A DNA stretch of 64,000 bases from Pseudonocardiaceae bacterium (lineage in GTDB: Bacteria > Actinomycetota > Actinomycetes > Mycobacteriales > Pseudonocardiaceae): NCBI GenBank assembly GCA_009377865.1, contig WHTH01000016.1:1-64000 (forward strand). Direction: 5' to 3'. The notes beneath the pieces are model-generated. The model was given only the letters and a program-made list of their open reading frames with translations. It did no database searches and was not told where the DNA came from. Position 1 is the first letter of the stretch, and the number at the start of each line of letters is the position of its first letter. Shown one piece after another: positions 1 through 64,000 of the stretch. A program made the translations under genes and the position numbers.

Positions 1-573
1 CTGGACTCTGACAACGTGGTCAAGCTACGGCTGGCGGGTAGCTGTGACGGCTGCCCGTCGTCCGCGGTCACCGTCAAACTCGCGATCGAGAAGTCGATCG
101 AGGAAGCCGCGCCGGAGGTCACCGACATCGACGTCGTGAACATGACTTCGGACACCGCGGCGGCTGCGACTGAGACCGATGGGGACGGCAGGACGTTGCT
201 GCCGCTGCACCCGGTCTCCAAGGAGCCTGCCGCACCGGCTGCGACCTGGGTTCAGATCGACGGGCTCGGCGAGCTCGGTCAGGGCCGGCTCACCGCGACG
301 CGGGTTGCTGCGACGCCCGCGGTGGTGTGCAATGTCGCGGGTAGCCTCTATGCGTACGCCGACCGCTGCCCGGGCTGCGGCAACGGCCTGGGGGATGCGG
401 TACTGGAGGGAGCGCTGATGCGGTGCGTGGCCTGCGACCAGCGCTATGATGTGGTCCGCGCAGGCCGCGGCGCTGGATCCGACAGCAGGTCGGAGCTGCA
501 TCTCGATCCGATGCCGCTGCTCGCCGAGTCCGATGGGGTGCGGATCGCTGCCCCTGTTCCGGCGGCGTCATGA
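1..573 (+). CDS. NifU-like / Rieske-like protein of the hydrogenase cluster, 5' end cut off by the window
   Basis: The reading frame is open from base 1, so the gene starts upstream. The first residues hold a CDGCPSS motif typical of the NifU C-terminal domain, which carries or transfers Fe-S clusters. After a Pro/Ala-rich linker comes a Rieske-ferredoxin-like domain with CPGC and CVAC pairs. Classical Rieske proteins have C-x-H and C-x2-H, so this domain has four Cys and may bind a rubredoxin-like metal centre or a non-Rieske cluster. Such fusions occur directly downstream of hhyS/hhyL in actinobacterial high-affinity [NiFe] hydrogenase operons, which fits the maturation genes that follow. 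An electron-transfer or Fe-S delivery role for the hydrogenase is inferred. Confidence 0.8.
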   Translation: MDSDNVVKLRLAGSCDGCPSSAVTVKLAIEKSIEEAAPEVTDIDVVNMTSDTAAAATETDGDGRTLLPLHPVSKEPAAPAATWVQIDGLGELGQGRLTATRVAATPAVVCNVAGSLYAYADRCPGCGNGLGDAVLEGALMRCVACDQRYDVVRAGRGAGSDSRSELHLDPMPLLAESDGVRIAAPVPAAS

Positions 574-583
574 GGGAGGTGCA

Positions 584-1249
584 ATGAGAACGGGACTGCG
601 GCGCTTCGCTGCACCCGCCCCGGCGCGACCGGTGCAGGAACCGGAGCCGGAGCAGCCCGAGCGATGCGAGATGTGCTCGGAGCCGATCGGCGCCGAGCAC
701 GAACCGGGTAGCGGGCACGCGCACATGGTCGATGTCGAGACCCGAGCTCTGATGTGCACCTGCCGGCCTTGCTACCTGCTGTTCGCTCCGCGGGGCGCAG
801 GTGGTGGGCGGTTCAAGGCCGTACCGGAACGCTACCGGCACGCCGCGTCCGTCCCACTCGCCGCGAGCACCTGGGAGGCGATCGGAATCCCGGTGCGGAT
901 GGCGTTCTTCTTCACCAACTCGGCAATGGGGCAGACTACGGCGTTCTACCCCAGCCCTGCCGGGGCCACGGAATCGCTACTGCCGCTCGATGCGTGGTCG
1001 GAGTTGCTCGATGCCACGCCGACGCTCGCAGACATCGAACCCGATGTGGAGGCACTTCTGGTCAACAAGAATGACGACGGCGGGTTCGAGTGCTTCGCCG
1101 TCCCGATCGACGCCTGTTACCAGCTGGTCGGCCTGGTCCGGACCTACTGGAAGGGCTTCGACGGTGGAGAGGAGGCATGGACCGCCATCGACGGCTTCTT
1201 CGCCGACCTGCGGAAGTTCAGTGAGCCGGTCGGGGCGATGCATGACTGA
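584..1249 (+). CDS. DUF5947 family protein, hydrogenase-associated
   Basis: A 221-residue soluble protein of unknown function. The ATG at 584 is chosen because a GGGAGGT ribosome site lies at 574-580. The frame is open further upstream, but that stretch overlaps the preceding gene. The N-terminal third has a CEMC pair and a later CTCRPC motif, suggesting a bound metal. The rest reads as a compact domain (SAMGQTTAFYPSPAGATES). I recognise it as the DUF5947 family, which accompanies DUF6084 in actinobacterial group 1h/5 hydrogenase operons. It is probably needed for assembly or activity of that enzyme, but no biochemical role is visible. Its stop overlaps the next start by 8 bases, so the two are translationally coupled. 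Confidence 0.8.
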   Translation: MRTGLRRFAAPAPARPVQEPEPEQPERCEMCSEPIGAEHEPGSGHAHMVDVETRALMCTCRPCYLLFAPRGAGGGRFKAVPERYRHAASVPLAASTWEAIGIPVRMAFFFTNSAMGQTTAFYPSPAGATESLLPLDAWSELLDATPTLADIEPDVEALLVNKNDDGGFECFAVPIDACYQLVGLVRTYWKGFDGGEEAWTAIDGFFADLRKFSEPVGAMHD

Positions 1250-1883
1250 GCTCGCATTCACCTGTACCGACGTCACGCATGACCGCTTCGCGGCTGGGCC
1301 GACATTGCAGTTCCGGGTGCGGATCGACGAGACCACCGGGGTGCGGGTACACACGATCGCGCTGCGCTGCCAGATCCGGATCGAACCACAGCGCCGTCAC
1401 CACAACGAGCGGGAGGCCGAGCAGCTCCTCGAGCTGTTCGGCGAGCGCGCACGGTGGGGTGACACCCTCAAGCCGTTCCAGTTCGCCAACACGTCGACGG
1501 TGGTCGCGGGCTTCACCGGCAGCACCGAGGTCGAGTTCGCGGTGCCGTGCACCTACGACCTCGAAGTCGTCACAGGGCGGTACTTCCACGCGCTCGAGGA
1601 CGGTGAGATCCCGTTCACGCTGCTGTTCAGCGGGACCGTGTTCGGCAAGGGCGAGAGCGGACTGTGGGTCGAGCAGGTGCCCTGGCACCTCGAGGCGTCA
1701 CACCGGACACCGGTCGCCGTCTGGGACGAGATGATGGAGCATTTCTTCGCTGGCGGCGGCTGGCTGCGGCTGCGCCGCGAGACGATCGACGAGCTGACGA
1801 AGTTCAAGGCCGATCGTGCACTGCCGACCTGGGACGACACGCTGCTCGCGCTGCTCGATGAGACAACGGAGCGGCAGCCATGA
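1242..1883 (+). CDS. DUF6084 family protein, hydrogenase-associated
   Basis: A 213-residue soluble protein with no membrane segment or metal motif. The ATG at 1242 lies 8 bases inside the end of the previous gene, the normal arrangement in this operon. The sequence has beta-rich repeats such as LALRCQIRIEP-type strands and a conserved WVEQVPWHLEA stretch. It resembles the DUF6084 family that travels with DUF5947 and the hydrogenase maturation protease. Function is unknown, and operon position suggests a role specific to this hydrogenase class. The stop overlaps the next start by 4 bases. Confidence 0.8.
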   Translation: MTELAFTCTDVTHDRFAAGPTLQFRVRIDETTGVRVHTIALRCQIRIEPQRRHHNEREAEQLLELFGERARWGDTLKPFQFANTSTVVAGFTGSTEVEFAVPCTYDLEVVTGRYFHALEDGEIPFTLLFSGTVFGKGESGLWVEQVPWHLEASHRTPVAVWDEMMEHFFAGGGWLRLRRETIDELTKFKADRALPTWDDTLLALLDETTERQP

Positions 1884-3187
1884 CCAGTTCGATGGAAGCC
1901 GCTCGGGAGATCGCCGACGCGGTGCTCTACGAGGGCTATCTGCTCTACCCCTACCGCGCCTCGGCCCGCAAGAACCAGAACCGCTGGCAGTTCGGAGTGC
2001 TGGTGCCTCCGTCGTACGCCTCGGCGGGGCACGGGGAGCATTCCGGCTCGCTCACCCAATGCCTGGTCGAACCCGAGGCCGACACCGTGCTGCACCTGCG
2101 GCTGCGATTCCTGCAGCTACAGCATCGCAGCGGCGGCAGCGACGCGGTGCCCGAGTTCGACGAGGCGGTCGAGCGTGAGGTCGACGCCGTGGTGCACCTC
2201 AACGACGTGCTCGAGGCCCAGCAGGAGGTCCCGGTCGACGTCCCCGGCGACATCGTCACCGAGCCTGTCGACGGGGCGCAGGTCAGCCGGGAGCGCTGGC
2301 CGTTGCACGGGGTACTCCGGCTGTCCGCCCGCGTGCTGCCGGGCCCTTACGGGGTGGCCGAGCTCACCGTCGAGATGATCAATACCTCGGACTGGGATGA
2401 GCCGGGGTCCGACCGCAACGCCGCACTGCGGCGCTCGCTGATCGCCGCGCACACGCTGCTCGCGATCACCGACGGCGAGTTCGTCCCGTTGCTCGACCCG
2501 CCGGAATGGGCTCGCCCGGCCGCGGAGGCCTGCCGTGCCGAGCGGGTGTGGCCCGTGATGGTCGGTGAGGAAGGTAGCCGCGACATGCTGCTGCTCACGC
2601 CGATCATCCTGTCCGACTACCCGTCCATCGCCCCGGAGAGCGCCGGCGAACTGTTCGACGGCACCGAGAACGACGAGATCCTCACGTTGCGTACCATGGT
2701 GCTGACCGACGAGGAGAAGGCAGAGGCGCGGGCCACTGATGAGCGCGCCCGGGAGCTGCTGGACCGGGTGGACTCGATGCCAGGTGAGATGCTCGAGCGG
2801 CTGCACGGCGTGGTGCGGTACATGGAGGGGGTCACCGGGGTCACGAAGCGCGAGCCCGATTCGGTCGAGACGATCACTACTCCGGGCGCGCCCTGGTGGG
2901 ATCCCGGTGCGGATGCCTCGGTCGATCCCGATACCGACAGCGTTATGGTGAACGGTGTGGCAGTGGCGAAGGGCAGCCAGGTGGTGCTGCGCCCCGGGCA
3001 CCGCCGGGCCGACGCACAGGACATGTTCCTCGCGGGACACGTCGCCACGGTGTGCGCGGTGCTGCTCGACGTCGACGGCGAGACCCATGTTGCGGTCACT
3101 CTCGATGACGATCCGGGTACCGACATGGCTATCGCGCACGGCCGGTTCCGCTACTTCGCGCCCGACGAACTCGAGCCGCGGTCATGA
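1880..3187 (+). CDS. Conserved protein of the high-affinity hydrogenase operon
   Basis: A 435-residue soluble protein I cannot assign to a named enzyme family. The N-terminal half (ILYEGYLLYPYRASARKNQ-like) is strand-rich. The centre holds a helical stretch (GEMLERLHGVVRYMEGV). The last 80 residues look like a small SH3/KOW-type barrel (GSQVVLRPGHRRADAQDMF). Such a protein regularly sits between DUF6084 and the maturation protease in actinobacterial hydrogenase operons. It overlaps both neighbours by 4 bases (ATGA), so it is expressed with them. It may be a scaffold or assembly chaperone, which is inference only. Confidence 0.75.
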   Translation: MTSSMEAAREIADAVLYEGYLLYPYRASARKNQNRWQFGVLVPPSYASAGHGEHSGSLTQCLVEPEADTVLHLRLRFLQLQHRSGGSDAVPEFDEAVEREVDAVVHLNDVLEAQQEVPVDVPGDIVTEPVDGAQVSRERWPLHGVLRLSARVLPGPYGVAELTVEMINTSDWDEPGSDRNAALRRSLIAAHTLLAITDGEFVPLLDPPEWARPAAEACRAERVWPVMVGEEGSRDMLLLTPIILSDYPSIAPESAGELFDGTENDEILTLRTMVLTDEEKAEARATDERARELLDRVDSMPGEMLERLHGVVRYMEGVTGVTKREPDSVETITTPGAPWWDPGADASVDPDTDSVMVNGVAVAKGSQVVLRPGHRRADAQDMFLAGHVATVCAVLLDVDGETHVAVTLDDDPGTDMAIAHGRFRYFAPDELEPRS

Positions 3188-3789
3188 GCCGGCCCGACAG
3201 GAACCGGGACTGTCGCACCCTCATCGCCGGAATCGGCAACATCTTTCTCGGCGACGACTCGTTCGGCGTCGAACTGGCCGCGCTGCTCGGCAGGGAGGAG
3301 CTCCCCGAGGGTGTGCAGGTCGCCGACTACGGAATCGCCGGGATGCACCTGGCCTATGACCTGCTCGAGATCGCGCCGGAGACCACGATCCTGCTCGACG
3401 CCATCCCCCGCGGTGATGACCCTGGAACGCTCTACCTCCTCGAGATCGGTCGTGACGACATACCGGCGGCCGACGAGGCGAACGTCGAAGCACATGGCAT
3501 GCAGCCGGACGCGGTGCTCGCGCTGCTGCGCAACCTCGGCGGCAGTCCCGGGCGGATCATGCTGGTCGGCTGCGAGCCGGCGACAACCGAGGAACACATG
3601 GGCCTGTCGGAGCCGGTCGCAGCAGCGCTGGACCGGGCGGTCGTAATGGTGAAGGATCTCCTGGAGGACAACGGAAAGGACGGTGGCGGTCATGTCGCGC
3701 CGGAAGCTGTTTCTGCTGGCATTGATCGGGCTGGTGTACCTGGCGGTACAGATGCGAGGGGAGATCGAGCGGTATCGCAAGATCGCTGA
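3184..3789 (+). CDS. [NiFe] hydrogenase maturation endopeptidase (HyaD/HycI-like)
   Basis: This protease removes the C-terminal extension of the hydrogenase large subunit after Ni insertion. The N-terminus shows the family signature G-I-G-N-x-x-x-G-D-D-x-F-G (IAGIGNIFLGDDSFG), whose Asp binds Ni in the precursor. A second acidic site follows in DYGIAGMHLAYDLLE, and a His lies in NVEAHGMQPD. The catalytic domain ends near residue 165. The last 35 codons are Gly/Asp-rich, look non-conserved and overlap the DUF6893 gene in another frame, so the natural end may have been extended by drift. It overlaps the upstream gene by 4 bases. Confidence 0.93.
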   Translation: MSRPDRNRDCRTLIAGIGNIFLGDDSFGVELAALLGREELPEGVQVADYGIAGMHLAYDLLEIAPETTILLDAIPRGDDPGTLYLLEIGRDDIPAADEANVEAHGMQPDAVLALLRNLGGSPGRIMLVGCEPATTEEHMGLSEPVAAALDRAVVMVKDLLEDNGKDGGGHVAPEAVSAGIDRAGVPGGTDARGDRAVSQDR

Positions 3790-3796
3790 TATGTGA
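3692..3796 (+). CDS. DUF6893-like 34-residue membrane peptide overlapping the protease gene
   Basis: A short frame starting MSRRKLFLLALIGLVYLAV and ending in a basic/acidic helix (RGEIERYRKIADM). It has three positive residues, a single hydrophobic segment of about 15 residues and a charged cytoplasmic-type tail, so a single-pass membrane peptide is likely. The ATG at 3692 lies 12 bases after a weak GGACGGTGG ribosome site. The gene lies almost wholly inside the 3' end of the protease gene, in a different frame. Small proteins of this shape at this place in actinobacterial hydrogenase operons belong to the DUF6893 family. It may anchor or dock the hydrogenase at the membrane, but its function is unknown. 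Confidence 0.7.
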   Translation: MSRRKLFLLALIGLVYLAVQMRGEIERYRKIADM

Positions 3797-3829
3797 CAAC
3801 GACCGCGGTCAACCCACGGAGGTGAGCAC

Positions 3830-4111
3830 ATGTGCCTCGGCATCCCAGGCGAGGTCATCGAGATCATGCCTGAGCAACCCGACCTCGCAAAGGTCGACGT
3901 CAGCGGGGTCAAGCGCGCGATCAACATCGGCCTGCTGACCGATGACCCGCCTGGGCCGGGCGATTGGGTGCTGATCCACGTCGGCTTCGCGCTCTCCAAG
4001 ATCGACGAGGAGGAGGCGCGAGCCGCAATGGAGTTCTTGGAGGGTATAGGGCAGGCCTATGAGGATGAGCTAGAGGCCCTGTTGTCCTCCAAGATCGACG
4101 AGAAGGGATGA
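3830..4111 (+). CDS. hypC: Hydrogenase maturation chaperone HypC
   Basis: HypC binds the large-subunit precursor and, with HypD, carries the Fe(CN)2(CO) unit. The protein begins MCLGIPGEV, with the essential Cys2 that becomes exposed and ligates iron. At 93 residues it has normal length plus a helical acidic tail. A GGAGG ribosome site precedes the ATG. Its stop overlaps the hypD start by 4 bases, which suits the stoichiometric HypC-HypD complex. Confidence 0.96.
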   Translation: MCLGIPGEVIEIMPEQPDLAKVDVSGVKRAINIGLLTDDPPGPGDWVLIHVGFALSKIDEEEARAAMEFLEGIGQAYEDELEALLSSKIDEKG

Positions 4112-5280
4112 GCGCGATGCGGTTCGTCGACGAGTACCGCGACGCGGAGAAGGCCAGGGCACTGTCGGCGAAGATCGCCGGCCTGTGCGAACCCGGCCGC
4201 CAGTACAAGTTCATGGAGGTGTGCGGGGGGCACACCCACACCATCTACAAGCACGGGCTCGAGGACTACCTCCCGGAGTCGGTCACGCTGGTACACGGCC
4301 CCGGGTGCCCGGTGTGCGTGATCCCGATGGGTCGGGTCGACGACGCCATCGCGCTCGCCGAGCAGCCGGACGTGATCATGACATCGTTCGGTGACATGAT
4401 GCGGGTTCCCGGCGGGCGGGGCTCGTTCTTCGACTCCAAGGCGGCCGGGACCGACATCAGGATGGTCTACTCGCCGCTGGACGCGTTGAAGGTCGCCCGC
4501 CAGAACCCGGACAAGCATGTCGTGTTCATGGCCATCGGTTTCGAGACCACGGCGCCGTCGACGGCGATGACCGTGCTGCGGGCCGAGGCCGAGGGCATCG
4601 AGAACTTCTCGATCTTCTGCAACCACGTCACGATCATCCCGGCGATCAAGGCCATCCTGGACTCCCCCGACCTGCGGCTCGACGGGTTCATCGGGCCGGG
4701 CCACGTCTCCACGGTGATCGGCTGCCGGCCTTACGAGTTCATCGCCTCCGAGCACGGCAAGCCGCTGGTCACCGCCGGCTTCGAGCCGCTGGACATCCTG
4801 CAGTCGGTCTACATGCTGCTGGTGCAGCTGGCCGAGGGGCGCTCCGAGGTGGAGAACCAGTACGGCCGGGTGGTGCCGTGGGACGGCAACCAGGTGGCGC
4901 TGAAGGCAGTCGGCGAGGTGATGGAGCTGCGGCCGTACTTCGAGTGGCGCGGGCTCGGGTTCATCTCGCATTCCGCGCTACGCATGCGGGAGAAGTTCGC
5001 GTCCTTCGATGCCGAGCGGCACTTCGATCTGCCGGGTGTGCGGGTCGCGGACCCGAAGGCCTGCCAGTGCGGCGAAGTCCTCAAGGGTGTGCTCAAGCCG
5101 TGGGAGTGCAAGGTGTTCGGTACGGCGTGCACCCCTGAGACCCCGATCGGCACCTGCATGGTCTCCTCCGAGGGAGCGTGCGCCGCTTACTACAACTTCG
5201 GGCGGTTCAGCCGTGAGCGGGTGCGTCAGGCGAGCCGGCCGGAGCCGGTGACCATCGAGACGGGGGCCCGCAGGGAATGA
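4108..5280 (+). CDS. hypD: Hydrogenase maturation factor HypD
   Basis: HypD is an Fe-S protein that assembles the Fe(CN)2CO cofactor with HypC, HypE and HypF. Visible motifs are CGGHTH at residues 39-44 and GPGCPVC at about 64-70. The C-terminal Cys-rich region (CQCGE, PWECKVFGTAC, PIGTC, EGAC) binds the [4Fe-4S] cluster. The length of 390 residues is typical. It is coupled to hypC by a 4-base overlap and followed by hypE. Confidence 0.97.
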   Translation: MSAMRFVDEYRDAEKARALSAKIAGLCEPGRQYKFMEVCGGHTHTIYKHGLEDYLPESVTLVHGPGCPVCVIPMGRVDDAIALAEQPDVIMTSFGDMMRVPGGRGSFFDSKAAGTDIRMVYSPLDALKVARQNPDKHVVFMAIGFETTAPSTAMTVLRAEAEGIENFSIFCNHVTIIPAIKAILDSPDLRLDGFIGPGHVSTVIGCRPYEFIASEHGKPLVTAGFEPLDILQSVYMLLVQLAEGRSEVENQYGRVVPWDGNQVALKAVGEVMELRPYFEWRGLGFISHSALRMREKFASFDAERHFDLPGVRVADPKACQCGEVLKGVLKPWECKVFGTACTPETPIGTCMVSSEGACAAYYNFGRFSRERVRQASRPEPVTIETGARRE

Positions 5281-5307
5281 CCTCCACACAGGTCCGGAGG
5301 TGACATC

Positions 5308-6483
5308 GTGACCGAGCAGCGGCAGGCCAACTGGGCCGAAGAGGCAGTGCGCGAGCACGCCGAGGATGTACACGACCACGAGTTGGCCCAGTACCCGTCC
5401 GGGGTCGAGCACCCCAGCCGGGAGCAGCAGGTGCTCGACAGGATCGAGAAGGCCAGGGCGCGCAAGCCGAAGGTGAAGGAGGAACGGATCACCCTGGCCC
5501 ACGGTGCGGGCGGCAAGGCCACCCAGTCGCTGGTCGAGGCGATCTTCCTGGATTCGTTCCGCAACCCGTTGCTGGAGCCGCTGGAAGATGCGGCGATCGT
5601 GACGGCGAACGGGACCAGCCTGGCGTTCACGACCGACTCCTACGTGGTGTCGCCGCTGTTCTTCCCCGGTGGGGACATCGGCGACCTGGCGGTCAACGGA
5701 ACGGTCAACGACCTCGCCGTCTCCGGGGCGAAGCCGATGCACCTGTCGGCTGGCTTCATCCTCGAGGAGGGGTTTCCGGTCGCCGACCTGCGCCGGATCG
5801 TGGCGTCGATGGCGGCGGCCGCGGCGGCGGCCGGTGTGACGATCGTGACCGGCGACACCAAGGTCGTGCAACGCGGCAAGGCGGACGGCTGCTACATCAA
5901 CACCGCCGGTGTCGGCGTGCGCGAGCCCGGCTGCGAGCTCGGCGTCGCCACCGCCCGGCCAGGGGATGCGGTGCTCGTCTCCGGTCCGGTCGGTGAGCAC
6001 GGCATGACGATCATGCTGGCGCGCGGCGAGCTGGACATCGAGGCGGAGCTGGAATCCGATACCGCGTCGATGCACGAACTCGTCGCGGGTCTGATGAAGG
6101 CGGATGTCGGCGTTCGCGCGATGCGGGATGCCACCCGTGGCGGCGTCGCCACCATCCTCAACGAGGTCGCCCAGGCGGCCGGTGTCGCGGTCGTCGTCAA
6201 TGAGGACGACGTCCCGGTGCGGGCCGAGGTGCGGGGCGCCTGCGAGTTGCTCGGTATCGACCCGCTCTACGTGGCCTGTGAGGGTCGGCTCGTCACGATC
6301 GTGGACGGGGCACATACCGAGGAGGCGCTGGCCGCGCTGCGCTCTCACCCGCTCGGCGCCGAGGCCGCCGTCATCGGGCGGATCGCAGACGACCCACCGG
6401 GACTGGTCCTGCTCAACACCGGTTTCGGTGGCACCCGGATCGTCGACCTGCTGGTCGGTGACCCGCTGCCCCGGATCTGCTGA
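5308..6483 (+). CDS. hypE: Hydrogenase maturation factor HypE (carbamoyl dehydratase)
   Basis: HypE dehydrates the thiocarbamate on its C-terminal Cys to thiocyanate, supplying the CN ligands. The sequence ends in PRIC, the invariant acceptor cysteine. The ATP-binding core starts at ITLAHGAGGKAT near residue 56 and continues with DSYVVSPLFFPGGDIG and TRGGVATILNE. The first 55 residues are an extra hydrophilic, His/Glu-rich extension absent from E. coli HypE. The GTG start is supported by GGAGGTGAC just upstream. Confidence 0.97.
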   Translation: MTEQRQANWAEEAVREHAEDVHDHELAQYPSGVEHPSREQQVLDRIEKARARKPKVKEERITLAHGAGGKATQSLVEAIFLDSFRNPLLEPLEDAAIVTANGTSLAFTTDSYVVSPLFFPGGDIGDLAVNGTVNDLAVSGAKPMHLSAGFILEEGFPVADLRRIVASMAAAAAAAGVTIVTGDTKVVQRGKADGCYINTAGVGVREPGCELGVATARPGDAVLVSGPVGEHGMTIMLARGELDIEAELESDTASMHELVAGLMKADVGVRAMRDATRGGVATILNEVAQAAGVAVVVNEDDVPVRAEVRGACELLGIDPLYVACEGRLVTIVDGAHTEEALAALRSHPLGAEAAVIGRIADDPPGLVLLNTGFGGTRIVDLLVGDPLPRIC

Positions 6484-6516
6484 GGCCGGATCTGCTGGGA
6501 CCCGAAGGGGGCAGCG

Positions 6517-7068
6517 CTGACACGGGATGAGTTGCTCGCCGAGATGCGGGCGCAGCGACCTGAGCCCGGTGAGCTGGTTTACGTCGAGCGCCGGGCCAAC
6601 AGCTACGCGTGGTTCCGTAACGGCATAGGCACATCGCTGACGGGACCAGAGGCTGATACCCCGCTGCCCGACGCGTGGGCTCCCTCGGTGGATCACTTCA
6701 CCCCGGTGCGGGTCGAGAGCGACTTCGAGATCAACATTCCGGATCCGCGTGGGAGCCCTGACGAACTCGGAACCGGACTCGTGACAGCCGACGGTCACCC
6801 GATCCGCTACACCGACCGTATCGACATGCTCGTCGTGGACGCCGACGACGCCTACTGGGCGGTGCAGCACAGGCTCGTGGACGACGAGTGGACCGACGCC
6901 GACATGCTGCTGCTCGACGAGCGGACCGTGACGTGGTGCTGGGGTTGGGAGCTGTTCTACCTCGGTATGCGGCTGGCCGGGACGATGTACAACGAGTTAC
7001 GGCCGGGTCACGAGAAACCGGATGCTGCGCCTGCCCCCATCCGGCATTCCCACCGTGGTGCTGGCTGA
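6517..7068 (+). CDS. Conserved protein at the end of the hyp operon, possible CTG start
   Basis: An unnamed soluble protein of about 183 residues. A good ribosome site (GAAGGGGG) lies 6 bases before a CTG at 6517, giving TRDELLAEMRAQ as N-terminus. A conventional TTG exists only at 6532, inside that helix, and an ATG at 6544, so CTG initiation is a plausible reading. The body contains FEINIPDPRGSPDELG and a Trp-rich stretch (WCWGWELFYLGMRLAGT). It follows hypE closely on the same strand, so it is probably part of the hydrogenase operon. Function is unknown. Confidence 0.65.
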   Translation: MTRDELLAEMRAQRPEPGELVYVERRANSYAWFRNGIGTSLTGPEADTPLPDAWAPSVDHFTPVRVESDFEINIPDPRGSPDELGTGLVTADGHPIRYTDRIDMLVVDADDAYWAVQHRLVDDEWTDADMLLLDERTVTWCWGWELFYLGMRLAGTMYNELRPGHEKPDAAPAPIRHSHRGAG

Positions 7069-7146
7069 GTCCTACCGGCGCCGCCCGCCTGAACCCCCGT
7101 CCTCGAGGAGGGCAGGCTCGGCGGTGGCGCCTGGTCGATGGGCAGA

Positions 7147-7182
7147 GGTGCCGCGCCGTTCAGGTTCGGCCGGCGCGGCACC
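7147..7182. terminator. Bidirectional hairpin terminator between converging genes
   Basis: A perfect 12-bp inverted repeat (GGTGCCGCGCCG and its complement) surrounds a 12-base loop. It lies between the end of the plus-strand hyp operon (7068) and the end of a minus-strand gene (7210). There is no T tract, as is common in actinobacterial terminators. Confidence 0.7.
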
Positions 7183-7209
7183 GGTTCATGATGCGACGGA
7201 GCCGGCGGG

Positions 7210-7503
7210 TCAGCCGGCCTGGTCGCCGGGGCGAAGGTTGGGCATGCTCGGATCCGACGGCGTACCGGGGTCGACGCCGGCCTCCTCGCGATCCTTGCGC
7301 CGCTCCTCCTCGGAGTCGCCGAGAGCGCGCTCGTTCCCCTGCGGGGTGTGACTCTCACCTACCCCGAGCGGGCTCGTCCCGCTGGTGTCGGTGGACGGCA
7401 CGCCCTCCTTCTCCGTCTCGGAAATCTCCCGACCAGGACCGGGGGGCTCGTCGCTGGTGGCGTACGGGTGGTCTCCGTACGTGCGGCCAGTGCTGTCGGC
7501 CAT
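7210..7503 (-). CDS. Small hydrophilic protein of unknown function
   Basis: A 97-residue, strongly charged, Gly/Pro/Glu-rich protein without predicted domains, probably intrinsically disordered. The ATG is preceded by an excellent AAAGGAG ribosome site and the gene sits alone between two converging and diverging neighbours, so it is likely real. It begins MADSTGRTYGDHPYATSDEP. Its divergent neighbour is the ATP-grasp operon, with which it shares an intergenic region of about 170 bases (7504-7677) that should hold both promoters. Confidence 0.6.
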   Translation of the reverse strand: MADSTGRTYGDHPYATSDEPPGPGREISETEKEGVPSTDTSGTSPLGVGESHTPQGNERALGDSEEERRKDREEAGVDPGTPSDPSMPNLRPGDQAG

Positions 7504-7677
7504 GAGAGGCTCCTTTCTCTAGCCCGTCCGCTCGGCTACCCGCATCAGCGTGATGTCAAACACACCTTGCTGAGGTCGCGCCGATACGCTCGGCAGCAGG
7601 TCATTGATACCCAAGGTTTGGCCCCAGGGGCTAGTGGACATCCTGCTCCCGGTTCACGACGGGAAGGAATACCTACT

Positions 7678-8955
7678 GTGCCCGAGAACATCTTCGTGCT
7701 GGGCTTGGACGAGCACAACCACCAGGTCCTCGAGGACCTGCCGGACGCCGATCGGTACCGCTTCCACCCGCTGCTGACCATCGAGGAGCTGCAGTACGGG
7801 GACGAGATCCCCCTCGAGGAGCTGCTGGACAAGGCCACACGGCAACTCGACGACTTCCACGGGACCGTCGACGCGGTCATCGGCTTCTGGGACTTCCCGG
7901 TGAGCACGATGATCCCGCTGCTGTGCGCGTACCAGTGCACCCACTGCGCGAGCCTCGAGGCCGTCGTCAAGTGCGAGCACAAGTACTGGAGCCGCCTCGA
8001 GCAACAGAAGGTGATCAAGGAGCACCCCCGGTTCGGCCTCGTGGACCCCGACCACGACGAGAACCCGCCCGACGGCGTCGATTACCCGATGTGGGTCAAG
8101 CCGGTGAAGTCGTTCTCATCAGACCTCGCGTTCGGCGTCACCAACCAGCAGGAGTTCCGGGACGCGCTCGCGAGGATCCGGGAGGGGATCGGGCGCATCG
8201 GGGAGCCGTTCGAGCACGTCCTCGAGCGCCTCGACCTGCCGCCCGAGCTTGCCGAGATGGGGGGAAGGGCCTGTCTCGTCGAGGAGACGATGAGCGGCCA
8301 ACAGGTAACGCTCGAGGGCTACGTCCACCCCAACGAGGTACACATCTTCGGCGTGGTCGACACCGTCAACCTCACCGACATACCCAGCCAGGAGCGTTTC
8401 CAGTATCCCTCGTCAGCGCCCGAGTCGGTAACCGACCGCATGGCTGACATCTCGCGGCGTATCATCCGGCAGGTCGGGCTGGACCACACCACGTTCAACA
8501 TCGAGTTCTTCTGGAACCGCGAGTTCGACGAGATCAGGGTGCTCGAGGTCAACCCTCGGCACTCCCAATCGCACGCCGAGCTCTTTGAGCAGGTCGACGG
8601 GGCGGCCAACCACCAGGCGATGGTGGACCTCGCGCTCGGCCGCGAGCCGGATATGCCGCGGCGGCGGGGGCCCTACCCGCTGGCGGCCAAGTGGTTCCTG
8701 CGGCACTTCACGGATGGTGTGGTCCGCCGCCGCCCCACCGATGACGAGGTCGCGCAGCTGGAACGCGAGCTCCCCGGAACCACCATCGACGTGATCGTCG
8801 ACGAGGGCGATCGCCTGTCCGAGCTGCCCGACCAGGACAGCTACAGCTACAAGATCGCCAACATCTACATCGGCGCGGCCGACCAGGACGAATCGCGCGC
8901 GAAGTTCGACACGTGCGCCGCGGTGTTGCTGTTCGAGTTCGACGACGATGCCTAG
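7678..8955 (+). CDS. ATP-grasp ligase-like protein, copy 1
   Basis: A 425-residue ATP-grasp enzyme, a family that joins a carboxylate to an amine or thiol through an acyl-phosphate. The GTG at 7678 is chosen because GGAAGGAA precedes it and the alignment with the next gene starts here. Visible elements are the ATP-binding lysine strand MWVKPVKSFSS (about 140-150), the lid region, and the metal-binding end of the fold FDEIRVLEVNPRHSQSHAE (about 280-300). It lacks membrane segments. It is followed 33 bases later by a full-length paralogue and then by a CocE-type hydrolase. The substrate is unknown. Its place inside the hydrogenase cluster is suggestive but not proof of a shared pathway. Confidence 0.85.
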   Translation: MPENIFVLGLDEHNHQVLEDLPDADRYRFHPLLTIEELQYGDEIPLEELLDKATRQLDDFHGTVDAVIGFWDFPVSTMIPLLCAYQCTHCASLEAVVKCEHKYWSRLEQQKVIKEHPRFGLVDPDHDENPPDGVDYPMWVKPVKSFSSDLAFGVTNQQEFRDALARIREGIGRIGEPFEHVLERLDLPPELAEMGGRACLVEETMSGQQVTLEGYVHPNEVHIFGVVDTVNLTDIPSQERFQYPSSAPESVTDRMADISRRIIRQVGLDHTTFNIEFFWNREFDEIRVLEVNPRHSQSHAELFEQVDGAANHQAMVDLALGREPDMPRRRGPYPLAAKWFLRHFTDGVVRRRPTDDEVAQLERELPGTTIDVIVDEGDRLSELPDQDSYSYKIANIYIGAADQDESRAKFDTCAAVLLFEFDDDA

Positions 8956-8988
8956 TTGAATCGGTGATCTTTCGAGGAGGATTTGACC

Positions 8989-10275
8989 ATGCCCGCGAAC
9001 GTCTTCGTGCTCGGCCACGACGAGCACAACCAGCGGATCCTGGACGACATGCCGGATGCCGCGCAGTGTCGTTTCCACCCGCTGCTGACCTTCGAGGAGA
9101 TCTACGGCGAGGAGATCCGCTTCGGCGATGTGCTGGCTTCAGCGCAGCGCGAGCTCGACGCGTTCGACGGATCGATCGACGCGATCATCGGGTTCTGGGA
9201 CTTCCCGGTCAGCTCGATCCTGCCGCTGCTGCGCACGCGGTGCGGGTTGCCCACCGCCAGCCTCGAGGAGGTGGTGATGTGCGAGCACAAGTACTGGAGC
9301 CGGCTGGTGCAGCAGAAGGTGATCGACGAGTACCCGCCCTTCGGGCTGGTGGACCCCGAGCACGACCAGGACCCACCCGAGGGGTTGCGCTACCCGATGT
9401 GGGTCAAGCCGGTGAAGTCGTTCTCCTCGGTGCTCGCGTTCGGGGTGGCCGACCAGGACGCGTTCCGGGGGGCGCTGGGCAAGATCCGCGAGGGCATCGG
9501 GTGGGTCGGTGAGCCGTTCGAGGCGCTGCTCGAGCACGTCGATCTGCCGCCCGAGATCGCCACCGTCGGCGGGAAGGTCTGCCTGGCCGAGGAAGCGATC
9601 ACCGGACGGCAGGTGACGCTGGAGGGCTACCGCTACCGCGGTGAGGTGGTCGTCTACGGGGTGGTCGACTCGGTGACCTACGACAACAGCCCGAGCTTCC
9701 TGCGCTACCAGTACCCGTCGTCGCTGCCCGATGAGGTGTGCCATCGGTTGGGTGACATCTCGCGGCGGCTGGTCGAGGCGATCGGGCTCGAGCGGATGAC
9801 GTTCAACATCGAGTACTTCTGGGACCCGGGCACCAACGCCATCACCCTGCTCGAGATCAACCCGCGGCACTCACAGTCGCACGCGGAGCTGTTCGAGGAC
9901 GTCGACGGGATGGCCAACCACGAAGCGATGCTGCGCCTCGCGCTCGACCGTGACCCGGAGTTCCCGCGCGGCGAGGGCAAGTACGGGGTGGCGGCGAAGT
10001 GCTTCGTCCGGCGGTTCGTCGACGGCGTGGTCCGCCGTCACCCGAGCCCGGAGGAGATCGAGGCGATCCAGCACATCGTGCCCGGCACCACCATCGACCT
10101 GTCCGTGCGTGCCGGGGACCGGCTGGGTGATCTGCACGAGCAGGACAGCTACAGTTACCGCTTGGCCAGCGTCTACATCGGCGCGGCCGACGAGGCGGAG
10201 CTGACGATGAAGTTCGACCACGTCGTCGCCGCGCTACTGTTCGAGATCGACGATGTCGGTGATGCCGCTGACTAG
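8989..10275 (+). CDS. ATP-grasp ligase-like protein, copy 2
   Basis: A 428-residue paralogue of the preceding gene, alignable from start to end (VFVLGHDEHNQRILDDMPDA against IFVLGLDEHNHQVLEDLPDA). The ATG at 8989 follows GAGGAGG with 8 bases of spacing. It keeps the ATP-grasp landmarks WVKPVKSFSS and LLEINPRHSQSHAELFE and the shared C-terminal EQDSYSYRLASVYIGAADE. The two copies differ most in the substrate-side loops, so they may act on different amines or acids in sequence. The gene is in an operon with copy 1 and the hydrolase at 10311. Confidence 0.86.
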   Translation: MPANVFVLGHDEHNQRILDDMPDAAQCRFHPLLTFEEIYGEEIRFGDVLASAQRELDAFDGSIDAIIGFWDFPVSSILPLLRTRCGLPTASLEEVVMCEHKYWSRLVQQKVIDEYPPFGLVDPEHDQDPPEGLRYPMWVKPVKSFSSVLAFGVADQDAFRGALGKIREGIGWVGEPFEALLEHVDLPPEIATVGGKVCLAEEAITGRQVTLEGYRYRGEVVVYGVVDSVTYDNSPSFLRYQYPSSLPDEVCHRLGDISRRLVEAIGLERMTFNIEYFWDPGTNAITLLEINPRHSQSHAELFEDVDGMANHEAMLRLALDRDPEFPRGEGKYGVAAKCFVRRFVDGVVRRHPSPEEIEAIQHIVPGTTIDLSVRAGDRLGDLHEQDSYSYRLASVYIGAADEAELTMKFDHVVAALLFEIDDVGDAAD

Positions 10276-10310
10276 TCGATGCCCCACCACGACGGCCAGG
10301 AGTTTGATCG

Positions 10311-12335
10311 ATGCGGACGGTGTCGTCGCTGCCCCATGCCGTTCGCGAGGAGGAGCACCGCTGGATCCCGATGCGCGACGGGGTCCGGCTGGCAGCCCGG
10401 ATCTGGCGCCCGGCGTACTCCGAACTCGAGCCGGTGCCGGCGATCCTCGAGATCATCCCGTACCGGCAGCGGGATCTCACCGCGCGCCGGGACTCGATCC
10501 ACCACCCCTATTTCGCCGGGCACGGCTACGCAGGCATCCGGGTGGACCTGCGGGGCAGCGGCGAGTCGGAAGGCGTCCTCACCGACGAGTACCTGGAGGA
10601 GGAGCTTTCCGACGCCGTCGACGTGCTGGCCTGGCTCGCCGAGCAGCCATGGTGCACCGGCCGGGCCGGCATGATGGGCATCTCGTGGGGAGGCTTCAAC
10701 GCCCTGCAGGTCGCCGCACTCCGCCCACCCGGCCTCGACGCCATCGTGACGGCCAGCTCGACCGACGACCGCTACGCCGACGATGTGCACTACATGGGCG
10801 GTTGCCTGCTGTCGGACAACCTGTCCTGGGCGTCGACCATGTTCGCCTACAACTCCAGCCCGCCGGAGCCGGCGGTAGTAGGTGACCGGTGGCGGGACAT
10901 GTGGCAGGCACGGCTGGCTCGCAGCGGCCTGTGGCTCGAGGAATGGCTGCACCATCAGCGACGCGACGACTACTGGCAGCACGGCTCGATCTGCGAGGAC
11001 TACACCGCGATCAAGTGTCCCGTGCTCGCCGTCAGCGGCTGGGCGGACGGCTACTCCAACTCGGTCTTCCGGCTGCTCGAGCACCTCGACGTCCCCCGCA
11101 AGGGGCTGATCGGGCCCTGGTCGCACAAGTACCCGCACCTGGGCGAGCCGGGACCGGCGATCGGGTTCCTGCAGGAGCTGGTGCGGTGGTGGGATCACTG
11201 GCTCAAAGACGTCGACAACGACGTCATGGACGATCCGATGCTGCGGATCTGGATGCAGGAGACGGTCCCGCCGTTCACCGCCTACGAGGAGCGGCCCGGT
11301 CGCTGGGTGGGCGAGCCGAGTTGGCCGTCGCCGCACCTCCACTCCACCGTGCACGCCCTGCAGCGCAACCGGATCGCACGCTCCGGCGAGACGGTTGACT
11401 CCGAGGAGCTCACGATCGAGTCACCGCTGTCGGTCGGGCAGTACGCCGGTAAGTGGTGCTCGTACAACGCACCGCCGGACCTGCCCTACGACCAGCGTGA
11501 GGAGGACGGTGGCTCGCTGGTGTTCGACACCGACGAGTTCGCCGACCGCTGCGAGATCCTCGGTGCGCCACTCGTCGAGCTCGATATCGCAGCGACCCGG
11601 CCGGTCGCCATGGTGGCCGTCCGGCTCTCCGACGTCGCACCCGACGGCCGGGCGACCCGCATCAGCTACGGCCTGCTCAACCTCACCCATCGCGACTCCC
11701 ATGCCGAACCCGAGCCGCTGGTCCCCGGCAAGCGCTACCAGGTCAGCGTCTGGCTCAACGGCATGGCCCAGGCGCTGCCGCCCGGCCACCGGCTGCGGGT
11801 CTCGATCTCGACGTCCTACTGGCCGCTTGCCTGGCCGCCACCCGAGCCGGTGCGGCTGTCGGTGTTCACCGGATCCAGCCGGCTGGTGCTGCCGGTCCGC
11901 CCGACCCGAGAGTCCGACGACGTGTCGATGCGGCCATTCGACGAGCCGGAGGGCGCCGAGCCGATCCCGGTCACGCAACTGCAACCCGGGGACGAGCGCT
12001 GGACGGTGTCGCGTGACCTGGTCCGGTACGAGTCCTCGCTCGAGGTCGTCAAGGATCTCGGCGTGGTGCGCCTGGACGACATCGACCTCGAAGTCACCCG
12101 CCGCGCCTACGAGCGCTACAGCTGGGTCGGCGATGACTTCGGCTCCGTCTGCGGCGAGACGGAGTGGCGGATCGGCTTCGAGCGGGGCGACTGGGAGGCC
12201 TCGACGGTGACCCGCACCGTGTTGAGTTCCACGGCCACGGAGTTCCACCTCCGCGCCGAGCTCGACGCCTACGAGGGAGACCAGCGCGTCGCATCCTACA
12301 ACTGGAACTGCACCGTGCCGCGCGACCACGTCTGA
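10311..12335 (+). CDS. CocE/NonD family serine hydrolase (X-Pro dipeptidyl-peptidase-like)
   Basis: A 674-residue alpha/beta hydrolase of the cocaine esterase / X-Pro dipeptidyl-peptidase S15 superfamily. The nucleophile elbow is GMMGISWGGFNAL (Ser near residue 125). The acid lies in SGWADGYSNSV and the His in GPWSHKYPHLG. The C-terminal half is the beta-jelly-roll domain of the family (RVSISTSYWPLAWPPPEPVR). No signal peptide is seen, so it is cytoplasmic. It hydrolyses an ester or amide bond. In this operon it could act on a product of the two ATP-grasp enzymes, which is inference. An AGGAG ribosome site precedes the ATG at 10311. Confidence 0.88.
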   Translation: MRTVSSLPHAVREEEHRWIPMRDGVRLAARIWRPAYSELEPVPAILEIIPYRQRDLTARRDSIHHPYFAGHGYAGIRVDLRGSGESEGVLTDEYLEEELSDAVDVLAWLAEQPWCTGRAGMMGISWGGFNALQVAALRPPGLDAIVTASSTDDRYADDVHYMGGCLLSDNLSWASTMFAYNSSPPEPAVVGDRWRDMWQARLARSGLWLEEWLHHQRRDDYWQHGSICEDYTAIKCPVLAVSGWADGYSNSVFRLLEHLDVPRKGLIGPWSHKYPHLGEPGPAIGFLQELVRWWDHWLKDVDNDVMDDPMLRIWMQETVPPFTAYEERPGRWVGEPSWPSPHLHSTVHALQRNRIARSGETVDSEELTIESPLSVGQYAGKWCSYNAPPDLPYDQREEDGGSLVFDTDEFADRCEILGAPLVELDIAATRPVAMVAVRLSDVAPDGRATRISYGLLNLTHRDSHAEPEPLVPGKRYQVSVWLNGMAQALPPGHRLRVSISTSYWPLAWPPPEPVRLSVFTGSSRLVLPVRPTRESDDVSMRPFDEPEGAEPIPVTQLQPGDERWTVSRDLVRYESSLEVVKDLGVVRLDDIDLEVTRRAYERYSWVGDDFGSVCGETEWRIGFERGDWEASTVTRTVLSSTATEFHLRAELDAYEGDQRVASYNWNCTVPRDHV

Positions 12336-12347
12336 ACCCGCCCAGGA

Positions 12348-14597
12348 TCAATCAGTGCGGTCGAGTGCTCCGACGACGGCGACCTGCCCGAGGCTGACGC
12401 CACCGTCGTTGCACGGCACCCGGTGGTGGGTGAGCACGCCGAAGCCTGCACCCTCCAGCCCGTCGACGGTGCGCCCGAGCAGCAGCAGGTTCTGGAATAC
12501 ACCACCCGACAGCGCGACGGTGCCCACCCCGGTGCTGTCGCGCAGCCGCCGGCAGACCGCCACGATCGCCTCGGCGACACCGGTGTGGAACCGCCCCACG
12601 ATGACCGGCGGGTCCACCCCGGCGAGCAGGTCCTCGACCACGCAACGGACCAGGTCGGCGCCGGAGAGCTGCAGCGGTGAGCTGCCCGAGATGGTGGCCG
12701 GGTAGCTCTCGGTGACATCGGGGTCGGCCCACTGCTCCAGCTCGATGGCCGCCTGCCCCTCGTAGTTGATGGTGTCGCGAACGCCGAGGATGGCGGCGAC
12801 CGCGTCGAAGAGCCGTCCCGCGCTCGACGTCAGCGGGGCGTTGATCCCGCGACGGCCGAGCTCCACCACCGTCTGCCAGTCGGCCGCGTTGCGGTCGAGC
12901 ACCCCGAGCGTGTGGGGCGGGGCCCCGGAGTAGGCGGCGTCGAGGTAGGCAGCGGCCATCCGCCACGGCTGGCGGATAGCGGCAGTGCCGCCCGGCATGG
13001 GCGTCGGCGTCAGGTGCGCCAGCCGCTCGAAGCCGGCCAGGTCGGCCAGCATGAACTCACCGCCCCAGATGGTCGCGTCGCTGCCGTAGCCGAGTCCGTC
13101 GAAGGCGACACCGAGCACCGGTCCGGCGACGCCGTTGTCGGCCAGGCAGGACGCGATGTGCGCGTGGTGGTGCTGCACCCCGATCAACTCGACACCGTCG
13201 AGTTCGAGGGCGTGCTTGGTCGACAGGTACTCGGGATGCAGGTCGTGGCCGACCACCTCGGGCGTGATGTCGAACAGTCGCTGGAAATGTGCGATGCCCT
13301 CGGTGTAGGAGCGCAGCGTCTCGTAGTTCTCCAGGTCGCCGACGTGGTGCGAGACGAACGCGTGGCTGCCCCTGGCCAGGCAGAAGGTGTTCTTCAGCTC
13401 CGCGCCGCAGCCCAGCACCGGCCGCGGCACCGGCTGGACCAGCCGGACCGGCTCCGGGGCGTAGCCGCGCGATCGGCGCACCGGCTGTTCGGTACCCCGG
13501 AACGCCCTGGTCACCGAGTCGTCGGTGCGGGTGTGGATAGGGCGGTCGTGGGTCAGGAACGCGTCGGCGATGCCGTCGAGTCGATCGGTGGCGTCGTCAT
13601 CGCGGTAGGCGATCGGTTCATCGGAGACGTTGCCGCTGGTCAGTACGATGGCGCCGGCTGTCTCTCGCAGCAGCATGTGGTGCAACGGGGTGTAGGGCAG
13701 CATCAGTCCGAGCTGCCTGTTGCCGGGCGCGACCGCGGGCGCGACCGGGGCGCCGGCACGCCGCGGCGCCAGCACGACCGGGCGGCGCCGGCTGGTCAGC
13801 AGTGCGGCGGCGGTGTCGTCGAGCTCGCATAGCGTCCGCGCCTCATCGAGGTCTGCGACCATCACGGCGAACGGCTTGTCCTCCCGGTGCTTGCGGTCGC
13901 GCAACGTCGCAGCGGCCTCGTGATCGGAGGCGTGGACCGCGAGGTGGTAGCCGCCGATGCCCTTGACCGCCAGCACGCCGCCATCGCACAGCAGCTTCGC
14001 CGCGGCCTGCAGGGCGGGACCGCCCGGGCCGCCGACCATCCGCAGCTGCGGCCCGCAGTCGGGGCAGCAGATCGGTTGTGCGTGGTAACGGCGGTCGGCC
14101 GGGTCGTGGTACTCGGCCGCGCAGAAATCGCACATCGGGAAGCCGCTCATCGTGGTGAACGGCCGGTCGTAGGGCACGTCGCGCACGATGGTGAACCGCG
14201 GCCCGCAGTTCGTGCAGTTGATGAACGGGTAACCGAATCGCCGGTCGGCGGGGTCGGCGAGTTCGCGAAGGCAGTCCTCGCAGGTCGCGCTGTCGGCCGA
14301 GATCAGGGTATCGCGCCGGCCGGAGCGCTCGCTGGACACGATGCGGAAGCCTGTCTGCCCGGTCGGTGACAGCTGCTCGGTCCGGACCTGCTCGATGACC
14401 GCCAGTGGCGGCGCCTGCTGCGGCAACGCGGCGAGGAACTCGTCGATCTCCGGCTCGCCGCCCTCCAGTTCGATGAACACTCCAGCGGTGTCGTTACCGA
14501 CCTTGCCTGCCAGCCCGAGCCGCTCCGCCAGCGCATGCACGTACGGCCGGAAACCCACTCCCTGCACGACACCCTCGACCCTGACACCGATCCTCAT
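12348..14597 (-). CDS. hypF: Carbamoyltransferase HypF
   Basis: HypF makes carbamoyl-AMP from carbamoyl phosphate and ATP and transfers it to HypE for CN synthesis. The 749-residue protein has all domains in order: an acylphosphatase-like domain (GVVQGVGFRPYVHALAERLG), two zinc fingers (CEDC...CTNC and CDFC...CCPDC), a YrdC-like domain (KGIGGYHLAVHASD) and a Kae1/HypF C-terminal domain with the HHHAHIASC metal motif and VALSGGVFQN. The ATG at 14597 starts right at the acylphosphatase domain. The frame stays open further upstream, but that part overlaps hypA and is not coding. The gene is divergent from hypA. Confidence 0.97.
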   Translation of the reverse strand: MRIGVRVEGVVQGVGFRPYVHALAERLGLAGKVGNDTAGVFIELEGGEPEIDEFLAALPQQAPPLAVIEQVRTEQLSPTGQTGFRIVSSERSGRRDTLISADSATCEDCLRELADPADRRFGYPFINCTNCGPRFTIVRDVPYDRPFTTMSGFPMCDFCAAEYHDPADRRYHAQPICCPDCGPQLRMVGGPGGPALQAAAKLLCDGGVLAVKGIGGYHLAVHASDHEAAATLRDRKHREDKPFAVMVADLDEARTLCELDDTAAALLTSRRRPVVLAPRRAGAPVAPAVAPGNRQLGLMLPYTPLHHMLLRETAGAIVLTSGNVSDEPIAYRDDDATDRLDGIADAFLTHDRPIHTRTDDSVTRAFRGTEQPVRRSRGYAPEPVRLVQPVPRPVLGCGAELKNTFCLARGSHAFVSHHVGDLENYETLRSYTEGIAHFQRLFDITPEVVGHDLHPEYLSTKHALELDGVELIGVQHHHAHIASCLADNGVAGPVLGVAFDGLGYGSDATIWGGEFMLADLAGFERLAHLTPTPMPGGTAAIRQPWRMAAAYLDAAYSGAPPHTLGVLDRNAADWQTVVELGRRGINAPLTSSAGRLFDAVAAILGVRDTINYEGQAAIELEQWADPDVTESYPATISGSSPLQLSGADLVRCVVEDLLAGVDPPVIVGRFHTGVAEAIVAVCRRLRDSTGVGTVALSGGVFQNLLLLGRTVDGLEGAGFGVLTHHRVPCNDGGVSLGQVAVVGALDRTD

Positions 14598-14623
14598 GAG
14601 ATCATTATCCGCCCTTGACAAGC

Positions 14624-14638
14624 CTGCCGGACCGGCAG
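14624..14638. promoter_or_regulatory. Palindrome in the hypF-hypA divergent promoter region
   Basis: The sequence CTGCCGGACCGGCAG is a 7+1+7 perfect palindrome in the 75-base gap between the hypF and hypA starts. A TTGACA hexamer lies just before it at 14615-14620, and a GATAAT-like element reads toward hypF at about 14604-14609. A regulator binding here could control both genes. Confidence 0.4.
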
Positions 14639-14672
14639 CCCACTTGGAACCGTAGGCAAGGAGCGACCCGGA

Positions 14673-15005
14673 GTGCACGAACTGTCGATCACCCAGAGCG
14701 TCGTCACCACGGTGTCCGAGCGGCTGCCGGACGCGACGGTACGGCGGATACGCCTGGAGATCGGACGGCTGTCCGGGGTTGCGGCCGATTCGGTGCGGTT
14801 CTGCTTCGATATGGTGGCGGAGGGCACACCGCTCGACGGCGCGGTACTGGAGATCACCGAGTCGTCGGGGCGGGCGCGCTGCCGCAGCTGCGGCGAGGAG
14901 TTCGAGGTCAACGACCTGCTGGCGCTGTGCGATTGCGGCAGTGCCGATCTGGAGCTGCTCGCCGGCCAGGAACTCTTGATCAAGGAAGTCGAGGTGGCCG
15001 CCTAG
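14673..15005 (+). CDS. hypA: Hydrogenase nickel incorporation protein HypA
   Basis: HypA delivers Ni to the hydrogenase large subunit together with HypB. The mature N-terminus MHELSI provides the Ni ligand His2. The zinc site uses Cys70 and Cys73 (CRSC) and then Cys86 and Cys88 (LCDCGS), so the second pair is C-x-C instead of the usual C-x2-C. Length is 110 residues. The GTG start follows AAGGAG. The hypB start follows the stop without a gap. Confidence 0.95.
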   Translation: MHELSITQSVVTTVSERLPDATVRRIRLEIGRLSGVAADSVRFCFDMVAEGTPLDGAVLEITESSGRARCRSCGEEFEVNDLLALCDCGSADLELLAGQELLIKEVEVAA

Positions 15006-15812
15006 ATGTGTGCGACCTGCGGTTGCGCGGAAGGTAGCCGGGTCACGGTGACCGACGACGCCGGCGTGACCCACGACCACGACCACGCGCACAACCACGA
15101 CCACGACCACGCGCACGACAATGGGCATGGCCACGGGCACGACAACGATCAGGGCAGCCGCACCGTGACGCTCGAGCAGGCGGTGCTGGCCCGCAACGAC
15201 GAGCTCGCCACCCGCAACCGCCGCTGGTTCGCCGGCAACGGGGTGCTCGCGCTGAACTTGATGAGCTCACCCGGCGCGGGCAAGACCACGCTGCTCGAAC
15301 GCACCGTGATCGAGCTGGGGGCCGAGTTGGGCATTTCGGTGATCGAGGGAGACCAAGAAACGCCGCTCGACGGCGAGCGCATCCGGGCTACCGGCGCGCC
15401 GGTGGTACAGATCAACACTGGGGCGGGCTGCCACCTCGACGCGGACATGCTCGCCGATGGGCTGCGCACGCTCGACCCGGCAGCCGGCTCGATGGTGATC
15501 GTCGAAAACGTCGGGAACCTCGTCTGCCCCGCGCTGTTCGACCTGGGCGAGGACTCCAAGGTGGTGATCGCCTCGGTGACCGAGGGCGCCGAGAAGCCGC
15601 TGAAGTACCCGCACATGTTCCGCGTCGCCCAGTTGGTGGTGCTGAACAAGATCGACCTGCTGCCCTATCTCGACTTCGATGTCGAACAGTTCGTCGAGGG
15701 CGCCCGGCGGGTCAACCCGGACGTCGAGGTGCTGGAGGTCTCCGCGACACGCGGCGACGGCATCGACCAGTGGTACGGCTGGCTACGCGACCGCCACGCG
15801 CGGCTTCAGTGA
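15006..15812 (+). CDS. hypB: Hydrogenase nickel incorporation GTPase HypB
   Basis: HypB is a GTPase that stores and inserts nickel. The N-terminus has the MCATCGC high-affinity Ni motif, then a His/Asp-rich stretch (residues 23-46) made of repeated HDH units for Ni storage. The P-loop is SSPGAGKTT (about 87-95). The other G motifs, EGDQETPLD and LNKIDLLPY, are present. The 268-residue length is normal. The 3' end converges on and overlaps the end of the pspC-like gene by a few bases. Confidence 0.97.
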   Translation: MCATCGCAEGSRVTVTDDAGVTHDHDHAHNHDHDHAHDNGHGHGHDNDQGSRTVTLEQAVLARNDELATRNRRWFAGNGVLALNLMSSPGAGKTTLLERTVIELGAELGISVIEGDQETPLDGERIRATGAPVVQINTGAGCHLDADMLADGLRTLDPAAGSMVIVENVGNLVCPALFDLGEDSKVVIASVTEGAEKPLKYPHMFRVAQLVVLNKIDLLPYLDFDVEQFVEGARRVNPDVEVLEVSATRGDGIDQWYGWLRDRHARLQ

Positions 15813-15994
15813 TCCGCCTTCGGCATGATGATCCACAGCGCGATGTAGATCACGAACTGCGGTCCGGGCAACAGGCACGACAGCACGAACAGCAGCCGCA
15901 CCACGTTCGCGCCCAAGCCGAATCGGTCCGCCAGGCCGGCGCAGACACCGGCGATCATCGTGCCCTCGCGGGGCCGGACCAGTGTTGTACTCAT
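15806..15994 (-). CDS. PspC domain small membrane protein
   Basis: A 62-residue single-domain PspC protein (LVRPREGTMIAGVCAGLADRFGL, then a hydrophobic segment FVLSCLLPGPQFVIYIALWIIM). PspC domains sense or respond to envelope stress. The ATG at 15994 follows AAAGGAG. The upstream region holds two related palindromes that may regulate it. Confidence 0.88.
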   Translation of the reverse strand: MSTTLVRPREGTMIAGVCAGLADRFGLGANVVRLLFVLSCLLPGPQFVIYIALWIIMPKADH

Positions 15995-16067
15995 CGCTCT
16001 CCTTTGCCTGACCGTCGTCCCCATGTTGCCCCGGTCCCGCAGCTGCCGCATCCGGAGAAACCCTGAT

Positions 16068-16089
16068 CCCGTTCTGGAACCAGAACGGG
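16068..16089. repeat. Palindrome, copy 1 of the TTCTGGAACCAGA pair
   Basis: A perfect 10-bp inverted repeat (CCCGTTCTGG and CCAGAACGGG) has a 2-base AA spacer. It lies 74 bases upstream of the pspC-like start. The core TTCTGGAACCAGA recurs 40 bases away, so a protein-binding operator is likelier than a plain terminator. Confidence 0.55.
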
Positions 16090-16101
16090 GTTGGACGGGG
16101 G

Positions 16102-16138
16102 CTGGCAACCCAGTTCTGGAACCAGACCGGGTTGCCAG
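16102..16138. repeat. Nested palindrome, copy 2 of the TTCTGGAACCAGA pair
   Basis: An outer perfect 10-bp inverted repeat (CTGGCAACCC and GGGTTGCCAG) encloses a second copy of TCTGGAACCAGA. It lies 5 bases after the M24 peptidase stop, so on the minus strand it could terminate that transcript while also forming a second operator half for the pspC-like gene. Confidence 0.55.
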
Positions 16139-16143
16139 CGTGC

Positions 16144-17274
16144 TCATGCGTGCAGCGCGGTCAGCGTTCGCGGGCGGTTGTTCAGCCGTCGCACCCCATC
16201 CTCGGTGACCACGACGATGTCCTCGATGCGGGCGCCCCACCGACCCGGCAGGTAGATGCCCGGCTCGACGCTGAAGGCCATCCCCGGCTCCAGCACCAGG
16301 TCGTTGCCACCCATCATGTACGGCTCCTCGTGCACCTCGAGGCCGATCCCGTGACCGGTGCGGTGGATGAAGTGGTCACCGAAGCCGGCGCCGGTGATGG
16401 GCTCGCGTGCCGCGGCGTCCACCTGGGCAGCGGTGGCACCGGGACGGACCGCGGCCACCGCCGCATCCTGGGCGGCCTGCAGAATTGCGTAGGTCCCGGT
16501 GACATCGCCGGCCGCGGGCTCGCCGATCGAGTAGGTGCGGGTGCAGTCGGAGTGGTAGCCCGATGCGGTGGGGCCACCGATGTCGACCACCACGACATCG
16601 CCGGAAGCCAGCACGCGGTCCGACACGTCGTGATGCGGGCTCGCGCCGTGCGGGCCCGATCCCACGATGACGAACGCGGCCTCGGTGTGGCCCTCCTCGA
16701 CGATCCCGGCGGCGATGCCGGTACCGGCCTGCGCCTCGGTGCGGCCGGGTTGCAGCCACTCCCCCATCCGCGCGTGCACCCGATCGATGGCGGCCCCCGC
16801 GACGGTCAGCGCCTCGATCTCGGCTGCGTCCTTGCGCATCCGCAACTCGCGCAGCACCGGCGACGCCAGCGCTTGCTCGCTGCCCGGCATCGCGCCACGC
16901 AGCTTCAGCACGTGCGCGGCGGGCATCGCGTCACCGAGCGCAACCCGCCCCGGCAACGAACCCTGGCGGCGCAGCACGTCACCGACCAGGTGGTACGGGT
17001 CCTCGTTGTCGGTCCAGTCGGCGACCTCGATACCGAGCTCGGGCACCGGAGTGCCGTCGAGACCCGGCCGCTCGAGCCGGGGCACCACGAGCGTGGGGTC
17101 GCCATCGGCGGGCAGCACCAGGCAGGTCAGCCGCTCGTGCGACGCGGCGGTGACACCGAGCAGGTAGCGCAGGTCCGGGCTCGGCGTCAGCAGCATCGCG
17201 CCGACCCCAGCCGCGCGGGCAGCCTGCTGCGCCCTGCTGAGCCGGTCGGTCAACGTCTGGAGTGGGACAGGCAT
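16144..17274 (-). CDS. M24 family Xaa-Pro peptidase
   Basis: A 376-residue pita-bread metallopeptidase that removes residues before proline. The N-terminal creatinase-like domain comes first. The five metal ligands of the catalytic domain are visible: Asp in VVVDIGG, Asp in HSDCTRTY, His in HRTGHGIGLEVHE, Glu in FSVEPGIYLPG and Glu in ARIEDIVVV. Length and motifs match the PepQ/PepP-like proteins found in actinobacteria. Cytoplasmic. Confidence 0.93.
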   Translation of the reverse strand: MPVPLQTLTDRLSRAQQAARAAGVGAMLLTPSPDLRYLLGVTAASHERLTCLVLPADGDPTLVVPRLERPGLDGTPVPELGIEVADWTDNEDPYHLVGDVLRRQGSLPGRVALGDAMPAAHVLKLRGAMPGSEQALASPVLRELRMRKDAAEIEALTVAGAAIDRVHARMGEWLQPGRTEAQAGTGIAAGIVEEGHTEAAFVIVGSGPHGASPHHDVSDRVLASGDVVVVDIGGPTASGYHSDCTRTYSIGEPAAGDVTGTYAILQAAQDAAVAAVRPGATAAQVDAAAREPITGAGFGDHFIHRTGHGIGLEVHEEPYMMGGNDLVLEPGMAFSVEPGIYLPGRWGARIEDIVVVTEDGVRRLNNRPRTLTALHA

Positions 17275-17370
17275 GGGAAGCTTCTATGCCACACCCCCGG
17301 TGCAGCGCAAGCCCGGACCGTTGCCCATAAACGCCCTTGCGCTGGGACGGCGGAGCGCTACCGTCGCGGG

Positions 17371-17588
17371 GTGACCGAGTTATCCGAGTCGTCGCTGCCC
17401 GACGGCGACCGCCAGGCCGTCGTCGCCCGCCTCACCGAGCACATCGCCCCGGCGCTCCGCTGGTGCGTATCCGGGCGTTCGCGGTGATGGGCGGTGTCGA
17501 CCTCTGGCGGGTGCCTGCGGGCTCGGACACCGGCTCGCTGAAACAGGTCCGCAGGCGGGTCAAGCATCCCGGCCATGGACACCACTGA
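17371..17588 (+). pseudogene. Remnant of a DUF1707/LiaF-like protein with an internal deletion
   Basis: The first part reads [26 protein letters not shown], resembling the start of DUF1707-type proteins, and ends in a stop at 17487. In the +1 frame from about 17460 the text becomes [19 protein letters not shown], the conserved C-terminal core of the LiaF-like domain, ending at 17588. Full-length relatives place over 100 residues between these blocks. An internal deletion with loss of frame is the simplest reading. The flanks (17275-17370 and 17589-17644) show no further gene. Confidence 0.5.
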
Positions 17589-17644
17589 ACGAGCACGGTG
17601 GACGGCTCCGACCCAGGCAACGGCGAGCGTGGCAGGCTGACCGC

Positions 17645-18604
17645 ATGGACCGGCCACTGCTGCTGCTCGATTCCGCGAGCCTGTACTTCCGCGCGTACTT
17701 CGGTGTGCCGGAGTCGGTGACCGCGCCGGACGGCACGCCGGTCAACGCGATACGAGGGTTCACCGACATGGTCGCCCGGCTGATCGGGATGCACCGTCCG
17801 TCGCGGCTGGTGGCCTGCCTCGATCTGGACTGGCGGCCGGCCTTCCGGGTCGCCGCGATCCCGTCCTACAAGGCGCACCGGGTCGCCGAGGAGCACGGCG
17901 CCGCGCCGGACGTGGAGGTCGTACCGGACACCCTGGCACCGCAGCTGCCGGTGATCCTCGAGGTGCTCGCGGCAGCCGGTATCGCCACCGGCGGCGCCGC
18001 GGGCTACGAGGCCGACGACGTGATCGGCACCCTGGTCGCGGCCGAGCACCGCGACCCGGTGGTGGTGGTCAGCGGCGACCGGGACCTGTTCCAGGTGGTG
18101 CGCGGGGAGCCGACCCCGGTGCGGGTCAGCTACGTGGCGCGGGGGCTGAGCAAGGCCGAGGACATCGGCCCGGCCGAGCTCGCGGTGCGCTGCGGCCTCC
18201 CGGCTTCCAGCACCGGAGCCGGCTATGCGGATTTCGCGACGCTGCGCGGCGACCCGTCCGACGGGCTGCCCGGTGTCCCGGGAGTCGGTGAGAAGACGGC
18301 TGCCACGCTGATCGGGCGGTTCGGCTCGGTGGAGGGGCTGCTGGCCGCGCTGGACGACCCGGCGGCGGCGATGGCGCCGGGGGTACGCGCCAAGCTCGCC
18401 GCGGCACGCGACTACCTGGCCGTCGCCGCGCCGGTGGTGCGGGTGGCCACCGACGCACCGGTGCGGCTCGACCGCGCCGACGTGGTGCCCGCAGCGCCCG
18501 CCGACCCCGATGCGCTCGCCGAGCTGCAGCGGGTGTGGGGACTCGGTAGTTCGGTGGACCGGTTGCTCGCGGCGCTGCCGGTGGCCGGTCACGGACCACC
18601 CTGA
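17645..18604 (+). CDS. 5'-3' exonuclease (FEN-1/Pol I N-domain family)
   Basis: A 319-residue nuclease related to the 5'-nuclease domain of DNA polymerase I. Acidic metal ligands are visible in [25 protein letters not shown] and [10 protein letters not shown]. The helix-hairpin-helix DNA-binding motif is [16 protein letters not shown]. Stand-alone versions occur throughout actinobacteria and act in Okazaki-fragment or repair processing. Confidence 0.93.
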
Positions 18605-18613
18605 CGATGCGGG

Positions 18614-19012
18614 TCAGCGTGGGGCACCGACTTCGTACTCGCCGCCGGAAGTGCGCACTGTGATCGTCACGTCGCGCTGCTGACCATCGATGCTTGCCCG
18701 GCAGTCGAAACTGTGCCCCACCTCGACCGGCTGCCCAGCCGGACACGACACCAGCACCACGATATAGCCACTGTCGGTCAGCACCTGCGCCACACCCCGC
18801 TGCACTGCCAGTTCGTCGAACTCGGTGGACAGCAACGAGTTCGGCACGGCGACGGCGAGCAGCACGACGGTCAGCAGCAGCGTCCCGATACCGACCAACC
18901 ACGGCAGCGGTGAGCCCGCCGCTGGATCGGTGTCCGGTCGGCTGTGGCGGCCCCGGTATGTCTGCGGCGGGTACCCGCGCATGGCGTGCTTGGGGCCGTA
19001 CGGCGTGCCCAT
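18614..19012 (-). CDS. DUF4333-type secreted or membrane-anchored protein
   Basis: A 132-residue protein with a basic Pro/Gly N-terminus, one membrane segment (WLVGIGTLLLTVVLLAVAV) and a small outer domain holding two Cys (VSCPAGQP and FDCRASIDGQ), the DUF4333 pattern. The start overlaps the helY stop by one base (TGATG), so it is translated after helY. Function is unknown. Externally exposed. Confidence 0.75.
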   Translation of the reverse strand: MGTPYGPKHAMRGYPPQTYRGRHSRPDTDPAAGSPLPWLVGIGTLLLTVVLLAVAVPNSLLSTEFDELAVQRGVAQVLTDSGYIVVLVSCPAGQPVEVGHSFDCRASIDGQQRDVTITVRTSGGEYEVGAPR

Positions 19013-21747
19013 CAGGTGTTACCCAGCGCGACCACACCGCGACGCACCGCATGCACGGCGGCGGCCGCCGCGGAACCGAGCGGGGAGGTCTCGCCGGCCA
19101 CGCCGCGGACCTGGTCGAGCAGGTCGACGACCTGCCGGCACCAGCGCACGAAGTCGCCCGCCGACAGCGCGGCGCCGTTGTGTTCTGCGGCGGACAGTAC
19201 CGCGGACAGCGACTCGCCCCTGGCCCAGCGGTAGACCGGCCATGCGAATCCGAGGTCGGGTTCGCGGGTGCGTTCCAGCCGGTGGCGCCGCTCGTCGGCC
19301 GCCAGCTCCGCCCAGAGCCGGGCGGTGGCGGTCAGCGCCTCGGTGACCGCGCCGGTGGGCACTCGGGGTGCGGGCCCCTCGTCGCGGCGTGACTCGTAGA
19401 CCAGCGCCGAAACCACCGCCGCGAGCTCGGCTGCGCCCAGGTCGTCCCAGAGTCCCCGCCGGAGGCACTCGGCGGTGAGCAGGTCGGACTCCGACCACAG
19501 TCGCGACAACCGCCTGCCGGCCTCGGTGACGTCCTCCCCGTCGAGGTAGCCGCACTCGCCCAGCAGGGCCCGGATCCGGTCGAACGCGCGGGCCAGCGAG
19601 TGCGTGGTCGCCGCGACCTGCTGGCGCAGCTCGTCGGTCTCCCGGGACAGCTTGTCGTGCCGCTCTGCCCAGCGAGCGTGGGCCTCCCGGTCGTCACAGC
19701 CATGGCAGGGGTGCGCACGCAGCGCGCGGCGCATCGAGGCGAGCTCGGCGTCATCGGCGGCGCCCGACCGGCCACGGCGCGGACGCGGCGGCGCCTCGAT
19801 GCCGGTGTTGCGCAGGCTGGAGGCGAGGTCCCGGCGGACCCGCGGCACCTTGTGCTCCACCTGCTTGGGTAGTCGCATCCGCCCCAGCGCCTCGACCGGT
19901 GCGGAAAAGTCGGCGACCGTCAGCCGGCCTGCCCACCGGTCCTCGGTGAGCACCAGCGGCCGGGGTTCGTCGTCGGGCCTGCCGGTATCGGGATCGAGCA
20001 CGACGGCGAGCCCGGAGTGGCGGCCCCCCGGCACCGCGATCACGTCACCGCGCTGCAGTTCCTGCAGCGACGCACCGGCCTGTGACCGGCGCTGCGCGGC
20101 GCCGTGGCGGGCCAGCACCTTCTCCCGATCGGAGATGCGGCGCCGCAGCGTGGCGTACTCGGCGAAGTCGCCGAGATGGCAGGTCATCGACTCCGCGTAG
20201 CCGGCCAGCGCCTCCTCGTTGCGCTTGATCCGCCGGGCCATGCCGACGACCGAGCGGTCGGCCTGGAACTGGGCGAACGACTGCTCGAGCAGCGTCCGGC
20301 CCTTGGCCACCCCGACCCGGTCGACGAGGTTGACGGCCATGTTGTATCCGGGCCGGAAGGAGCTGCGCAGTGGGTAGGTGCGCGTCGAGGCGAGCCCGGC
20401 GACCTGCTTGGGGTCGACCCCGGGCTGCCACAGCACCACCGCATGCCCCTCGACATCGATGCCGCGGCGGCCGGCACGGCCGGTGAGCTGGGTGTACTCC
20501 CCCGGCGTCAGATCGACGTGTGCCTCGCCGTTGAACTTGACCAGCCGCTCCAGCACCACAGTCCGAGCCGGCATGTTGATACCCAGCGCGAGGGTCTCGG
20601 TGGCGAACACCGCGCGCACCAGGCCTCGGACGAAGAGGTCCTCGACGGTCTCCTTGAAGGCAGGCAGCAGTCCCGCGTGGTGCGCTGCCACACCGCGCTC
20701 CAGAGCCTCGCGCCACTCCCAGAAGCCGAGCACTCCGAGGTCGTCGGCCGGCAGGTCCGCGGTTCGCTCCTCGACAGCCCGCCGGATCTGCGCCGACTCC
20801 TGCTCGGTGGTCAGCCGCAGGCCGCTGCGGATGCACTGGGCGACGGCGGCGTCGCAGCCGGCGCGGCTGAAGATGAACGTGATCGCCGGCAGTAACCCCT
20901 CCCGGTCGAGCCGCGCCACCACATCGACCCGGGGTGGTACGCGAAACCGCGGCCCGCCGCCGTCGCGCGGGCGACCCCGGCGCGACCGCGACCACCCTGA
21001 CCCATGCCGCCGCTCCAGCTCCTCGACGTTGCGAACCAGGTTCGGGTGGACCGTGAGCTGCCCGCGCTGCTCGGCGAACAGGTCGAACATCCGGTTGCCG
21101 ACCAGCATGTGCTGCCACAACGGCACCGGGCGCTGCTCATCGACCACGACGGCGGTGTCGCCCCGGACGTCGACGAGCCATTCGCCGAACTCCTCGGCAT
21201 TGCTCACCGTTGCCGACAGGCCGACCAGCCGCACCGACTCCGGCAGCTGCAGGATCACCTCCTCCCACACCGCGCCGCGGAACCGGTCGGCCAGGTAATG
21301 CACCTCGTCCATCACCACGTAGGCCAGCCCGCCCAGTGTCGAGCTGCCCGCGTAGAGCATGTTGCGCAGCACCTCGGTGGTCATCACCACGACGGGCGCC
21401 TCGCCGTTGATCGAGACGTCACCGGTCAGCAGGCCGACGTGCTCGGCGCCGAACCGGGCGGACAGGTCGGCGTACTTCTGATTCGACAGCGCCTTGATCG
21501 GGGTGGTGTAGAAGCACTTGCCATGCTGTGCCAGCGCCAGGTGCACCGCGAACTCCCCCACCACCGTCTTGCCCGCACCCGTCGGGGCACAGACGAGCAC
21601 GCCGTGCCCGCCTCCCAGTGCCTCGCAGGCCTCGCGCTGGAAGGGGTCGAGCTCGAAGCTCAGGCCGCTGGTGAACTCGTCGAGGTCCGGCTGCGCGGCC
21701 CGGCGGCGGGACGCGGCATACGCCTGCGCTGGGGAGCGGGTGGCCAC
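19012..21747 (-). CDS. helY: Ski2/Mtr4-like DEAD/DEAH helicase HelY
   Basis: A 911-residue RNA helicase. Motif I is CAPTGAGKTVVGEF, motif II DEVHYLADRFRG and motif III GLSATVSN. The C-terminal helicase lobe has the QLTGRAGRRGID arginine-finger motif. The last third carries the DSHCT-like domain of Ski2 proteins. It follows tatC in the usual actinobacterial order. A role in RNA processing or decay is inferred from the family. Confidence 0.94.
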   Translation of the reverse strand: MATRSPAQAYAASRRRAAQPDLDEFTSGLSFELDPFQREACEALGGGHGVLVCAPTGAGKTVVGEFAVHLALAQHGKCFYTTPIKALSNQKYADLSARFGAEHVGLLTGDVSINGEAPVVVMTTEVLRNMLYAGSSTLGGLAYVVMDEVHYLADRFRGAVWEEVILQLPESVRLVGLSATVSNAEEFGEWLVDVRGDTAVVVDEQRPVPLWQHMLVGNRMFDLFAEQRGQLTVHPNLVRNVEELERRHGSGWSRSRRGRPRDGGGPRFRVPPRVDVVARLDREGLLPAITFIFSRAGCDAAVAQCIRSGLRLTTEQESAQIRRAVEERTADLPADDLGVLGFWEWREALERGVAAHHAGLLPAFKETVEDLFVRGLVRAVFATETLALGINMPARTVVLERLVKFNGEAHVDLTPGEYTQLTGRAGRRGIDVEGHAVVLWQPGVDPKQVAGLASTRTYPLRSSFRPGYNMAVNLVDRVGVAKGRTLLEQSFAQFQADRSVVGMARRIKRNEEALAGYAESMTCHLGDFAEYATLRRRISDREKVLARHGAAQRRSQAGASLQELQRGDVIAVPGGRHSGLAVVLDPDTGRPDDEPRPLVLTEDRWAGRLTVADFSAPVEALGRMRLPKQVEHKVPRVRRDLASSLRNTGIEAPPRPRRGRSGAADDAELASMRRALRAHPCHGCDDREAHARWAERHDKLSRETDELRQQVAATTHSLARAFDRIRALLGECGYLDGEDVTEAGRRLSRLWSESDLLTAECLRRGLWDDLGAAELAAVVSALVYESRRDEGPAPRVPTGAVTEALTATARLWAELAADERRHRLERTREPDLGFAWPVYRWARGESLSAVLSAAEHNGAALSAGDFVRWCRQVVDLLDQVRGVAGETSPLGSAAAAAVHAVRRGVVALGNT

Positions 21748-21812
21748 CCCTTCAGGCTGTCACACCGCACGCTGCGGTGCCGGTACATGCCGCCACCTTC
21801 ACGACGGCAGGG

Positions 21813-22718
21813 CTACGTGGCGTCGTCGTACCCGGCGCCGCGCTCGACCTTGTGGTCCAGTGGCGACGCCTCGTCCGGGTCGAGATCGTCCCAGCCCTGC
21901 TCGGCGCGCCGCCGGGCCAGCTGGCGGTCGTGCAGGTATGTGATGAGCACCGCGAGCTCGAAGAGCACGACGAGCGCGATGGCCAGCGCGAGCATCGAGA
22001 TCGGGTCCTGGCCGGGGGTGGCGACCGCGGCGAACACGAACAGCCCGAAGATGCTGCCGCGTTGCCACGACTGCAGCTTGGCATAGGACAGCACCCCGAC
22101 CAGGTTGAGCATCACGATGAGCAGCGGCAGCTCGAAGCTGACGCCGAACACCAGCAGCATGATGATCAGGAAGCCGACGTAGCCCTTGGCGTTGAGCGCG
22201 ACCGTGAACGTGCCATCACCCAGGCTGACCAGGAACGACAGTCCCGCCGGCACCACGTGGTAGGCGAGCACGGCCCCGACCGCGAACAGGATGCTCGCCA
22301 GGGCCACGAAGGTCAGCCCGAAGCGGCGCTCCCTGGCATACATGCCCGGCGTGATGAAAGCCCAGACCTGGTAGAGCCACAGCGGACCGGTGAGCACCGC
22401 GCCGGCGGCGAGCCCGACCTGCAACCGGGTGTTGAAAGCGTCGAACGGACTGGTCTGCAGCAGTTGACACCCCCCCGGCGTCGGCAGCCGCGCTTCCGCC
22501 GGTAGCCCGCAGTAAGGGCCGGTGAGCAATTCGCTGAGGCTGGGAAGGCCGAACGGGTGCACCCCCCACCAGATGAAGCCCAGCACGCCGCCCGCGGCCA
22601 GCGCCAGCATCGCCATGGTGAGCCGGTTGCGCAGCTCGAAGAGATGCTCCATGAGGGTCATGGAGCCGTCGGGGTTGGACCTGCGTCGTGACCCGGGGCG
22701 GCCCAGCGGCAACCGCAC
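21813..22718 (-). CDS. tatC: Sec-independent translocase subunit TatC
   Basis: TatC is the signal-peptide receptor of the twin-arginine export system. The start region shows MTLMEHLFELRNRL, the conserved cytoplasmic motif, after a basic extension. Six hydrophobic segments follow, with the conserved Pro-rich loop PLWLYQVWAFITPGMY and the FELPLLIVML segment. Length is 301 residues with an acidic C-tail. It pairs with tatA immediately upstream. Confidence 0.97.
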   Translation of the reverse strand: MRLPLGRPGSRRRSNPDGSMTLMEHLFELRNRLTMAMLALAAGGVLGFIWWGVHPFGLPSLSELLTGPYCGLPAEARLPTPGGCQLLQTSPFDAFNTRLQVGLAAGAVLTGPLWLYQVWAFITPGMYARERRFGLTFVALASILFAVGAVLAYHVVPAGLSFLVSLGDGTFTVALNAKGYVGFLIIMLLVFGVSFELPLLIVMLNLVGVLSYAKLQSWQRGSIFGLFVFAAVATPGQDPISMLALAIALVVLFELAVLITYLHDRQLARRRAEQGWDDLDPDEASPLDHKVERGAGYDDAT

Positions 22719-22738
22719 CCCTCGTCACCCGCCTCTCG

Positions 22739-23032
22739 TCAGCGGCTGGTGTCGGTGCGGTGCGGCTGCTCGGCCGGACGGGACGTGTCCGTCTGGGTCG
22801 ACGGCGACTGGGCCGACGGCGGCAGCGCCTGGTTGTCGTCGTGCTGGGCGGGTGTTCCGCCTTCGTTCTTGGCCTGACCCTCGTCGGGGCGCATGCTCTT
22901 GGTCTCGGCTTTGAAGATGCGCATGGACTGGCCGATGGAGCGCGCGGCGTTCGGGAGCTTGCTCGCCCCGAACAGCACCACCAGCACTACCAGCAGCAGG
23001 ACCAGCTCCCAGCCTCCGGGGATGCCTGGCAT
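22739..23032 (-). CDS. tatA: Twin-arginine translocase pore subunit TatA
   Basis: A 97-residue TatA: a short N-terminal membrane helix (WELVLLLVVLVVLFGASKLP), the FGASKLPNAARSIGQSMRIF hinge and amphipathic helix, and a charged disordered tail. It is co-transcribed with tatC, 20 bases apart. Confidence 0.96.
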   Translation of the reverse strand: MPGIPGGWELVLLLVVLVVLFGASKLPNAARSIGQSMRIFKAETKSMRPDEGQAKNEGGTPAQHDDNQALPPSAQSPSTQTDTSRPAEQPHRTDTSR

Positions 23033-23068
23033 GGCGATGCTCCTCTCGTAGCCTCTCGTTGGCCGATA

Positions 23069-23302
23069 CTACGCCGTAGGAGGGTCGTCCGGTTCGTCGC
23101 CGGTGCGCCCGCGCCGGCGGTCCAGCTCGACGCGCAGCGCAGCCGTTCTGGCGCCGAGCAACCCGGTGCCCTCACCGAGCGCGGAGCGAGCGACCTGCAC
23201 CGCGTACGCCGCACGCCGCGCGACCACGACCAGCCGCACCAGCAGCACCAGCAGCAGCATCAACGCGGCAGCGGCGACCAGCAGTAACGTCACGTACAGC
23301 AT
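23069..23302 (-). CDS. Small single-pass membrane protein
   Basis: A 77-residue protein with one long N-terminal hydrophobic helix (LYVTLLLVAAAALMLLLVLL) and a basic cytoplasmic tail. It sits between pafC and tatA on the same strand, 10 bases after the pafC stop. No known domain. The ATG at 23302 is preferred; a GTG 6 bases upstream is possible. Confidence 0.6.
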   Translation of the reverse strand: MLYVTLLLVAAAALMLLLVLLVRLVVVARRAAYAVQVARSALGEGTGLLGARTAALRVELDRRRGRTGDEPDDPPTA

Positions 23303-23312
23303 GGGGGGCACG

Positions 23313-24287
23313 CTATCCCGTGACGCTGAACGGCAGGTGAAGAGATCGCCGAACGGCAGCGCGGGCACGTTCGCGCACCGTCTCGGCAAGCTCGGCGGGC
23401 TCGAGTACCGACACGTCGCCGCCCAGCCCCAGCACGAGACGCACCATCCAGTCCAGGTCGGCGTAACGCATCCGGACCGTCGCCGCTCCCCCGTCAACCT
23501 CCTCGACGTCGTCGACCGGGTAGTACTCGGCGACCCAGCGCGCGTCCGGTGCGAGCCGCAGCGTTGCGACGGGCTGGTCGGGCTCGGCCCGGAACAGTCC
23601 GGCGGAGACATCGGTGGGCCGGGCGTGCGACGGCGGGACGGCCGGTTCGTCGCGGGTCGCGGTGTGCTCGATGCGGTCGAGCCGGAACAACCGCACCGCC
23701 TCGGCGCTGCGACACCACGCCTCGAGGTAGCTGTTGCCCTCCACGAGCAGCAGCCGCATCGGGTCGACGGTGCGCTCGCTCACGGCGTCGCGGGAGGCTG
23801 TGTAGTACCGGATCCACAGCGCGCGGCGGCGGTCCAGCGCATCGCGCACCGCGGTCAACGCCGCCTCCTCACGGGTCGCCAGCCCCACGACGACGGCCTG
23901 CTGCTCGGTGGCCTGCCCGGCCGCCGATTCGATCTTGGCCAGTGCACGGCGCACCGCCGCGGCGTCGACGACGCCCGGGGTCTCGGCCAGCGCGCGCAGC
24001 GCCACCACCAGCGCGGTCGCCTCGGCGGCAGACGGGCGCAGCGGGCGTCGCATCCCGGCATCGAACGTCACCGTCACGGTGTCACCCTCGAACGACAGGT
24101 CGATCAGGTCGCCGGGGCCGTAACCGGGCAGCCCGCACATCCACAGCAGCTCCAGGTCGCGGCGCAGCTGGCGCGGGGTCACGTCGAAATCGGCGGCCGC
24201 CTCGTCGATCGGCACGCCGGGGCGTCCCAGCAGGTAGGGCACCAGCGCCAGTAACCGGGGCAGCCGGTCGGCGACACCGCCGGGCAT
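23313..24287 (-). CDS. pafC: WYL-domain transcription regulator PafC
   Basis: PafC pairs with PafB to activate the RecA-independent DNA-damage response in mycobacteria. The N-terminal winged helix (VPIDEAAADFDVTPRQLRRDLELLW) is followed by a WYL domain (ALWIRYYTASRDAVSERTVDP). The ATG at 24287 overlaps the pafB stop by one base, so the two are coupled. A longer upstream frame overlaps pafB and is not used. Confidence 0.9.
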   Translation of the reverse strand: MPGGVADRLPRLLALVPYLLGRPGVPIDEAAADFDVTPRQLRRDLELLWMCGLPGYGPGDLIDLSFEGDTVTVTFDAGMRRPLRPSAAEATALVVALRALAETPGVVDAAAVRRALAKIESAAGQATEQQAVVVGLATREEAALTAVRDALDRRRALWIRYYTASRDAVSERTVDPMRLLLVEGNSYLEAWCRSAEAVRLFRLDRIEHTATRDEPAVPPSHARPTDVSAGLFRAEPDQPVATLRLAPDARWVAEYYPVDDVEEVDGGAATVRMRYADLDWMVRLVLGLGGDVSVLEPAELAETVRERARAAVRRSLHLPFSVTG

Positions 24288-25258
24288 CAACCCACCTCCC
24301 CGGCGGCCGCCAGCAACCGCGAGCGCACTGCATCGGCCAGTGACGCGGGTTCGATCACCACGGCATCCTGCCCGTGCCCCGCGACCCACCGGGCGGCGAT
24401 ATCGACGGCTGGCAGCGTCACCTCCACCAGGTCACCGTCGACGCCGTCGAGGGCCAGCCGTCCCAGCACGCGCGCCTGCCGGCGCAGGCCGTGCGCATGC
24501 CCGTCGGCCAGCCACAGCCGCGCGGTGTACGAGGCCACGGGTGGCTCCGCGGAGCCCGCCACGATCTGCAGCAGGTCCACCCCGCCGGGACGGCGCACCG
24601 CACCGGCGCGACCGACCGGGCGCACCGGTCCCACGATCCGCGACACCCGGAAGCAGCGGGTGGCGTCGCGGTCCCGGTCATGCCCAATGACATACCAGCG
24701 GCCCCGCCAGGAGACGACGCCCCACGGCTCCAGGGTGCGCTGCGCCGCTTCGGCCGCAGGGTGCCTGCGGTGGCTGAAGGTGGCCGCCCGGCCGGCCTGC
24801 ACGGCCGAGATCAGCGGGGCCAACGCCGGTTCCGCGGCACGCACCCGTGGCTGCACCGCCGGCGCGGGCGCGGCGTCGACGTCGACCCCAGCGGCCCGCA
24901 GCTTGTGCAATGCCCCCTGCGCGGCGCCGGCGAGTTGCGGCGAGTCCCACAACCGGGCGGCCAGCGCGACCGCGGCGGCCTCGTCCGGCTCGAGATCGAT
25001 GTCGGGCAATTCGTAGTCGCGCCGCGCGATCCGGTAGCCCTCGGCGACCTCGAACCCGGCGCTGCCGGTCTCCAACGGGATCCCGAGGTCACGCAGCTCG
25101 GCCTTGTCGCGCTCGAACATCCGGAAGAATGCCTCGTCCGACGGGGCATCGGTGTAGCCGGGGACGATCCGCCGGATCCGCTCGGCGGTGAGGTACTGCC
25201 GGGTGGACAGCAAGCACAGCACCAGGTTCACCAGACGCTCTGCGCGCGTGGACGACAC
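24287..25258 (-). CDS. pafB: WYL-domain transcription regulator PafB
   Basis: A 323-residue partner of PafC. It has an N-terminal helix-turn-helix (RAERLVNLVLCLLSTRQYLTAERIRR) and a central WYL domain (WGVVSWRGRWYVIGHDRDR). Location downstream of pafA is conserved in actinobacteria, though here a VapBC pair separates the two. Confidence 0.92.
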   Translation of the reverse strand: MSSTRAERLVNLVLCLLSTRQYLTAERIRRIVPGYTDAPSDEAFFRMFERDKAELRDLGIPLETGSAGFEVAEGYRIARRDYELPDIDLEPDEAAAVALAARLWDSPQLAGAAQGALHKLRAAGVDVDAAPAPAVQPRVRAAEPALAPLISAVQAGRAATFSHRRHPAAEAAQRTLEPWGVVSWRGRWYVIGHDRDRDATRCFRVSRIVGPVRPVGRAGAVRRPGGVDLLQIVAGSAEPPVASYTARLWLADGHAHGLRRQARVLGRLALDGVDGDLVEVTLPAVDIAARWVAGHGQDAVVIEPASLADAVRSRLLAAAGEVG

Positions 25259-25309
25259 GGGGTGCAGCTTATGCGGGGCAGGGCACGACCTCGCAGCGGC
25301 CCACCACGC

Positions 25310-25708
25310 CTAACCGACTGGCACCAGCTGCGCTACATCGGCGTGCAGTGCAGCGAGCCCGTTGTCGAATGTTGCTAACCAGCTGTCGTGTCGGCGCGCC
25401 AACGCGGCGAGGTAGACGTCGGTGACCTGGCGATGGCCGAGGATGCCTTCGAGGTTCGCGTCGAGGTAGCTGAGGTCATCAGGCCAGAACTCGTGCCGGG
25501 CGTCGGCGGTCGCTGCGGCCAGCAGGTCCATTGCCTGGCCCGGCGGGGAGCTGCCCCTGATGAGCATTCGTAGCAGGGCGCCCTGGGTGACCGGGCAGGA
25601 TGCGAAGGAGCCGTCGTGGGCCGACAGCCACGCGTGCGCCGCCGAGTGGTGGACGTGGTCCTCAACAGCGAGCGCAATCAGCACGTTGCTGTCGAGCAGT
25701 GCTGTCAC
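25310..25708 (-). CDS. vapC: VapC-type PIN-domain ribonuclease toxin
   Basis: A 132-residue PIN nuclease. Acidic active-site residues are seen in MTALLDSNVLIAL (Asp6 region), TDVYLAALA (central Asp) and WLATFDNGL (final Asp). The start overlaps the antitoxin stop by 4 bases (ATGA), as expected for a VapBC operon. It probably cleaves tRNA or rRNA when the antitoxin is lost. Confidence 0.9.
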   Translation of the reverse strand: MTALLDSNVLIALAVEDHVHHSAAHAWLSAHDGSFASCPVTQGALLRMLIRGSSPPGQAMDLLAAATADARHEFWPDDLSYLDANLEGILGHRQVTDVYLAALARRHDSWLATFDNGLAALHADVAQLVPVG

Positions 25709-25944
25709 TCGTCGTCCTCGAGCGACCGCACGTCCTCCGTGGTGATCGTCTGCCCCAACCGCAGCGTCGGGAACCCCGTCACGGGATGCCGGCGGACCTT
25801 TGATGAGACCTCGGATGCCGGCCCGGAGCGCAGCCCCCGCCTCACGAGCTCGGTCACAGTCTCGCTCAGTGATCGGGAGGTGTCCCGGGCAATCGACATA
25901 GCGACCTTATGCAGGTCGTCGGGCAGATCGATCGTGGTGCGCAC
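25705..25944 (-). CDS. vapB: VapB-type ribbon-helix-helix antitoxin
   Basis: A 79-residue antitoxin with an N-terminal ribbon-helix-helix DNA-binding fold (MRTTIDLPDDLHKVAMSIA) and an acidic C-tail that would bind the toxin. The GTG start lies 6 bases after a TAGAGT -10-like element, so the transcript may be leaderless. Confidence 0.88.
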   Translation of the reverse strand: MRTTIDLPDDLHKVAMSIARDTSRSLSETVTELVRRGLRSGPASEVSSKVRRHPVTGFPTLRLGQTITTEDVRSLEDDE

Positions 25945-25950
25945 GGCGAC

Positions 25951-25976
25951 ACTCTAGCATCTGTGCATCAAGATGC
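25951..25976 (-). promoter_or_regulatory. vapBC promoter and operator
   Basis: On the minus strand a TAGAGT -10 element (25951-25956) ends 6 bases before the GTG start. Just upstream lies the palindrome GCATC-TT-GATGC (25965-25976), and a third GCATC lies at 25957-25961. An RHH antitoxin would typically repress at such repeats. Confidence 0.5.
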
Positions 25977-26006
25977 GTGGCTCCACTCACAGGGGGCGCA
26001 GCCGCG

Positions 26007-27365
26007 TCACAGCGAGGCGATCAGGCGATCGACGCGCTCGTCGACTGCCCGGAACGGGTCCTTGCACAGCACGGTGCGCTGCGCCTGGTCGTTGAGCTTG
26101 AGATGCACCCAGTCGACGGTGAAGTCGCGCCCGGCGGCCTGGGCGGCAGCGATGAACTCGCCGCGCAGCTTGGCCCGGGTACTGGCGGGCGGACTGTCCT
26201 TGGCCGCCTCGATCTCCCCGTCGTCGGTCACCCGGTCGACCAGGTCCTTGCGCTGCAGCAGGTCGAACAGGCCGCGACCGCGCCGGATGTCGTGGTAGGC
26301 GAGGTCGACCTGCGCGATCCGGGGGTTCGCCAGGTCCAGGTTGTTGCGGGCACGGTAGCGCTCAACCAGGCGGTGCTTGATCGCCCAGTCGATCTCCCGG
26401 TCGATCAGGCTCAGATCGTGGCGCTCGACGGCGTCGAGGGTGCGGCCCCACAGCTCGACCACCCGGTCGGTCACCGGATCCGAGCCGCGGCGCGCGACGT
26501 GCTCCACGGCCCGGGCGTAGTACTCGCGCTGGATGTCGAGCGCGGATGCCTCCCGCCCGCCGGCCAGCCGGATCGGCCGCCTGCCGGTGAGGTCGTGGCT
26601 GATCTCCCGGATCGCCCGGATCGGGTTGTCCAGCGTGAAGTCGCGGAAGATGACCCCGTCCTCGACCATCTCGAGCAGGAGGTTGGCCGTGCCCACCTTG
26701 AGCAGCGTGGTGACCTCGGACATGTTCGAGTCGCCGACGATGACATGCAGCCGGCGGTAGCGCTCCGCGTCGGCGTGCGGCTCGTCGCGAGTGTTGATGA
26801 TGGGCCGGGAGCGGGTGGTCGCCGACGACACGCCCTCCCAGATGTGCTCGGCGCGCTGCGACAGGCAGTAGACGGCACCGCGGGGGGTCTGCAGCACCTT
26901 GCCGGCGCCGGCGATGAGCTGGCGGGTGACCAGGAACGGCAGCAGCACGTCGGCGATCCGCGAGAACTCGCCGGCACGGGCCACCAGGTAGTTCTCATGG
27001 CAACCGTAGGAGTTGCCCGCGGAGTCGGTGTTGTTCTTGAACAGGAAGATGTCGCCACCGATGCCCTCGTCGCCGAGCCTGCGCTCAGCATCGACCAGCA
27101 GGTCTTCGAGGATGCGCTCGCCGGCCTTGTCGTGGGTGACGAGCTGCACCAGGTCATCACACTCCGCGGTGGCGTACTCCGGGTGGGAACCGACGTCGAG
27201 GTAGAGCCGTGAGCCGTTGCGCAGGAAGACGTTGGAGCTGCGCCCCCAGGACACCACTCGACGGAACAAGTAGCGGGCCACCTCGTCCGGGGACAGCCGC
27301 CGCTGTCCGTGGAAGGTGCAGGTGACCCCGAACTCCGTCTCGACACCGAAGATCCGACGCTGCAT
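26007..27365 (-). CDS. pafA: Pup-protein ligase PafA
   Basis: PafA couples the C-terminal Glu of Pup to substrate lysines, using ATP. The glutamine-synthetase-like N-terminus is intact ([16 protein letters not shown]), with the conserved [21 protein letters not shown] and HENYLVAR motifs. Length is 452 residues, typical. It is downstream of prcA on the same strand. Confidence 0.96.
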
Positions 27366-27470
27366 GTCCCCAGCCTATGCGCCGCAGCCCGTTGCGGAAG
27401 GGCTGAGCTAGGCTGCACCGGTGCGGGAACGCCGGCGGACTCACGCCGCGGGTGACGTGGCGGGATGACG

Positions 27471-28298
27471 TCAGCCCTCGTCGGCCGGGTCCGCTCCGGG
27501 GGTGGTGTCGCCGCCACCCGCGTCGGTCTCGCCGGTGGAGCTGGCGGATTCATCGGCGCTCTCATCGGTGGCGAGCAGGGCGGTCAGTGCCGCTCCGGTG
27601 ATTCTGCGGAAGGCCCGCCGTGGCCGGTTGCGGTCCAGCACCGCGACCTCGAGCTGACCGACGCCCAGGCTGCGGGGTTTCGCCCCGTTGCCGCTGGTGC
27701 TGGCCGCCCCGGATCCGGTACCGCCGGGCGTTGCGGTGCCGAGCGCGGCCACCGCCACCCGCACCGCCTCACCGATGTCCATGCCGGAGCGAAAGGAGTC
27801 CTTCATCGCCGCGGCGATGTTGTCCGTCTGACCGCCCATCACCACGAAGTTCGGTTCGTCGACGATGGAGCCGTCGTAGGTCAGGTGATAGAGCTGGTCG
27901 GAACCTGAATCGGTGCCGACCTCGGCGACGCACAACTCGACCTCGAACGGCTTCTGCTGCTCCGAGAAGATCGTGCCCAGGGTCTGCGCGTAGACGTTGG
28001 CCAGCGCGCGGCCGGTGACGTCACGGCGGTCGTAAGCGTAGCCCCGCACATCGGCCACCCGGATGCCGGCGACCCGCAGGTTCTCGAACTCGTTGTAGCG
28101 CCCGACAGCGGCGAAGCCGATCCGATCGTAGATCTCGGAGACCTTGTGCAGTGCGGTGGACGGGTTCTCCGCCACGAACAGCACTCCCCCCGCATAGGTC
28201 AGCGCAACGACGCTGCGACCTCGGGCGATGCCCTTGCGGGCGAGTTCCGAACGGTCACGCATGACCTGTTCAGCCGAGGCGTAGAACGGCATCGTCAC
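27471..28298 (-). CDS. prcA: 20S proteasome alpha subunit
   Basis: A 275-residue alpha subunit that forms the outer rings and gate of the core. The N-terminal gate and H0 helix are recognisable ([20 protein letters not shown]), followed by [18 protein letters not shown]. There is no catalytic Thr. The C-terminal 50 residues are Gly/Thr-rich and disordered. It follows prcB. Confidence 0.96.
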
Positions 28299-28352
28299 AG
28301 CGCAGGCCTCCGAAGAATCTGGTCTTGTGGGTGGAGCCCCCCGGGAGTGGTA

Positions 28353-29210
28353 TCAGCCACCGGGCTTGTCCCGTCGACCGGCGATCACGGCGGACGCGAT
28401 CTCCTCGGTCGCCGCCTCGGACAGCTGGACCGCCCCGTCGGCGGCGGTGACCGTGATGACCGTCGGGTAGATCCGGCGGACCGGGTCGGGGCCGCCGGTA
28501 GCCGTGTCGTCGTCCGCTGCGTCGTAGAGCGCCTCGACCGTCGTGCGCACGGCCGTCGTCTGGTCGTGGTCGGGATCGTGCAACTTCTTGAGCGACGACC
28601 GGGCGAACAGTGAGCCGGAGCCCACCGAGTGGTAGCCCAGCGTCTCCTCGTACCGGCCGCCCACGACGTCGTAGGAGATGATGCGACCGGCCCGCTCCGG
28701 GTCTTCCGCATCGATGTCGAAGCCCGCGAACACCGGTAGCGCTGCCAGTCCCTGCAGCGCGGCGCCGAGATTGCCGCGGACCATGCTCGCCAGCTTGTTG
28801 GCCTTGCCGTCGAGGGTCAGCGAGACACCCTCGATCTTCTCGTAGTGCTGCAACTCGACGGCGAACAGCCGCACCAGCTCCACGGCGACGCCGGCCGAGC
28901 CCGCGATCCCGACCGCCGAGTAGTCGTCGACGACGAACACCTTCTCCATGTCGCGCTGCGCGATGAAATTGCCCATCGTCGCCCGCCGGTCCCCCGCGAC
29001 CACCACCCCGCCGGCGAAGGTGACCGCGACGATCGTCGTGCCGTGCGGCGTCTGCCCGGTCACGTCCCCGCTGCCCTCACCGCCGCGGCGACCCGGTAGT
29101 AGCTCGGGGCTCGCCGCGGACAGGAACTCGGTGAACGACGAGGAGCCCGCCGTGAAGTACTGCGCGGGTAGCACCGCACCTGGGCGGGACCGGGCCGTGG
29201 ACTGCTCCAT
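28353..29210 (-). CDS. prcB: 20S proteasome beta subunit
   Basis: The catalytic subunit, made as a precursor with a 57-residue propeptide. Cleavage in [16 protein letters not shown] exposes Thr58, the nucleophile. [19 protein letters not shown] and [16 protein letters not shown] match actinobacterial beta subunits. Length is 285 residues. Confidence 0.96.
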
Positions 29211-29260
29211 CGCAGGTGTCTTCTCCTCGTCGTCTGCGGCTGCTCGCGGCGTGCGGGCGG

Positions 29261-29455
29261 TTACTCGCCGCCCTTCTGAACATAGGCCCGGACGAAGTCC
29301 TCGGCGTTCTCCTCGAGAACGTCGTCGATATCGTCGAGGATCGCGTCGACGTCCTCGCCGAGCTTCTCACGCCGCTCCTGGCCGGCCGTGGCGCCCTCGT
29401 CGTTCTCCTCATCGCCATCGCCGCCACCATGACGTTGCGCCTTCTCCTGGGACAT
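29261..29455 (-). CDS. pup: Prokaryotic ubiquitin-like protein Pup
   Basis: A 64-residue intrinsically disordered degradation tag. The C-terminal half ([20 protein letters not shown], then VRAYVQKGG) is the region bound by Arc/Mpa. It ends Gly-Gly-Glu, not Gly-Gly-Gln, so it is ready for ligation by PafA without deamidation. It lies between dop and prcB as usual. Confidence 0.97.
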
Positions 29456-29546
29456 CTCGCCTCCTAGCGTCGATGCTGGGTGGGCATCGTCACTGCTGAA
29501 CTTTACCCAGCAATCCCGCCTCGTGCCGGTGGATCGGACGGGTCAA

Positions 29547-31055
29547 TCAGCCGCGGGTGATGGCGTCCACCAGCTCCCGGGCGCTGTGCGACGCATCGAT
29601 CAGCGCTCCCACATGCGACCGGGTGCCCCGCAGCGGCTCCAAGGTGGGGATCCGCACCAGCGATTCCCGACCCAGGTCGAAGATGACCGAATCCCAGGAC
29701 GCGGCGGCGACCTCGGTCGGGTACCGCTCCAGGCAGCGGCCCCGGAAGTAGGCCCTGGTGTCCTCTGGGGGAGCGTGCACCGCCGCCAGCACCTCCTCCT
29801 CGGTGACCAGGCGCTTCATCGACCCGCGGGCCACCAGCCGGTTGTAGAGGCCCTTGCTCAGCCGCACGTCGGAATACTGCAGGTCGACCATGTGCAGCCG
29901 CGGCGCTGCCCAGCCGAGCCCATCGCGCGACCGGTAGCCCTCCAGCAGCTGCAGCTTGGCGGGCCAATCCAGCCGGTCGGCGCACTCCGCCGGGTCACGG
30001 GCCAGCGCGTCGAGCACCTCACCCCAGGTGCGCAGCACGTCGCCGGCGACCTCGTCGGGCTCGCCCTCACGCTGCAGGAACGCTGCCACCCGTTCGTGGT
30101 AGGCGCGTTGCAGGTCCAGACCGGTGAAACATCGCCCGTCGGTCGTCGCCACTGTCGCCCGCAGCGAGGGGTCGTGACTGATGGTGTGCAGTGCGCGCAC
30201 CGGTTCGGCGAGCCGCAGATCGTCGAACCGCTCACCGGCCTCGATGAGGTCCAGCACGAGCGCGGTGGTGCCGACCTTGAGGTAGGTGGAGTACTCGGCG
30301 AGGTTGGCGTCACCGACGATGACGTGCAGCCGACGGTACTTGTCCGCGTCGGCGTGCGGCTCGTCGCGGGTGTTGATGATGCCGCGCTTGAGCGTCGTCT
30401 CGAGCCCGACCTCGACCTCGATGTAGTCCGCACGCTGCGAGAGCTGGAAACCGGCCTCCTCCCCACCGGCGCCGATGCCCACCCGCCCCGAACCGACCAC
30501 CACCTGGCGGGAGGCGAAGAACGGGGTGAGCCCGGCGACCACCGCGGTGAACGGCGTCGAGCGGGCCATCAGGTAGTTCTCGTGCGTGCCGTACGAGGCG
30601 CCCTTGCCGTCGACGTTGTTCTTATACAGCTGGAAGGGGGGCTGGTCGGGCACGGTCCGGGCCCGGGTCGCGGCCTCCTCCATGACCCGCTCGCCGGCCT
30701 TGTCCCAGATCACGGCGTCGCGGGGGTTGGTCACCTCCGGCGCGGAGAACTCCGGATGCGCGTGGTCGACGTAGAGCCGCGCCCCGTTGGTGAGGATGAC
30801 GTTGGCCGCACCGAGGTCGTCGAGCTCGGGGTCCTGCTGGGCCAGCCCCGGCCCACCGAGGTCGAAGCCGCGGACGTCGCGCAGCGGCGACTCCACCTCG
30901 TAGTCCCAGCGGGCCCGCTTCGCCCGCGGCAGTTCCGCCGCCGCGGCGTAGGCGAGGACCACCTGGGTGGACGTGAGGACGGGATTGGCGGCGGCGTCCC
31001 CCGGTGCGGCAATGCCGTACTCGACCTCGGTGCCCATGATCCGGCGCATACCCAC
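29547..31055 (-). CDS. dop: Pup deamidase/depupylase Dop
   Basis: A 502-residue paralogue of PafA. The N-terminus [18 protein letters not shown] carries the catalytic Glu. The Dop-specific loop region ([15 protein letters not shown]) is present, and [17 protein letters not shown] corresponds to the PafA metal site. Because this genome's Pup ends in Glu, Dop should work mainly in removing Pup from substrates. The GTG at 31055 and the ATG at 31049 are both possible starts. Confidence 0.95.
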
Positions 31056-31120
31056 GAGCCTACGGCCGATGTCGCGGCTGCGGTCGGCGGATACGCCGTG
31101 GACCGGGAGTGGGCGCGGCG

Positions 31121-32941
31121 TCAGAGGTACTGGCCGGTGTTGGTGGCCGTGTCGATCGCCCGGCCGGAGTCGGCGTTCTTCCCGGTGACCAGGGTGCGGA
31201 TGTAGACGATGCGCTCCCCCTTCTTGCCCGAGATTCGCGCCCAGTCGTCCGGGTTGGTGGTGTTGGGCAGGTCCTCGTTCTCGGCGAACTCGTCGACGAT
31301 CGCGTCGAGCAGGTGGTTCATCCGCAAGCCCGGCTGGCCGGTCTCGAGCACCGACTTGATCGCCGCCTTCTTGGCCCGGTCGACGATGTTCTGCACCATT
31401 GCGCCGGAGTTGAAGTCCCGGAAGTAGAGGATCTCCTTGTCGCCGTTGGCGTAGGTGACCTCGAGGAAGCGGTTCTCCTCGCTCTCGGCGTACATCCGCT
31501 CGACGGTGCCCTGGATCATCGCCTGGATGCAGGCATGCGCGTCGTCTCCGAACTCGGCGAGGTCGTCGGCGTGTAGCGGCAGACTCGTCGTCAGGTACTT
31601 GGAGAAGACGTCCTTGGCCGCCTCGGCGTCGGGCCGCTCGATCTTGATCTTCACGTCCAACCGGCCGGGCCGCAGGATCGCAGGATCGATCATGTCCTCA
31701 CGGTTCGATGCCCCGATCACGATGACGTTCTCGAGGCCCTCCACACCGTCGATCTCGGACAGCAGCTGCGGCACGATCGTCGTCTCGACGTCAGACGACA
31801 CGCCCGAACCGCGAGTGCGGAAGATGGAATCCATCTCGTCGAAGAACACGATGACCGGGGTGCCCTCGGAGGCCTTCTCCCTGGCCCGCTGGAAGATCAG
31901 CCGAATGTGCCGCTCGGTCTCGCCGACGAACTTGTTGAGCAGCTCGGGGCCCTTGATGTTGAGGAAGTAGCTCTTGGCGTTGGCCGCATCGTCACCGCCC
32001 TCGCTGTCACTTCCCCGGGCTGTCGCGACCTTCTTGGCCAGCGAGTTGGCCACCGCCTTGGCGATGAGCGTCTTGCCGCAGCCGGGCGGGCCATAGAGCA
32101 GCACGCCCTTGGGCGGGCGCAGCTCGTAGGTGCGGAACAGGTCGGCATGCAGGAACGGCAGCTCCACCGCGTCGCGGATCTGCTCGATCTGGTTGCTGAG
32201 CCCTCCGATGTCGGTGTACCCGACGTCGGGCACCTCTTCGAGCACCAGGTCCTCGACCTCGGCCTTGGGCACCCGCTCGTAGGCGTACCCGGCCTTGGTG
32301 TCGACCAGTAGGGAGTCGCCCGGCTTGAGCACCATGGTCTCGCCGGCCTCGGCGGCGTCACCGTCGTCGTGCATCAGCTGGTCGGACAGCCAGACCACGC
32401 GCTCCTCGTCGGCATGCCCGATGATCAGCGCGCGATCACCGTCATCGAGCACCTCGCGCAGCGCGCACACCTCACCGGTGGTCTCGTAGCTACCCGCCTC
32501 GACCACGGTCAGCGCCTCGTTGAGGCGCACGCTCTGGCCGCGGCGCAGCTCCTCGTTCTCCACCGCAGGCGAGACCGCCACCCGCATCCGACGGCCGGAG
32601 GTGAAGATGTCGACGGTGCCGTCCTCGAACCTGGACAGGAAGACGCCGTACCCGCTGGGCGGCTGCGCCAGCCGGTCGACCTCCTCGCGCAGCGTGAGGA
32701 GTTGACTGCGGGCGTCACGCAGCGTCTCGACGAGCTTGCTGTTGCGCTCGGTGAGCTGGGAGACGTTGGCCGAGGCCTCGGCCAGCCGCTCCTCGAGCAG
32801 CCTGACGTGGCGGGGGGACTCGGTCAACCGGCGCCGTAGCAGCGCCACCTCGTCCTCGAGCATCCTGATCTGGGCGGTCATGTCGGCGTCGTCGCCATCC
32901 CGACCCCCGTCGGGCAGGCCGCCGGGATGATCGTGCTGCAT
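31121..32941 (-). CDS. arc: Proteasome-associated AAA ATPase Arc/Mpa
   Basis: A 606-residue hexameric unfoldase that recognises Pup and feeds the 20S core. Order: an N-terminal coiled coil (about 25-95) that captures Pup, two OB domains, and an AAA module with Walker [15 protein letters not shown] and Walker [13 protein letters not shown]. The C-terminus GQYL is the proteasome gate-opening motif. It is the first gene of the Pup cluster. The 133 bases upstream (32942-33074) hold its promoter region and no gene. Confidence 0.97.
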
Positions 32942-33074
32942 GACGGCACCTCCTCCCGTGCTGTGCTTCGCACGACCACGTTACGGGAGAACGCACGATT
33001 CTGTGAGATGGCAACTGGTGTTCGGACACATTGCGATTTGGTGAACAAGGTCACGTTCGGCGGCGAAGCCCTGG

Positions 33075-35325
<2,251 letters not shown>

Positions 35326-36100
35326 ATGGACGCCTGCTACGAGCAGTTCGAGCCGGGCCGTTACCGGTCGACCGAGCACACCGTGGGCCCATCGTCGGCC
35401 GAGATGCAGCACATGGGTCCACCGTCGGCGCTGCTGACCCGGGAGCTCGAGCGCCACGCGCTCCGCGAGGACGTGGCATTGTCCCGCATCACCGTCGAGG
35501 TACTCGGTGCCGTGCCCCCGGTGGACCTGGAGGTCTCCGCCCAGACGGGTTCGTCCCGGCCGAACCGTCGAGCTGCTCGAAGCGGAGCTGACGGCCGACG
35601 GGCGGCCGGTGGCGCTCGCCCAGGGTTGGCGGCTGGCGCTGGCCGACACCGCCGACGTCGCGGGAGGGGCGCCGCCGAGGTTGCCGCCACCCGAGCAGGC
35701 CGTGACGCGTCCGGTGCCGCCCGAGTGGATCCCCGGCTACCTCGACGCGCTGGAGTGGCGCTGGGTGCGCGGCCACCTCGGCGAGCAGGGTCCTGGCACG
35801 GCCTGGGCCCGGCTGCGGGTTGCGGTGGTGGCAGGCGAGGACCCCACACCGTTGCAGCGATTGATGGCGACCGCCGACTCCGCAAACGGCATCGCGTCGC
35901 GGCTCGACTTCACGCAGTGGCTGTTCCTCAACACCGACCTCAGCGTGCACCTGCACCGCCGGCCCACCGGCGAGTGGTTCGGGGTCGATGCTGAGACCGT
36001 GATCGGGGCCGCGGGCGCGGGAGTGTGTTCAGCGGTGCTGCACGACGGGTCGGGGCCGGTGGGCCGTAGCTCCCAGGTGCTCACGATCCGGCCACGGTGA
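35326..36100 (+). pseudogene. Acyl-CoA thioesterase-like gene with a single frameshift
   Basis: The first frame (35326 to about 35550) encodes CYEQFEPGRYRSTEHTVGP through PPVDLEVSAQ. The second frame then carries RVRPGRTVELLEAELTADG to the natural end QVLTIRPR at 36100. Together they give one double-hotdog TesB-like thioesterase of about 255 residues. One extra base near 35550 (GCCCAGACGGG) explains the break. Either the gene is dead, or this is a sequencing error, since both halves look well conserved. Confidence 0.8.
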
Positions 36101-36124
36101 GACTGTCGACCCGCCTTACGCAGG

Positions 36125-36673
36125 GTGGTCCGACAGCGCCGGGTCGGGATCGTGCCCGGCATCTTGCAAACCGGGGAGTATGCCCGGGCGTTGCTTCAGC
36201 GGTCGGGAACTGTTCCAGACAACGAGATCGAGGATCGCGTGGCCGCCCGGCTGGCCCGGCAGAGCCTGTTCAGCCGGGATCACCCGGCGCGCTTCACCTT
36301 CTACCTGCACGAGTTCGTGCTGCGGCTGCCCGTCGGTGGACCCGCCGTGATGTCCGACCAGTTGCACCACCTGCTGCGCATGGCGATGCGGCCCTACCTC
36401 ACGCTACGGGTGGTTCCAGCCACCTTCGGCGCACACGCAGGGTCGGCAGGCTCCTTCACCCTCATGGAGTTCGCCGAGTTCAAGCCGGTGGCCTACCTGG
36501 AGAGCGAGACCTCCAGCCTGTTCCTGGAGAAGCCCGTGGAGACCGCCGCCTACCAGCACGTCCTGGCGGCGCTGGCGGAGTCCACGCTGCGCGAGGGAGA
36601 ATCGAGAGAGCTGATTGCCACCCTGGCAACCGAGCTCTATGCGGATCGAGAGGATCATGATGACCGCGCCTGA
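36125..36673 (+). pseudogene. DUF5753 regulator lacking its helix-turn-helix
   Basis: The frame encodes a good DUF5753 domain (IVPGILQTGEYARALLQRS, FTFYLHEFVLRLPVGG, SAGSFTLMEFAEFKPVAYLE). In actinobacteria this domain always follows an XRE helix-turn-helix. Here the DNA-binding half is missing because the intact end of the thioesterase lies directly upstream. It is a truncated regulator, still paired with its usual DUF397 partner. Confidence 0.75.
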
Positions 36674-36848
36674 GCCGGACGGCATCGTCTGGCACACGAG
36701 CAGCTACAGCAACGGCGAAGCCGCCTGCGTCGAGGTCGCGCCCGCGCCGGACCGGGTCCTGGTGCGCGACTCCAAGGACCCCGACGGTCCCGGGCTGACC
36801 GTAACTCCGGACGCATGGCGAGCCTTCCTCGCCATCGTCACCCGCTGA
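36657..36848 (+). CDS. DUF397 family small protein
   Basis: A 63-residue DUF397 protein (WHTSSYSNGEAACVEVAPAP, then VRDSKDPDGPGLTVTPDAWRAFL), all landmarks intact. DUF397 proteins pair with XRE/DUF5753 regulators and are often toxin-like or modulatory partners. It overlaps the end of the DUF5753 frame by about 17 bases. Confidence 0.9.
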   Translation: MMTAPEPDGIVWHTSSYSNGEAACVEVAPAPDRVLVRDSKDPDGPGLTVTPDAWRAFLAIVTR

Positions 36849-36949
36849 CCACGCTGTATGACGTCCAGGCACTGACAGCGTGCACGGGGTCGTCCGCGTG
36901 GTCTGACACAATCGACGCAATGGGTTGTCCTGCCCATCGGGAGGTTGCC

Positions 36950-37873
36950 GTGCCGCCAGCCACGCCCGCGCTGTCGTTCATGTGGTTGGAGATCACGGGT
37001 AAGTGCCAGTTGAGCTGCCGCCACTGCTATGCGGACTCGGGGCCGCGTGGCACACATGGAGCCATGACTCATGGTGACTGGCAACGCGCCATCGATGAGG
37101 CAGCCGGACTCGGCGTGGTCATGGTGCAGTTCATCGGCGGAGAGCCGACGCTGCACCCCGAGCTGCCCGCATTAGTCGACCATGCGCTGGCCGCCGGTCT
37201 GCAGGTCGAAGTCTTCTCGAACCTGGTGCATGTCTCGGCGAGGCTGTGGGACACGTTCGGTCGCCCCGGCGTTCGGCTGGCATGCTCGTACTACTCCGAC
37301 GACGACGCCGAACATGCGCGTATCACCGGCCGCCGGGCCAGCCATGCCCGCACAACGGCGAACATCGCCGAGGCGCGGCGACGCTCGATACCGCTTCGAG
37401 TCGGTCTCATCGACGTACTGTACGGACAACGCATCGACGCCGCCGTCAGCGAGTTGACCGCGCTCGGCGTGCAGGACGTCGGTACTGACCGGTTGCGGCA
37501 GGTCGGGCGCGGTCAACTCGCTGACGTTGATCAGTTGTGCGGTAAATGTGCTCGTGGGGTATTGGCAATATCTCCGACGGGTACCGTCTGGCCGTGCGTG
37601 TTCTCCCGTTGGTTGCCAGTCGGCAACGTCCGTGAACAGAGTCTTGACGCGATCATCAAGGGTCGGGCGGTCGCTGCGACCAGGGCCATGCTGGCCGCGC
37701 ATTTCGCCGGCCGAACGTTGCCTGGTGGTCAGGCGTCATGCGGCCCATACTGCCAGCCCACGTGCCCGCCGAACTGCTCGCCGTCGTGTCGGCCGCAGCA
37801 CAACTGCACACCGGTCGCTTGCGGTCCGCAAGGGAACTGTTGGCCGAAGTACGGGTGCAAGCCGAGTGGATAG
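36950..37873 (+). CDS. Radical SAM enzyme with a C-terminal Cys-X-Pro repeat tail
   Basis: A 307-residue radical SAM protein. The GTG at 36950 is chosen for its GGGAGG ribosome site 5 bases upstream; an in-frame ATG at 36920 is less likely. The SAM cluster motif C-x3-C-x2-C is Cys19/23/26 (CQLSCRHCYA). IGGEPTLHPEL is the GGEP motif. A shortened SPASM/twitch-like region follows (LCGKCARGVLAISPTG, then VWPC). The last 45 residues (37736-37870) contain nine Cys, each in a Cys-X-Pro unit: CGP, CQP, CPP, CSP, CRP, CTP, CGP, CWP, CKP. Such a tail could bind extra clusters or be an in-cis peptide substrate. A rare TTA codon lies at 37172. Downstream are an AAA ATPase and an APH-like kinase. Confidence 0.85.
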   Translation: MPPATPALSFMWLEITGKCQLSCRHCYADSGPRGTHGAMTHGDWQRAIDEAAGLGVVMVQFIGGEPTLHPELPALVDHALAAGLQVEVFSNLVHVSARLWDTFGRPGVRLACSYYSDDDAEHARITGRRASHARTTANIAEARRRSIPLRVGLIDVLYGQRIDAAVSELTALGVQDVGTDRLRQVGRGQLADVDQLCGKCARGVLAISPTGTVWPCVFSRWLPVGNVREQSLDAIIKGRAVAATRAMLAAHFAGRTLPGGQASCGPYCQPTCPPNCSPSCRPQHNCTPVACGPQGNCWPKYGCKPSG

Positions 37874-37887
37874 TAGGACCTACACAA

Positions 37888-38634
37888 ATGATCATCACTG
37901 GTGTGACGCCGCGTAACGCTGCCGACGGCGAAGACGCCACACTGCGCGGTTGGCCATTCGAGCTTCCTCCGGTTGCACAGTTGCTCCGTGACGGTTTGAC
38001 ATTCACGGCGCCCGTCACCTTGTTGGTTGGGGAGAACGGCTCTGGCAAGTCCACGATCATCGAGGCGATCGCGGAAGCGTACGGGGTGGATAGACGAGGC
38101 GGACATATCGGTCGTGACTACGCCTCGCCGCTGGAAAAAGCCCCGCTCGGCCGTGAGATCCGTCTCGAACGAACGAAGGTCGGGCGGCGGATGGTGGGAA
38201 CCAAGCCTCGTGGGTATTTCCTGCGCGCCGAGACCGCATACGGATTCTTCGAATACGTATCCGGAACGCCCGCCTACGATGAGCATGATTTGTTTTCCAT
38301 GAGTCATGGTGAGTCTTTTCTTGCCGTATTCGACGTTCGCTTCGCTCGCCAAGGCCTGTATCTGATGGATGAACCGGAGTCGGCGCTGTCGTTCTCGTCC
38401 ACCCTGAAGTTACTCGCGCTGCTCGATGACCTACGCAACACCGGATCACAGGTCATCTGCGCCACCCATTCCCCACTGCTGGCCGCGCTGTCCGGAGCGC
38501 AGATTCTCGAACTCGGTGACCACGGAATCCGCACCGTGCCATGGAACGAGCTGGAACTGGTCGACCATTGGAGGCGATTTTTGGCACAACCGGATTCCTA
38601 TCTCAGATATTTGATTGACAACCGAGAAACATGA
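37888..38634 (+). CDS. AAA/ABC-type ATPase of the radical SAM island
   Basis: A 248-residue stand-alone ATPase. Walker A is LVGENGSGKSTIIEAI, the signature-like stretch is SMSHGESFLAVF, Walker B is GLYLMDEPESALS, and the switch His is in VICATHSPLL. It has no membrane domain. This matches the predicted ATP-binding (AAA_23/OLD-like) family rather than a transporter. The ATG at 37888 lies 14 bases after the radical SAM stop. The gene looks visibly less GC-rich than its surroundings. The stop overlaps the next start by 4 bases. Confidence 0.85.
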   Translation: MIITGVTPRNAADGEDATLRGWPFELPPVAQLLRDGLTFTAPVTLLVGENGSGKSTIIEAIAEAYGVDRRGGHIGRDYASPLEKAPLGREIRLERTKVGRRMVGTKPRGYFLRAETAYGFFEYVSGTPAYDEHDLFSMSHGESFLAVFDVRFARQGLYLMDEPESALSFSSTLKLLALLDDLRNTGSQVICATHSPLLAALSGAQILELGDHGIRTVPWNELELVDHWRRFLAQPDSYLRYLIDNRET

Positions 38635-39491
38635 CAACGTCGACACCGGACCCGAACGCGGCACACCGGGCAGTCATGCGGCAGAACCTGGATCACGCTG
38701 CTGCCGTACTGGGCGTGGAGATCGCAGATGGCGTGGCCTGGGGTTGGCGCGACCGTTCCATCGGGGCACACGTCACGAACGACCGAGGGGACTGGTGGCT
38801 GCGTGTCGTGCGCGAGCTGACCGCGTGGACGGGTGGAGATTTCTGGCGCGGCAACGCCGAAGCAACTGCCATCACAGGGGTGCCCAAGCCCGCAGTCACC
38901 TGGATCGAGGAGTGGGACGACGGCGATGTCCAGTTCCGCGCCGAGCTGATGACCCTCATCCGTGCACATCGGTGCGCGGCGACAGAACCGCTACGCGACA
39001 CGATCACGTTGTCGGATACCTGGTGGTCGACCCTGCGCCACTCAGTGGACCGCGTCGCCAACTGGCCCACCGACCGTACGTGTCTCGACCAGGAAACTGT
39101 TACTCGACGGCTGCTCGCTTTCTACGGCCCTGAGGTCGACGCGACGGTCACCGCATGGACGACCGCCCATGGTGACCTGCATTGGGCCAATGTCACCGAA
39201 CCGCAGTGCTACATCTTGGACTGGGAAGGCTGGGGCCTCGCGCCGTTGGGCTACGACGCGGCGACCCTCTACTGCCACAGCCTTCTGGTCCCGGCAGTCG
39301 CGCGTCGTGTACACGAGACATTCACCGACATTCTCGACAGCGAACCGGGTCGACTCGCACAACTGTACACGATCACCAGATTGCTGCTCCGCATCGAGGA
39401 CGGCGATTACCCTGACCTCGCCGGACCATTACACGAACACCTCGGGGACCTACTTCTGGGTTCTCGTGGGACTGGCTGTAGGAGCAAATAG
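38631..39491 (+). CDS. APH/choline-kinase-like phosphotransferase
   Basis: A 286-residue protein with the catalytic loop AHGDLHWANVT and the metal-binding YILDWEGWGLAPLGYDAATL of the aminoglycoside phosphotransferase fold. The N-lobe is short and divergent (WWLRVVRELTAWTGG), so ATP binding may be altered. The substrate is unknown, and antibiotic resistance should not be assumed. A TTA codon occurs at 39429. It is coupled to the ATPase gene by an ATGA overlap. Confidence 0.75.
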   Translation: MTTSTPDPNAAHRAVMRQNLDHAAAVLGVEIADGVAWGWRDRSIGAHVTNDRGDWWLRVVRELTAWTGGDFWRGNAEATAITGVPKPAVTWIEEWDDGDVQFRAELMTLIRAHRCAATEPLRDTITLSDTWWSTLRHSVDRVANWPTDRTCLDQETVTRRLLAFYGPEVDATVTAWTTAHGDLHWANVTEPQCYILDWEGWGLAPLGYDAATLYCHSLLVPAVARRVHETFTDILDSEPGRLAQLYTITRLLLRIEDGDYPDLAGPLHEHLGDLLLGSRGTGCRSK

Positions 39492-39528
39492 TAGCGGCTG
39501 CCTTTCGACTGACTTCCGACGGCGGGAA

Positions 39529-40374
39529 TCAGAACCGGCAGGAGCGGATGTCCGTGGCGAGGATCGCCTTGGCGCCGGTGACCGACAGCAGGTCCATGAT
39601 GCGGTTGGCCTCCCGCCGGGGCACCATCGCGCGCACCGCCACCCAGCTCGGATCGGCCAGCGGTGCCACCGTCGGTGACTCGATGCCCGGGGTGATGCGG
39701 ACGGCCTCGTCGAGCAGCGACTTCGGGCAGTCGTAGTCGAGCATCAGGTACTGCTGGGCGAACACCACACCCTGCAATCGCGCGGCGAGCTGGGCCTTCT
39801 CCGAGGTGGCCACGCTGTCGCGGCCCTCGAGCAGCACGGCCTCCGAGGAGCAGATCGCGTCGCCGAAGGCAGCCAGCCCGTGCTGGCGCAGGGTGCGCCC
39901 GTGCTCGACCACGTCGGCGATGGCGTCGGCCACGCCCAGTTGCACCGAGATCTCGACCGCCCCGTCGAGCCGGATCACCTCGGCAGCGACGCCCTGGCGG
40001 TGCAGGTCATCGCGCACCAGCCGGGGGTAGGAAGTGGCCACCCGCAACCCGTCGAGATCCCCGACCTTCCAGTCGCGGCCGATCGGAGCGGCATAGCGGA
40101 AATCGGAAGAACCGAAACTCAGCGCGAGCCGCTCGTCGACCGGTGCCTCGGAATCCAGCGCGAGGTCGCGCCCGGTGATACCCAGGTCGAGGTCGCCGGA
40201 GCCGACGTAGATCGGGATGTCCTTGGGACGCAGGAAGAAGAACTCGACCTCGTTGAGCGAGTCGATGATCGTCAGGTCCTTGACGTCGTGCCGCTGCCGG
40301 TAACCGGCCTCGACGAGCATCTCCGATGCGGGCAGCGCGAGTGCCCCCTTGTTTGGTACCGCCACGCGCAGCAT
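39529..40374 (-). CDS. hisG: ATP phosphoribosyltransferase HisG, long form
   Basis: First enzyme of histidine synthesis (ATP + PRPP). A 281-residue long-form HisG with the C-terminal ACT-like regulatory domain ([20 protein letters not shown]). Motifs: [30 protein letters not shown] and [17 protein letters not shown]. The ATG at 40374 has a GGAGAAG ribosome site. It follows hisE. Confidence 0.96.
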
Positions 40375-40391
40375 GCGCTTCTCCTCAGGTC

Positions 40392-40655
40392 TCACAGGTG
40401 CCGGTAGACGTCCTCGGTGCTCAGGCCCCGGCCGAGCATGAGCACCTGCACCCGGTAGAGCAGTTGCGAGATCTCCTCGGCGAGCCGCTCGTCGGGCTCG
40501 TGCTCGGCGGCGATCCACACCTCACCAGCCTCCTCGAGCACCTTCTTGCCCTGGGCGTGTACCCCGGCGTCGAGCGCGAGCACCGTGCCCGACCCTGCGG
40601 GCCTGCTGCGTGCCCGTTCGGACAGCTCATCGAAGAGCTCGTCGAAGGTCTTCAC
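40392..40655 (-). CDS. hisE: Phosphoribosyl-ATP diphosphatase HisE
   Basis: Second step of histidine synthesis. An 87-residue MazG-like all-helical protein with [17 protein letters not shown] and the [15 protein letters not shown] acidic metal motif. Same operon as hisG. Confidence 0.96.
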
Positions 40656-40679
40656 GAGGCGCCATCCTCCCGGGGGCCG

Positions 40680-43600
40680 TCATGCATTGAAATACTTCGC
40701 CTCGGGGTGGTGGGTGACGATCGCGTCGGTGGACTGTTCGGGATGCAGCTGGAGCTCCTCGGAGAGCTCGACCCCGATCCGGCTGGGCTCGAGCAGGTCG
40801 ACGATCTTGGCACGGTCGGCGAGGTCCGGGCAGGCCCCGTAGCCGAGCGAGAACCGTGCCCCGCGGTAGCCGAGCTTGAAGAACTGCTCGACGTCGGCGG
40901 GGTCCTGCGCAGCGACCGTGGTGCCGTCGGGAGTGGCCAGCTCGCTGCGGACCCGCGCGTGCCAGTACTCGGCCAGTGCCTCTGTCAGCTGCACGCCCAG
41001 ACCGTGCACCTCGAGGTACTCGCGGTAGGCGTCCTTGCCGAACAGCTCGGCGGCGTAGTCGGCGATGGACTGGCCCATCGTGACCAGGGTCAGCGGCAGC
41101 ACGTCGACCTCATCGGCGGCCAGCGCGGCGTCACGGGGCCGGTAGAAGTCGGCCAGGCACAGGAACCGGTCGCGCTGCTGGCGGGGAAAGGTGAACCGGC
41201 AGCGCTCCGCGGCGTCGGGGCGGGGCTCGGCCAGCACGACCAGCGAGTCCCCGTCCGACACGCACGGGAAGTAACCGTAGACGACGGCCGCGTGCGCGAG
41301 CACACCCTCCGTCGACAGTTTGTCGAGCAACACCCGCAGCCGTGGCCGGCCGTCGGACTCCACCAGCTCCTCGTAGCTCGGACCGTCTCCCCCGCGGGCC
41401 CCGCGCAGCCCCCACTGCCCCAGGAACAGCGCCCGCTCGTCGAGCATCCCGGCGTAATCGGCCGGCGAGATCCCCTTGACCACCCGCGAGCCCCAGAACG
41501 GCGGCACCGGCAGCGCGATGTCCGCGGCGACGTCGGACCGTTCCGGCACCGGCGGCGCGGTCTCGGCCGCCCGCGCCTTGCGCGCCTCGGCGATGCGCTT
41601 GGACCGCTCGTGGCGGGCCTTGCGCTCGGCGGCACGGGCCTCGGCCTCCGGGTCGGCGGCGACGGTCCCGCCGCGCTTGCGGGTCATCAGCGCATCCATC
41701 AGTCGCAGCCCCTCGAACGCGTCCTTGGCGTAGCCGAGGTCACCGGAGTAGAGCTCAGCGAGATCGTTCTCCACGTAGGAGCGGGTCAGTGCCGCCCCGC
41801 CGAGCAGCACGGGGAGGCCGCCCGCCACCCCGCGGGAGTTCATCTCCTCGAGGTTCTCCTTCATGATGACCGTCGACTTCACCAGCAGTCCCGACATCCC
41901 GATCGCGTCGGCGCGGTGCTCGGTGGCGGCGTCGAGGATCGTCGTGATCGGCTGCTTGATGCCGAGGTTGACCACGTCGTAGCCGTTGTTCGACAGGATG
42001 ATGTCGACGAGGTTCTTGCCGATGTCATGCACATCGCCCTTGACGGTGGCCAGGATGAGCCGGCCCTTGCCGTCCTCGTCGGTGCGCTCCATGTGCGGTT
42101 CGAGGTGAGCCACCGCGGCCTTCATCACCTCGGCGGACTGCAGCACGAACGGCAGCTGCATCTGACCGGCACCGAACAGCTCGCCGACCGTCTTCATCCC
42201 CGACAGCAGCGTGTCGTTGACGATCTCCAGCGGCGGGCGCTGTTGCATCCCTTCTTCCAGGTCGGCCTCCAGGCCGGAGCGCTCACCGTCGACGATCCGC
42301 CGCTCGAGGCGCTCGAACAGCGGCAGCGCGGCCAGCTCCTCGGCCCGCGATGCCCGTGCCGAGGACGCCGACACGCCCTCGAACAGCGCCATGAAGTGCT
42401 CCAGCGGGTCGTGCGCCCGGGTGTCGCTCTCGGCGGGGCGGCGCCGGTCGTAGACGAGGTCGAGCGCGGCATGGCGCTGCTCCTCGGGGATCCGCGCCAT
42501 CGGCATGATCTTCGACGCGTGCACGATGGCGGTGTCGAGCCCGGCGGCGGTGGCCTCGTGCAGGAACACCGAGTTGAGCACCTGGCGCGCGGCGGAGTTG
42601 AGTCCGAAGGAGATGTTCGACACCCCCAGTGTGGTCTGCACCTCGGGGAAGCGGCGCTTGACCTCGCGGATCGCCTCGATCGTCTCGATGGCGTCGCGGC
42701 GAACCTCCTCCTGCCCGGTGGAGATGGGGAACGTCAGGCAGTCGACGATGATGTCGCAGGTGTGCATCCCCCACTTACCGGTGAGGTCCTCGATCAGCCG
42801 GGCGGCGACCTTGACCTTCCAGTCGCGGGTGCGGGCCTGGCCGTCCTCGTCGATGCACAGCGCGACCACGGCGGCGCCGTGCTCGGAGACCAGCTCCATG
42901 ATCCGGGCGAATCGGGAGTTCGGCCCGTCGCCGTCCTCGAAGTTGACCGAGTTCACCACGCAGCGCCCGCCGAGCCGCTCCAGCCCGGTCAGTAGCACCT
43001 CGGGCTCGGTGGAGTCGATCATGACGGGTAGCGTCGACGCCGTGGCCAGCCGGCCGGCCAGCTGCGCCATGTCCCTGACCCCGTCGCGGCCGACGTAGTC
43101 GATGCACAGGTCGAGCAGGTGCGCGCCGTCGCGGGTCTGCTCGCGGGCGATCTCGATGCACTCCTCGTAGCCGTCCTCGACCATCGCCTCGCGGAACGCC
43201 TTCGAGCCGTTTGCATTGGTGCGTTCGCCCATCATCAGCACCGAGGTGTCCTGCCGGAACGGCACCGGGGCATACAGCGACGACACGCCCGGTTCGGGTC
43301 GCGGCTGCCGGGTCGCCGGGGTGACGTCCGCGACGGCGTCACGGACCGCCGTGATGTGTTGCGGTGTGGTGCCGCAGCAACCGCCGATGAGGCGGACCCC
43401 GAACTCGCGGACGAAACCGGACAGCGCCTCGGCCAGCTCGTCGGCGGTCAGCGGGTAGACCGCCCCCTCCGACCCCAGCTGCGGCAGCCCGGCGTTGGGC
43501 ATCACCGACAGCGGGATCCGCGCGTGCCGCGACAGCTGGCGCAGGTGCTCGCTCATCTCCGCGGGTCCGGTCGCGCAGTTCAACCCGATCAGGTCGATAC

Positions 43601-44261
43601 CGAGCGGCTCCAGCGCCGTCAACGCCGCGCCGATCTCGGTGCCCAGCAGCATGGTCCCGGTGGTCTCCACCGTGACCTGGCAGACGATCGGCACCTGACG
43701 TCCCTCGTCGGCCATGGCGCGGTGCGCCGCGATCACCGACGCCTTCGTCTGCAGCAGATCCTGGCTGGTCTCCACGAGGATCGCATCCACGCCACCGGCT
43801 AGCAGCCCCCGGCAGCACTCCACGTAGGCGTCGCGCAGGTCGGCGAACGGGGCGTGTCCCAGTGTCGGCAGCTTGGTCCCGGGGCCCACTGCTCCCAGCA
43901 CGAAGCGCTCGGCGGCGACACCGCCGAACTCATCGGCGACCTCCCGGGCCAGCACCGCGCCCCGTTCTGCGAGCTCTTGGATCCGGTGTTCGATGTCGTA
44001 CTCGGCGAGGTTGGGCAGGTTCGCGCCGAAGGTGTTGGTCTCCACGAGATCCGCCCCGGCCTCGAAGTAGCCCCGGTGGATGTCGCGCACCACGTCGGGT
44101 TTGGTCACGGTCAGGATCTCGTTGCACCCTTCGAGCCCGTCGAAGTCGTCCAGTGTCAGCGGAACCGACTGCAACATCGTCCCCATCGCTCCGTCGGCGA
44201 CCAGGACGCGGCGCGCCAGAACGTCGAGAAACGGTGATGTGGTTGTCGTTGTAGCGACCAT
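40680..44261 (-). CDS. metH: Cobalamin-dependent methionine synthase
   Basis: A 1193-residue modular enzyme. Order: a homocysteine-binding barrel ending in GGCCGTTPQHI, a folate-binding barrel (SVLMMGERTNANGSKAF), a cap and cobalamin domain with KGDVHDIGKNLVDII holding the axial His, and a C-terminal activation domain (GYGACPDLADRAKI). The divergent PAC2 gene lies 84 bases from its start, too close for a riboswitch in between. Confidence 0.97.
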   Translation of the reverse strand: MVATTTTTSPFLDVLARRVLVADGAMGTMLQSVPLTLDDFDGLEGCNEILTVTKPDVVRDIHRGYFEAGADLVETNTFGANLPNLAEYDIEHRIQELAERGAVLAREVADEFGGVAAERFVLGAVGPGTKLPTLGHAPFADLRDAYVECCRGLLAGGVDAILVETSQDLLQTKASVIAAHRAMADEGRQVPIVCQVTVETTGTMLLGTEIGAALTALEPLGIDLIGLNCATGPAEMSEHLRQLSRHARIPLSVMPNAGLPQLGSEGAVYPLTADELAEALSGFVREFGVRLIGGCCGTTPQHITAVRDAVADVTPATRQPRPEPGVSSLYAPVPFRQDTSVLMMGERTNANGSKAFREAMVEDGYEECIEIAREQTRDGAHLLDLCIDYVGRDGVRDMAQLAGRLATASTLPVMIDSTEPEVLLTGLERLGGRCVVNSVNFEDGDGPNSRFARIMELVSEHGAAVVALCIDEDGQARTRDWKVKVAARLIEDLTGKWGMHTCDIIVDCLTFPISTGQEEVRRDAIETIEAIREVKRRFPEVQTTLGVSNISFGLNSAARQVLNSVFLHEATAAGLDTAIVHASKIMPMARIPEEQRHAALDLVYDRRRPAESDTRAHDPLEHFMALFEGVSASSARASRAEELAALPLFERLERRIVDGERSGLEADLEEGMQQRPPLEIVNDTLLSGMKTVGELFGAGQMQLPFVLQSAEVMKAAVAHLEPHMERTDEDGKGRLILATVKGDVHDIGKNLVDIILSNNGYDVVNLGIKQPITTILDAATEHRADAIGMSGLLVKSTVIMKENLEEMNSRGVAGGLPVLLGGAALTRSYVENDLAELYSGDLGYAKDAFEGLRLMDALMTRKRGGTVAADPEAEARAAERKARHERSKRIAEARKARAAETAPPVPERSDVAADIALPVPPFWGSRVVKGISPADYAGMLDERALFLGQWGLRGARGGDGPSYEELVESDGRPRLRVLLDKLSTEGVLAHAAVVYGYFPCVSDGDSLVVLAEPRPDAAERCRFTFPRQQRDRFLCLADFYRPRDAALAADEVDVLPLTLVTMGQSIADYAAELFGKDAYREYLEVHGLGVQLTEALAEYWHARVRSELATPDGTTVAAQDPADVEQFFKLGYRGARFSLGYGACPDLADRAKIVDLLEPSRIGVELSEELQLHPEQSTDAIVTHHPEAKYFNA

Positions 44262-44345
44262 CGGGTCAGCGTATAGCCCTTGTGAGGTTCAACGGCCGGG
44301 TAGCGGGTGACGGTCCTCCTCGACCGGGGGCCGTAGGCTGGCGCG

Positions 44346-45254
44346 GTGACCGATCCCGACACCCCGACCACCGGGTCCGAGCAGCTGCCGCGGCTGACCG
44401 CTCCGGTGCTGGTGGCAGCGTTCGAGGGCTGGAACGACGCCGGGGACGCCGCCAGTACCGCAATCGAACATTTACAGCTGAGTTGGGACGCCCACCCGCT
44501 CGCCGAGGTCGATCCCGAGGAGTACTACGACTTCCAGGTGACACGCCCCACAACAAAGCTCATCGACGGGGTGACCCGCAGGATCGAGTGGCCGACCACC
44601 CGCTTGGCGGTGTGCAGGCCGCCGGGCTCGGACTTCGACGTGGTGCTGGTGCATGGCATCGAACCGAACATGCGGTGGCGGTCGTTCTGCACCGAGCTGC
44701 TGCGCTACGTAGACGAACTGGGGATCACCACCGTGGTCACGCTCGGCGCTCTACTGGCGGACACGCCCCACACCAGGCCGGTACCGGTCACCGGCACCTC
44801 CTACGACGAGGCGTCGGCCGCACGTTTCAAGCTGGAACGTTCGAAGTACGAGGGTCCGACCGGGATCACCGGGGTATTCCAGGACCTGTGCGTGCAGGCC
44901 GGGATACCCGCCATCTCGTTCTGGGCCGCGGTGCCGCATTACGTCTCAGCGCCGCCCTCGCCCAAGGCCACCCTCGCCCTGCTGCACCGGGTCGAGGAGG
45001 TGCTCGACCTCGAGGTGCCGCTCGGGGGGCTGCCCGAGCAGTCCGAGGAATGGGAGACGACGGTCAGCGAGATGGCCGACGAGGACGAGGAGGTCGCCGG
45101 CTACGTGCGTGCCCTGGAGGAGCGCGGCGACACCGACATCACCCTCAGCGAGGCCAACGGTGACGCCATCGCCGCCGACTTCGAGCGTTACCTGCGCCGC
45201 CGCGGACCCGGAGGGCCGCCCGCCGGTCCACGAGGGCCCCGCGGCGACCGCTGA
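44346..45254 (+). CDS. PAC2 family protein
   Basis: A 302-residue PAC2 (proteasome assembly chaperone 2-like) protein. Signatures: VLVAAFEGWNDAGDAASTAI, TVVTLGALLADTPHTRPVPV and GIPAISFWAAVPHYVSAPPSP. Conserved next to metH and mshC. Its bacterial function is not established. Confidence 0.93.
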   Translation: MTDPDTPTTGSEQLPRLTAPVLVAAFEGWNDAGDAASTAIEHLQLSWDAHPLAEVDPEEYYDFQVTRPTTKLIDGVTRRIEWPTTRLAVCRPPGSDFDVVLVHGIEPNMRWRSFCTELLRYVDELGITTVVTLGALLADTPHTRPVPVTGTSYDEASAARFKLERSKYEGPTGITGVFQDLCVQAGIPAISFWAAVPHYVSAPPSPKATLALLHRVEEVLDLEVPLGGLPEQSEEWETTVSEMADEDEEVAGYVRALEERGDTDITLSEANGDAIAADFERYLRRRGPGGPPAGPRGPRGDR

Positions 45255-45258
45255 CGGG

Positions 45259-46509
45259 TCACAGCTCGATGCCGAGCAGCCCGTCCACGGTGTTGCGCAT
45301 CAGTCCCGGCGCAGACGTGTCGCGACCGTGCCGGGTGACCGTCTGATCAGCCCAGGCGTCCACCGCCGCGATGGCCCGCGGGCTGTCCAGATCATCGGAC
45401 AGGTGGGTGCGGACTCGCGCGAGAACCTCGTCGGCGGGTGCGCCGGCCGGTAGCGAGACCGCCTCGCGCCAGCGGGCCAGCCGGGCGGTGGCCGTCGCCA
45501 ACATTGGATCGGTCCAGGATCGGTCCTCGCGGTAGTGCCCGGCCAGCAGGGCCAGCCGCACTGCCATCGGGTCGACGCCGTCGGCGCGCAACCGCGAGAC
45601 GAACACGAGGTTGCCCTTCGACTTCGACATCTTTGCGCCGTCGAGACCGATCATCCCGGTGTGGCTGTAGTGCCGCGCGAAGGGATGCTGCCCGGTCAGC
45701 GCCTCACCGTGCGCGGCGGAGAACTCGTGATGCGGGAAGATCAGATCCGAGCCCCCGCCCTGCACGTCGAACCCGGCACCGAGCCGGTTCAGGGCGATCG
45801 CGGTGCACTCGACGTGCCAGCCCGGCCGTCCGAGCCCCAGCTCTGACTCCCAGGACGGTTCACCGTCGCGGGCGGTGCGCCACAGCACCGCGTCGACCGG
45901 GTGCCGCTTGCCGGGGCGGTCGGGGTCACCGCCGCGCTCGGCCGACAGCCGGTGCATCGTCTCCTCGTCGTAGCTCGACACCGTGCCGAACCCGACCCCG
46001 AATCGTTCGGTGGCGCGGTGGTCGAAGTAGACGTCCGGGTGCTCGGGATCATCGGCGTGATAGGCGGCGCCGGACGCGAGCAGCTTCCCGACAAGCTCGA
46101 CGATCTCGCCCATCGCCTCGACGGCGCCGACGAACTCGCGCGGCGGTAGCACCCGCAGCGACTCCATGTCCTCCCGGAACAGCGCCGTCTCGCGCATCCC
46201 GAGCACCACCCAGTCATCCTGGTCGCGCTTGGCACGCTCGAGCAGCGGTTCGTCGATGTCGGTGACGTTCTGCACGTAGTGCACCTCGTGCCCGCCGTCG
46301 CGCCAGATCCGGTTGATCAGGTCGAAGGCGAGGTAGGTGGCGGCGTGGCCGAGGTGGGTGGCGTCGTAGGGCGTGATGCCGCAGACGTACATCCGCGCGG
46401 TGCGGCCGGGCGCGGTCGGCCGGGTCTCCCCTGTCGCCGTGTCGTGCAGCCGCAGCGGGATGCCCAGGCCGGGTAGTTGCGGGTACGGCACGGTCGTCCA
46501 CGGCTGCAT
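45259..46509 (-). CDS. mshC: Cysteine--GlcN-Ins ligase MshC (mycothiol synthesis)
   Basis: MshC joins cysteine to GlcN-inositol, the third step of mycothiol synthesis. It is a CysS-like ligase with [18 protein letters not shown] (zinc Cys and HIGH-type motif), [11 protein letters not shown] (zinc ligands) and KMSKSKGN. Length is 416 residues. The ATG at 46509 gives the [14 protein letters not shown] start. Confidence 0.96.
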
Positions 46510-46679
46510 ACACCCGACCCTACGTGTGCGACTGGAAGGTGCACGTCGCACTGACGTCTCAGCTGGTGTCGACACCGCGGAACTCCGGACTGTGCAGCTG
46601 GGCGCGCACCAGCCACCCGGCAGCGGGGCGCGGATCCTCCTGACGGACGCTTGGTGCGCCTCGCGTCGGTATTACACAG

Positions 46680-46709
46680 TTGACTAGGTTATGGTGAACG
46701 CAATACGAT
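46680..46709 (+). promoter_or_regulatory. Promoter for a leaderless padR transcript
   Basis: TTGACT (46680-46685) and TACGAT (46704-46709) are separated by 18 bases. Transcription would start about 7 bases on, at the GTG at 46716, leaving no leader. The rest of the 46510-46679 gap between mshC and this promoter shows no gene. Confidence 0.5.
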
Positions 46710-46715
46710 TCGTTG

Positions 46716-47351
46716 GTGGCGTTCGACCTGCCGGAGACGACGTACGCCGTGCTGGGGCTGCTCGACAAGCGGCCGGCGTCCGGGTACGACCTGGCGGCTT
46801 TCGCGGACCGGTCCCTGGGCTACTTCTGGCCGATCTCGCGGACGTTGGTGTACCGGGAACTGGCCCGGCTCGAGTCGCTCGGGTGGGTTGGAAGCGAACC
46901 GGTGCCCCAGGATCGCCTGCCGGACAAACGCGTCTGGTCGACCACCGAGGACGGCCGCGGTGCGCTGGCCAGTTGGCTGGCCCAGCCGGCGGTTGCCGGC
47001 GGTGCCGACCGGAACGGGTTCCTGGTGAAGTTTTTCTTCGGCGCACGGATGTCGCAGGAGGCCATGCGGACCCTGCTCGATGACTACCGGGAATCACTGG
47101 AGGCCACCCGCGCCGACCTCGCGGCCCTCATCGAGCACCTGGCCCGGATACCGGATGCGCGGATGGGTCGCCTCTCGGCACGGCACGGACTGCTCACCGC
47201 CGAAGCCCGGCTGGGGTGGATCGACGAGGTCACCGCCGAGCTGGCCGCGCCTTCCCATCCACGCACCAGCGACACCGACCCGGACGGCGCGTTCGCAGCA
47301 GACCGTCACGCGGTGAGCGTCAGAACCCGACAGCGCTTCGGCCACCGGTGA
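46716..47351 (+). CDS. PadR family transcription regulator
   Basis: A 211-residue two-domain PadR protein: an N-terminal winged helix (TTYAVLGLLDKRPASGYDLA, SRTLVYRELARLESLGWVG) and a C-terminal helical dimerisation domain. PadR proteins usually repress a neighbouring membrane or efflux gene. Here the adjacent membrane gene (47348-47921) is decayed. The GTG at 46716 is preferred because of the leaderless promoter; TTG at 46713 is also in frame. Confidence 0.9.
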   Translation: MAFDLPETTYAVLGLLDKRPASGYDLAAFADRSLGYFWPISRTLVYRELARLESLGWVGSEPVPQDRLPDKRVWSTTEDGRGALASWLAQPAVAGGADRNGFLVKFFFGARMSQEAMRTLLDDYRESLEATRADLAALIEHLARIPDARMGRLSARHGLLTAEARLGWIDEVTAELAAPSHPRTSDTDPDGAFAADRHAVSVRTRQRFGHR

Positions 47352-47921
47352 TAGCGAAGCTGTCGAAGCGGAGGGGCATATGTCCGGGCTATCGGCGAGT
47401 CGGCTGGGCGACGCCGCTGCGTCCGGCACTGAGCTGGCACCGCCCGCTGATCGTGTTCGCGGCGGCTAACGCGATGATGGCGGTCGTCGCGCTGGGCGGC
47501 GTCATGTTCGACGACCGGCGCACACAGCGTGGGCGTGCCCGACGGTGGGCCCGGGCTGCGGGTGACCGGCTGGAGCACCACCGGCGGCGACCTGCGGGCC
47601 GCCCATTTCATCGGCATGCACGCCCTGCAAGGGCTGCCGCTGCTCGCGCTGGCGCTCGGTGCGCTCGGTGCGCTCGGTGCGCGCGGCGGGCGGCTGCACG
47701 ACGAACGCCTCCGGATGGGCATCGCTGCGGTGGCCGCCGGGGCATGGCTCGGTCTGACGGCGCTGCTGACCTGGCAAGCGCTGCGCGGCCACCCCCTACT
47801 CGAACCGGACGGACTGACCCTCGCCGTTCTTGGCGGCCTGCTGCTGTCCACCGCCACCGGAACTGCGGTGCTGCTGCGCACAGTTTCCCGGCCGCACGCC
47901 CGCAGGGAACCCACGACGTAG
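47348..47921 (+). pseudogene. Membrane protein remnant with a large internal deletion
   Basis: The first frame encodes an N-terminal region with RPLIVFAAANAMMAVVALGG and stops matching after FDDRR. From about 47520 another frame reads AHSVGVPDGGPGLRVTGWST then GGDLRAAHFIGMHALQGLPL and three more hydrophobic segments to 47921. In relatives I know, several transmembrane segments lie between these blocks. A deletion with frame loss has removed them. The start overlaps the padR stop, so it was once co-expressed. Confidence 0.65.
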
Positions 47922-48059
47922 CCACCCACCCACGGATCATGAGGCCCTTGGCCCATCTCCCGGCCCAGGCTGAAGATCGTGTCCTACCAGACTCGAGGAT
48001 GTGTCTCGTCGCCGGTGGAGCGGGCCGGGACACCACACCGACCAAGGAGGCACAGCCAG

Positions 48060-48442
48060 ATGTCCCCACCGACACGCAGTCGATTCCTGCGGCCCGACGA
48101 CCGCGACGCGTGGCAGCAGCTGTGGAACGGCTACCTCCACTTCTACCGAAACCCGCTGCCCGATCACGTCACTGAGACGACGACATACCCATCGGTCTCG
48201 CCCACGTCGTATTCCACCCGGCCACCTGGACCGAACACTGCTTCTGCTCCTTCGAAGAGCTCGGAGTGCGCTACACCACCGACACCGCTGCCCTGCGGTG
48301 CGACGACGCCGGGGGGTGTTGTCTGGCAGCGCGAGGGCACCTGGCCGAGGTCGTCGATGGCCTGCTGACCTTGCCCGCACCCGACAATCCCTCGGCGCCT
48401 CAACTGGTCATCGCGACCGTGCCGAACCTCTGGTCGCTGTAG
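48060..48442 (+). pseudogene. Decayed GNAT acetyltransferase and trailing fragment
   Basis: A good AAGGAGG ribosome site precedes an ATG at 48060, giving RPDDRDAWQQLWNGYLHFYR, a typical GNAT start, up to about 48180. Then another frame reads IPIGLAHVVFHPATWTEHCF, a middle GNAT strand, followed by an unrelated-looking stretch ending VIATVPNLWSL at 48442. A central deletion and fusion to foreign sequence are likely. The preceding 47922-48059 contains no other gene. Confidence 0.55.
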
Positions 48443-48445
48443 CCG

Positions 48446-48474
48446 GCCGCCGTGTAGGGCACATGCACGGCGGC
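48446..48474. terminator. Hairpin after the decayed GNAT gene
   Basis: A perfect 9-bp inverted repeat (GCCGCCGTG and CACGGCGGC) with an 11-base loop, 3 bases after the fragment's stop. It separates converging transcripts. Confidence 0.6.
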
Positions 48475-48498
48475 GGGCGCAGTGAAGGTGCCCTTCAC
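48475..48498. repeat. Dispersed 24-base palindromic repeat, copy 1
   Basis: Contains the palindrome GTGAAGGTGCCCTTCAC. The same 24 bases recur exactly at 56956-56979. Both copies lie between genes, near the ends of minus-strand genes. Probably a dispersed intergenic repeat that doubles as a terminator. Confidence 0.6.
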
Positions 48499-48522
48499 CG
48501 CGACCGGGGTGACGACCGGGCA

Positions 48523-50484
48523 TCAGGCCGTGCGGCGGCGGTGGCGCAAGTAGTCGCCGACCACGGCGGCGCCGAGCCCGTCGACGCCGGGATCGAGCAC
48601 CCGGCCGCCGCAGCGACGCGCGAGCTGGTGCACGAACTCCCCCACTCGCGGATCGTCGCCGAGCATCGCCACGGTCACGGCCGCACCGAGCCGGGCCAGC
48701 GAGTCGATCTCGCGCACGGTCAGCGCCAGCGTGTCGGGCAGCGGCGGGTAGCAGAACACCGCCTCCCCGTCGGCATCGAGGTGTGCGGTCGGCTCGCCGT
48801 CGGTGACCACCAGCACCACCGGCGCCGCGTCGGGATTGCGCCGCAGATGCCGCCCGGCCAGCAGCAGCGCGTGGTGCAGGTTGGTGCCCTGCTCCCACAC
48901 GCCCTCCATGCCGGTGAGCTGCGCGATGTCGAGCCGCTGCGCGTGGCGCCCGAAGGTGATCAGCTCCAGCGCGTCGGACCGGAACCGGGTGGACACCAGG
49001 TGGTGCAGCGCCAGTGCGGTGCGCTTCATGGGAACCCACCGGCCGTCCTGGACCATCGACCACGAGGTGTCCACGCACAGCGCCACCGCGGCCCGCGACC
49101 GCTGCTCGGTGTCGATGACCTCCACGTCCTCGACGTCGAGCAGCCGCCCACCCCGCGAACCCGCTCGGCGCAGCACGGCGTTGCGCACCGTGCGGGAGGC
49201 ATCCCATGGCTCGGAGTCGCCGAATGCCCAGGGCCGGGTGGCTCCGCTGGGCTCCCCCGCCGCGCCGGAGCGGCGCATGTCGCGCTCGCCGCGGCGGCCG
49301 CGCATGGTGTCGACCACCTCGGACAGCGCGGTGGAGCCGAGCCGGCGCAGTGCCTTGGGCGACAGCCGCAGCGACCCGTCGGGTGCACGCTCGAAGAAGC
49401 CCTGCCGCTCGAGCTCGCGTTCCAGCTCGGCCAGCCGGCGAGCGTCGACCCGGGCCTCGTCGCCGAGCTGGCGGGTCAGCGCGTCGAGGTCGACGTCCTC
49501 GGCACGGGCGCCGGGATAGGACTGCGCGAGCTGCTCGGCCAGCGCGTCGAGCTCGGCGAGGTCGCTCATCGCTTCGGCACCCTCACCGAGGCCCAGCGGA
49601 TCCTGGCCGCGGAAGCGCTCCGAGCCCTGCCAGTCCTCCCCCGGCCGCAGCGCCTGCAGCTGCGCATCGAGCTGGCCGAGCTGCTGGGCCAGCCGGGGAT
49701 CGCCGAATGCCTGCTGCGACAGCTGCGACAGTTCGGCGCGCTGTTCGGGGCTCATCGAGTTGAGCATGCGCTGCGCGGCGGCCGACCGGGCTGCCAGCGC
49801 GTCGATGAGCTCGTCGACCGTGCGCGGGTTCTCCGGGAAGAACTCGCCGTGGTTGCGCATGAACTCGTCGAAGCGCCGACCCACGTCGTCGTCGCCGCGT
49901 GCGTGCGCGGCGAGCAGCTCGTTGAGATCGGCCAGCATCTGCTGCACCCGCTCGACATCCTCGGCCGACGTCGACTGCAGCGCCTGTTTCATGCCCTCGA
50001 AGCGCTGCTCGAGCAGCTGCTGACCCATCAGGTCGCGGATCTGCTGGTAGGCCTCGCGCGCCTCCGATGAGCGCCAGTCGTACTCGGCGAGCTCGGTGAC
50101 CGCCCGGGCGGTGTCGGGCGGCAGCGCGTCGAGCTGGGCCTCGCGGAACCGGGCGTCGTCGTCGGGGCCGGGAAACAGCTCGCGGCGCTCGGCCTGCAGC
50201 GCCCGGTCGAGCAGCTCCCGGACCTGCGCCAGCGTGCCGTCGAGGTTGTGCCGCCGGGTGATCTCGGAACGCCGCTGCCAGACCCGGCGGGCCAGGTCGT
50301 CCAAGCCGCGGCTGCCCTCCGTACCGCGGCGCAGCAACTCGCGCATCGCCGCCCGCGGCGAGGAGCCGTCCATCACGTCGCGGCCGATCTCGTCCAGCGC
50401 GCCGCGCAGATCGAACGGGGGCGCCAGCGGGTCGGCGCCTCCCGCGTAGCGGCCGTACCGGAACCCTCGATCTGTACTACTCAC
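48523..50484 (-). CDS. VWA domain protein, partner of the MoxR ATPase
   Basis: A 653-residue cytoplasmic protein. The first 400 residues are helical and charged. A von Willebrand A domain follows with an intact MIDAS motif (VALCVDTSWSMVQDG) and VTDGEPTAHLD. VWA proteins of this size act with MoxR-type AAA ATPases as metal-chelatase-like chaperones. The matching ATPase is 5 kb away at 55478, with the grd operon in between. Confidence 0.88.
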   Translation of the reverse strand: MSSTDRGFRYGRYAGGADPLAPPFDLRGALDEIGRDVMDGSSPRAAMRELLRRGTEGSRGLDDLARRVWQRRSEITRRHNLDGTLAQVRELLDRALQAERRELFPGPDDDARFREAQLDALPPDTARAVTELAEYDWRSSEAREAYQQIRDLMGQQLLEQRFEGMKQALQSTSAEDVERVQQMLADLNELLAAHARGDDDVGRRFDEFMRNHGEFFPENPRTVDELIDALAARSAAAQRMLNSMSPEQRAELSQLSQQAFGDPRLAQQLGQLDAQLQALRPGEDWQGSERFRGQDPLGLGEGAEAMSDLAELDALAEQLAQSYPGARAEDVDLDALTRQLGDEARVDARRLAELERELERQGFFERAPDGSLRLSPKALRRLGSTALSEVVDTMRGRRGERDMRRSGAAGEPSGATRPWAFGDSEPWDASRTVRNAVLRRAGSRGGRLLDVEDVEVIDTEQRSRAAVALCVDTSWSMVQDGRWVPMKRTALALHHLVSTRFRSDALELITFGRHAQRLDIAQLTGMEGVWEQGTNLHHALLLAGRHLRRNPDAAPVVLVVTDGEPTAHLDADGEAVFCYPPLPDTLALTVREIDSLARLGAAVTVAMLGDDPRVGEFVHQLARRCGGRVLDPGVDGLGAAVVGDYLRHRRRTA

Positions 50485-50561
50485 TGACTCGACGCTACGC
50501 GCCCGCCGGCATTACGATCCGCCCATCGCCGGTCGCGCCCGGTGGCGAGAGGAGGACTGCA

Positions 50562-51851
50562 GTGCCTGTCCCGCAACGGATCGTCCACGAGGTGAACGCG
50601 GTCGAGTTCGGCGAGGCCACCCGGTACCGGCAGCGGCGGTTGGTCGTCGGTAGCGACGAGGTCGCCGCGGCGTTCGCCGATGCCGCCCTGGCGGCGGTGC
50701 GCCCACACCTCGCCTCGCCCGCTGAGCGGGTGCGCATCGTCAAGCCACTGGACGTGGTCGAGCCGCGTTCCCGCGGCCCGGAGGGCGGGACGTTTCCCGG
50801 CTGGCTGGCACCGATCAACCGCTCGCGTGGCGGGCAGACGCACGTGCTACGCGGCGCCGCGGTGCTCGCGGCGGGGTACCTGCCCCGCAACCAGGAGGGT
50901 CTGGTCGACATGTCCGGGCCCGCAGCAGACCTGTCCCCGTTCTCGCGGACGCACAACATCGTGGTCGAGTTCGACCCCGCCGAGGACGCCTCCTGGGCGG
51001 ACGTGGACGCTGCGGTGCGCCGCGGGTTGCTGCGGCTGGCCGTGCACCTGGCCGACGCGGCGGTCGACGCCGAGCCCGACGCGGTCGAGGACCTGGCGCA
51101 GCCGCACCGCGCCGTCGACCCGACCGGCGGCCTGCCCCGCGTCGGCGCGATCACCAACCTGCAGACCCAGGGCGCGTTCAAGGATGTCTTCGTCTACGGC
51201 CGCAGCATGGCGGGCAGCCTGCCCACGCTGATCGACCCCGCCGAGGTCGACGACGGTGCGGTCGTCAGCGGGCAGTACGGCCACCCCGCGCTGCGCAACC
51301 CCACCTACGTGCACCAGAACCACCCGGTGGTCGCCGCGCTGCGCGCCCGTGACGGTGACGACCTGCGCTTCGCCGGGCTGGTGCTGTGCCCGGAGCCGGT
51401 GGAGCAGGCCGGCAAGGAGCTGATGTCCGAGCACGCGGCCTGGCTGTGCCGGGCGGCCGGCTTCGACGCGGTGATCGTGACCAAGGAGGGCGCCGGTAAC
51501 GCCGACAACGACCTGGCATTGAAGGTCGACGCGCTGGAGGCGGCCGGGGTGCCGGCCGTGCCGCTGTATCCCGAGCTGTCAGGACCGGACGGCACCGGAC
51601 CGCCGCTGGTCGCCGGCCCGCGGCGGGGCTCGCTGGTCAGCACCGGCAACTACGACCAACGGGTGTCGCTGCCGGCGGTGGAGCGGGCGCTGGGCGGACC
51701 GCGGCTCGACGTCGCCGACGTCGAGGCTACCGCGGCGGTGGAGGTCCCGGTTGCGACGATCCTGGGCGCGCTGAGCCCGCTCGGGGCCGGGCGCTTCACC
51801 TGCCGGTCGACGCCGCCGCAGGAAGAACCGGTGCAGGAAGGGGCAGCGTGA
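50562..51851 (+). CDS. grdE: Glycine/sarcosine/betaine reductase component B alpha/beta proprotein (GrdE-like)
   Basis: A 429-residue homologue of GrdE, the substrate-binding subunit of component B, which forms a Schiff base with the amine through a carbonyl group. Matching stretches are LPRVGAITNLQTQGAFKDVF, VFVYGRSMAGSLPTLIDP and NPTYVHQNHPVVAALRARDG. In clostridial GrdE a Cys in SGNCVSACDKNPTY is the self-cleavage and cofactor site. Here the aligned text is SGQYGHPALRNPTY with no Cys. The GTG start has an ideal AGGAGG. It overlaps the grdB start by one base. Confidence 0.88.
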   Translation: MPVPQRIVHEVNAVEFGEATRYRQRRLVVGSDEVAAAFADAALAAVRPHLASPAERVRIVKPLDVVEPRSRGPEGGTFPGWLAPINRSRGGQTHVLRGAAVLAAGYLPRNQEGLVDMSGPAADLSPFSRTHNIVVEFDPAEDASWADVDAAVRRGLLRLAVHLADAAVDAEPDAVEDLAQPHRAVDPTGGLPRVGAITNLQTQGAFKDVFVYGRSMAGSLPTLIDPAEVDDGAVVSGQYGHPALRNPTYVHQNHPVVAALRARDGDDLRFAGLVLCPEPVEQAGKELMSEHAAWLCRAAGFDAVIVTKEGAGNADNDLALKVDALEAAGVPAVPLYPELSGPDGTGPPLVAGPRRGSLVSTGNYDQRVSLPAVERALGGPRLDVADVEATAAVEVPVATILGALSPLGAGRFTCRSTPPQEEPVQEGAA

Positions 51852-53203
51852 TGCGTGTCGTCCACTACATCAACCAGTTCTACGCCGGCCTCGGTGGCGA
51901 GGAGGCCGCCGGCCTGAGTCCCCGGCTACTCGACGGGCCGGCCGGCCCCGGACGGCTGCTGGACCAGCTGCTCGGCGACGAGCACGAGGTGGTCGCCACC
52001 GTGGTCTGCGGTGACAACCATGCGGCCGGGACCGCTGGGGTCACCGAGGAGCTGCTGGGGATGGTCCGCGAAGCGGGCGCCGAGCTGCTGCTCACCGGCC
52101 CCGCGTTCGGCTCGGGGCGCTACGGAATGGCGTGCGCCCGGCTGGCCGCCGCAGGCACGACCGCCGGCCTGCCCTCGCTGGCCGCGATGCACCCGGACAA
52201 CCCCGGCATCGGCGAGGCCGGCACCGCACCCGTCATCGCCGCGGGGGCCTCGGCCCGCAAGATGCGTGCGTCGCTGCAGCGCGTCGCACCGGCGCTGGCC
52301 AAGCTCGCGGCAGGCCAGGCGCTGACCGAGCAGGACGGCCGGGTGGGCCGGTCGGCCCGGCTGGGCAGGCTGGTGGAGCACACGGCCGCGCAGCGAGCCG
52401 TGGAGCTGGTGCTGCGCAGGCTCGCGGGCGAGGACGCCGACGCCGTCACCGAGATCCCGCTCGGGGGTTTCGACTCGGTCGAGCCCGCGGCACCGGTGGA
52501 GAAGGTGGGCGCCGCGTCGGTCGCGCTGCTGACCGAGGGGGCGTTGGTGCCCGCGGGCAATCCCGACCGGCTGGAGTCGGCGCGCGCCACCCGCTGGCTG
52601 CGCTACAGCGTCGACGGGCTCGACACGCTGGCCGACGGGGACTGGGAGTCGGTCGACGGCGGCTTCGCCACCACCGCCGCCAACGCCGACCCGAACCGCC
52701 TCGTCCCGCTGGACGCCGCCCGCGCCCTGCAGCGCGACGGCGCGGTCGGCGGGCTGCACGACGAGCTGCTGGTGACCGTGGGCAACGGCACCTCGGTGGT
52801 CACCGCCCGGCGGTTCGGGGTGGAGTGGGCCGCCCGGCTGCGCGCGGCCGGGGTGCAGGCCGCGATCCTCACGGCGACTTGAGGAACCGGGACGCGTTGC
52901 GGGTCAACGCTTGCGAAAGAGGTGGAACGAGCCGGCATCCCCACCGCTGTCATCACCAACCTGGTGACCATCGCCGAGCAGGTCGGCGCGCCGCGGATCG
53001 TGCTGGGCCGGGGTATCCCGTACCCGACCGGTGACCCCGACCTGCCCCCGCACGCCGAGCGGGCCTGGCGCCGGCGGCTGGTCGAACAGGCGCTGGTCGC
53101 GCTCGCGACCCCGGTCGAGCGGCCGACGGTCTTCGAGGTCGGAGCCCAGGACGTCGGAGCCCAGCACGTCGGAGCTCAGCCAGAGGAGGCCACCCGTGCC
53201 TGA
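51851..53203 (+). CDS. grdB: Selenoprotein component B of glycine/sarcosine/betaine reductase, TGA decoded as selenocysteine
   Basis: GrdB carries the redox-active selenocysteine that takes the substrate carbon. VVHYINQFYAGLGGEEAA, VATVVCGDNHAAG, TGPAFGSGRYGMACARL and VTVGNGTSVVTARRFGVEWA match GrdB. The frame meets TGA at 52880-52882 (codon 344) within LTAT-U-GTGTRCGS, exactly where clostridial GrdB has LTST-U-GTCTRCGA. The protein continues in frame through KEVERAGIPTAVITNLV to 53203, about 450 residues. Of the two Cys after Sec, only the second (RCG) is kept. A 15-base tandem repeat extends the C-terminus. Ordinary annotation would stop at 52882. Confidence 0.92.
52894..52910 (+). promoter_or_regulatory. 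Candidate bacterial SECIS hairpin in grdB
   Basis: A 17-base hairpin, GCGTTG-CGGGT-CAACGC, begins 11 bases after the TGA. The E. coli fdhF SECIS is also a 17-base upper stem-loop 11 bases after UGA. The apical loop contains GGU; no bulged U is seen. It would recruit SelB with Sec-tRNA. Confidence 0.65.
53138..53179 (+). repeat. 15-base tandem repeat at the grdB 3' end
   Basis: Two full copies (GTCGGAGCCCAGGAC and GTCGGAGCCCAGCAC) and a partial third with one change encode VGAQD-VGAQH-VGAQ. It adds a short disordered C-terminal tail to GrdB. Confidence 0.8.
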
Positions 53204-54623
53204 GGCCGCCGTGGTCCGCGCCGCCAGCACCGTGCTGGCCCACGCCCCCGGCCTGGCACGGCACGGGTCGAAACCGGCGCGGACGCTGCCCGGTGATCCC
53301 GAGCTGCAGGCGCGCTTCTCCGACAACCTGCGTGGGTTCGGCGAGGCAGTCGGCTACCCCCCACACCAGGCGTTCCTCGGTGCCTGCCACCCCCGTGAGC
53401 TGCCGCCGCGGCCCTGGGCGGGCACGGCGCTGCCGGATGCCGACCGCTTCACCCCGTTCGGCGAGCTGATGCCCCAGGAGGAGCTACTCGGCCTGCTGGC
53501 CGCGGTCGACGAGTTCGACCTGCTAGCGCTGGCACCGGAGGTGGCCGAACGCGCGGCCAAGAGGCTCGCGGCTCACCCGCTGGCCGCCACGTTGGATCTC
53601 TCCCGCATACCGGCCGCCACCGGGGACGTCGCGGCTGCCGTCGAGGCTGGCGCGCTGCCGCTGCACCTGGCACCGGAGGCCCAGGCAGGGGCGCTTCGGC
53701 CGGGCCACGAGGAGGACGAGGCCCTGACCGCGCCCGTGCTGCTGGAGAACCTGGTCTGCAAGGCCACCGGCACGCTGGCGCTGCTGCACCTGCTGCACGA
53801 CAACGGGCTCGACCCCGGCGCGGTGCAGTACACGATCTCGTGCTCGGAGGAGGCGGTCGGCGACCGCTACCAGCGGGGCGGGGGCAACATGGGCAAGACG
53901 ATCGCCGCGGCGGCGGGGCTGACGGAGTCGTCGGGGGCCGACGTCAAGGACTTCTGCGCCGCGCCGATCCCGGCCCTGGTGATGGCCGCCAGCCTCGTCG
54001 TGGCCGGCGTCTTCGACCAGGTCGCGGTGGTCGCAGGCGGGTCACTGCCCAAGCTGGGCATGAAGTTCGAGGGGCAGCTGCGCCACGGGCTGCCGGTGCT
54101 GGAGGACGTGCTGGGCGGCGCGGCGATGCTGGTGACCGCGGACGACGGTATCTCGCCCCGCATCCGGCTGGACGCGGTGGGGCGCCACCGGGTGTCCTCG
54201 GGCGGCTCCAACGCCCAAATCCTGCACGACCTGGCGGTGCGCCCGCTGGAGGCGGCAGGCCTGCGGATGACCGAGGTCGACGACTACGCCACCGAGCTGC
54301 ACGACCCCGAGGTCACCGAGCCGCAGGGCTCCGGCGACGTGGCCGCCCGCAACTACCGCACGATCGCCGCACTGGCCGCCCGACGAGGTGAGATCGGCCG
54401 TGACGAGCTCGACGCGTTCGCTGCCCGGCACGGCATGCCCGGTTACGCTCCGACGCAGGGTCACATCGCCTCGGCGCTGTGCTACCTGCCCCACGCGCTG
54501 GCCCGGCTGCGGGCCGGGACGGCGCAGCGGGCGCTGCTGCTGGCCAAGGGCAGCCTGTTCCTCGGGCGGATGAGCCAGGGATCCGACGGGATGAGCGTGC
54601 TGCTGGAACGTAACGGGAACTGA
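53196..54623 (+). CDS. grdC: Glycine reductase component C beta subunit (GrdC-like)
   Basis: A 475-residue thiolase/FabH-like protein that takes part in converting the Se-carboxymethyl group into an acetyl thioester. TAPVLLENLVCKATGTLALL, ISCSEEAVGDRYQRGGGNMG, GADVKDFCAAPIPALVMAA (likely active-site Cys) and MPGYAPTQGHIASA follow GrdC. The GTG at 53196 has AGAGGAGG 6 bases upstream and overlaps the grdB stop by 8 bases. The usual partner GrdD, which releases acetyl phosphate, is not next to it. Confidence 0.9.
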   Translation: MPEAAVVRAASTVLAHAPGLARHGSKPARTLPGDPELQARFSDNLRGFGEAVGYPPHQAFLGACHPRELPPRPWAGTALPDADRFTPFGELMPQEELLGLLAAVDEFDLLALAPEVAERAAKRLAAHPLAATLDLSRIPAATGDVAAAVEAGALPLHLAPEAQAGALRPGHEEDEALTAPVLLENLVCKATGTLALLHLLHDNGLDPGAVQYTISCSEEAVGDRYQRGGGNMGKTIAAAAGLTESSGADVKDFCAAPIPALVMAASLVVAGVFDQVAVVAGGSLPKLGMKFEGQLRHGLPVLEDVLGGAAMLVTADDGISPRIRLDAVGRHRVSSGGSNAQILHDLAVRPLEAAGLRMTEVDDYATELHDPEVTEPQGSGDVAARNYRTIAALAARRGEIGRDELDAFAARHGMPGYAPTQGHIASALCYLPHALARLRAGTAQRALLLAKGSLFLGRMSQGSDGMSVLLERNGN

Positions 54624-54649
54624 GACAGGTTCGAGCGAAAGGGGCGCAG

Positions 54650-54991
54650 ATGACAACCGTGGTGGACGCGACGCGGGACGACTTCGATGAACTCGTCTCC
54701 GCAGGTCTGGTGCTCGTCGACGTGTGGGCGGAGTCCTGCCGGCCCTGTGTGGCGCTGGCGCCCCGCGTCGAGCAGATCGCCGCCGCGCATCCCGAACTGA
54801 CCGTGGTCAAGCTGGACGCCAGCAAGGCCCGGCGGGTGTGTATGGCCCACCAGGTGCGCGGGCTGCCGACGTTCTTGCTGTTACGCGACGGCGAGGAGGT
54901 CAGCCGCCTCACCGACCCCAGCCTCACTCCGGAACAGCTCGACGAGTGGCTGGCAACGGAGCTGGAACGGCAACACGGAGAGGAGAAGTGA
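54650..54991 (+). CDS. Thioredoxin of the grd operon
   Basis: A 113-residue thioredoxin-fold protein. The active site is AESCRPC instead of the common WCGPC, followed by MAHQVRGLPTFLLLRDGEEV with the cis-Pro. Thioredoxin re-reduces selenoprotein A in the known reductase, so this is a dedicated partner. The stop overlaps the grdA start by one base (TGATG). Confidence 0.9.
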   Translation: MTTVVDATRDDFDELVSAGLVLVDVWAESCRPCVALAPRVEQIAAAHPELTVVKLDASKARRVCMAHQVRGLPTFLLLRDGEEVSRLTDPSLTPEQLDEWLATELERQHGEEK

Positions 54992-55452
54992 TGTTCGAAG
55001 GCAAGCAGGTGATCGTGATCGGCGAGCGCGACGGGGTCGCCGGTCCCGCGATCGCGACCTGCGTCGAGACGGCCGGTGGCTCGGTGGCGTTCATGGCCAC
55101 CGAGTGCTTCGTTTGAACCGCTGCCGGAGCCATGGACCTGTCCACCCAGGAGACGATCAAGCGCCTGGCAGCCGAGCACGGCCAGGAGTCGCTGCTGGTG
55201 CTGCTCGGCGCGCCGGACGCCGAGAGCGCCGGGATCGCCGCCGAGACGGTGGTGCTCGGGGATCCGAGCTGGGCAGGACCGTTGGCCGGGGTCCAGTTGG
55301 GCCTCAACGTCTACCACGTCCTGGAGGGCGAGCCGCGAGCCGCCATCGACGACGAGACCTGGGAGGAGCAGGTCGGGCTGATGGCCGACGTCCTGGACGT
55401 TGACGACATCGGCAACGCCGTCCGTGAGTTCCGCGAGCAGGCACCCGCCTGA
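54991..55452 (+). CDS. grdA: Selenoprotein A of glycine/sarcosine/betaine reductase, TGA decoded as selenocysteine
   Basis: GrdA accepts the carboxymethyl group from GrdB on its selenocysteine. The first 41 residues (FEGKQVIVIGERDGVAGPAI, VAFMATECFV) lead to TGA at 55114-55116, codon 42. The text then continues TAAGAMDLSTQETIKRLAAE, as in clostridial GrdA, whose motif is CFVUTAAGAMDL. LLGAPDAESAGIAAETVVLG and GPLAGVQLGLNVYHVLE complete the family pattern. Total length is 153 residues. Only a weak hairpin (TGGA/TCCA at 55133-55144) follows the TGA. Confidence 0.95.
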
Positions 55453-55477
55453 GCGCCCTGATGTAGGTGCTGGCCGG

Positions 55478-56911
55478 CTACCCGTAGCTCACGGTGTCGT
55501 CGTCGGACTCCTCCTTGGCCAGCTTGCAGGTGAGGTAGAGCAGCTCGAGGGCGAGTTCGGCGGCGGCCGCCATCGGCCCGGGCGCCTCCGTGCCGGTCGC
55601 GTCGAGCCGGCGGGCGATGTCGGTGAGCACGTCCACGGCCGGCAACGCCGCCGTCACGTCCGCCGCCGGGATCCGCGCGCCGGTGCGCACGGGCTGCTCG
55701 GCCACGGCCTCGGCCAGCGGCGCCAGGTCCAGTCCTCGCAGCCGTGACCGCGCGGTGTCGGCGACCGCGCGCCGCAGCAGATGGGTCAGCACCTCGCCCT
55801 GCTCGTCGCGGCCGCTCCCGTCGGCGTCGAAACCGGCCTCGAACTCGAGCTTGCCACGCAGCACGGTGGGCACGGCCTCGAGATCCACCGGTCGTGCCAC
55901 CGCTCCGGCCTCACCGGTCAGCGCCGCACGCCGTACCGCGGCACCCGCCACCGTCTCGGCGGCGGCGACGGCGAACCGCGCCGACACACCTGAGCGCTGG
56001 TCGATCGCCGCGGAGGCGCGCAGGTGACGGCTGAACCGCGCCAGCACTTCCAGCAGCGGCGCCCCGACCTGCGCCCCGATGGTGTCGAGCTGCGCCTCCT
56101 GGGCGACCAGCGCCACCTCGGCATCGACCTCGCGGGGGTAGTGGGTCCGGATCTCGGCGCCGAAGCGGTCCTTGAGCGGGGTGATGATGCGGCCGCGGTT
56201 GGTGTAGTCCTCCGGGTTGGCGGTGGCGACGAGCAGCACGTCGAGCGACAGCCGCAGCGTGTAGCCGCGGACCTGGATGTCGCGCTCCTCCATCACGTTG
56301 AGCAGCGCGACCTGGATCCGCTCGGCGAGATCGGGCAGCTCGTTGATCGCGACGATGCCGCGATGTGCCCGCGGCACCAGCCCGAAGTGGATGGTCTCGG
56401 GGTCGCCGAGGCTGCGGCCCTCGGCGACCTTGACCGGGTCGACGTCGCCCACCAGGTCGCCGACGGAGGTGTCCGGCGTGGCGAGCTTCTCGGTGTAGCG
56501 CTCGCTGCGGTGTCGCCAGCTCACCGGCAGCGCATCGCCCAGCTCGCCGGCTCGCCGTATCGATGCCGGGGTGATCGGGCTGTAGGGGTGCTCGTCGAGC
56601 TCTGAACCCTCGATCACCGGCGTCCACTCGTCGAGCAGCCCCGCCAGCGTGCGCAGCAGCCGGGTCTTGCCCTGGCCGCGCTCGCCGAGCAGCACGACGT
56701 CGTGGCCTGCCAGCAGCGCCCGCTCCAGCTGCGGCAGCACGGTGTCGGCGAAACCGACGATGCCCGGCCACGGGTCACGGCCGGAGCGCAGTGCATCGAG
56801 CAGGTTGGCGCGGATCTCGCCCTTGATGTCGCGCTCGACATGCCCGGACTCGCGCAGCGCGCCGAGTGTGCCGGGCAGGGATGCGGGTGAAGTGCTCGAG
56901 ACAGCTGCCAC
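55478..56911 (-). CDS. MoxR/ChlI-type AAA ATPase
   Basis: A 477-residue AAA protein. Walker A is VVLLGERGQGKTRLLRTLAG, Walker B GIVAINELPDLAERIQ and sensor 1 LLVATANPEDY. It resembles magnesium-chelatase subunit I and MoxR ATPases, which work with VWA proteins to insert metals or remodel complexes. Its VWA partner lies at 48523, on the same strand beyond the grd operon. Confidence 0.9.
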   Translation of the reverse strand: MAAVSSTSPASLPGTLGALRESGHVERDIKGEIRANLLDALRSGRDPWPGIVGFADTVLPQLERALLAGHDVVLLGERGQGKTRLLRTLAGLLDEWTPVIEGSELDEHPYSPITPASIRRAGELGDALPVSWRHRSERYTEKLATPDTSVGDLVGDVDPVKVAEGRSLGDPETIHFGLVPRAHRGIVAINELPDLAERIQVALLNVMEERDIQVRGYTLRLSLDVLLVATANPEDYTNRGRIITPLKDRFGAEIRTHYPREVDAEVALVAQEAQLDTIGAQVGAPLLEVLARFSRHLRASAAIDQRSGVSARFAVAAAETVAGAAVRRAALTGEAGAVARPVDLEAVPTVLRGKLEFEAGFDADGSGRDEQGEVLTHLLRRAVADTARSRLRGLDLAPLAEAVAEQPVRTGARIPAADVTAALPAVDVLTDIARRLDATGTEAPGPMAAAAELALELLYLTCKLAKEESDDDTVSYG

Positions 56912-56932
56912 GCCCCCACGCTACCCATCTGG

Positions 56933-56980
56933 CGTGAAGGGCACTTCGCGGCGCCGGGCGCAGTGAAGGTGCCCTTCACG
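56933..56980. terminator. Large hairpin containing dispersed repeat copy 2
   Basis: A perfect 12-bp inverted repeat (CGTGAAGGGCAC and its complement) spans 56933-56980. The inner part 56956-56979 is the exact second copy of the 24-base repeat at 48475. It lies between the end of the MBL gene and the MoxR start on the minus strand, so it can terminate the MBL operon. Confidence 0.7.
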
Positions 56981-56989
56981 GCGAGTCGC

Positions 56990-57940
56990 TCATGGCTGGG
57001 GTGCGGCGAGTACGCGGCTCTCCCCGATCGCGAGGTCCCACAGCTGCGCCCGGTCGTGTCCGCCGGCGGCCCAGGCGGTGCGGGTGCGGTGCAGCGGCTC
57101 AAGCACGGGCTCGGGGGACAGCTGGAAGGCGCCCCAGTGCATCGGCACCATCGCGGCAGCACCGAGATCGCTGACCGCCGCCACCGCCTCCTCCGGGTCG
57201 GTGTGCACCTCCCTGGTGAACCAGCGCGGTTCGTACCCGCCGACCTGCAGCATCGCGACGTCGATGCCGGGATAACGAGCCCCGATCCGGGAGAAGAACG
57301 GGCCGTAGGCGCTGTCCCCGCCGTGGTAGAAGCGCAATCCGGTGTCGGTGGTGAGCACCCAGCCGCCCCACAGCGTCGCGCAGGTGTCGAACAGCCCGCG
57401 CCGGCTCCAGTGGTGTGCGGGGACCAGGTCGACGGTCAGCTCACCCATCGCCACGGATTCCCACCAGTCCAGCTCGGTGACCGCGGTGAAGCCGCGGCGG
57501 CGAAACCAGCGTCCGAGCCCGCCCGGCACCACGACCCGCGTGTCGCGCGGCAACCTGCGCACCGTCGGCGCATCGAGGTGATCGTAGTGGTTGTGGCTGA
57601 TCAACAACACATCCACCGGCGGCAGCGGATCGATGCCCGGCGGGGTCAGCCGCCGGCCCGCGCCGGGAACCCGCGGCGAGAGCACCGGGTCCACCAGCAC
57701 GGTCACACCACCGGTCCGCAGCAGGAACGACGCGTGCCCGATCCAGCTGATCGACGCCGCACCGGGCGCCAGCGCTGGCAGTGCAGCCGGTCGCACGGGG
57801 ATGCGGTCGGTGCCGGCGGTACTGCCGCGGAAACCGCCCCTGCGAAGCATCCGGAGCGCATCAAGGAGCCCGGGGGGCCGCCCGGTCAGTCGCGAGGCGA
57901 AGGATCGGGGCCACTGCCGGGTGCCGGTAGCGTGGGCCAT
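56990..57940 (-). CDS. MBL-fold metallo-hydrolase (UlaG / NAPE-PLD type)
   Basis: A 316-residue metallo-beta-lactamase-fold enzyme. Key motifs: ASISWIGHASFLLRTGGVTV, VLLISHNHYDHLDAPTVRRL (the HxHxDH zinc site), LVPAHHWSRRGLFD, YHGGDSAYGPFFSRIG and PMHWGAFQLSPEP. Substrate is unknown; relatives act on phosphodiester or lactone bonds. The ATG at 57940 follows the SCO1664 gene by one base. Confidence 0.88.
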   Translation of the reverse strand: MAHATGTRQWPRSFASRLTGRPPGLLDALRMLRRGGFRGSTAGTDRIPVRPAALPALAPGAASISWIGHASFLLRTGGVTVLVDPVLSPRVPGAGRRLTPPGIDPLPPVDVLLISHNHYDHLDAPTVRRLPRDTRVVVPGGLGRWFRRRGFTAVTELDWWESVAMGELTVDLVPAHHWSRRGLFDTCATLWGGWVLTTDTGLRFYHGGDSAYGPFFSRIGARYPGIDVAMLQVGGYEPRWFTREVHTDPEEAVAAVSDLGAAAMVPMHWGAFQLSPEPVLEPLHRTRTAWAAGGHDRAQLWDLAIGESRVLAAPQP

Positions 57941-57941
57941 G

Positions 57942-58760
57942 TCAGAACGCGGGCCAGGGAATGGCGGGCCAGTCACCGTTCGGCGCGGGGAACATCTCGG
58001 TCTCGAGCAGCCGCTCGGTCCGGTCACGGACCGCCTGGATCTCCTTGCGGGTGAGGTGCTCGTCGAGCGCGTCGGCGAGGTCGCCGTCGAGTTCGGCCCG
58101 GACCCGGCGCAGCACCCCGAGGGTCTCCGCGGGCAGCGGTTCGCCGAGGAAGCCCCAGAGCACGGTGCGCAGCTTGTCCTCGTGGTTCAAGCAGATCCCG
58201 TGATCCACGCCGTAGGTCGCGCCGTCGGGCCCGCGCAGCACGTGACCACCCTTGCGGTCGGCGTTGTTGAGCAGCACGTCGAGCACGGCCATCCGGCGCA
58301 GCCAGTCGGTGTTGGCGTGGACCAGCAGCGCCGGCTCGCCGAACCGGTCGTGGGCGCGCAGCACGCGCCGCCAACCGGCGGGTACTCCGCCCACACCGAC
58401 GACGTCGACGAGCGCACGCTCATCGGCCACGTCCACCCAGAGCTGGACCATGCCCGGGCCCAGCGGACCGGGCCGCAGCACGGTGGGCGGGATCAGCGCC
58501 CAGCTGGTCGCCTCGGAGATCAGGAAGCTGGCCACTTCACGGCCGGCCAGGGTGCCGTCGGCGAAGTCCCACAGCGGGCGTTCACCCCTGATCGGCTTGT
58601 AGACACATTCCGCCTGCACTCCATCGTCGGAGATGGTCGCGAACAGGGTCGCGTTGGAAGCATCGACGATGCGGCCGGCGACGTCGATCCGTCCCCCGTG
58701 CAGCAGTGGCAACGCGGCCGGATCGGTCGGCAGCACTGGCGGGATTCGGTCAGCTGGCAT
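57942..58760 (-). CDS. SCO1664 family kinase-like protein
   Basis: A 272-residue member of the SCO1664 family, distantly related to phosphatidylinositol kinases. Landmarks: ECVYKPIRGERPLWDFADGT, WLRRMAVLDVLLNNADRKGG and YGVDHGICLNHEDKLRTVLW, carrying Lys, Asn and Asp positions of a kinase fold. Conserved with DUF3090 and a phosphatase near mshC. Function is unknown. Confidence 0.9.
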   Translation of the reverse strand: MPADRIPPVLPTDPAALPLLHGGRIDVAGRIVDASNATLFATISDDGVQAECVYKPIRGERPLWDFADGTLAGREVASFLISEATSWALIPPTVLRPGPLGPGMVQLWVDVADERALVDVVGVGGVPAGWRRVLRAHDRFGEPALLVHANTDWLRRMAVLDVLLNNADRKGGHVLRGPDGATYGVDHGICLNHEDKLRTVLWGFLGEPLPAETLGVLRRVRAELDGDLADALDEHLTRKEIQAVRDRTERLLETEMFPAPNGDWPAIPWPAF

Positions 58761-59316
58761 CGGAACGCCGGTAGCCGTTCTGCCGGGGGCAGATGTGTCC
58801 CTCGGGCTCCAGCGGCTCGGCGCACAGCGGGCAGGGCTTGCGTCCGGCGGAAACGACCCGCTCGGCGCGGGAGGTGAAGGCCCGCGCCTGCTCGGGCGAC
58901 AGGAACACCCGAACCGCGTCCGGGCCCTCCTCGGTGTCGTCGAGCACCACGGACTCGTCCACCTCCTCCTCTGTCACCGCGAGCAGTTCCACGACGATGG
59001 CCTTGGCTTCGGCGTCCCAGCCCAGCCCCATCGTCCCGACCCGGAACTCCTGCTCCACGGGCGTGCGTAGCGGCTCGGTGTCGGTATCCGCGTCCCCGGT
59101 CTCTGCGGGGACGTCGGCACCGAACCGGCGCGCGACCTCGTCGAGAAGTGCGGCGAGCCGCTCGGCGAGCACTGAGACCTGCTCCTTCTCCAGCATGACG
59201 CTGACGACCTTGGCTTCCTCGATCGCCTGCAGGTAGAAGGTGCGCTCGCCCGGCTCCCCGACAGTGCCGGCGACAAACCGGGCGGGGGTGCGGAACACGT
59301 GGATGACCCGAGACAT
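58750..59316 (-). CDS. DUF3090 family protein
   Basis: A 188-residue protein (MSRVIHVFRTPARFVAGTVG, ERTFYLQAIEEAKVVSVMLE) with a C-terminal zinc-ribbon-like segment (KPCPLCAEPLEPEGHICPRQ). It overlaps the SCO1664 start by 11 bases. Function is unknown. It is always found with the flanking genes. Confidence 0.92.
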   Translation of the reverse strand: MSRVIHVFRTPARFVAGTVGEPGERTFYLQAIEEAKVVSVMLEKEQVSVLAERLAALLDEVARRFGADVPAETGDADTDTEPLRTPVEQEFRVGTMGLGWDAEAKAIVVELLAVTEEEVDESVVLDDTEEGPDAVRVFLSPEQARAFTSRAERVVSAGRKPCPLCAEPLEPEGHICPRQNGYRRSDAS

Positions 59317-59404
59317 GGCAACCCCGACACTAGAACACACGGCACTGGTCGGCACGACCCGTCCCGGGGGTCCGCGGTTTCGGGCACCGGCTGGGTGATC
59401 GTCG

Positions 59405-60118
59405 TCATGGCCTGCCGGTCGAACCACCGACAGTGGCATCCGACGATGCTCCCTTGCGCCGACGCCCCCGGCGCTTGGGCGGTATCAGCCCGCCGACGTC
59501 TCCGCCGGTGTCGTTGACCCGACCGACGAAGGGACGCGTGTCGGTGTAGCTGATCACGCTGATGGAGCAGGGCTCGACGACGATGCGCTGGAAACCGTCC
59601 AGGTGCAGCCCCAGCGCGTCGGCCAGCACCGCCTTGATGACGTCCCCGTGCGAGCACGCCAGCCACACCACCTGCGCGCCGTGCTCCGCGACCAGCTTGG
59701 CGTCCCATTCACGCACCGCGGCGACCGCGCGGGCCTGCATCGCGGCCAGCCCCTCGCCGCCGGGGAACACCGCCGCGGAGGGATGTTCCTGCACGACCTT
59801 CCACAGCGGTTCCTTGCCCAGCTTCTTGATCTCGCGACCGGTCCACTCGCCGTAATCGACCTCGACGAAGCGGTCGTCGAGGGACGCCTCCAGCTCCCGG
59901 GATGCGACCAGGGGGGCGAGGCTCTCCCGGCAGCGCTGCAACGGGGAGCTGACCGCCGCGGCCAGCGGTACGGGTGTCAGCCGACCGGCCAGCGCCTCGG
60001 CCTGCTGCCGGCCCTGCTCGTCGAGTGCCACGCCCGGACTGCGACCCGCGAGCACGCCCGCGGTGTTCGCCGAGGACCGGCCGTGCCGCAGCAGTATGAG
60101 AGTGCCCACAGACTGCAA
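59405..60118 (-). CDS. Histidine phosphatase family protein (MSMEG_4193 type)
   Basis: A 237-residue phosphoglycerate-mutase-like phosphatase. The phospho-accepting His is in TLILLRHGRSSANTAGVLAG, the second His in VVWLACSHGDVIKAVLADAL. A basic C-tail is present. Substrate is unknown. GTG at 60109 is an alternative start to TTG at 60118. Confidence 0.9.
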   Translation of the reverse strand: MQSVGTLILLRHGRSSANTAGVLAGRSPGVALDEQGRQQAEALAGRLTPVPLAAAVSSPLQRCRESLAPLVASRELEASLDDRFVEVDYGEWTGREIKKLGKEPLWKVVQEHPSAAVFPGGEGLAAMQARAVAAVREWDAKLVAEHGAQVVWLACSHGDVIKAVLADALGLHLDGFQRIVVEPCSISVISYTDTRPFVGRVNDTGGDVGGLIPPKRRGRRRKGASSDATVGGSTGRP

Positions 60119-60127
60119 CTCTAGGTG

Positions 60128-60961
60128 TCAGGTCGCGGTGATCGTTCCGGTGGCCAGTAGTGCGACGATGACGATGCCCAGCGCGACCCGGTACCACACG
60201 AACAGGTAGACGCTGTGGTGTTCGACGTAGCGCAGGAGCCACGCGATCGCCGCATAGCCCACCGCGAAGGCGATCAGCGTGGCCACCACCATCTGCGACG
60301 GGCTGGGCTGCGCTCCCGGGCCGCCGGTGGCGAAGACGTCCGGGATCTGGAACAGTCCCGCCGCCACCACGGCCGGAATCGCCAGCAGGAACGAGTAGCG
60401 CACCGCCGCCGGCCGGGTCAGCCCGAGCGCGAGCCCCGCTGTGATCGTCCCCCCGGAGCGCGACACGCCGGGAACCAGCGCCAACGCCTGCGCGAAGCCC
60501 ATCAGCACACCGTCGCGCACCGACAGCTGCCGCAACGGCCGTCGCTGCCGGCCGTAGTACTCGGCCGCGCCCAGCAGCAGCCCGAACCCGATCAGCGTGG
60601 TCGCGATGAGCCACAGGTTGCGCCCGGTGGTCTGGATGGCGTCCTCGAACAGGAATCCGAGTACCCCGATCGGGATGGTGCCGACGATCACCAGCCACGC
60701 GATCCGGTAGTCCGGGGTGGCCCGGACCGCCGCGGAGCCGAAGCCGCGGAACCAGGTGGCCACCAGGTGACCGATGTCACGGGCGAAGTAGAGCAGCACG
60801 GCCGCCTCGGTGCCCAGCTGCGTGACCGCCGTGAAGGCCGCACCCGCATCCGAGCCGAAGAACACCGCCGACACGACTCGCAGGTGGCCCGAGGAGGAGA
60901 TCGGCAGGAACTCCGTCAGGCCCTGTACGAGACCGAGGACCAGCACCTCCAACCAGCTCAC
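60128..60961 (-). CDS. uppP: Undecaprenyl-diphosphatase UppP
   Basis: UppP recycles undecaprenyl pyrophosphate for cell-wall synthesis. A 277-residue membrane protein with [14 protein letters not shown] and [20 protein letters not shown], the two catalytic signatures. Multiple membrane helices are present. GTG start. Contiguous with the phosphatase gene. Confidence 0.96.
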
Positions 60962-61047
60962 GCGCGGACCCTATGCGGCTGGTTTTCCCATCGGTGGCGT
61001 CGGGTGCCGGGAGACCGGTGGACACTCACGGGCTAGCCTGCACGCCC

Positions 61048-62010
61048 ATGCAGCAGCGTCTCCTCGGTCGCAGCGGGCTGCGGGTCTCCCGGCTGGCGCT
61101 GGGCACCATGAGCTGGGGTCAGGACACCGACGCCGACGAGGCCGCGACGCAGCTGGTGGCATTCGTCGAGGCCGGCGGGACGCTGGTGGACACGGCGGAC
61201 GTTTACTGCGACGGAGAGGCCGAGCGGGTCCTGGGGTCGCTGCTCGCCGACGTGATCCCCCGCGACGAGGTGGTGGTCGCCACCAAGGCGGTGGCACGCC
61301 GCGACGACGGGCCCTTCGGTGGTGGGGCTTCCCGCGGTGCACTGCTCACCGCGCTGGAGGGGTCGCTGCGTCGGCTGGGCACCGACCACCTCGACCTCTG
61401 GCAGTTGCACGCCTGGGACCCGGCCGTGCCGCTCGAGGAGACGCTGTCCGCGGTCACCGACGCGGTGCGCTCCGGCAAGGTGCGCTACGCCGGGGTGTCG
61501 AACTACACCGGGTGGCAGCTGGCCACCGCCGTGGCGACCGCTGACGTCCCGCTGATCTCGGTGCAGGCCGAGTACTCGCTGCTGGAACGGGGGATCGAGC
61601 GGGAGCTCGCCCCGGCGGCCGCGCACCACCGCGTCGGTCTGCTGCCCTGGGCGCCGCTGGCCCGCGGCGTACTGACCGGCAAGTACCGCAACGGGACGCC
61701 GGCCGACTCCCGCGCCGCCACCGCCCACCTGGCCCGCTACGTCGAGCATCACCGCACCGACCGGGCCGCCCGCATCGTGCAGGCGGTGGTCACCGCCGCC
61801 GACGGGCTGGGCACCTCCCCGCTCGAGGTGGCACTCGCCTGGGTGCGGGACCGCCCCGGTGTGGTCGCGCCCGTCATCGGGGCCCGCGACACCGCGCAGC
61901 TGGCCGGCTTGCTCGCCGCGGAGGAGGTCGAGCTGGCGCCGGCGATCCGGGCCGCGCTCGACGACGTCAGCGACGTCGAGCTGGGGTACCCGGAGCGTCC
62001 ACTGGGCTGA
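61048..62010 (+). CDS. Aldo/keto reductase
   Basis: A 320-residue NADPH-dependent oxidoreductase. The catalytic tetrad can be placed: Asp in TLVDTADVYC and the nearby Tyr, Lys in EVVVATKAVA, His in LDLWQLHAWD. GVSNYTGWQLATA and VAPVIGARDTAQLAGLLAA form the cofactor site. It is divergent from uppP. Confidence 0.93.
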   Translation: MQQRLLGRSGLRVSRLALGTMSWGQDTDADEAATQLVAFVEAGGTLVDTADVYCDGEAERVLGSLLADVIPRDEVVVATKAVARRDDGPFGGGASRGALLTALEGSLRRLGTDHLDLWQLHAWDPAVPLEETLSAVTDAVRSGKVRYAGVSNYTGWQLATAVATADVPLISVQAEYSLLERGIERELAPAAAHHRVGLLPWAPLARGVLTGKYRNGTPADSRAATAHLARYVEHHRTDRAARIVQAVVTAADGLGTSPLEVALAWVRDRPGVVAPVIGARDTAQLAGLLAAEEVELAPAIRAALDDVSDVELGYPERPLG

Positions 62011-62027
62011 TGCCCGTGACGGCGCGC

Positions 62028-62294
62028 CTACGGCGCAGCGGCGAGTGCCATGTCCTCGACCAGTGCCCGCGCGCTGCGCTCGTCGTCGAGGTCCACATCT
62101 CGCGAGGTGCGTTCCGTGACGAGCTCGACGTCGGTGCTGTCGGGTACCGGCTGCCGGGCATCGAGGCGGTAGATCTCCAGCCGCACCGTGCCCTCGGACG
62201 CCCTGACCGCGAACTCCCGGCCATCTGCGAGCCTGCCGTAGCCGTGCATGTGGTTACCCGTGACCAGGTGCACCACCGTGACCGAGCCGCGCAT
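62028..62294 (-). CDS. Small protein of unknown function
   Basis: An 88-residue soluble protein starting MRGSVTVVHLVTGNHMHGYG, with an acidic C-terminus. A GGAGGAGG tract immediately precedes the ATG at 62294, though with short spacing; an alternative start lies at 62387. No family recognised. Confidence 0.55.
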   Translation of the reverse strand: MRGSVTVVHLVTGNHMHGYGRLADGREFAVRASEGTVRLEIYRLDARQPVPDSTDVELVTERTSRDVDLDDERSARALVEDMALAAAP

Positions 62295-62467
62295 GCCTCC
62301 TCCAGTCGGGCCGGTTCCGGCCGACCCGAAGACCACGGTAAGTGAGGGTGTCGGTTGCGGCTCGGCGCGGCAGGTGATCTCGCTCACAACACAGGGGATG
62401 ACCGGAGGCCCGATCTGAGGGATGCTGAGGGGTCAGACCGGCGAGCGCAACCGGAGGAGGAGGCCGA

Positions 62468-63475
62468 GTGTCGACCGTTGCACGGCGCACCGCGCTGACG
62501 GGTGCGCTCGCGGTCGTCGCGCTCGCGGGGTGTTCGGGCCCGCGCGAACTCCCGACGGTGCCGGTGGCCGGACCGGCGCAGGCGCCCCCCGTCGGGGCCG
62601 CGCCGGCTGGGAACCGGCTCGATATCGGCTCGCCGGTTTCGGCACTGATCGTCGATCCTGAGACCGGGATCCTCGTGATGACGGTATCGGGCCCGGAGCG
62701 GCTGATGCTGTTCGACACCGGCGATCTTCGTCGGCCGCCGCGGGAGATCGCGCTGCCCGGCCCGGCATCCGATCTCACGCTGGCGCGCCCGGGCGGCCCG
62801 CTGCTCGTGGCGGTCCCCCGGCCCGGTGCGCTGCTGCGGATCGACCTGCCCGACGGCACGGTGAACCGCACCGACCTCGACGGCGAGGTCCGCAGCGCGG
62901 CGGTGGCCGGCGACCGGACTGTGGTCGCGCTCGGTGATCGGGTTGCCGTCCTGGATGCGAGCCCCCGGATCGTGGCAACGGTGCCCGGCTTCGTGGCCGC
63001 GGCGAGGGTCGTGCCGATGGGCACCTCGGTACTCGTACTCGATCGGGCCCAGACATCGCTGACCGTCGTCGACCCGGTCGCTGCCGACAAGGGTCTGGCC
63101 CTGCGAGCGGGTGAGGGGGCGACGAGCGCGGTCGGCGACCGGTTCGGACGGGCACTCGTGCTCGACACCCGAGGTGGTGAGCTGCTGGCCTTCGGGGGTC
63201 AGCCGCTGATCCTGCGGCAGCGCTACCCGGTGCCCGGAGCGCCGTACGGACTGACCTACGACCCGCAGCGCGACCTGGCGTGGGTCACGCTGACGGCTCG
63301 GAACCGAGTAGTGGGATACGACGTGGCTGGCGGCGAGCCGGTGGAGCGCTACCGCTTCGCCACCGTGCGCCAGCCCGATTCGGTGGCGGTGGACCCACGC
63401 AGCGGACGCGTGGTGGTGGGGTCGTCCTCCGGCGCCGGGGCGCAGGTGATCGACCCCGGGAGGGTGGTGCGGTAA
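62468..63475 (+). CDS. Secreted lipoprotein with beta-propeller repeats
   Basis: A 335-residue lipoprotein. The signal peptide ends in a lipobox (VVALAGC, Cys22), followed by a Pro-rich linker. YncE-like blades follow (VSALIVDPETGILVMTVSGP, YGLTYDPQRDLAWVTLTARN). It occupies the place of LppL in the mycobacterial order. The next gene overlaps its stop (TAATG). Confidence 0.85.
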   Translation: MSTVARRTALTGALAVVALAGCSGPRELPTVPVAGPAQAPPVGAAPAGNRLDIGSPVSALIVDPETGILVMTVSGPERLMLFDTGDLRRPPREIALPGPASDLTLARPGGPLLVAVPRPGALLRIDLPDGTVNRTDLDGEVRSAAVAGDRTVVALGDRVAVLDASPRIVATVPGFVAAARVVPMGTSVLVLDRAQTSLTVVDPVAADKGLALRAGEGATSAVGDRFGRALVLDTRGGELLAFGGQPLILRQRYPVPGAPYGLTYDPQRDLAWVTLTARNRVVGYDVAGGEPVERYRFATVRQPDSVAVDPRSGRVVVGSSSGAGAQVIDPGRVVR

Positions 63476-63693
63476 TGCAGGAGGCGCGTGAGGGCGAGGG
63501 CCCCGACTGGGAGTACCAGCCGCTGCGGCTGCCGGCAGAGTTGTCGCGGCGCAGCGCGACGACCCAGTTGGCCGTCCAGGCCGAGTTCGCTGGCTGGGAG
63601 CTGTCCCGGGTGCGGCTCTACTCCGACGGCACCCGCAGGGTCTGGCTGCGGCGCCGCCGCACCTCGGCGGCCCAGCCGGGCCTGTCGGTCTGA
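63475..63693 (+). CDS. DUF5703 family protein
   Basis: A 72-residue protein (WEYQPLRLPAELSRRSATTQ, WELSRVRLYSDGTRRVWLRR) typical of DUF5703, a small basic actinobacterial family of unknown function. Coupled to the lipoprotein gene by one base. Confidence 0.88.
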   Translation: MQEAREGEGPDWEYQPLRLPAELSRRSATTQLAVQAEFAGWELSRVRLYSDGTRRVWLRRRRTSAAQPGLSV

Positions 63694-63713
63694 CAACCCT
63701 GCTGTCAAGAGAC

Positions 63714-63747
63714 GCAGGGCCCGCACCGTGAGCGGTGCGGGCCCTGC
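63714..63747. terminator. Strong bidirectional terminator
   Basis: A perfect 14-bp inverted repeat (GCAGGGCCCGCACC and complement) with a 6-base loop sits between the converging DUF5703 and cold-shock genes. Confidence 0.9.
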
Positions 63748-63764
63748 GCTCGATCCGGGTCAGT

Positions 63765-63968
63765 TCAGACCGTGCGGATCTGGTCGGCCTGCGGGCCCTT
63801 GGGGCCCTGGGTGATCTCGAACTCCACCCGCTGGTTCTCCTCCAGCGTGCGGTAGCCGGTCGCCTGGATCGCCGAGAAGTGGGCGAACACGTCGGGGCCG
63901 CCACCATCCTGGGTGATGAAGCCGTAACCCTTCTCCGCGTTGAACCACTTGACCGTGCCGGTCGCCAT
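63765..63968 (-). CDS. Cold-shock protein (CspA family)
   Basis: A 67-residue single-stranded nucleic-acid-binding protein. RNP1 is KGYGFITQ and RNP2 VFAHFSAI, within [21 protein letters not shown] chaperone, often housekeeping rather than cold-induced in actinobacteria. AGGAGATGG ribosome site just before the ATG. Confidence 0.97.
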
Positions 63969-64000
63969 CTTCCATCTCCTTCTCGGGCCGCCCTCGCGGC

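Follow-up and report, generated by a model that had tools for sequence, protein, structure and literature searches.

Organization of the locus

The window, by which we mean the whole 64,000-nucleotide stretch analysed (positions 1 to 64,000 of contig WHTH01000016.1, from a Pseudonocardiaceae bacterium), contains a gene for a radical SAM/SPASM protein that lies with genes for an ATPase and a kinase in a short cassette. The features discussed below are as follows (window coordinates; + denotes the forward strand).

36104..39528, no strand: 3.4-kb insertion with the cassette, delimited by BLASTN against a same-genus genome (G001, locus L283)
36125..36673, +: C-terminal DUF5753 part of an XRE/Scr1-type regulator (Pfam DUF5753, 1.7e-50; sole domain in the ORF)
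36615..36848, +: DUF397 protein (Pfam DUF397, 4.4e-22)
36815, +: alternative in-frame ATG, which would yield a 352-aa product from the radical SAM gene
36939..36944, +: Shine-Dalgarno-like GGGAGG, 5 bases upstream of the GTG start
36950..37873, +: radical SAM/SPASM protein with CxP tail (GTG start, 307 aa by translation)
36989..37432, +: radical SAM domain, residues 14-161 (Pfam Radical_SAM; C19-x3-C23-x2-C26, GGEP)
37538..37684, +: SPASM half-domain, residues 197-245 (Pfam match 199-245; Cys197, Cys200, Cys216)
37739..37870, +: CxP tail, residues 264-307, nine Cys-X-Pro units, proposed in-cis substrate (pLDDT <50 for 261-307)
37888..38634, +: ABC-type AAA ATPase, 248 aa (Pfam AAA_21, 1.9e-15), a frequent partner
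38631..39491, +: APH-like kinase, 286 aa (Pfam APH, 7.4e-4), a frequent partner; 4-base overlap with the ATPase gene

The window has 3,425 bp where the same-genus locus L283 has 27 bp, the flanks at 34373-36103 (81.3% identical) and 39529-40671 (84.3%) aligning that distance apart in L283, and a second same-genus locus (L254) has the same gene order without the cassette. The G+C content is about 59-67% within this segment and 68-73% around it, and the cassette was most probably acquired as an insertion. DUF397 proteins usually accompany DUF5753 regulators; this pair was considered as part of the system and rejected, as its position is not fixed across loci. Next to the insertion, positions 35326-36100 hold two overlapping frames against one frame in L254, and the gene there may be frameshifted in the window. 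The ATG at 37888, 14 bases past the radical SAM stop, was chosen in this analysis as the start of the ATPase gene, the ORF being open from 37738. The Walker A, SHG, DEPE and THSP columns of the ATPase are at least 97% kept in 70 aligned rows. The kinase scores 19.8 bits with Pfam APH, under the gathering score of 23.2, and its H180, D182, H184, W185, N187 and D197-W198-E199 are at least 97% kept in 94 rows.

A radical SAM protein with half a SPASM domain

In the 307-aa protein the Pfam Radical_SAM match (residues 14-161; 2.3e-16, 60.8 bits against a cut-off of 29.5) and the SPASM match (199-245; 1.2e-7, 32.3 bits against 21.5) are accompanied only by a sub-threshold Fer4_12 match, and a borosin-type alpha-N-methyltransferase domain was not found by Pfam. 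Of 53 NCBIfam matches the 25 best all stay under their own cut-offs (the first, PqqE, gives 68.9 bits against 381), and in PHROGs the enzyme matches a generic radical SAM family, the ATPase eight families and the kinase none. Cys19, Cys23, Cys26 and GGEP are invariant across the 56 rows of alignment A1 (the window protein and 55 of 67 loci, excluding eight rows closely related to others that were kept and four in which the tail was short or missing). The first half of a SPASM domain has the form C-x9-15-G-x4-C and the usual second half is C-x2-C-x5-C-x3-C. The first half is present in the window protein as Cys197-x2-Cys200-x10-G-x4-Cys216, and its motif occurs in 159 of the 162 homologues described below; the second half is absent from the window protein, whose tail contains no C-x2-C. 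This refines the initial annotation, which stated that ordinary SPASM domains do not look like the tail.

Distribution of the radical SAM gene

Searches returned 231 matching ORFs, of which 204 were full-length single ORFs and 162, including the window protein, were distinct; identity of the window protein to the other 161 is 36-64%, and the tail counts given for this set mostly omit copies broken by frameshifts or stops. A contig scan gave 95 relatives, and the best 80 of these are nearly all from actinobacteria, with many from Pseudonocardiaceae, Nocardiopsis and Streptosporangiales, and also include two from Thermoactinomycetaceae (Lihuaxuella and Laceyella) and some from metagenome bins labelled Acidobacteriota and Bacillota. 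The gene is patchily distributed among genomes, with matches in 57 of 249 from the window's own family and 37 of 249 from a second family (both at E <= 1e-40) and in 26 of 296 at class level (E <= 1e-30). Relatives were present on 30 plasmid records, in two Mycobacterium abscessus prophages and on three viral contigs. The genome from which the window comes has three further copies, all broken or shortened (L111 on contig C56, L112 on contig C115 and L113 on contig C81); two of these loci have kinase and ATPase matches, that to the ATPase at L111 being in two pieces, and the third copy lies just upstream of genes that by eye resemble those for ribosomal proteins L22 and S3. One contig carries two radical SAM relatives roughly 8 kb apart, the second of them a fragment (L090:16586-16898).

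A C-terminal array of Cys-X-Pro units

The window protein was initially annotated as ending in nine Cys-X-Pro units (CGP, CQP, CPP, CSP, CRP, CTP, CGP, CWP and CKP) spaced 4 to 6 residues apart. Translation confirms all nine in this order within the last 44 residues, every tail cysteine (264, 268, 272, 276, 280, 286, 291, 297 and 303) being part of a CxP, with measured spacings of 4, 4, 4, 4, 6, 5, 6 and 6. Shuffling the window tail 20,000 times gave a mean of 2.0 CxP and a maximum of seven, against the nine observed. Across the 162 homologues 901 of 928 tail cysteines lie in CxP (mean 185 and maximum 222 in 1,000 shuffles), so the tail is not a stray reading frame, and Pro is kept at +2 for 97% of tail cysteines among relatives only 36-64% identical to the window protein and drawn from actinobacteria and Thermoactinomycetaceae. 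The commonest step between successive CxP cysteines is 4 residues (270 cases), followed by 6 (131) and 8 (105), and the number of tail cysteines per homologue ranges from 0 to 14.

Two unusual sets of tails should be noted. In one clade (L138, L163, L167, L169, L172 and L181) the tail is nearly constant (CTPPQFLPMCGPCGPCVPSVGHCDP) and adjoins the gene of a 115-aa protein that gave no Pfam or NCBIfam match. In L252 and L106, one of which is a prophage copy, the tail is interrupted by an in-frame TGA, which might reflect decay or recoding; decay is a simpler reading than selenocysteine.

The gene sits in exchangeable cassettes

The radical SAM gene is found in exchangeable cassettes. Partner genes were sought within 2.6 kb (ATPase, kinase and PIMT-type methyltransferase) or 1.5 kb (others). 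The ATPase and kinase genes are both present at 58 of the 162 loci, in several orders and orientations, and at 54 there is a PIMT-type methyltransferase instead, one of these having the kinase too. A second kinase-like protein (L209 type, with HxDxxxxN and DW recognized by eye, and unmatched in Pfam and NCBIfam at E <= 0.01) is the partner at 11 loci, and a chloramphenicol-phosphotransferase-like protein at six (L232-L235, L242 and L243), the tails of which have two CxP; the partner at L234, which was the one scanned, scores 285.6 bits with NF033114 (cut-off 250). The remainder have the kinase only (nine), the ATPase only (two), one of two unnamed small proteins (eight) or no partner found (14, an upper bound as many flanks extend for only 1.5 kb).

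All 12 members of a recurrent methyltransferase neighbour cluster belong to the PIMT family. In the 15 plasmid records, out of 30, for which neighbours were examined, the next gene downstream bears a methyltransferase annotation in 11, in nine of them that of a protein-L-isoaspartate O-methyltransferase; of the other four records one has a phosphotransferase, one a hypothetical protein followed by an AAA ATPase, and two are unannotated at this place. The partner at L114 (376 aa), again the one scanned, matches TIGR04188 over positions 4-360 of 363 with 265.7 bits, below the cut-off of 380; this model represents the methyltransferase of ATP-grasp peptide systems. The motif WXXXGXP, which together with an extra C-terminal domain characterizes RiPP-type PIMTs, occurs in 10 of 58 methyltransferases of the cassettes. 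Enzymes of the PIMT type methylate Asp residues of RiPPs (PMC13001092). Among the neighbours, which are partly annotated, no family other than the ATPase, the kinase and PIMT keeps a constant position in more than six loci, which leaves the protease or exporter for any release of a product unexplained.

An exclusive dependence of the kinase on the radical SAM gene was rejected, because the kinase family is common without that gene: it has a match in 96 of 249 own-family genomes (E <= 1e-25), and at 18 of 20 kinase loci of 5.5-8.3 kb each, chosen for absence of the radical SAM gene, there was no radical SAM match nearby. Seven of these 20 loci (L284-L303) have a whole or partial ATPase match adjoining.

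Tails vary in repeat number and composition

It had been suggested that, if the tail were a substrate, homologues would vary in repeat number around a conserved catalytic core, whereas strict conservation of each Cys at fixed spacing would point the other way. Both the number and the spacing of the cysteines vary. Among 79 pairs of proteins with 75-85% core identity the Cys number is unequal in 46%, and the tails differ by 8.3 residues on average where the cores differ by 2.7; in one comparison (L177 and L213) the cores are 83% identical and there are three tail units against one. This outcome favours the substrate reading. Tandem copies of 16-44 aligned columns were detected in eight of 118 tails of at least 30 aa, a tail being counted when its score was over 15 units above the highest from 20 shuffles that preserved Cys and Pro. 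Of these eight tails, seven lie beside PIMT and one lacks a known partner, and there were none in the 56 ATPase-plus-kinase tails of this length, the window's own type. In L177 and L184 two copies were found by the tandem test and a third, more diverged, by eye, and the linkers end in LGG or LGA. Such units would be expected of a multi-core precursor and would be odd for a cluster-binding domain. A separate feature of L177, L183, L184 and L162 is that LGG or MGG (LGA once) often precedes the tail units, which resembles a double-glycine cleavage site.

The make-up of the tail also varies according to the partner. Among tails beside PIMT, 49 of 54 contain an Asp followed by Gly, Ser, Thr or Asn, but among those beside the ATPase and kinase only four of 58 do (Fisher 5e-21), and the median Asp frequency of the tails is 0.130 and 0.054, respectively, whereas Asp in the cores does not differ between the two groups (p = 0.32). 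An Asp that precedes Pro cannot form aspartimide, and in the ATPase-plus-kinase tails Pro follows 46 of 98 Asp. The same Asp feature is seen where no PIMT was found: in five of the 11 tails beside the second kinase-like protein, in four of the nine that have just the kinase and in four of the 14 for which the search gave no partner. On a tree of the 162 cores PIMT needs eight changes, and five well-supported independent pairs could be formed, of which on average 2.5 agree with the association, 0.5 disagree and 2.0 show no difference. Five pairs are too few, and phylogenetically independent proof of the link was accordingly not claimed; the contrast is largely one phylogenetic split, a consistent pattern rather than proof.

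Predicted structure, leader-binding domain and separate precursors

An AlphaFold2 model of the window protein (56 sequences) has a mean pLDDT of 84.2, with 24 of the first 25 ten-residue blocks at 80-99 and one (181-190) at 62, but residues 261-307 fall below 50. The model of a PIMT-linked relative (L110) is alike, its residues 251-284 also being below 50. The tail is thus predicted to be disordered in two models, which is weak evidence because AlphaFold2 works without metals and is poor on repeats. Among Foldseek's best chains the closest solved structures are SkfB (Z 25.0; 248 residues, 3.8 A) and then SuiB (Z 23.9), followed by BlsE, PqqE, anSME (Z 20.2), viperins, CteB (5wgg, Z 19.7) and ChlB, some of these names being presumed from the entry codes. 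The alignment starts at residue 100 of SkfB, 98 of SuiB and 86 of CteB, and the unmatched N-terminal part of these three proteins is their leader-binding RRE. As SkfB and SuiB align only from these positions, the N-terminal leader-binding domain is missing in the window protein, the 307-aa chain of which starts at the first radical SAM strand. There was no Pfam match to a PqqD-like (RRE) domain at E <= 0.1 in the radical SAM, ATPase or kinase proteins.

A separate precursor was sought among small ORFs (22-130 aa) outside known genes and within 2.5-4 kb of 112 radical SAM genes, 58 of them beside the ATPase and kinase (type A) and 54 beside PIMT (type B); for many of these loci the flanks cover only 1.5 kb. 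No small-ORF family occurred in more than seven loci, and the widest among those shown come from Lentzea loci.

Discussion

From the observed conservation and variability of the tail, its make-up and predicted disorder, and the mobile, exchangeable cassettes, we infer that the tail is modified, and with this the chemistry and the roles of the partners and of the product. Our preferred explanation, to which we give slightly better than an even chance (a probability of about 0.56), is that the protein is a self-contained RiPP maturase-precursor whose disordered tail is its own substrate. Residues 1-255 would form the enzyme, fused through a helix and linker to the substrate tail (about 261-307), and would act on the CxP cysteines of the tail of the same chain or of a neighbouring one. 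With enzyme and substrate in one chain a leader-binding domain would be superfluous, and therefore the protein would need no RRE domain and no separate gene for a precursor. Each tail Cys would be oxidised through 5'-deoxyadenosyl-radical chemistry, and because only the Pro at +2 is fixed beside the Cys, the CxP itself may be the recognition element. Should the tail be modified, a thioether cross-link by analogy with the structural neighbours SkfB and CteB is a tentative suggestion that we would put a little short of even, and Cys oxidation of the kind seen in sulfatase maturation, where a C-X-P motif is likewise read, is possible at perhaps one chance in three. The partners would tailor the tail: the APH-like kinase and ABC-type ATPase in the window, and elsewhere the RiPP-type aspartate methyltransferase, which would act on tail Asp before Gly, Ser, Thr or Asn. 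Whether these proteins together constitute a RiPP class is close to an evenly balanced question; it would be defined by an RRE-less radical SAM enzyme carrying one to three variable cores as its tail, modification of the CxP cysteines in cis and exchangeable, tail-matched partners (aspartate methyltransferase, kinases, ATPase), as a radical SAM counterpart of the borosins on actinobacterial plasmids, prophages and insertions.

The initial annotation had allowed the tail to be either an in-cis substrate or an unusual multi-cluster domain, and the varying repeat number favours the first, but one or two tail cysteines could nevertheless be ligands of an auxiliary cluster. In its full form the second reading makes the tail a metal-binding module in which the first cysteines complete the auxiliary SPASM/twitch cluster, the rest hold Fe-S or other metal centres and the substrate is separate. 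The SPASM half supplies Cys197, Cys200 and Cys216, one short of four ligands, and the first tail CxP follows the last SPASM Cys at a rather constant distance (median 43 residues, s.d. 4.3, range 21-55, n=157); later SPASM ligands occur at a spacing near this distance. At least two CxP are kept in 158 of the 162 tails, and this and the constant distance are as expected of cluster ligands and count against the substrate reading. A tail given over entirely to metal is, however, difficult to square with the variation in Cys number and spacing, with tandem units in eight of 118 tails, with the 18 of 162 that have exactly two CxP, with a make-up that differs by partner enzyme and with the predicted disorder, and we consider it unlikely.

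A second alternative is that the radical SAM core acts on a partner protein or small metabolite, with the tail serving other enzymes or export as a substrate or handle, or forming a redox or sulfur store; on this view the cassette may function in defence or conflict. Such a role would fit the partners, which include an ATPase and several kinases, as well as the presence of the gene on prophages, plasmids and an insertion, its frequent decay and, at the level of the superfamily, a similarity to viperins (pVip, 52.1 bits). In PADLOC the radical SAM and ATPase proteins are matched in part and the kinase not at all, the viperin NCBIfam model NF038283 gives 40.3 bits against a cut-off of 180, and the first structural neighbours are peptide maturases, with one partner of the RiPP-methyltransferase type; we therefore think this alternative improbable, and assignment as a defence system was not adopted as the PADLOC matches are partial and at superfamily level. 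A functionless, low-complexity tail, as the four homologues of 162 with none or one CxP (L067, L073, L143 and L153) might suggest, is scarcely credible when retention of Pro at +2 across such diverged relatives needs selection.

The proposed in-cis arrangement has its closest precedent in the borosins of the OphMA type, in which an N-terminal enzyme and a C-terminal core peptide form one autocatalytic chain (PMC7878506, PMC8429565). The sequences here would share with these the order of enzyme and proposed core and, in some cases, tandem units, but differ in being radical SAM/SPASM proteins without the alpha-N-methyltransferase, in having CxP repeats, in belonging to bacterial cassettes with other partners and in that their modification is an interpretation. 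Likeness to SkfB, SuiB and CteB extends to the core fold; in contrast to maturases of that type the family has no N-terminal RRE, no conserved separate precursor that we could find and only the first SPASM half, together with a substrate-like tail. With the imiditides and cysimiditides there is a resemblance in the adjoining PIMT gene and the Asp-containing tails described above, and cysimiditide precursors also contain Cys, but theirs are separate small precursor genes and the cysimiditides have CXXCXGXG zinc motifs (PMC13001092). The term 'radical SAM' is absent from that review.

A further comparison is with the anSME. These are SPASM radical SAM enzymes that act on the Cys of C-X-P-X-R and have as catalytic base an Asp directly after the third SPASM Cys. 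The CxP unit is part of that motif and the fold is similar, but just 28 of 895 tail CxP are CxPxR, the proposed substrate is in cis, and at the position following the SPASM Cys 139 of 159 homologues have Val and none has Asp; membership of the anSME was rejected on the CxPxR and Asp counts. Radical SAM enzymes can turn the Cys of the sulfatase motif CxPxR into formylglycine (PMC11500405). In the literature searched (mainly open-access, and largely titles and the beginnings of abstracts) we could not find a radical SAM enzyme-core fusion described, so that while fusion of enzyme and core is known from the borosins, the radical SAM version appears to be undescribed.

If the tail were to bind clusters instead, it would rank as a highly unusual domain with multiple clusters. 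If it is modified in cis, as we favour, one gene would provide both a radical SAM catalyst and its substrate, which would remove the problem of leader recognition and allow the modification to be followed by mass spectrometry on just one protein. It would also offer a platform whose tails already vary naturally, and would show how mining for small separate genes can miss precursors.
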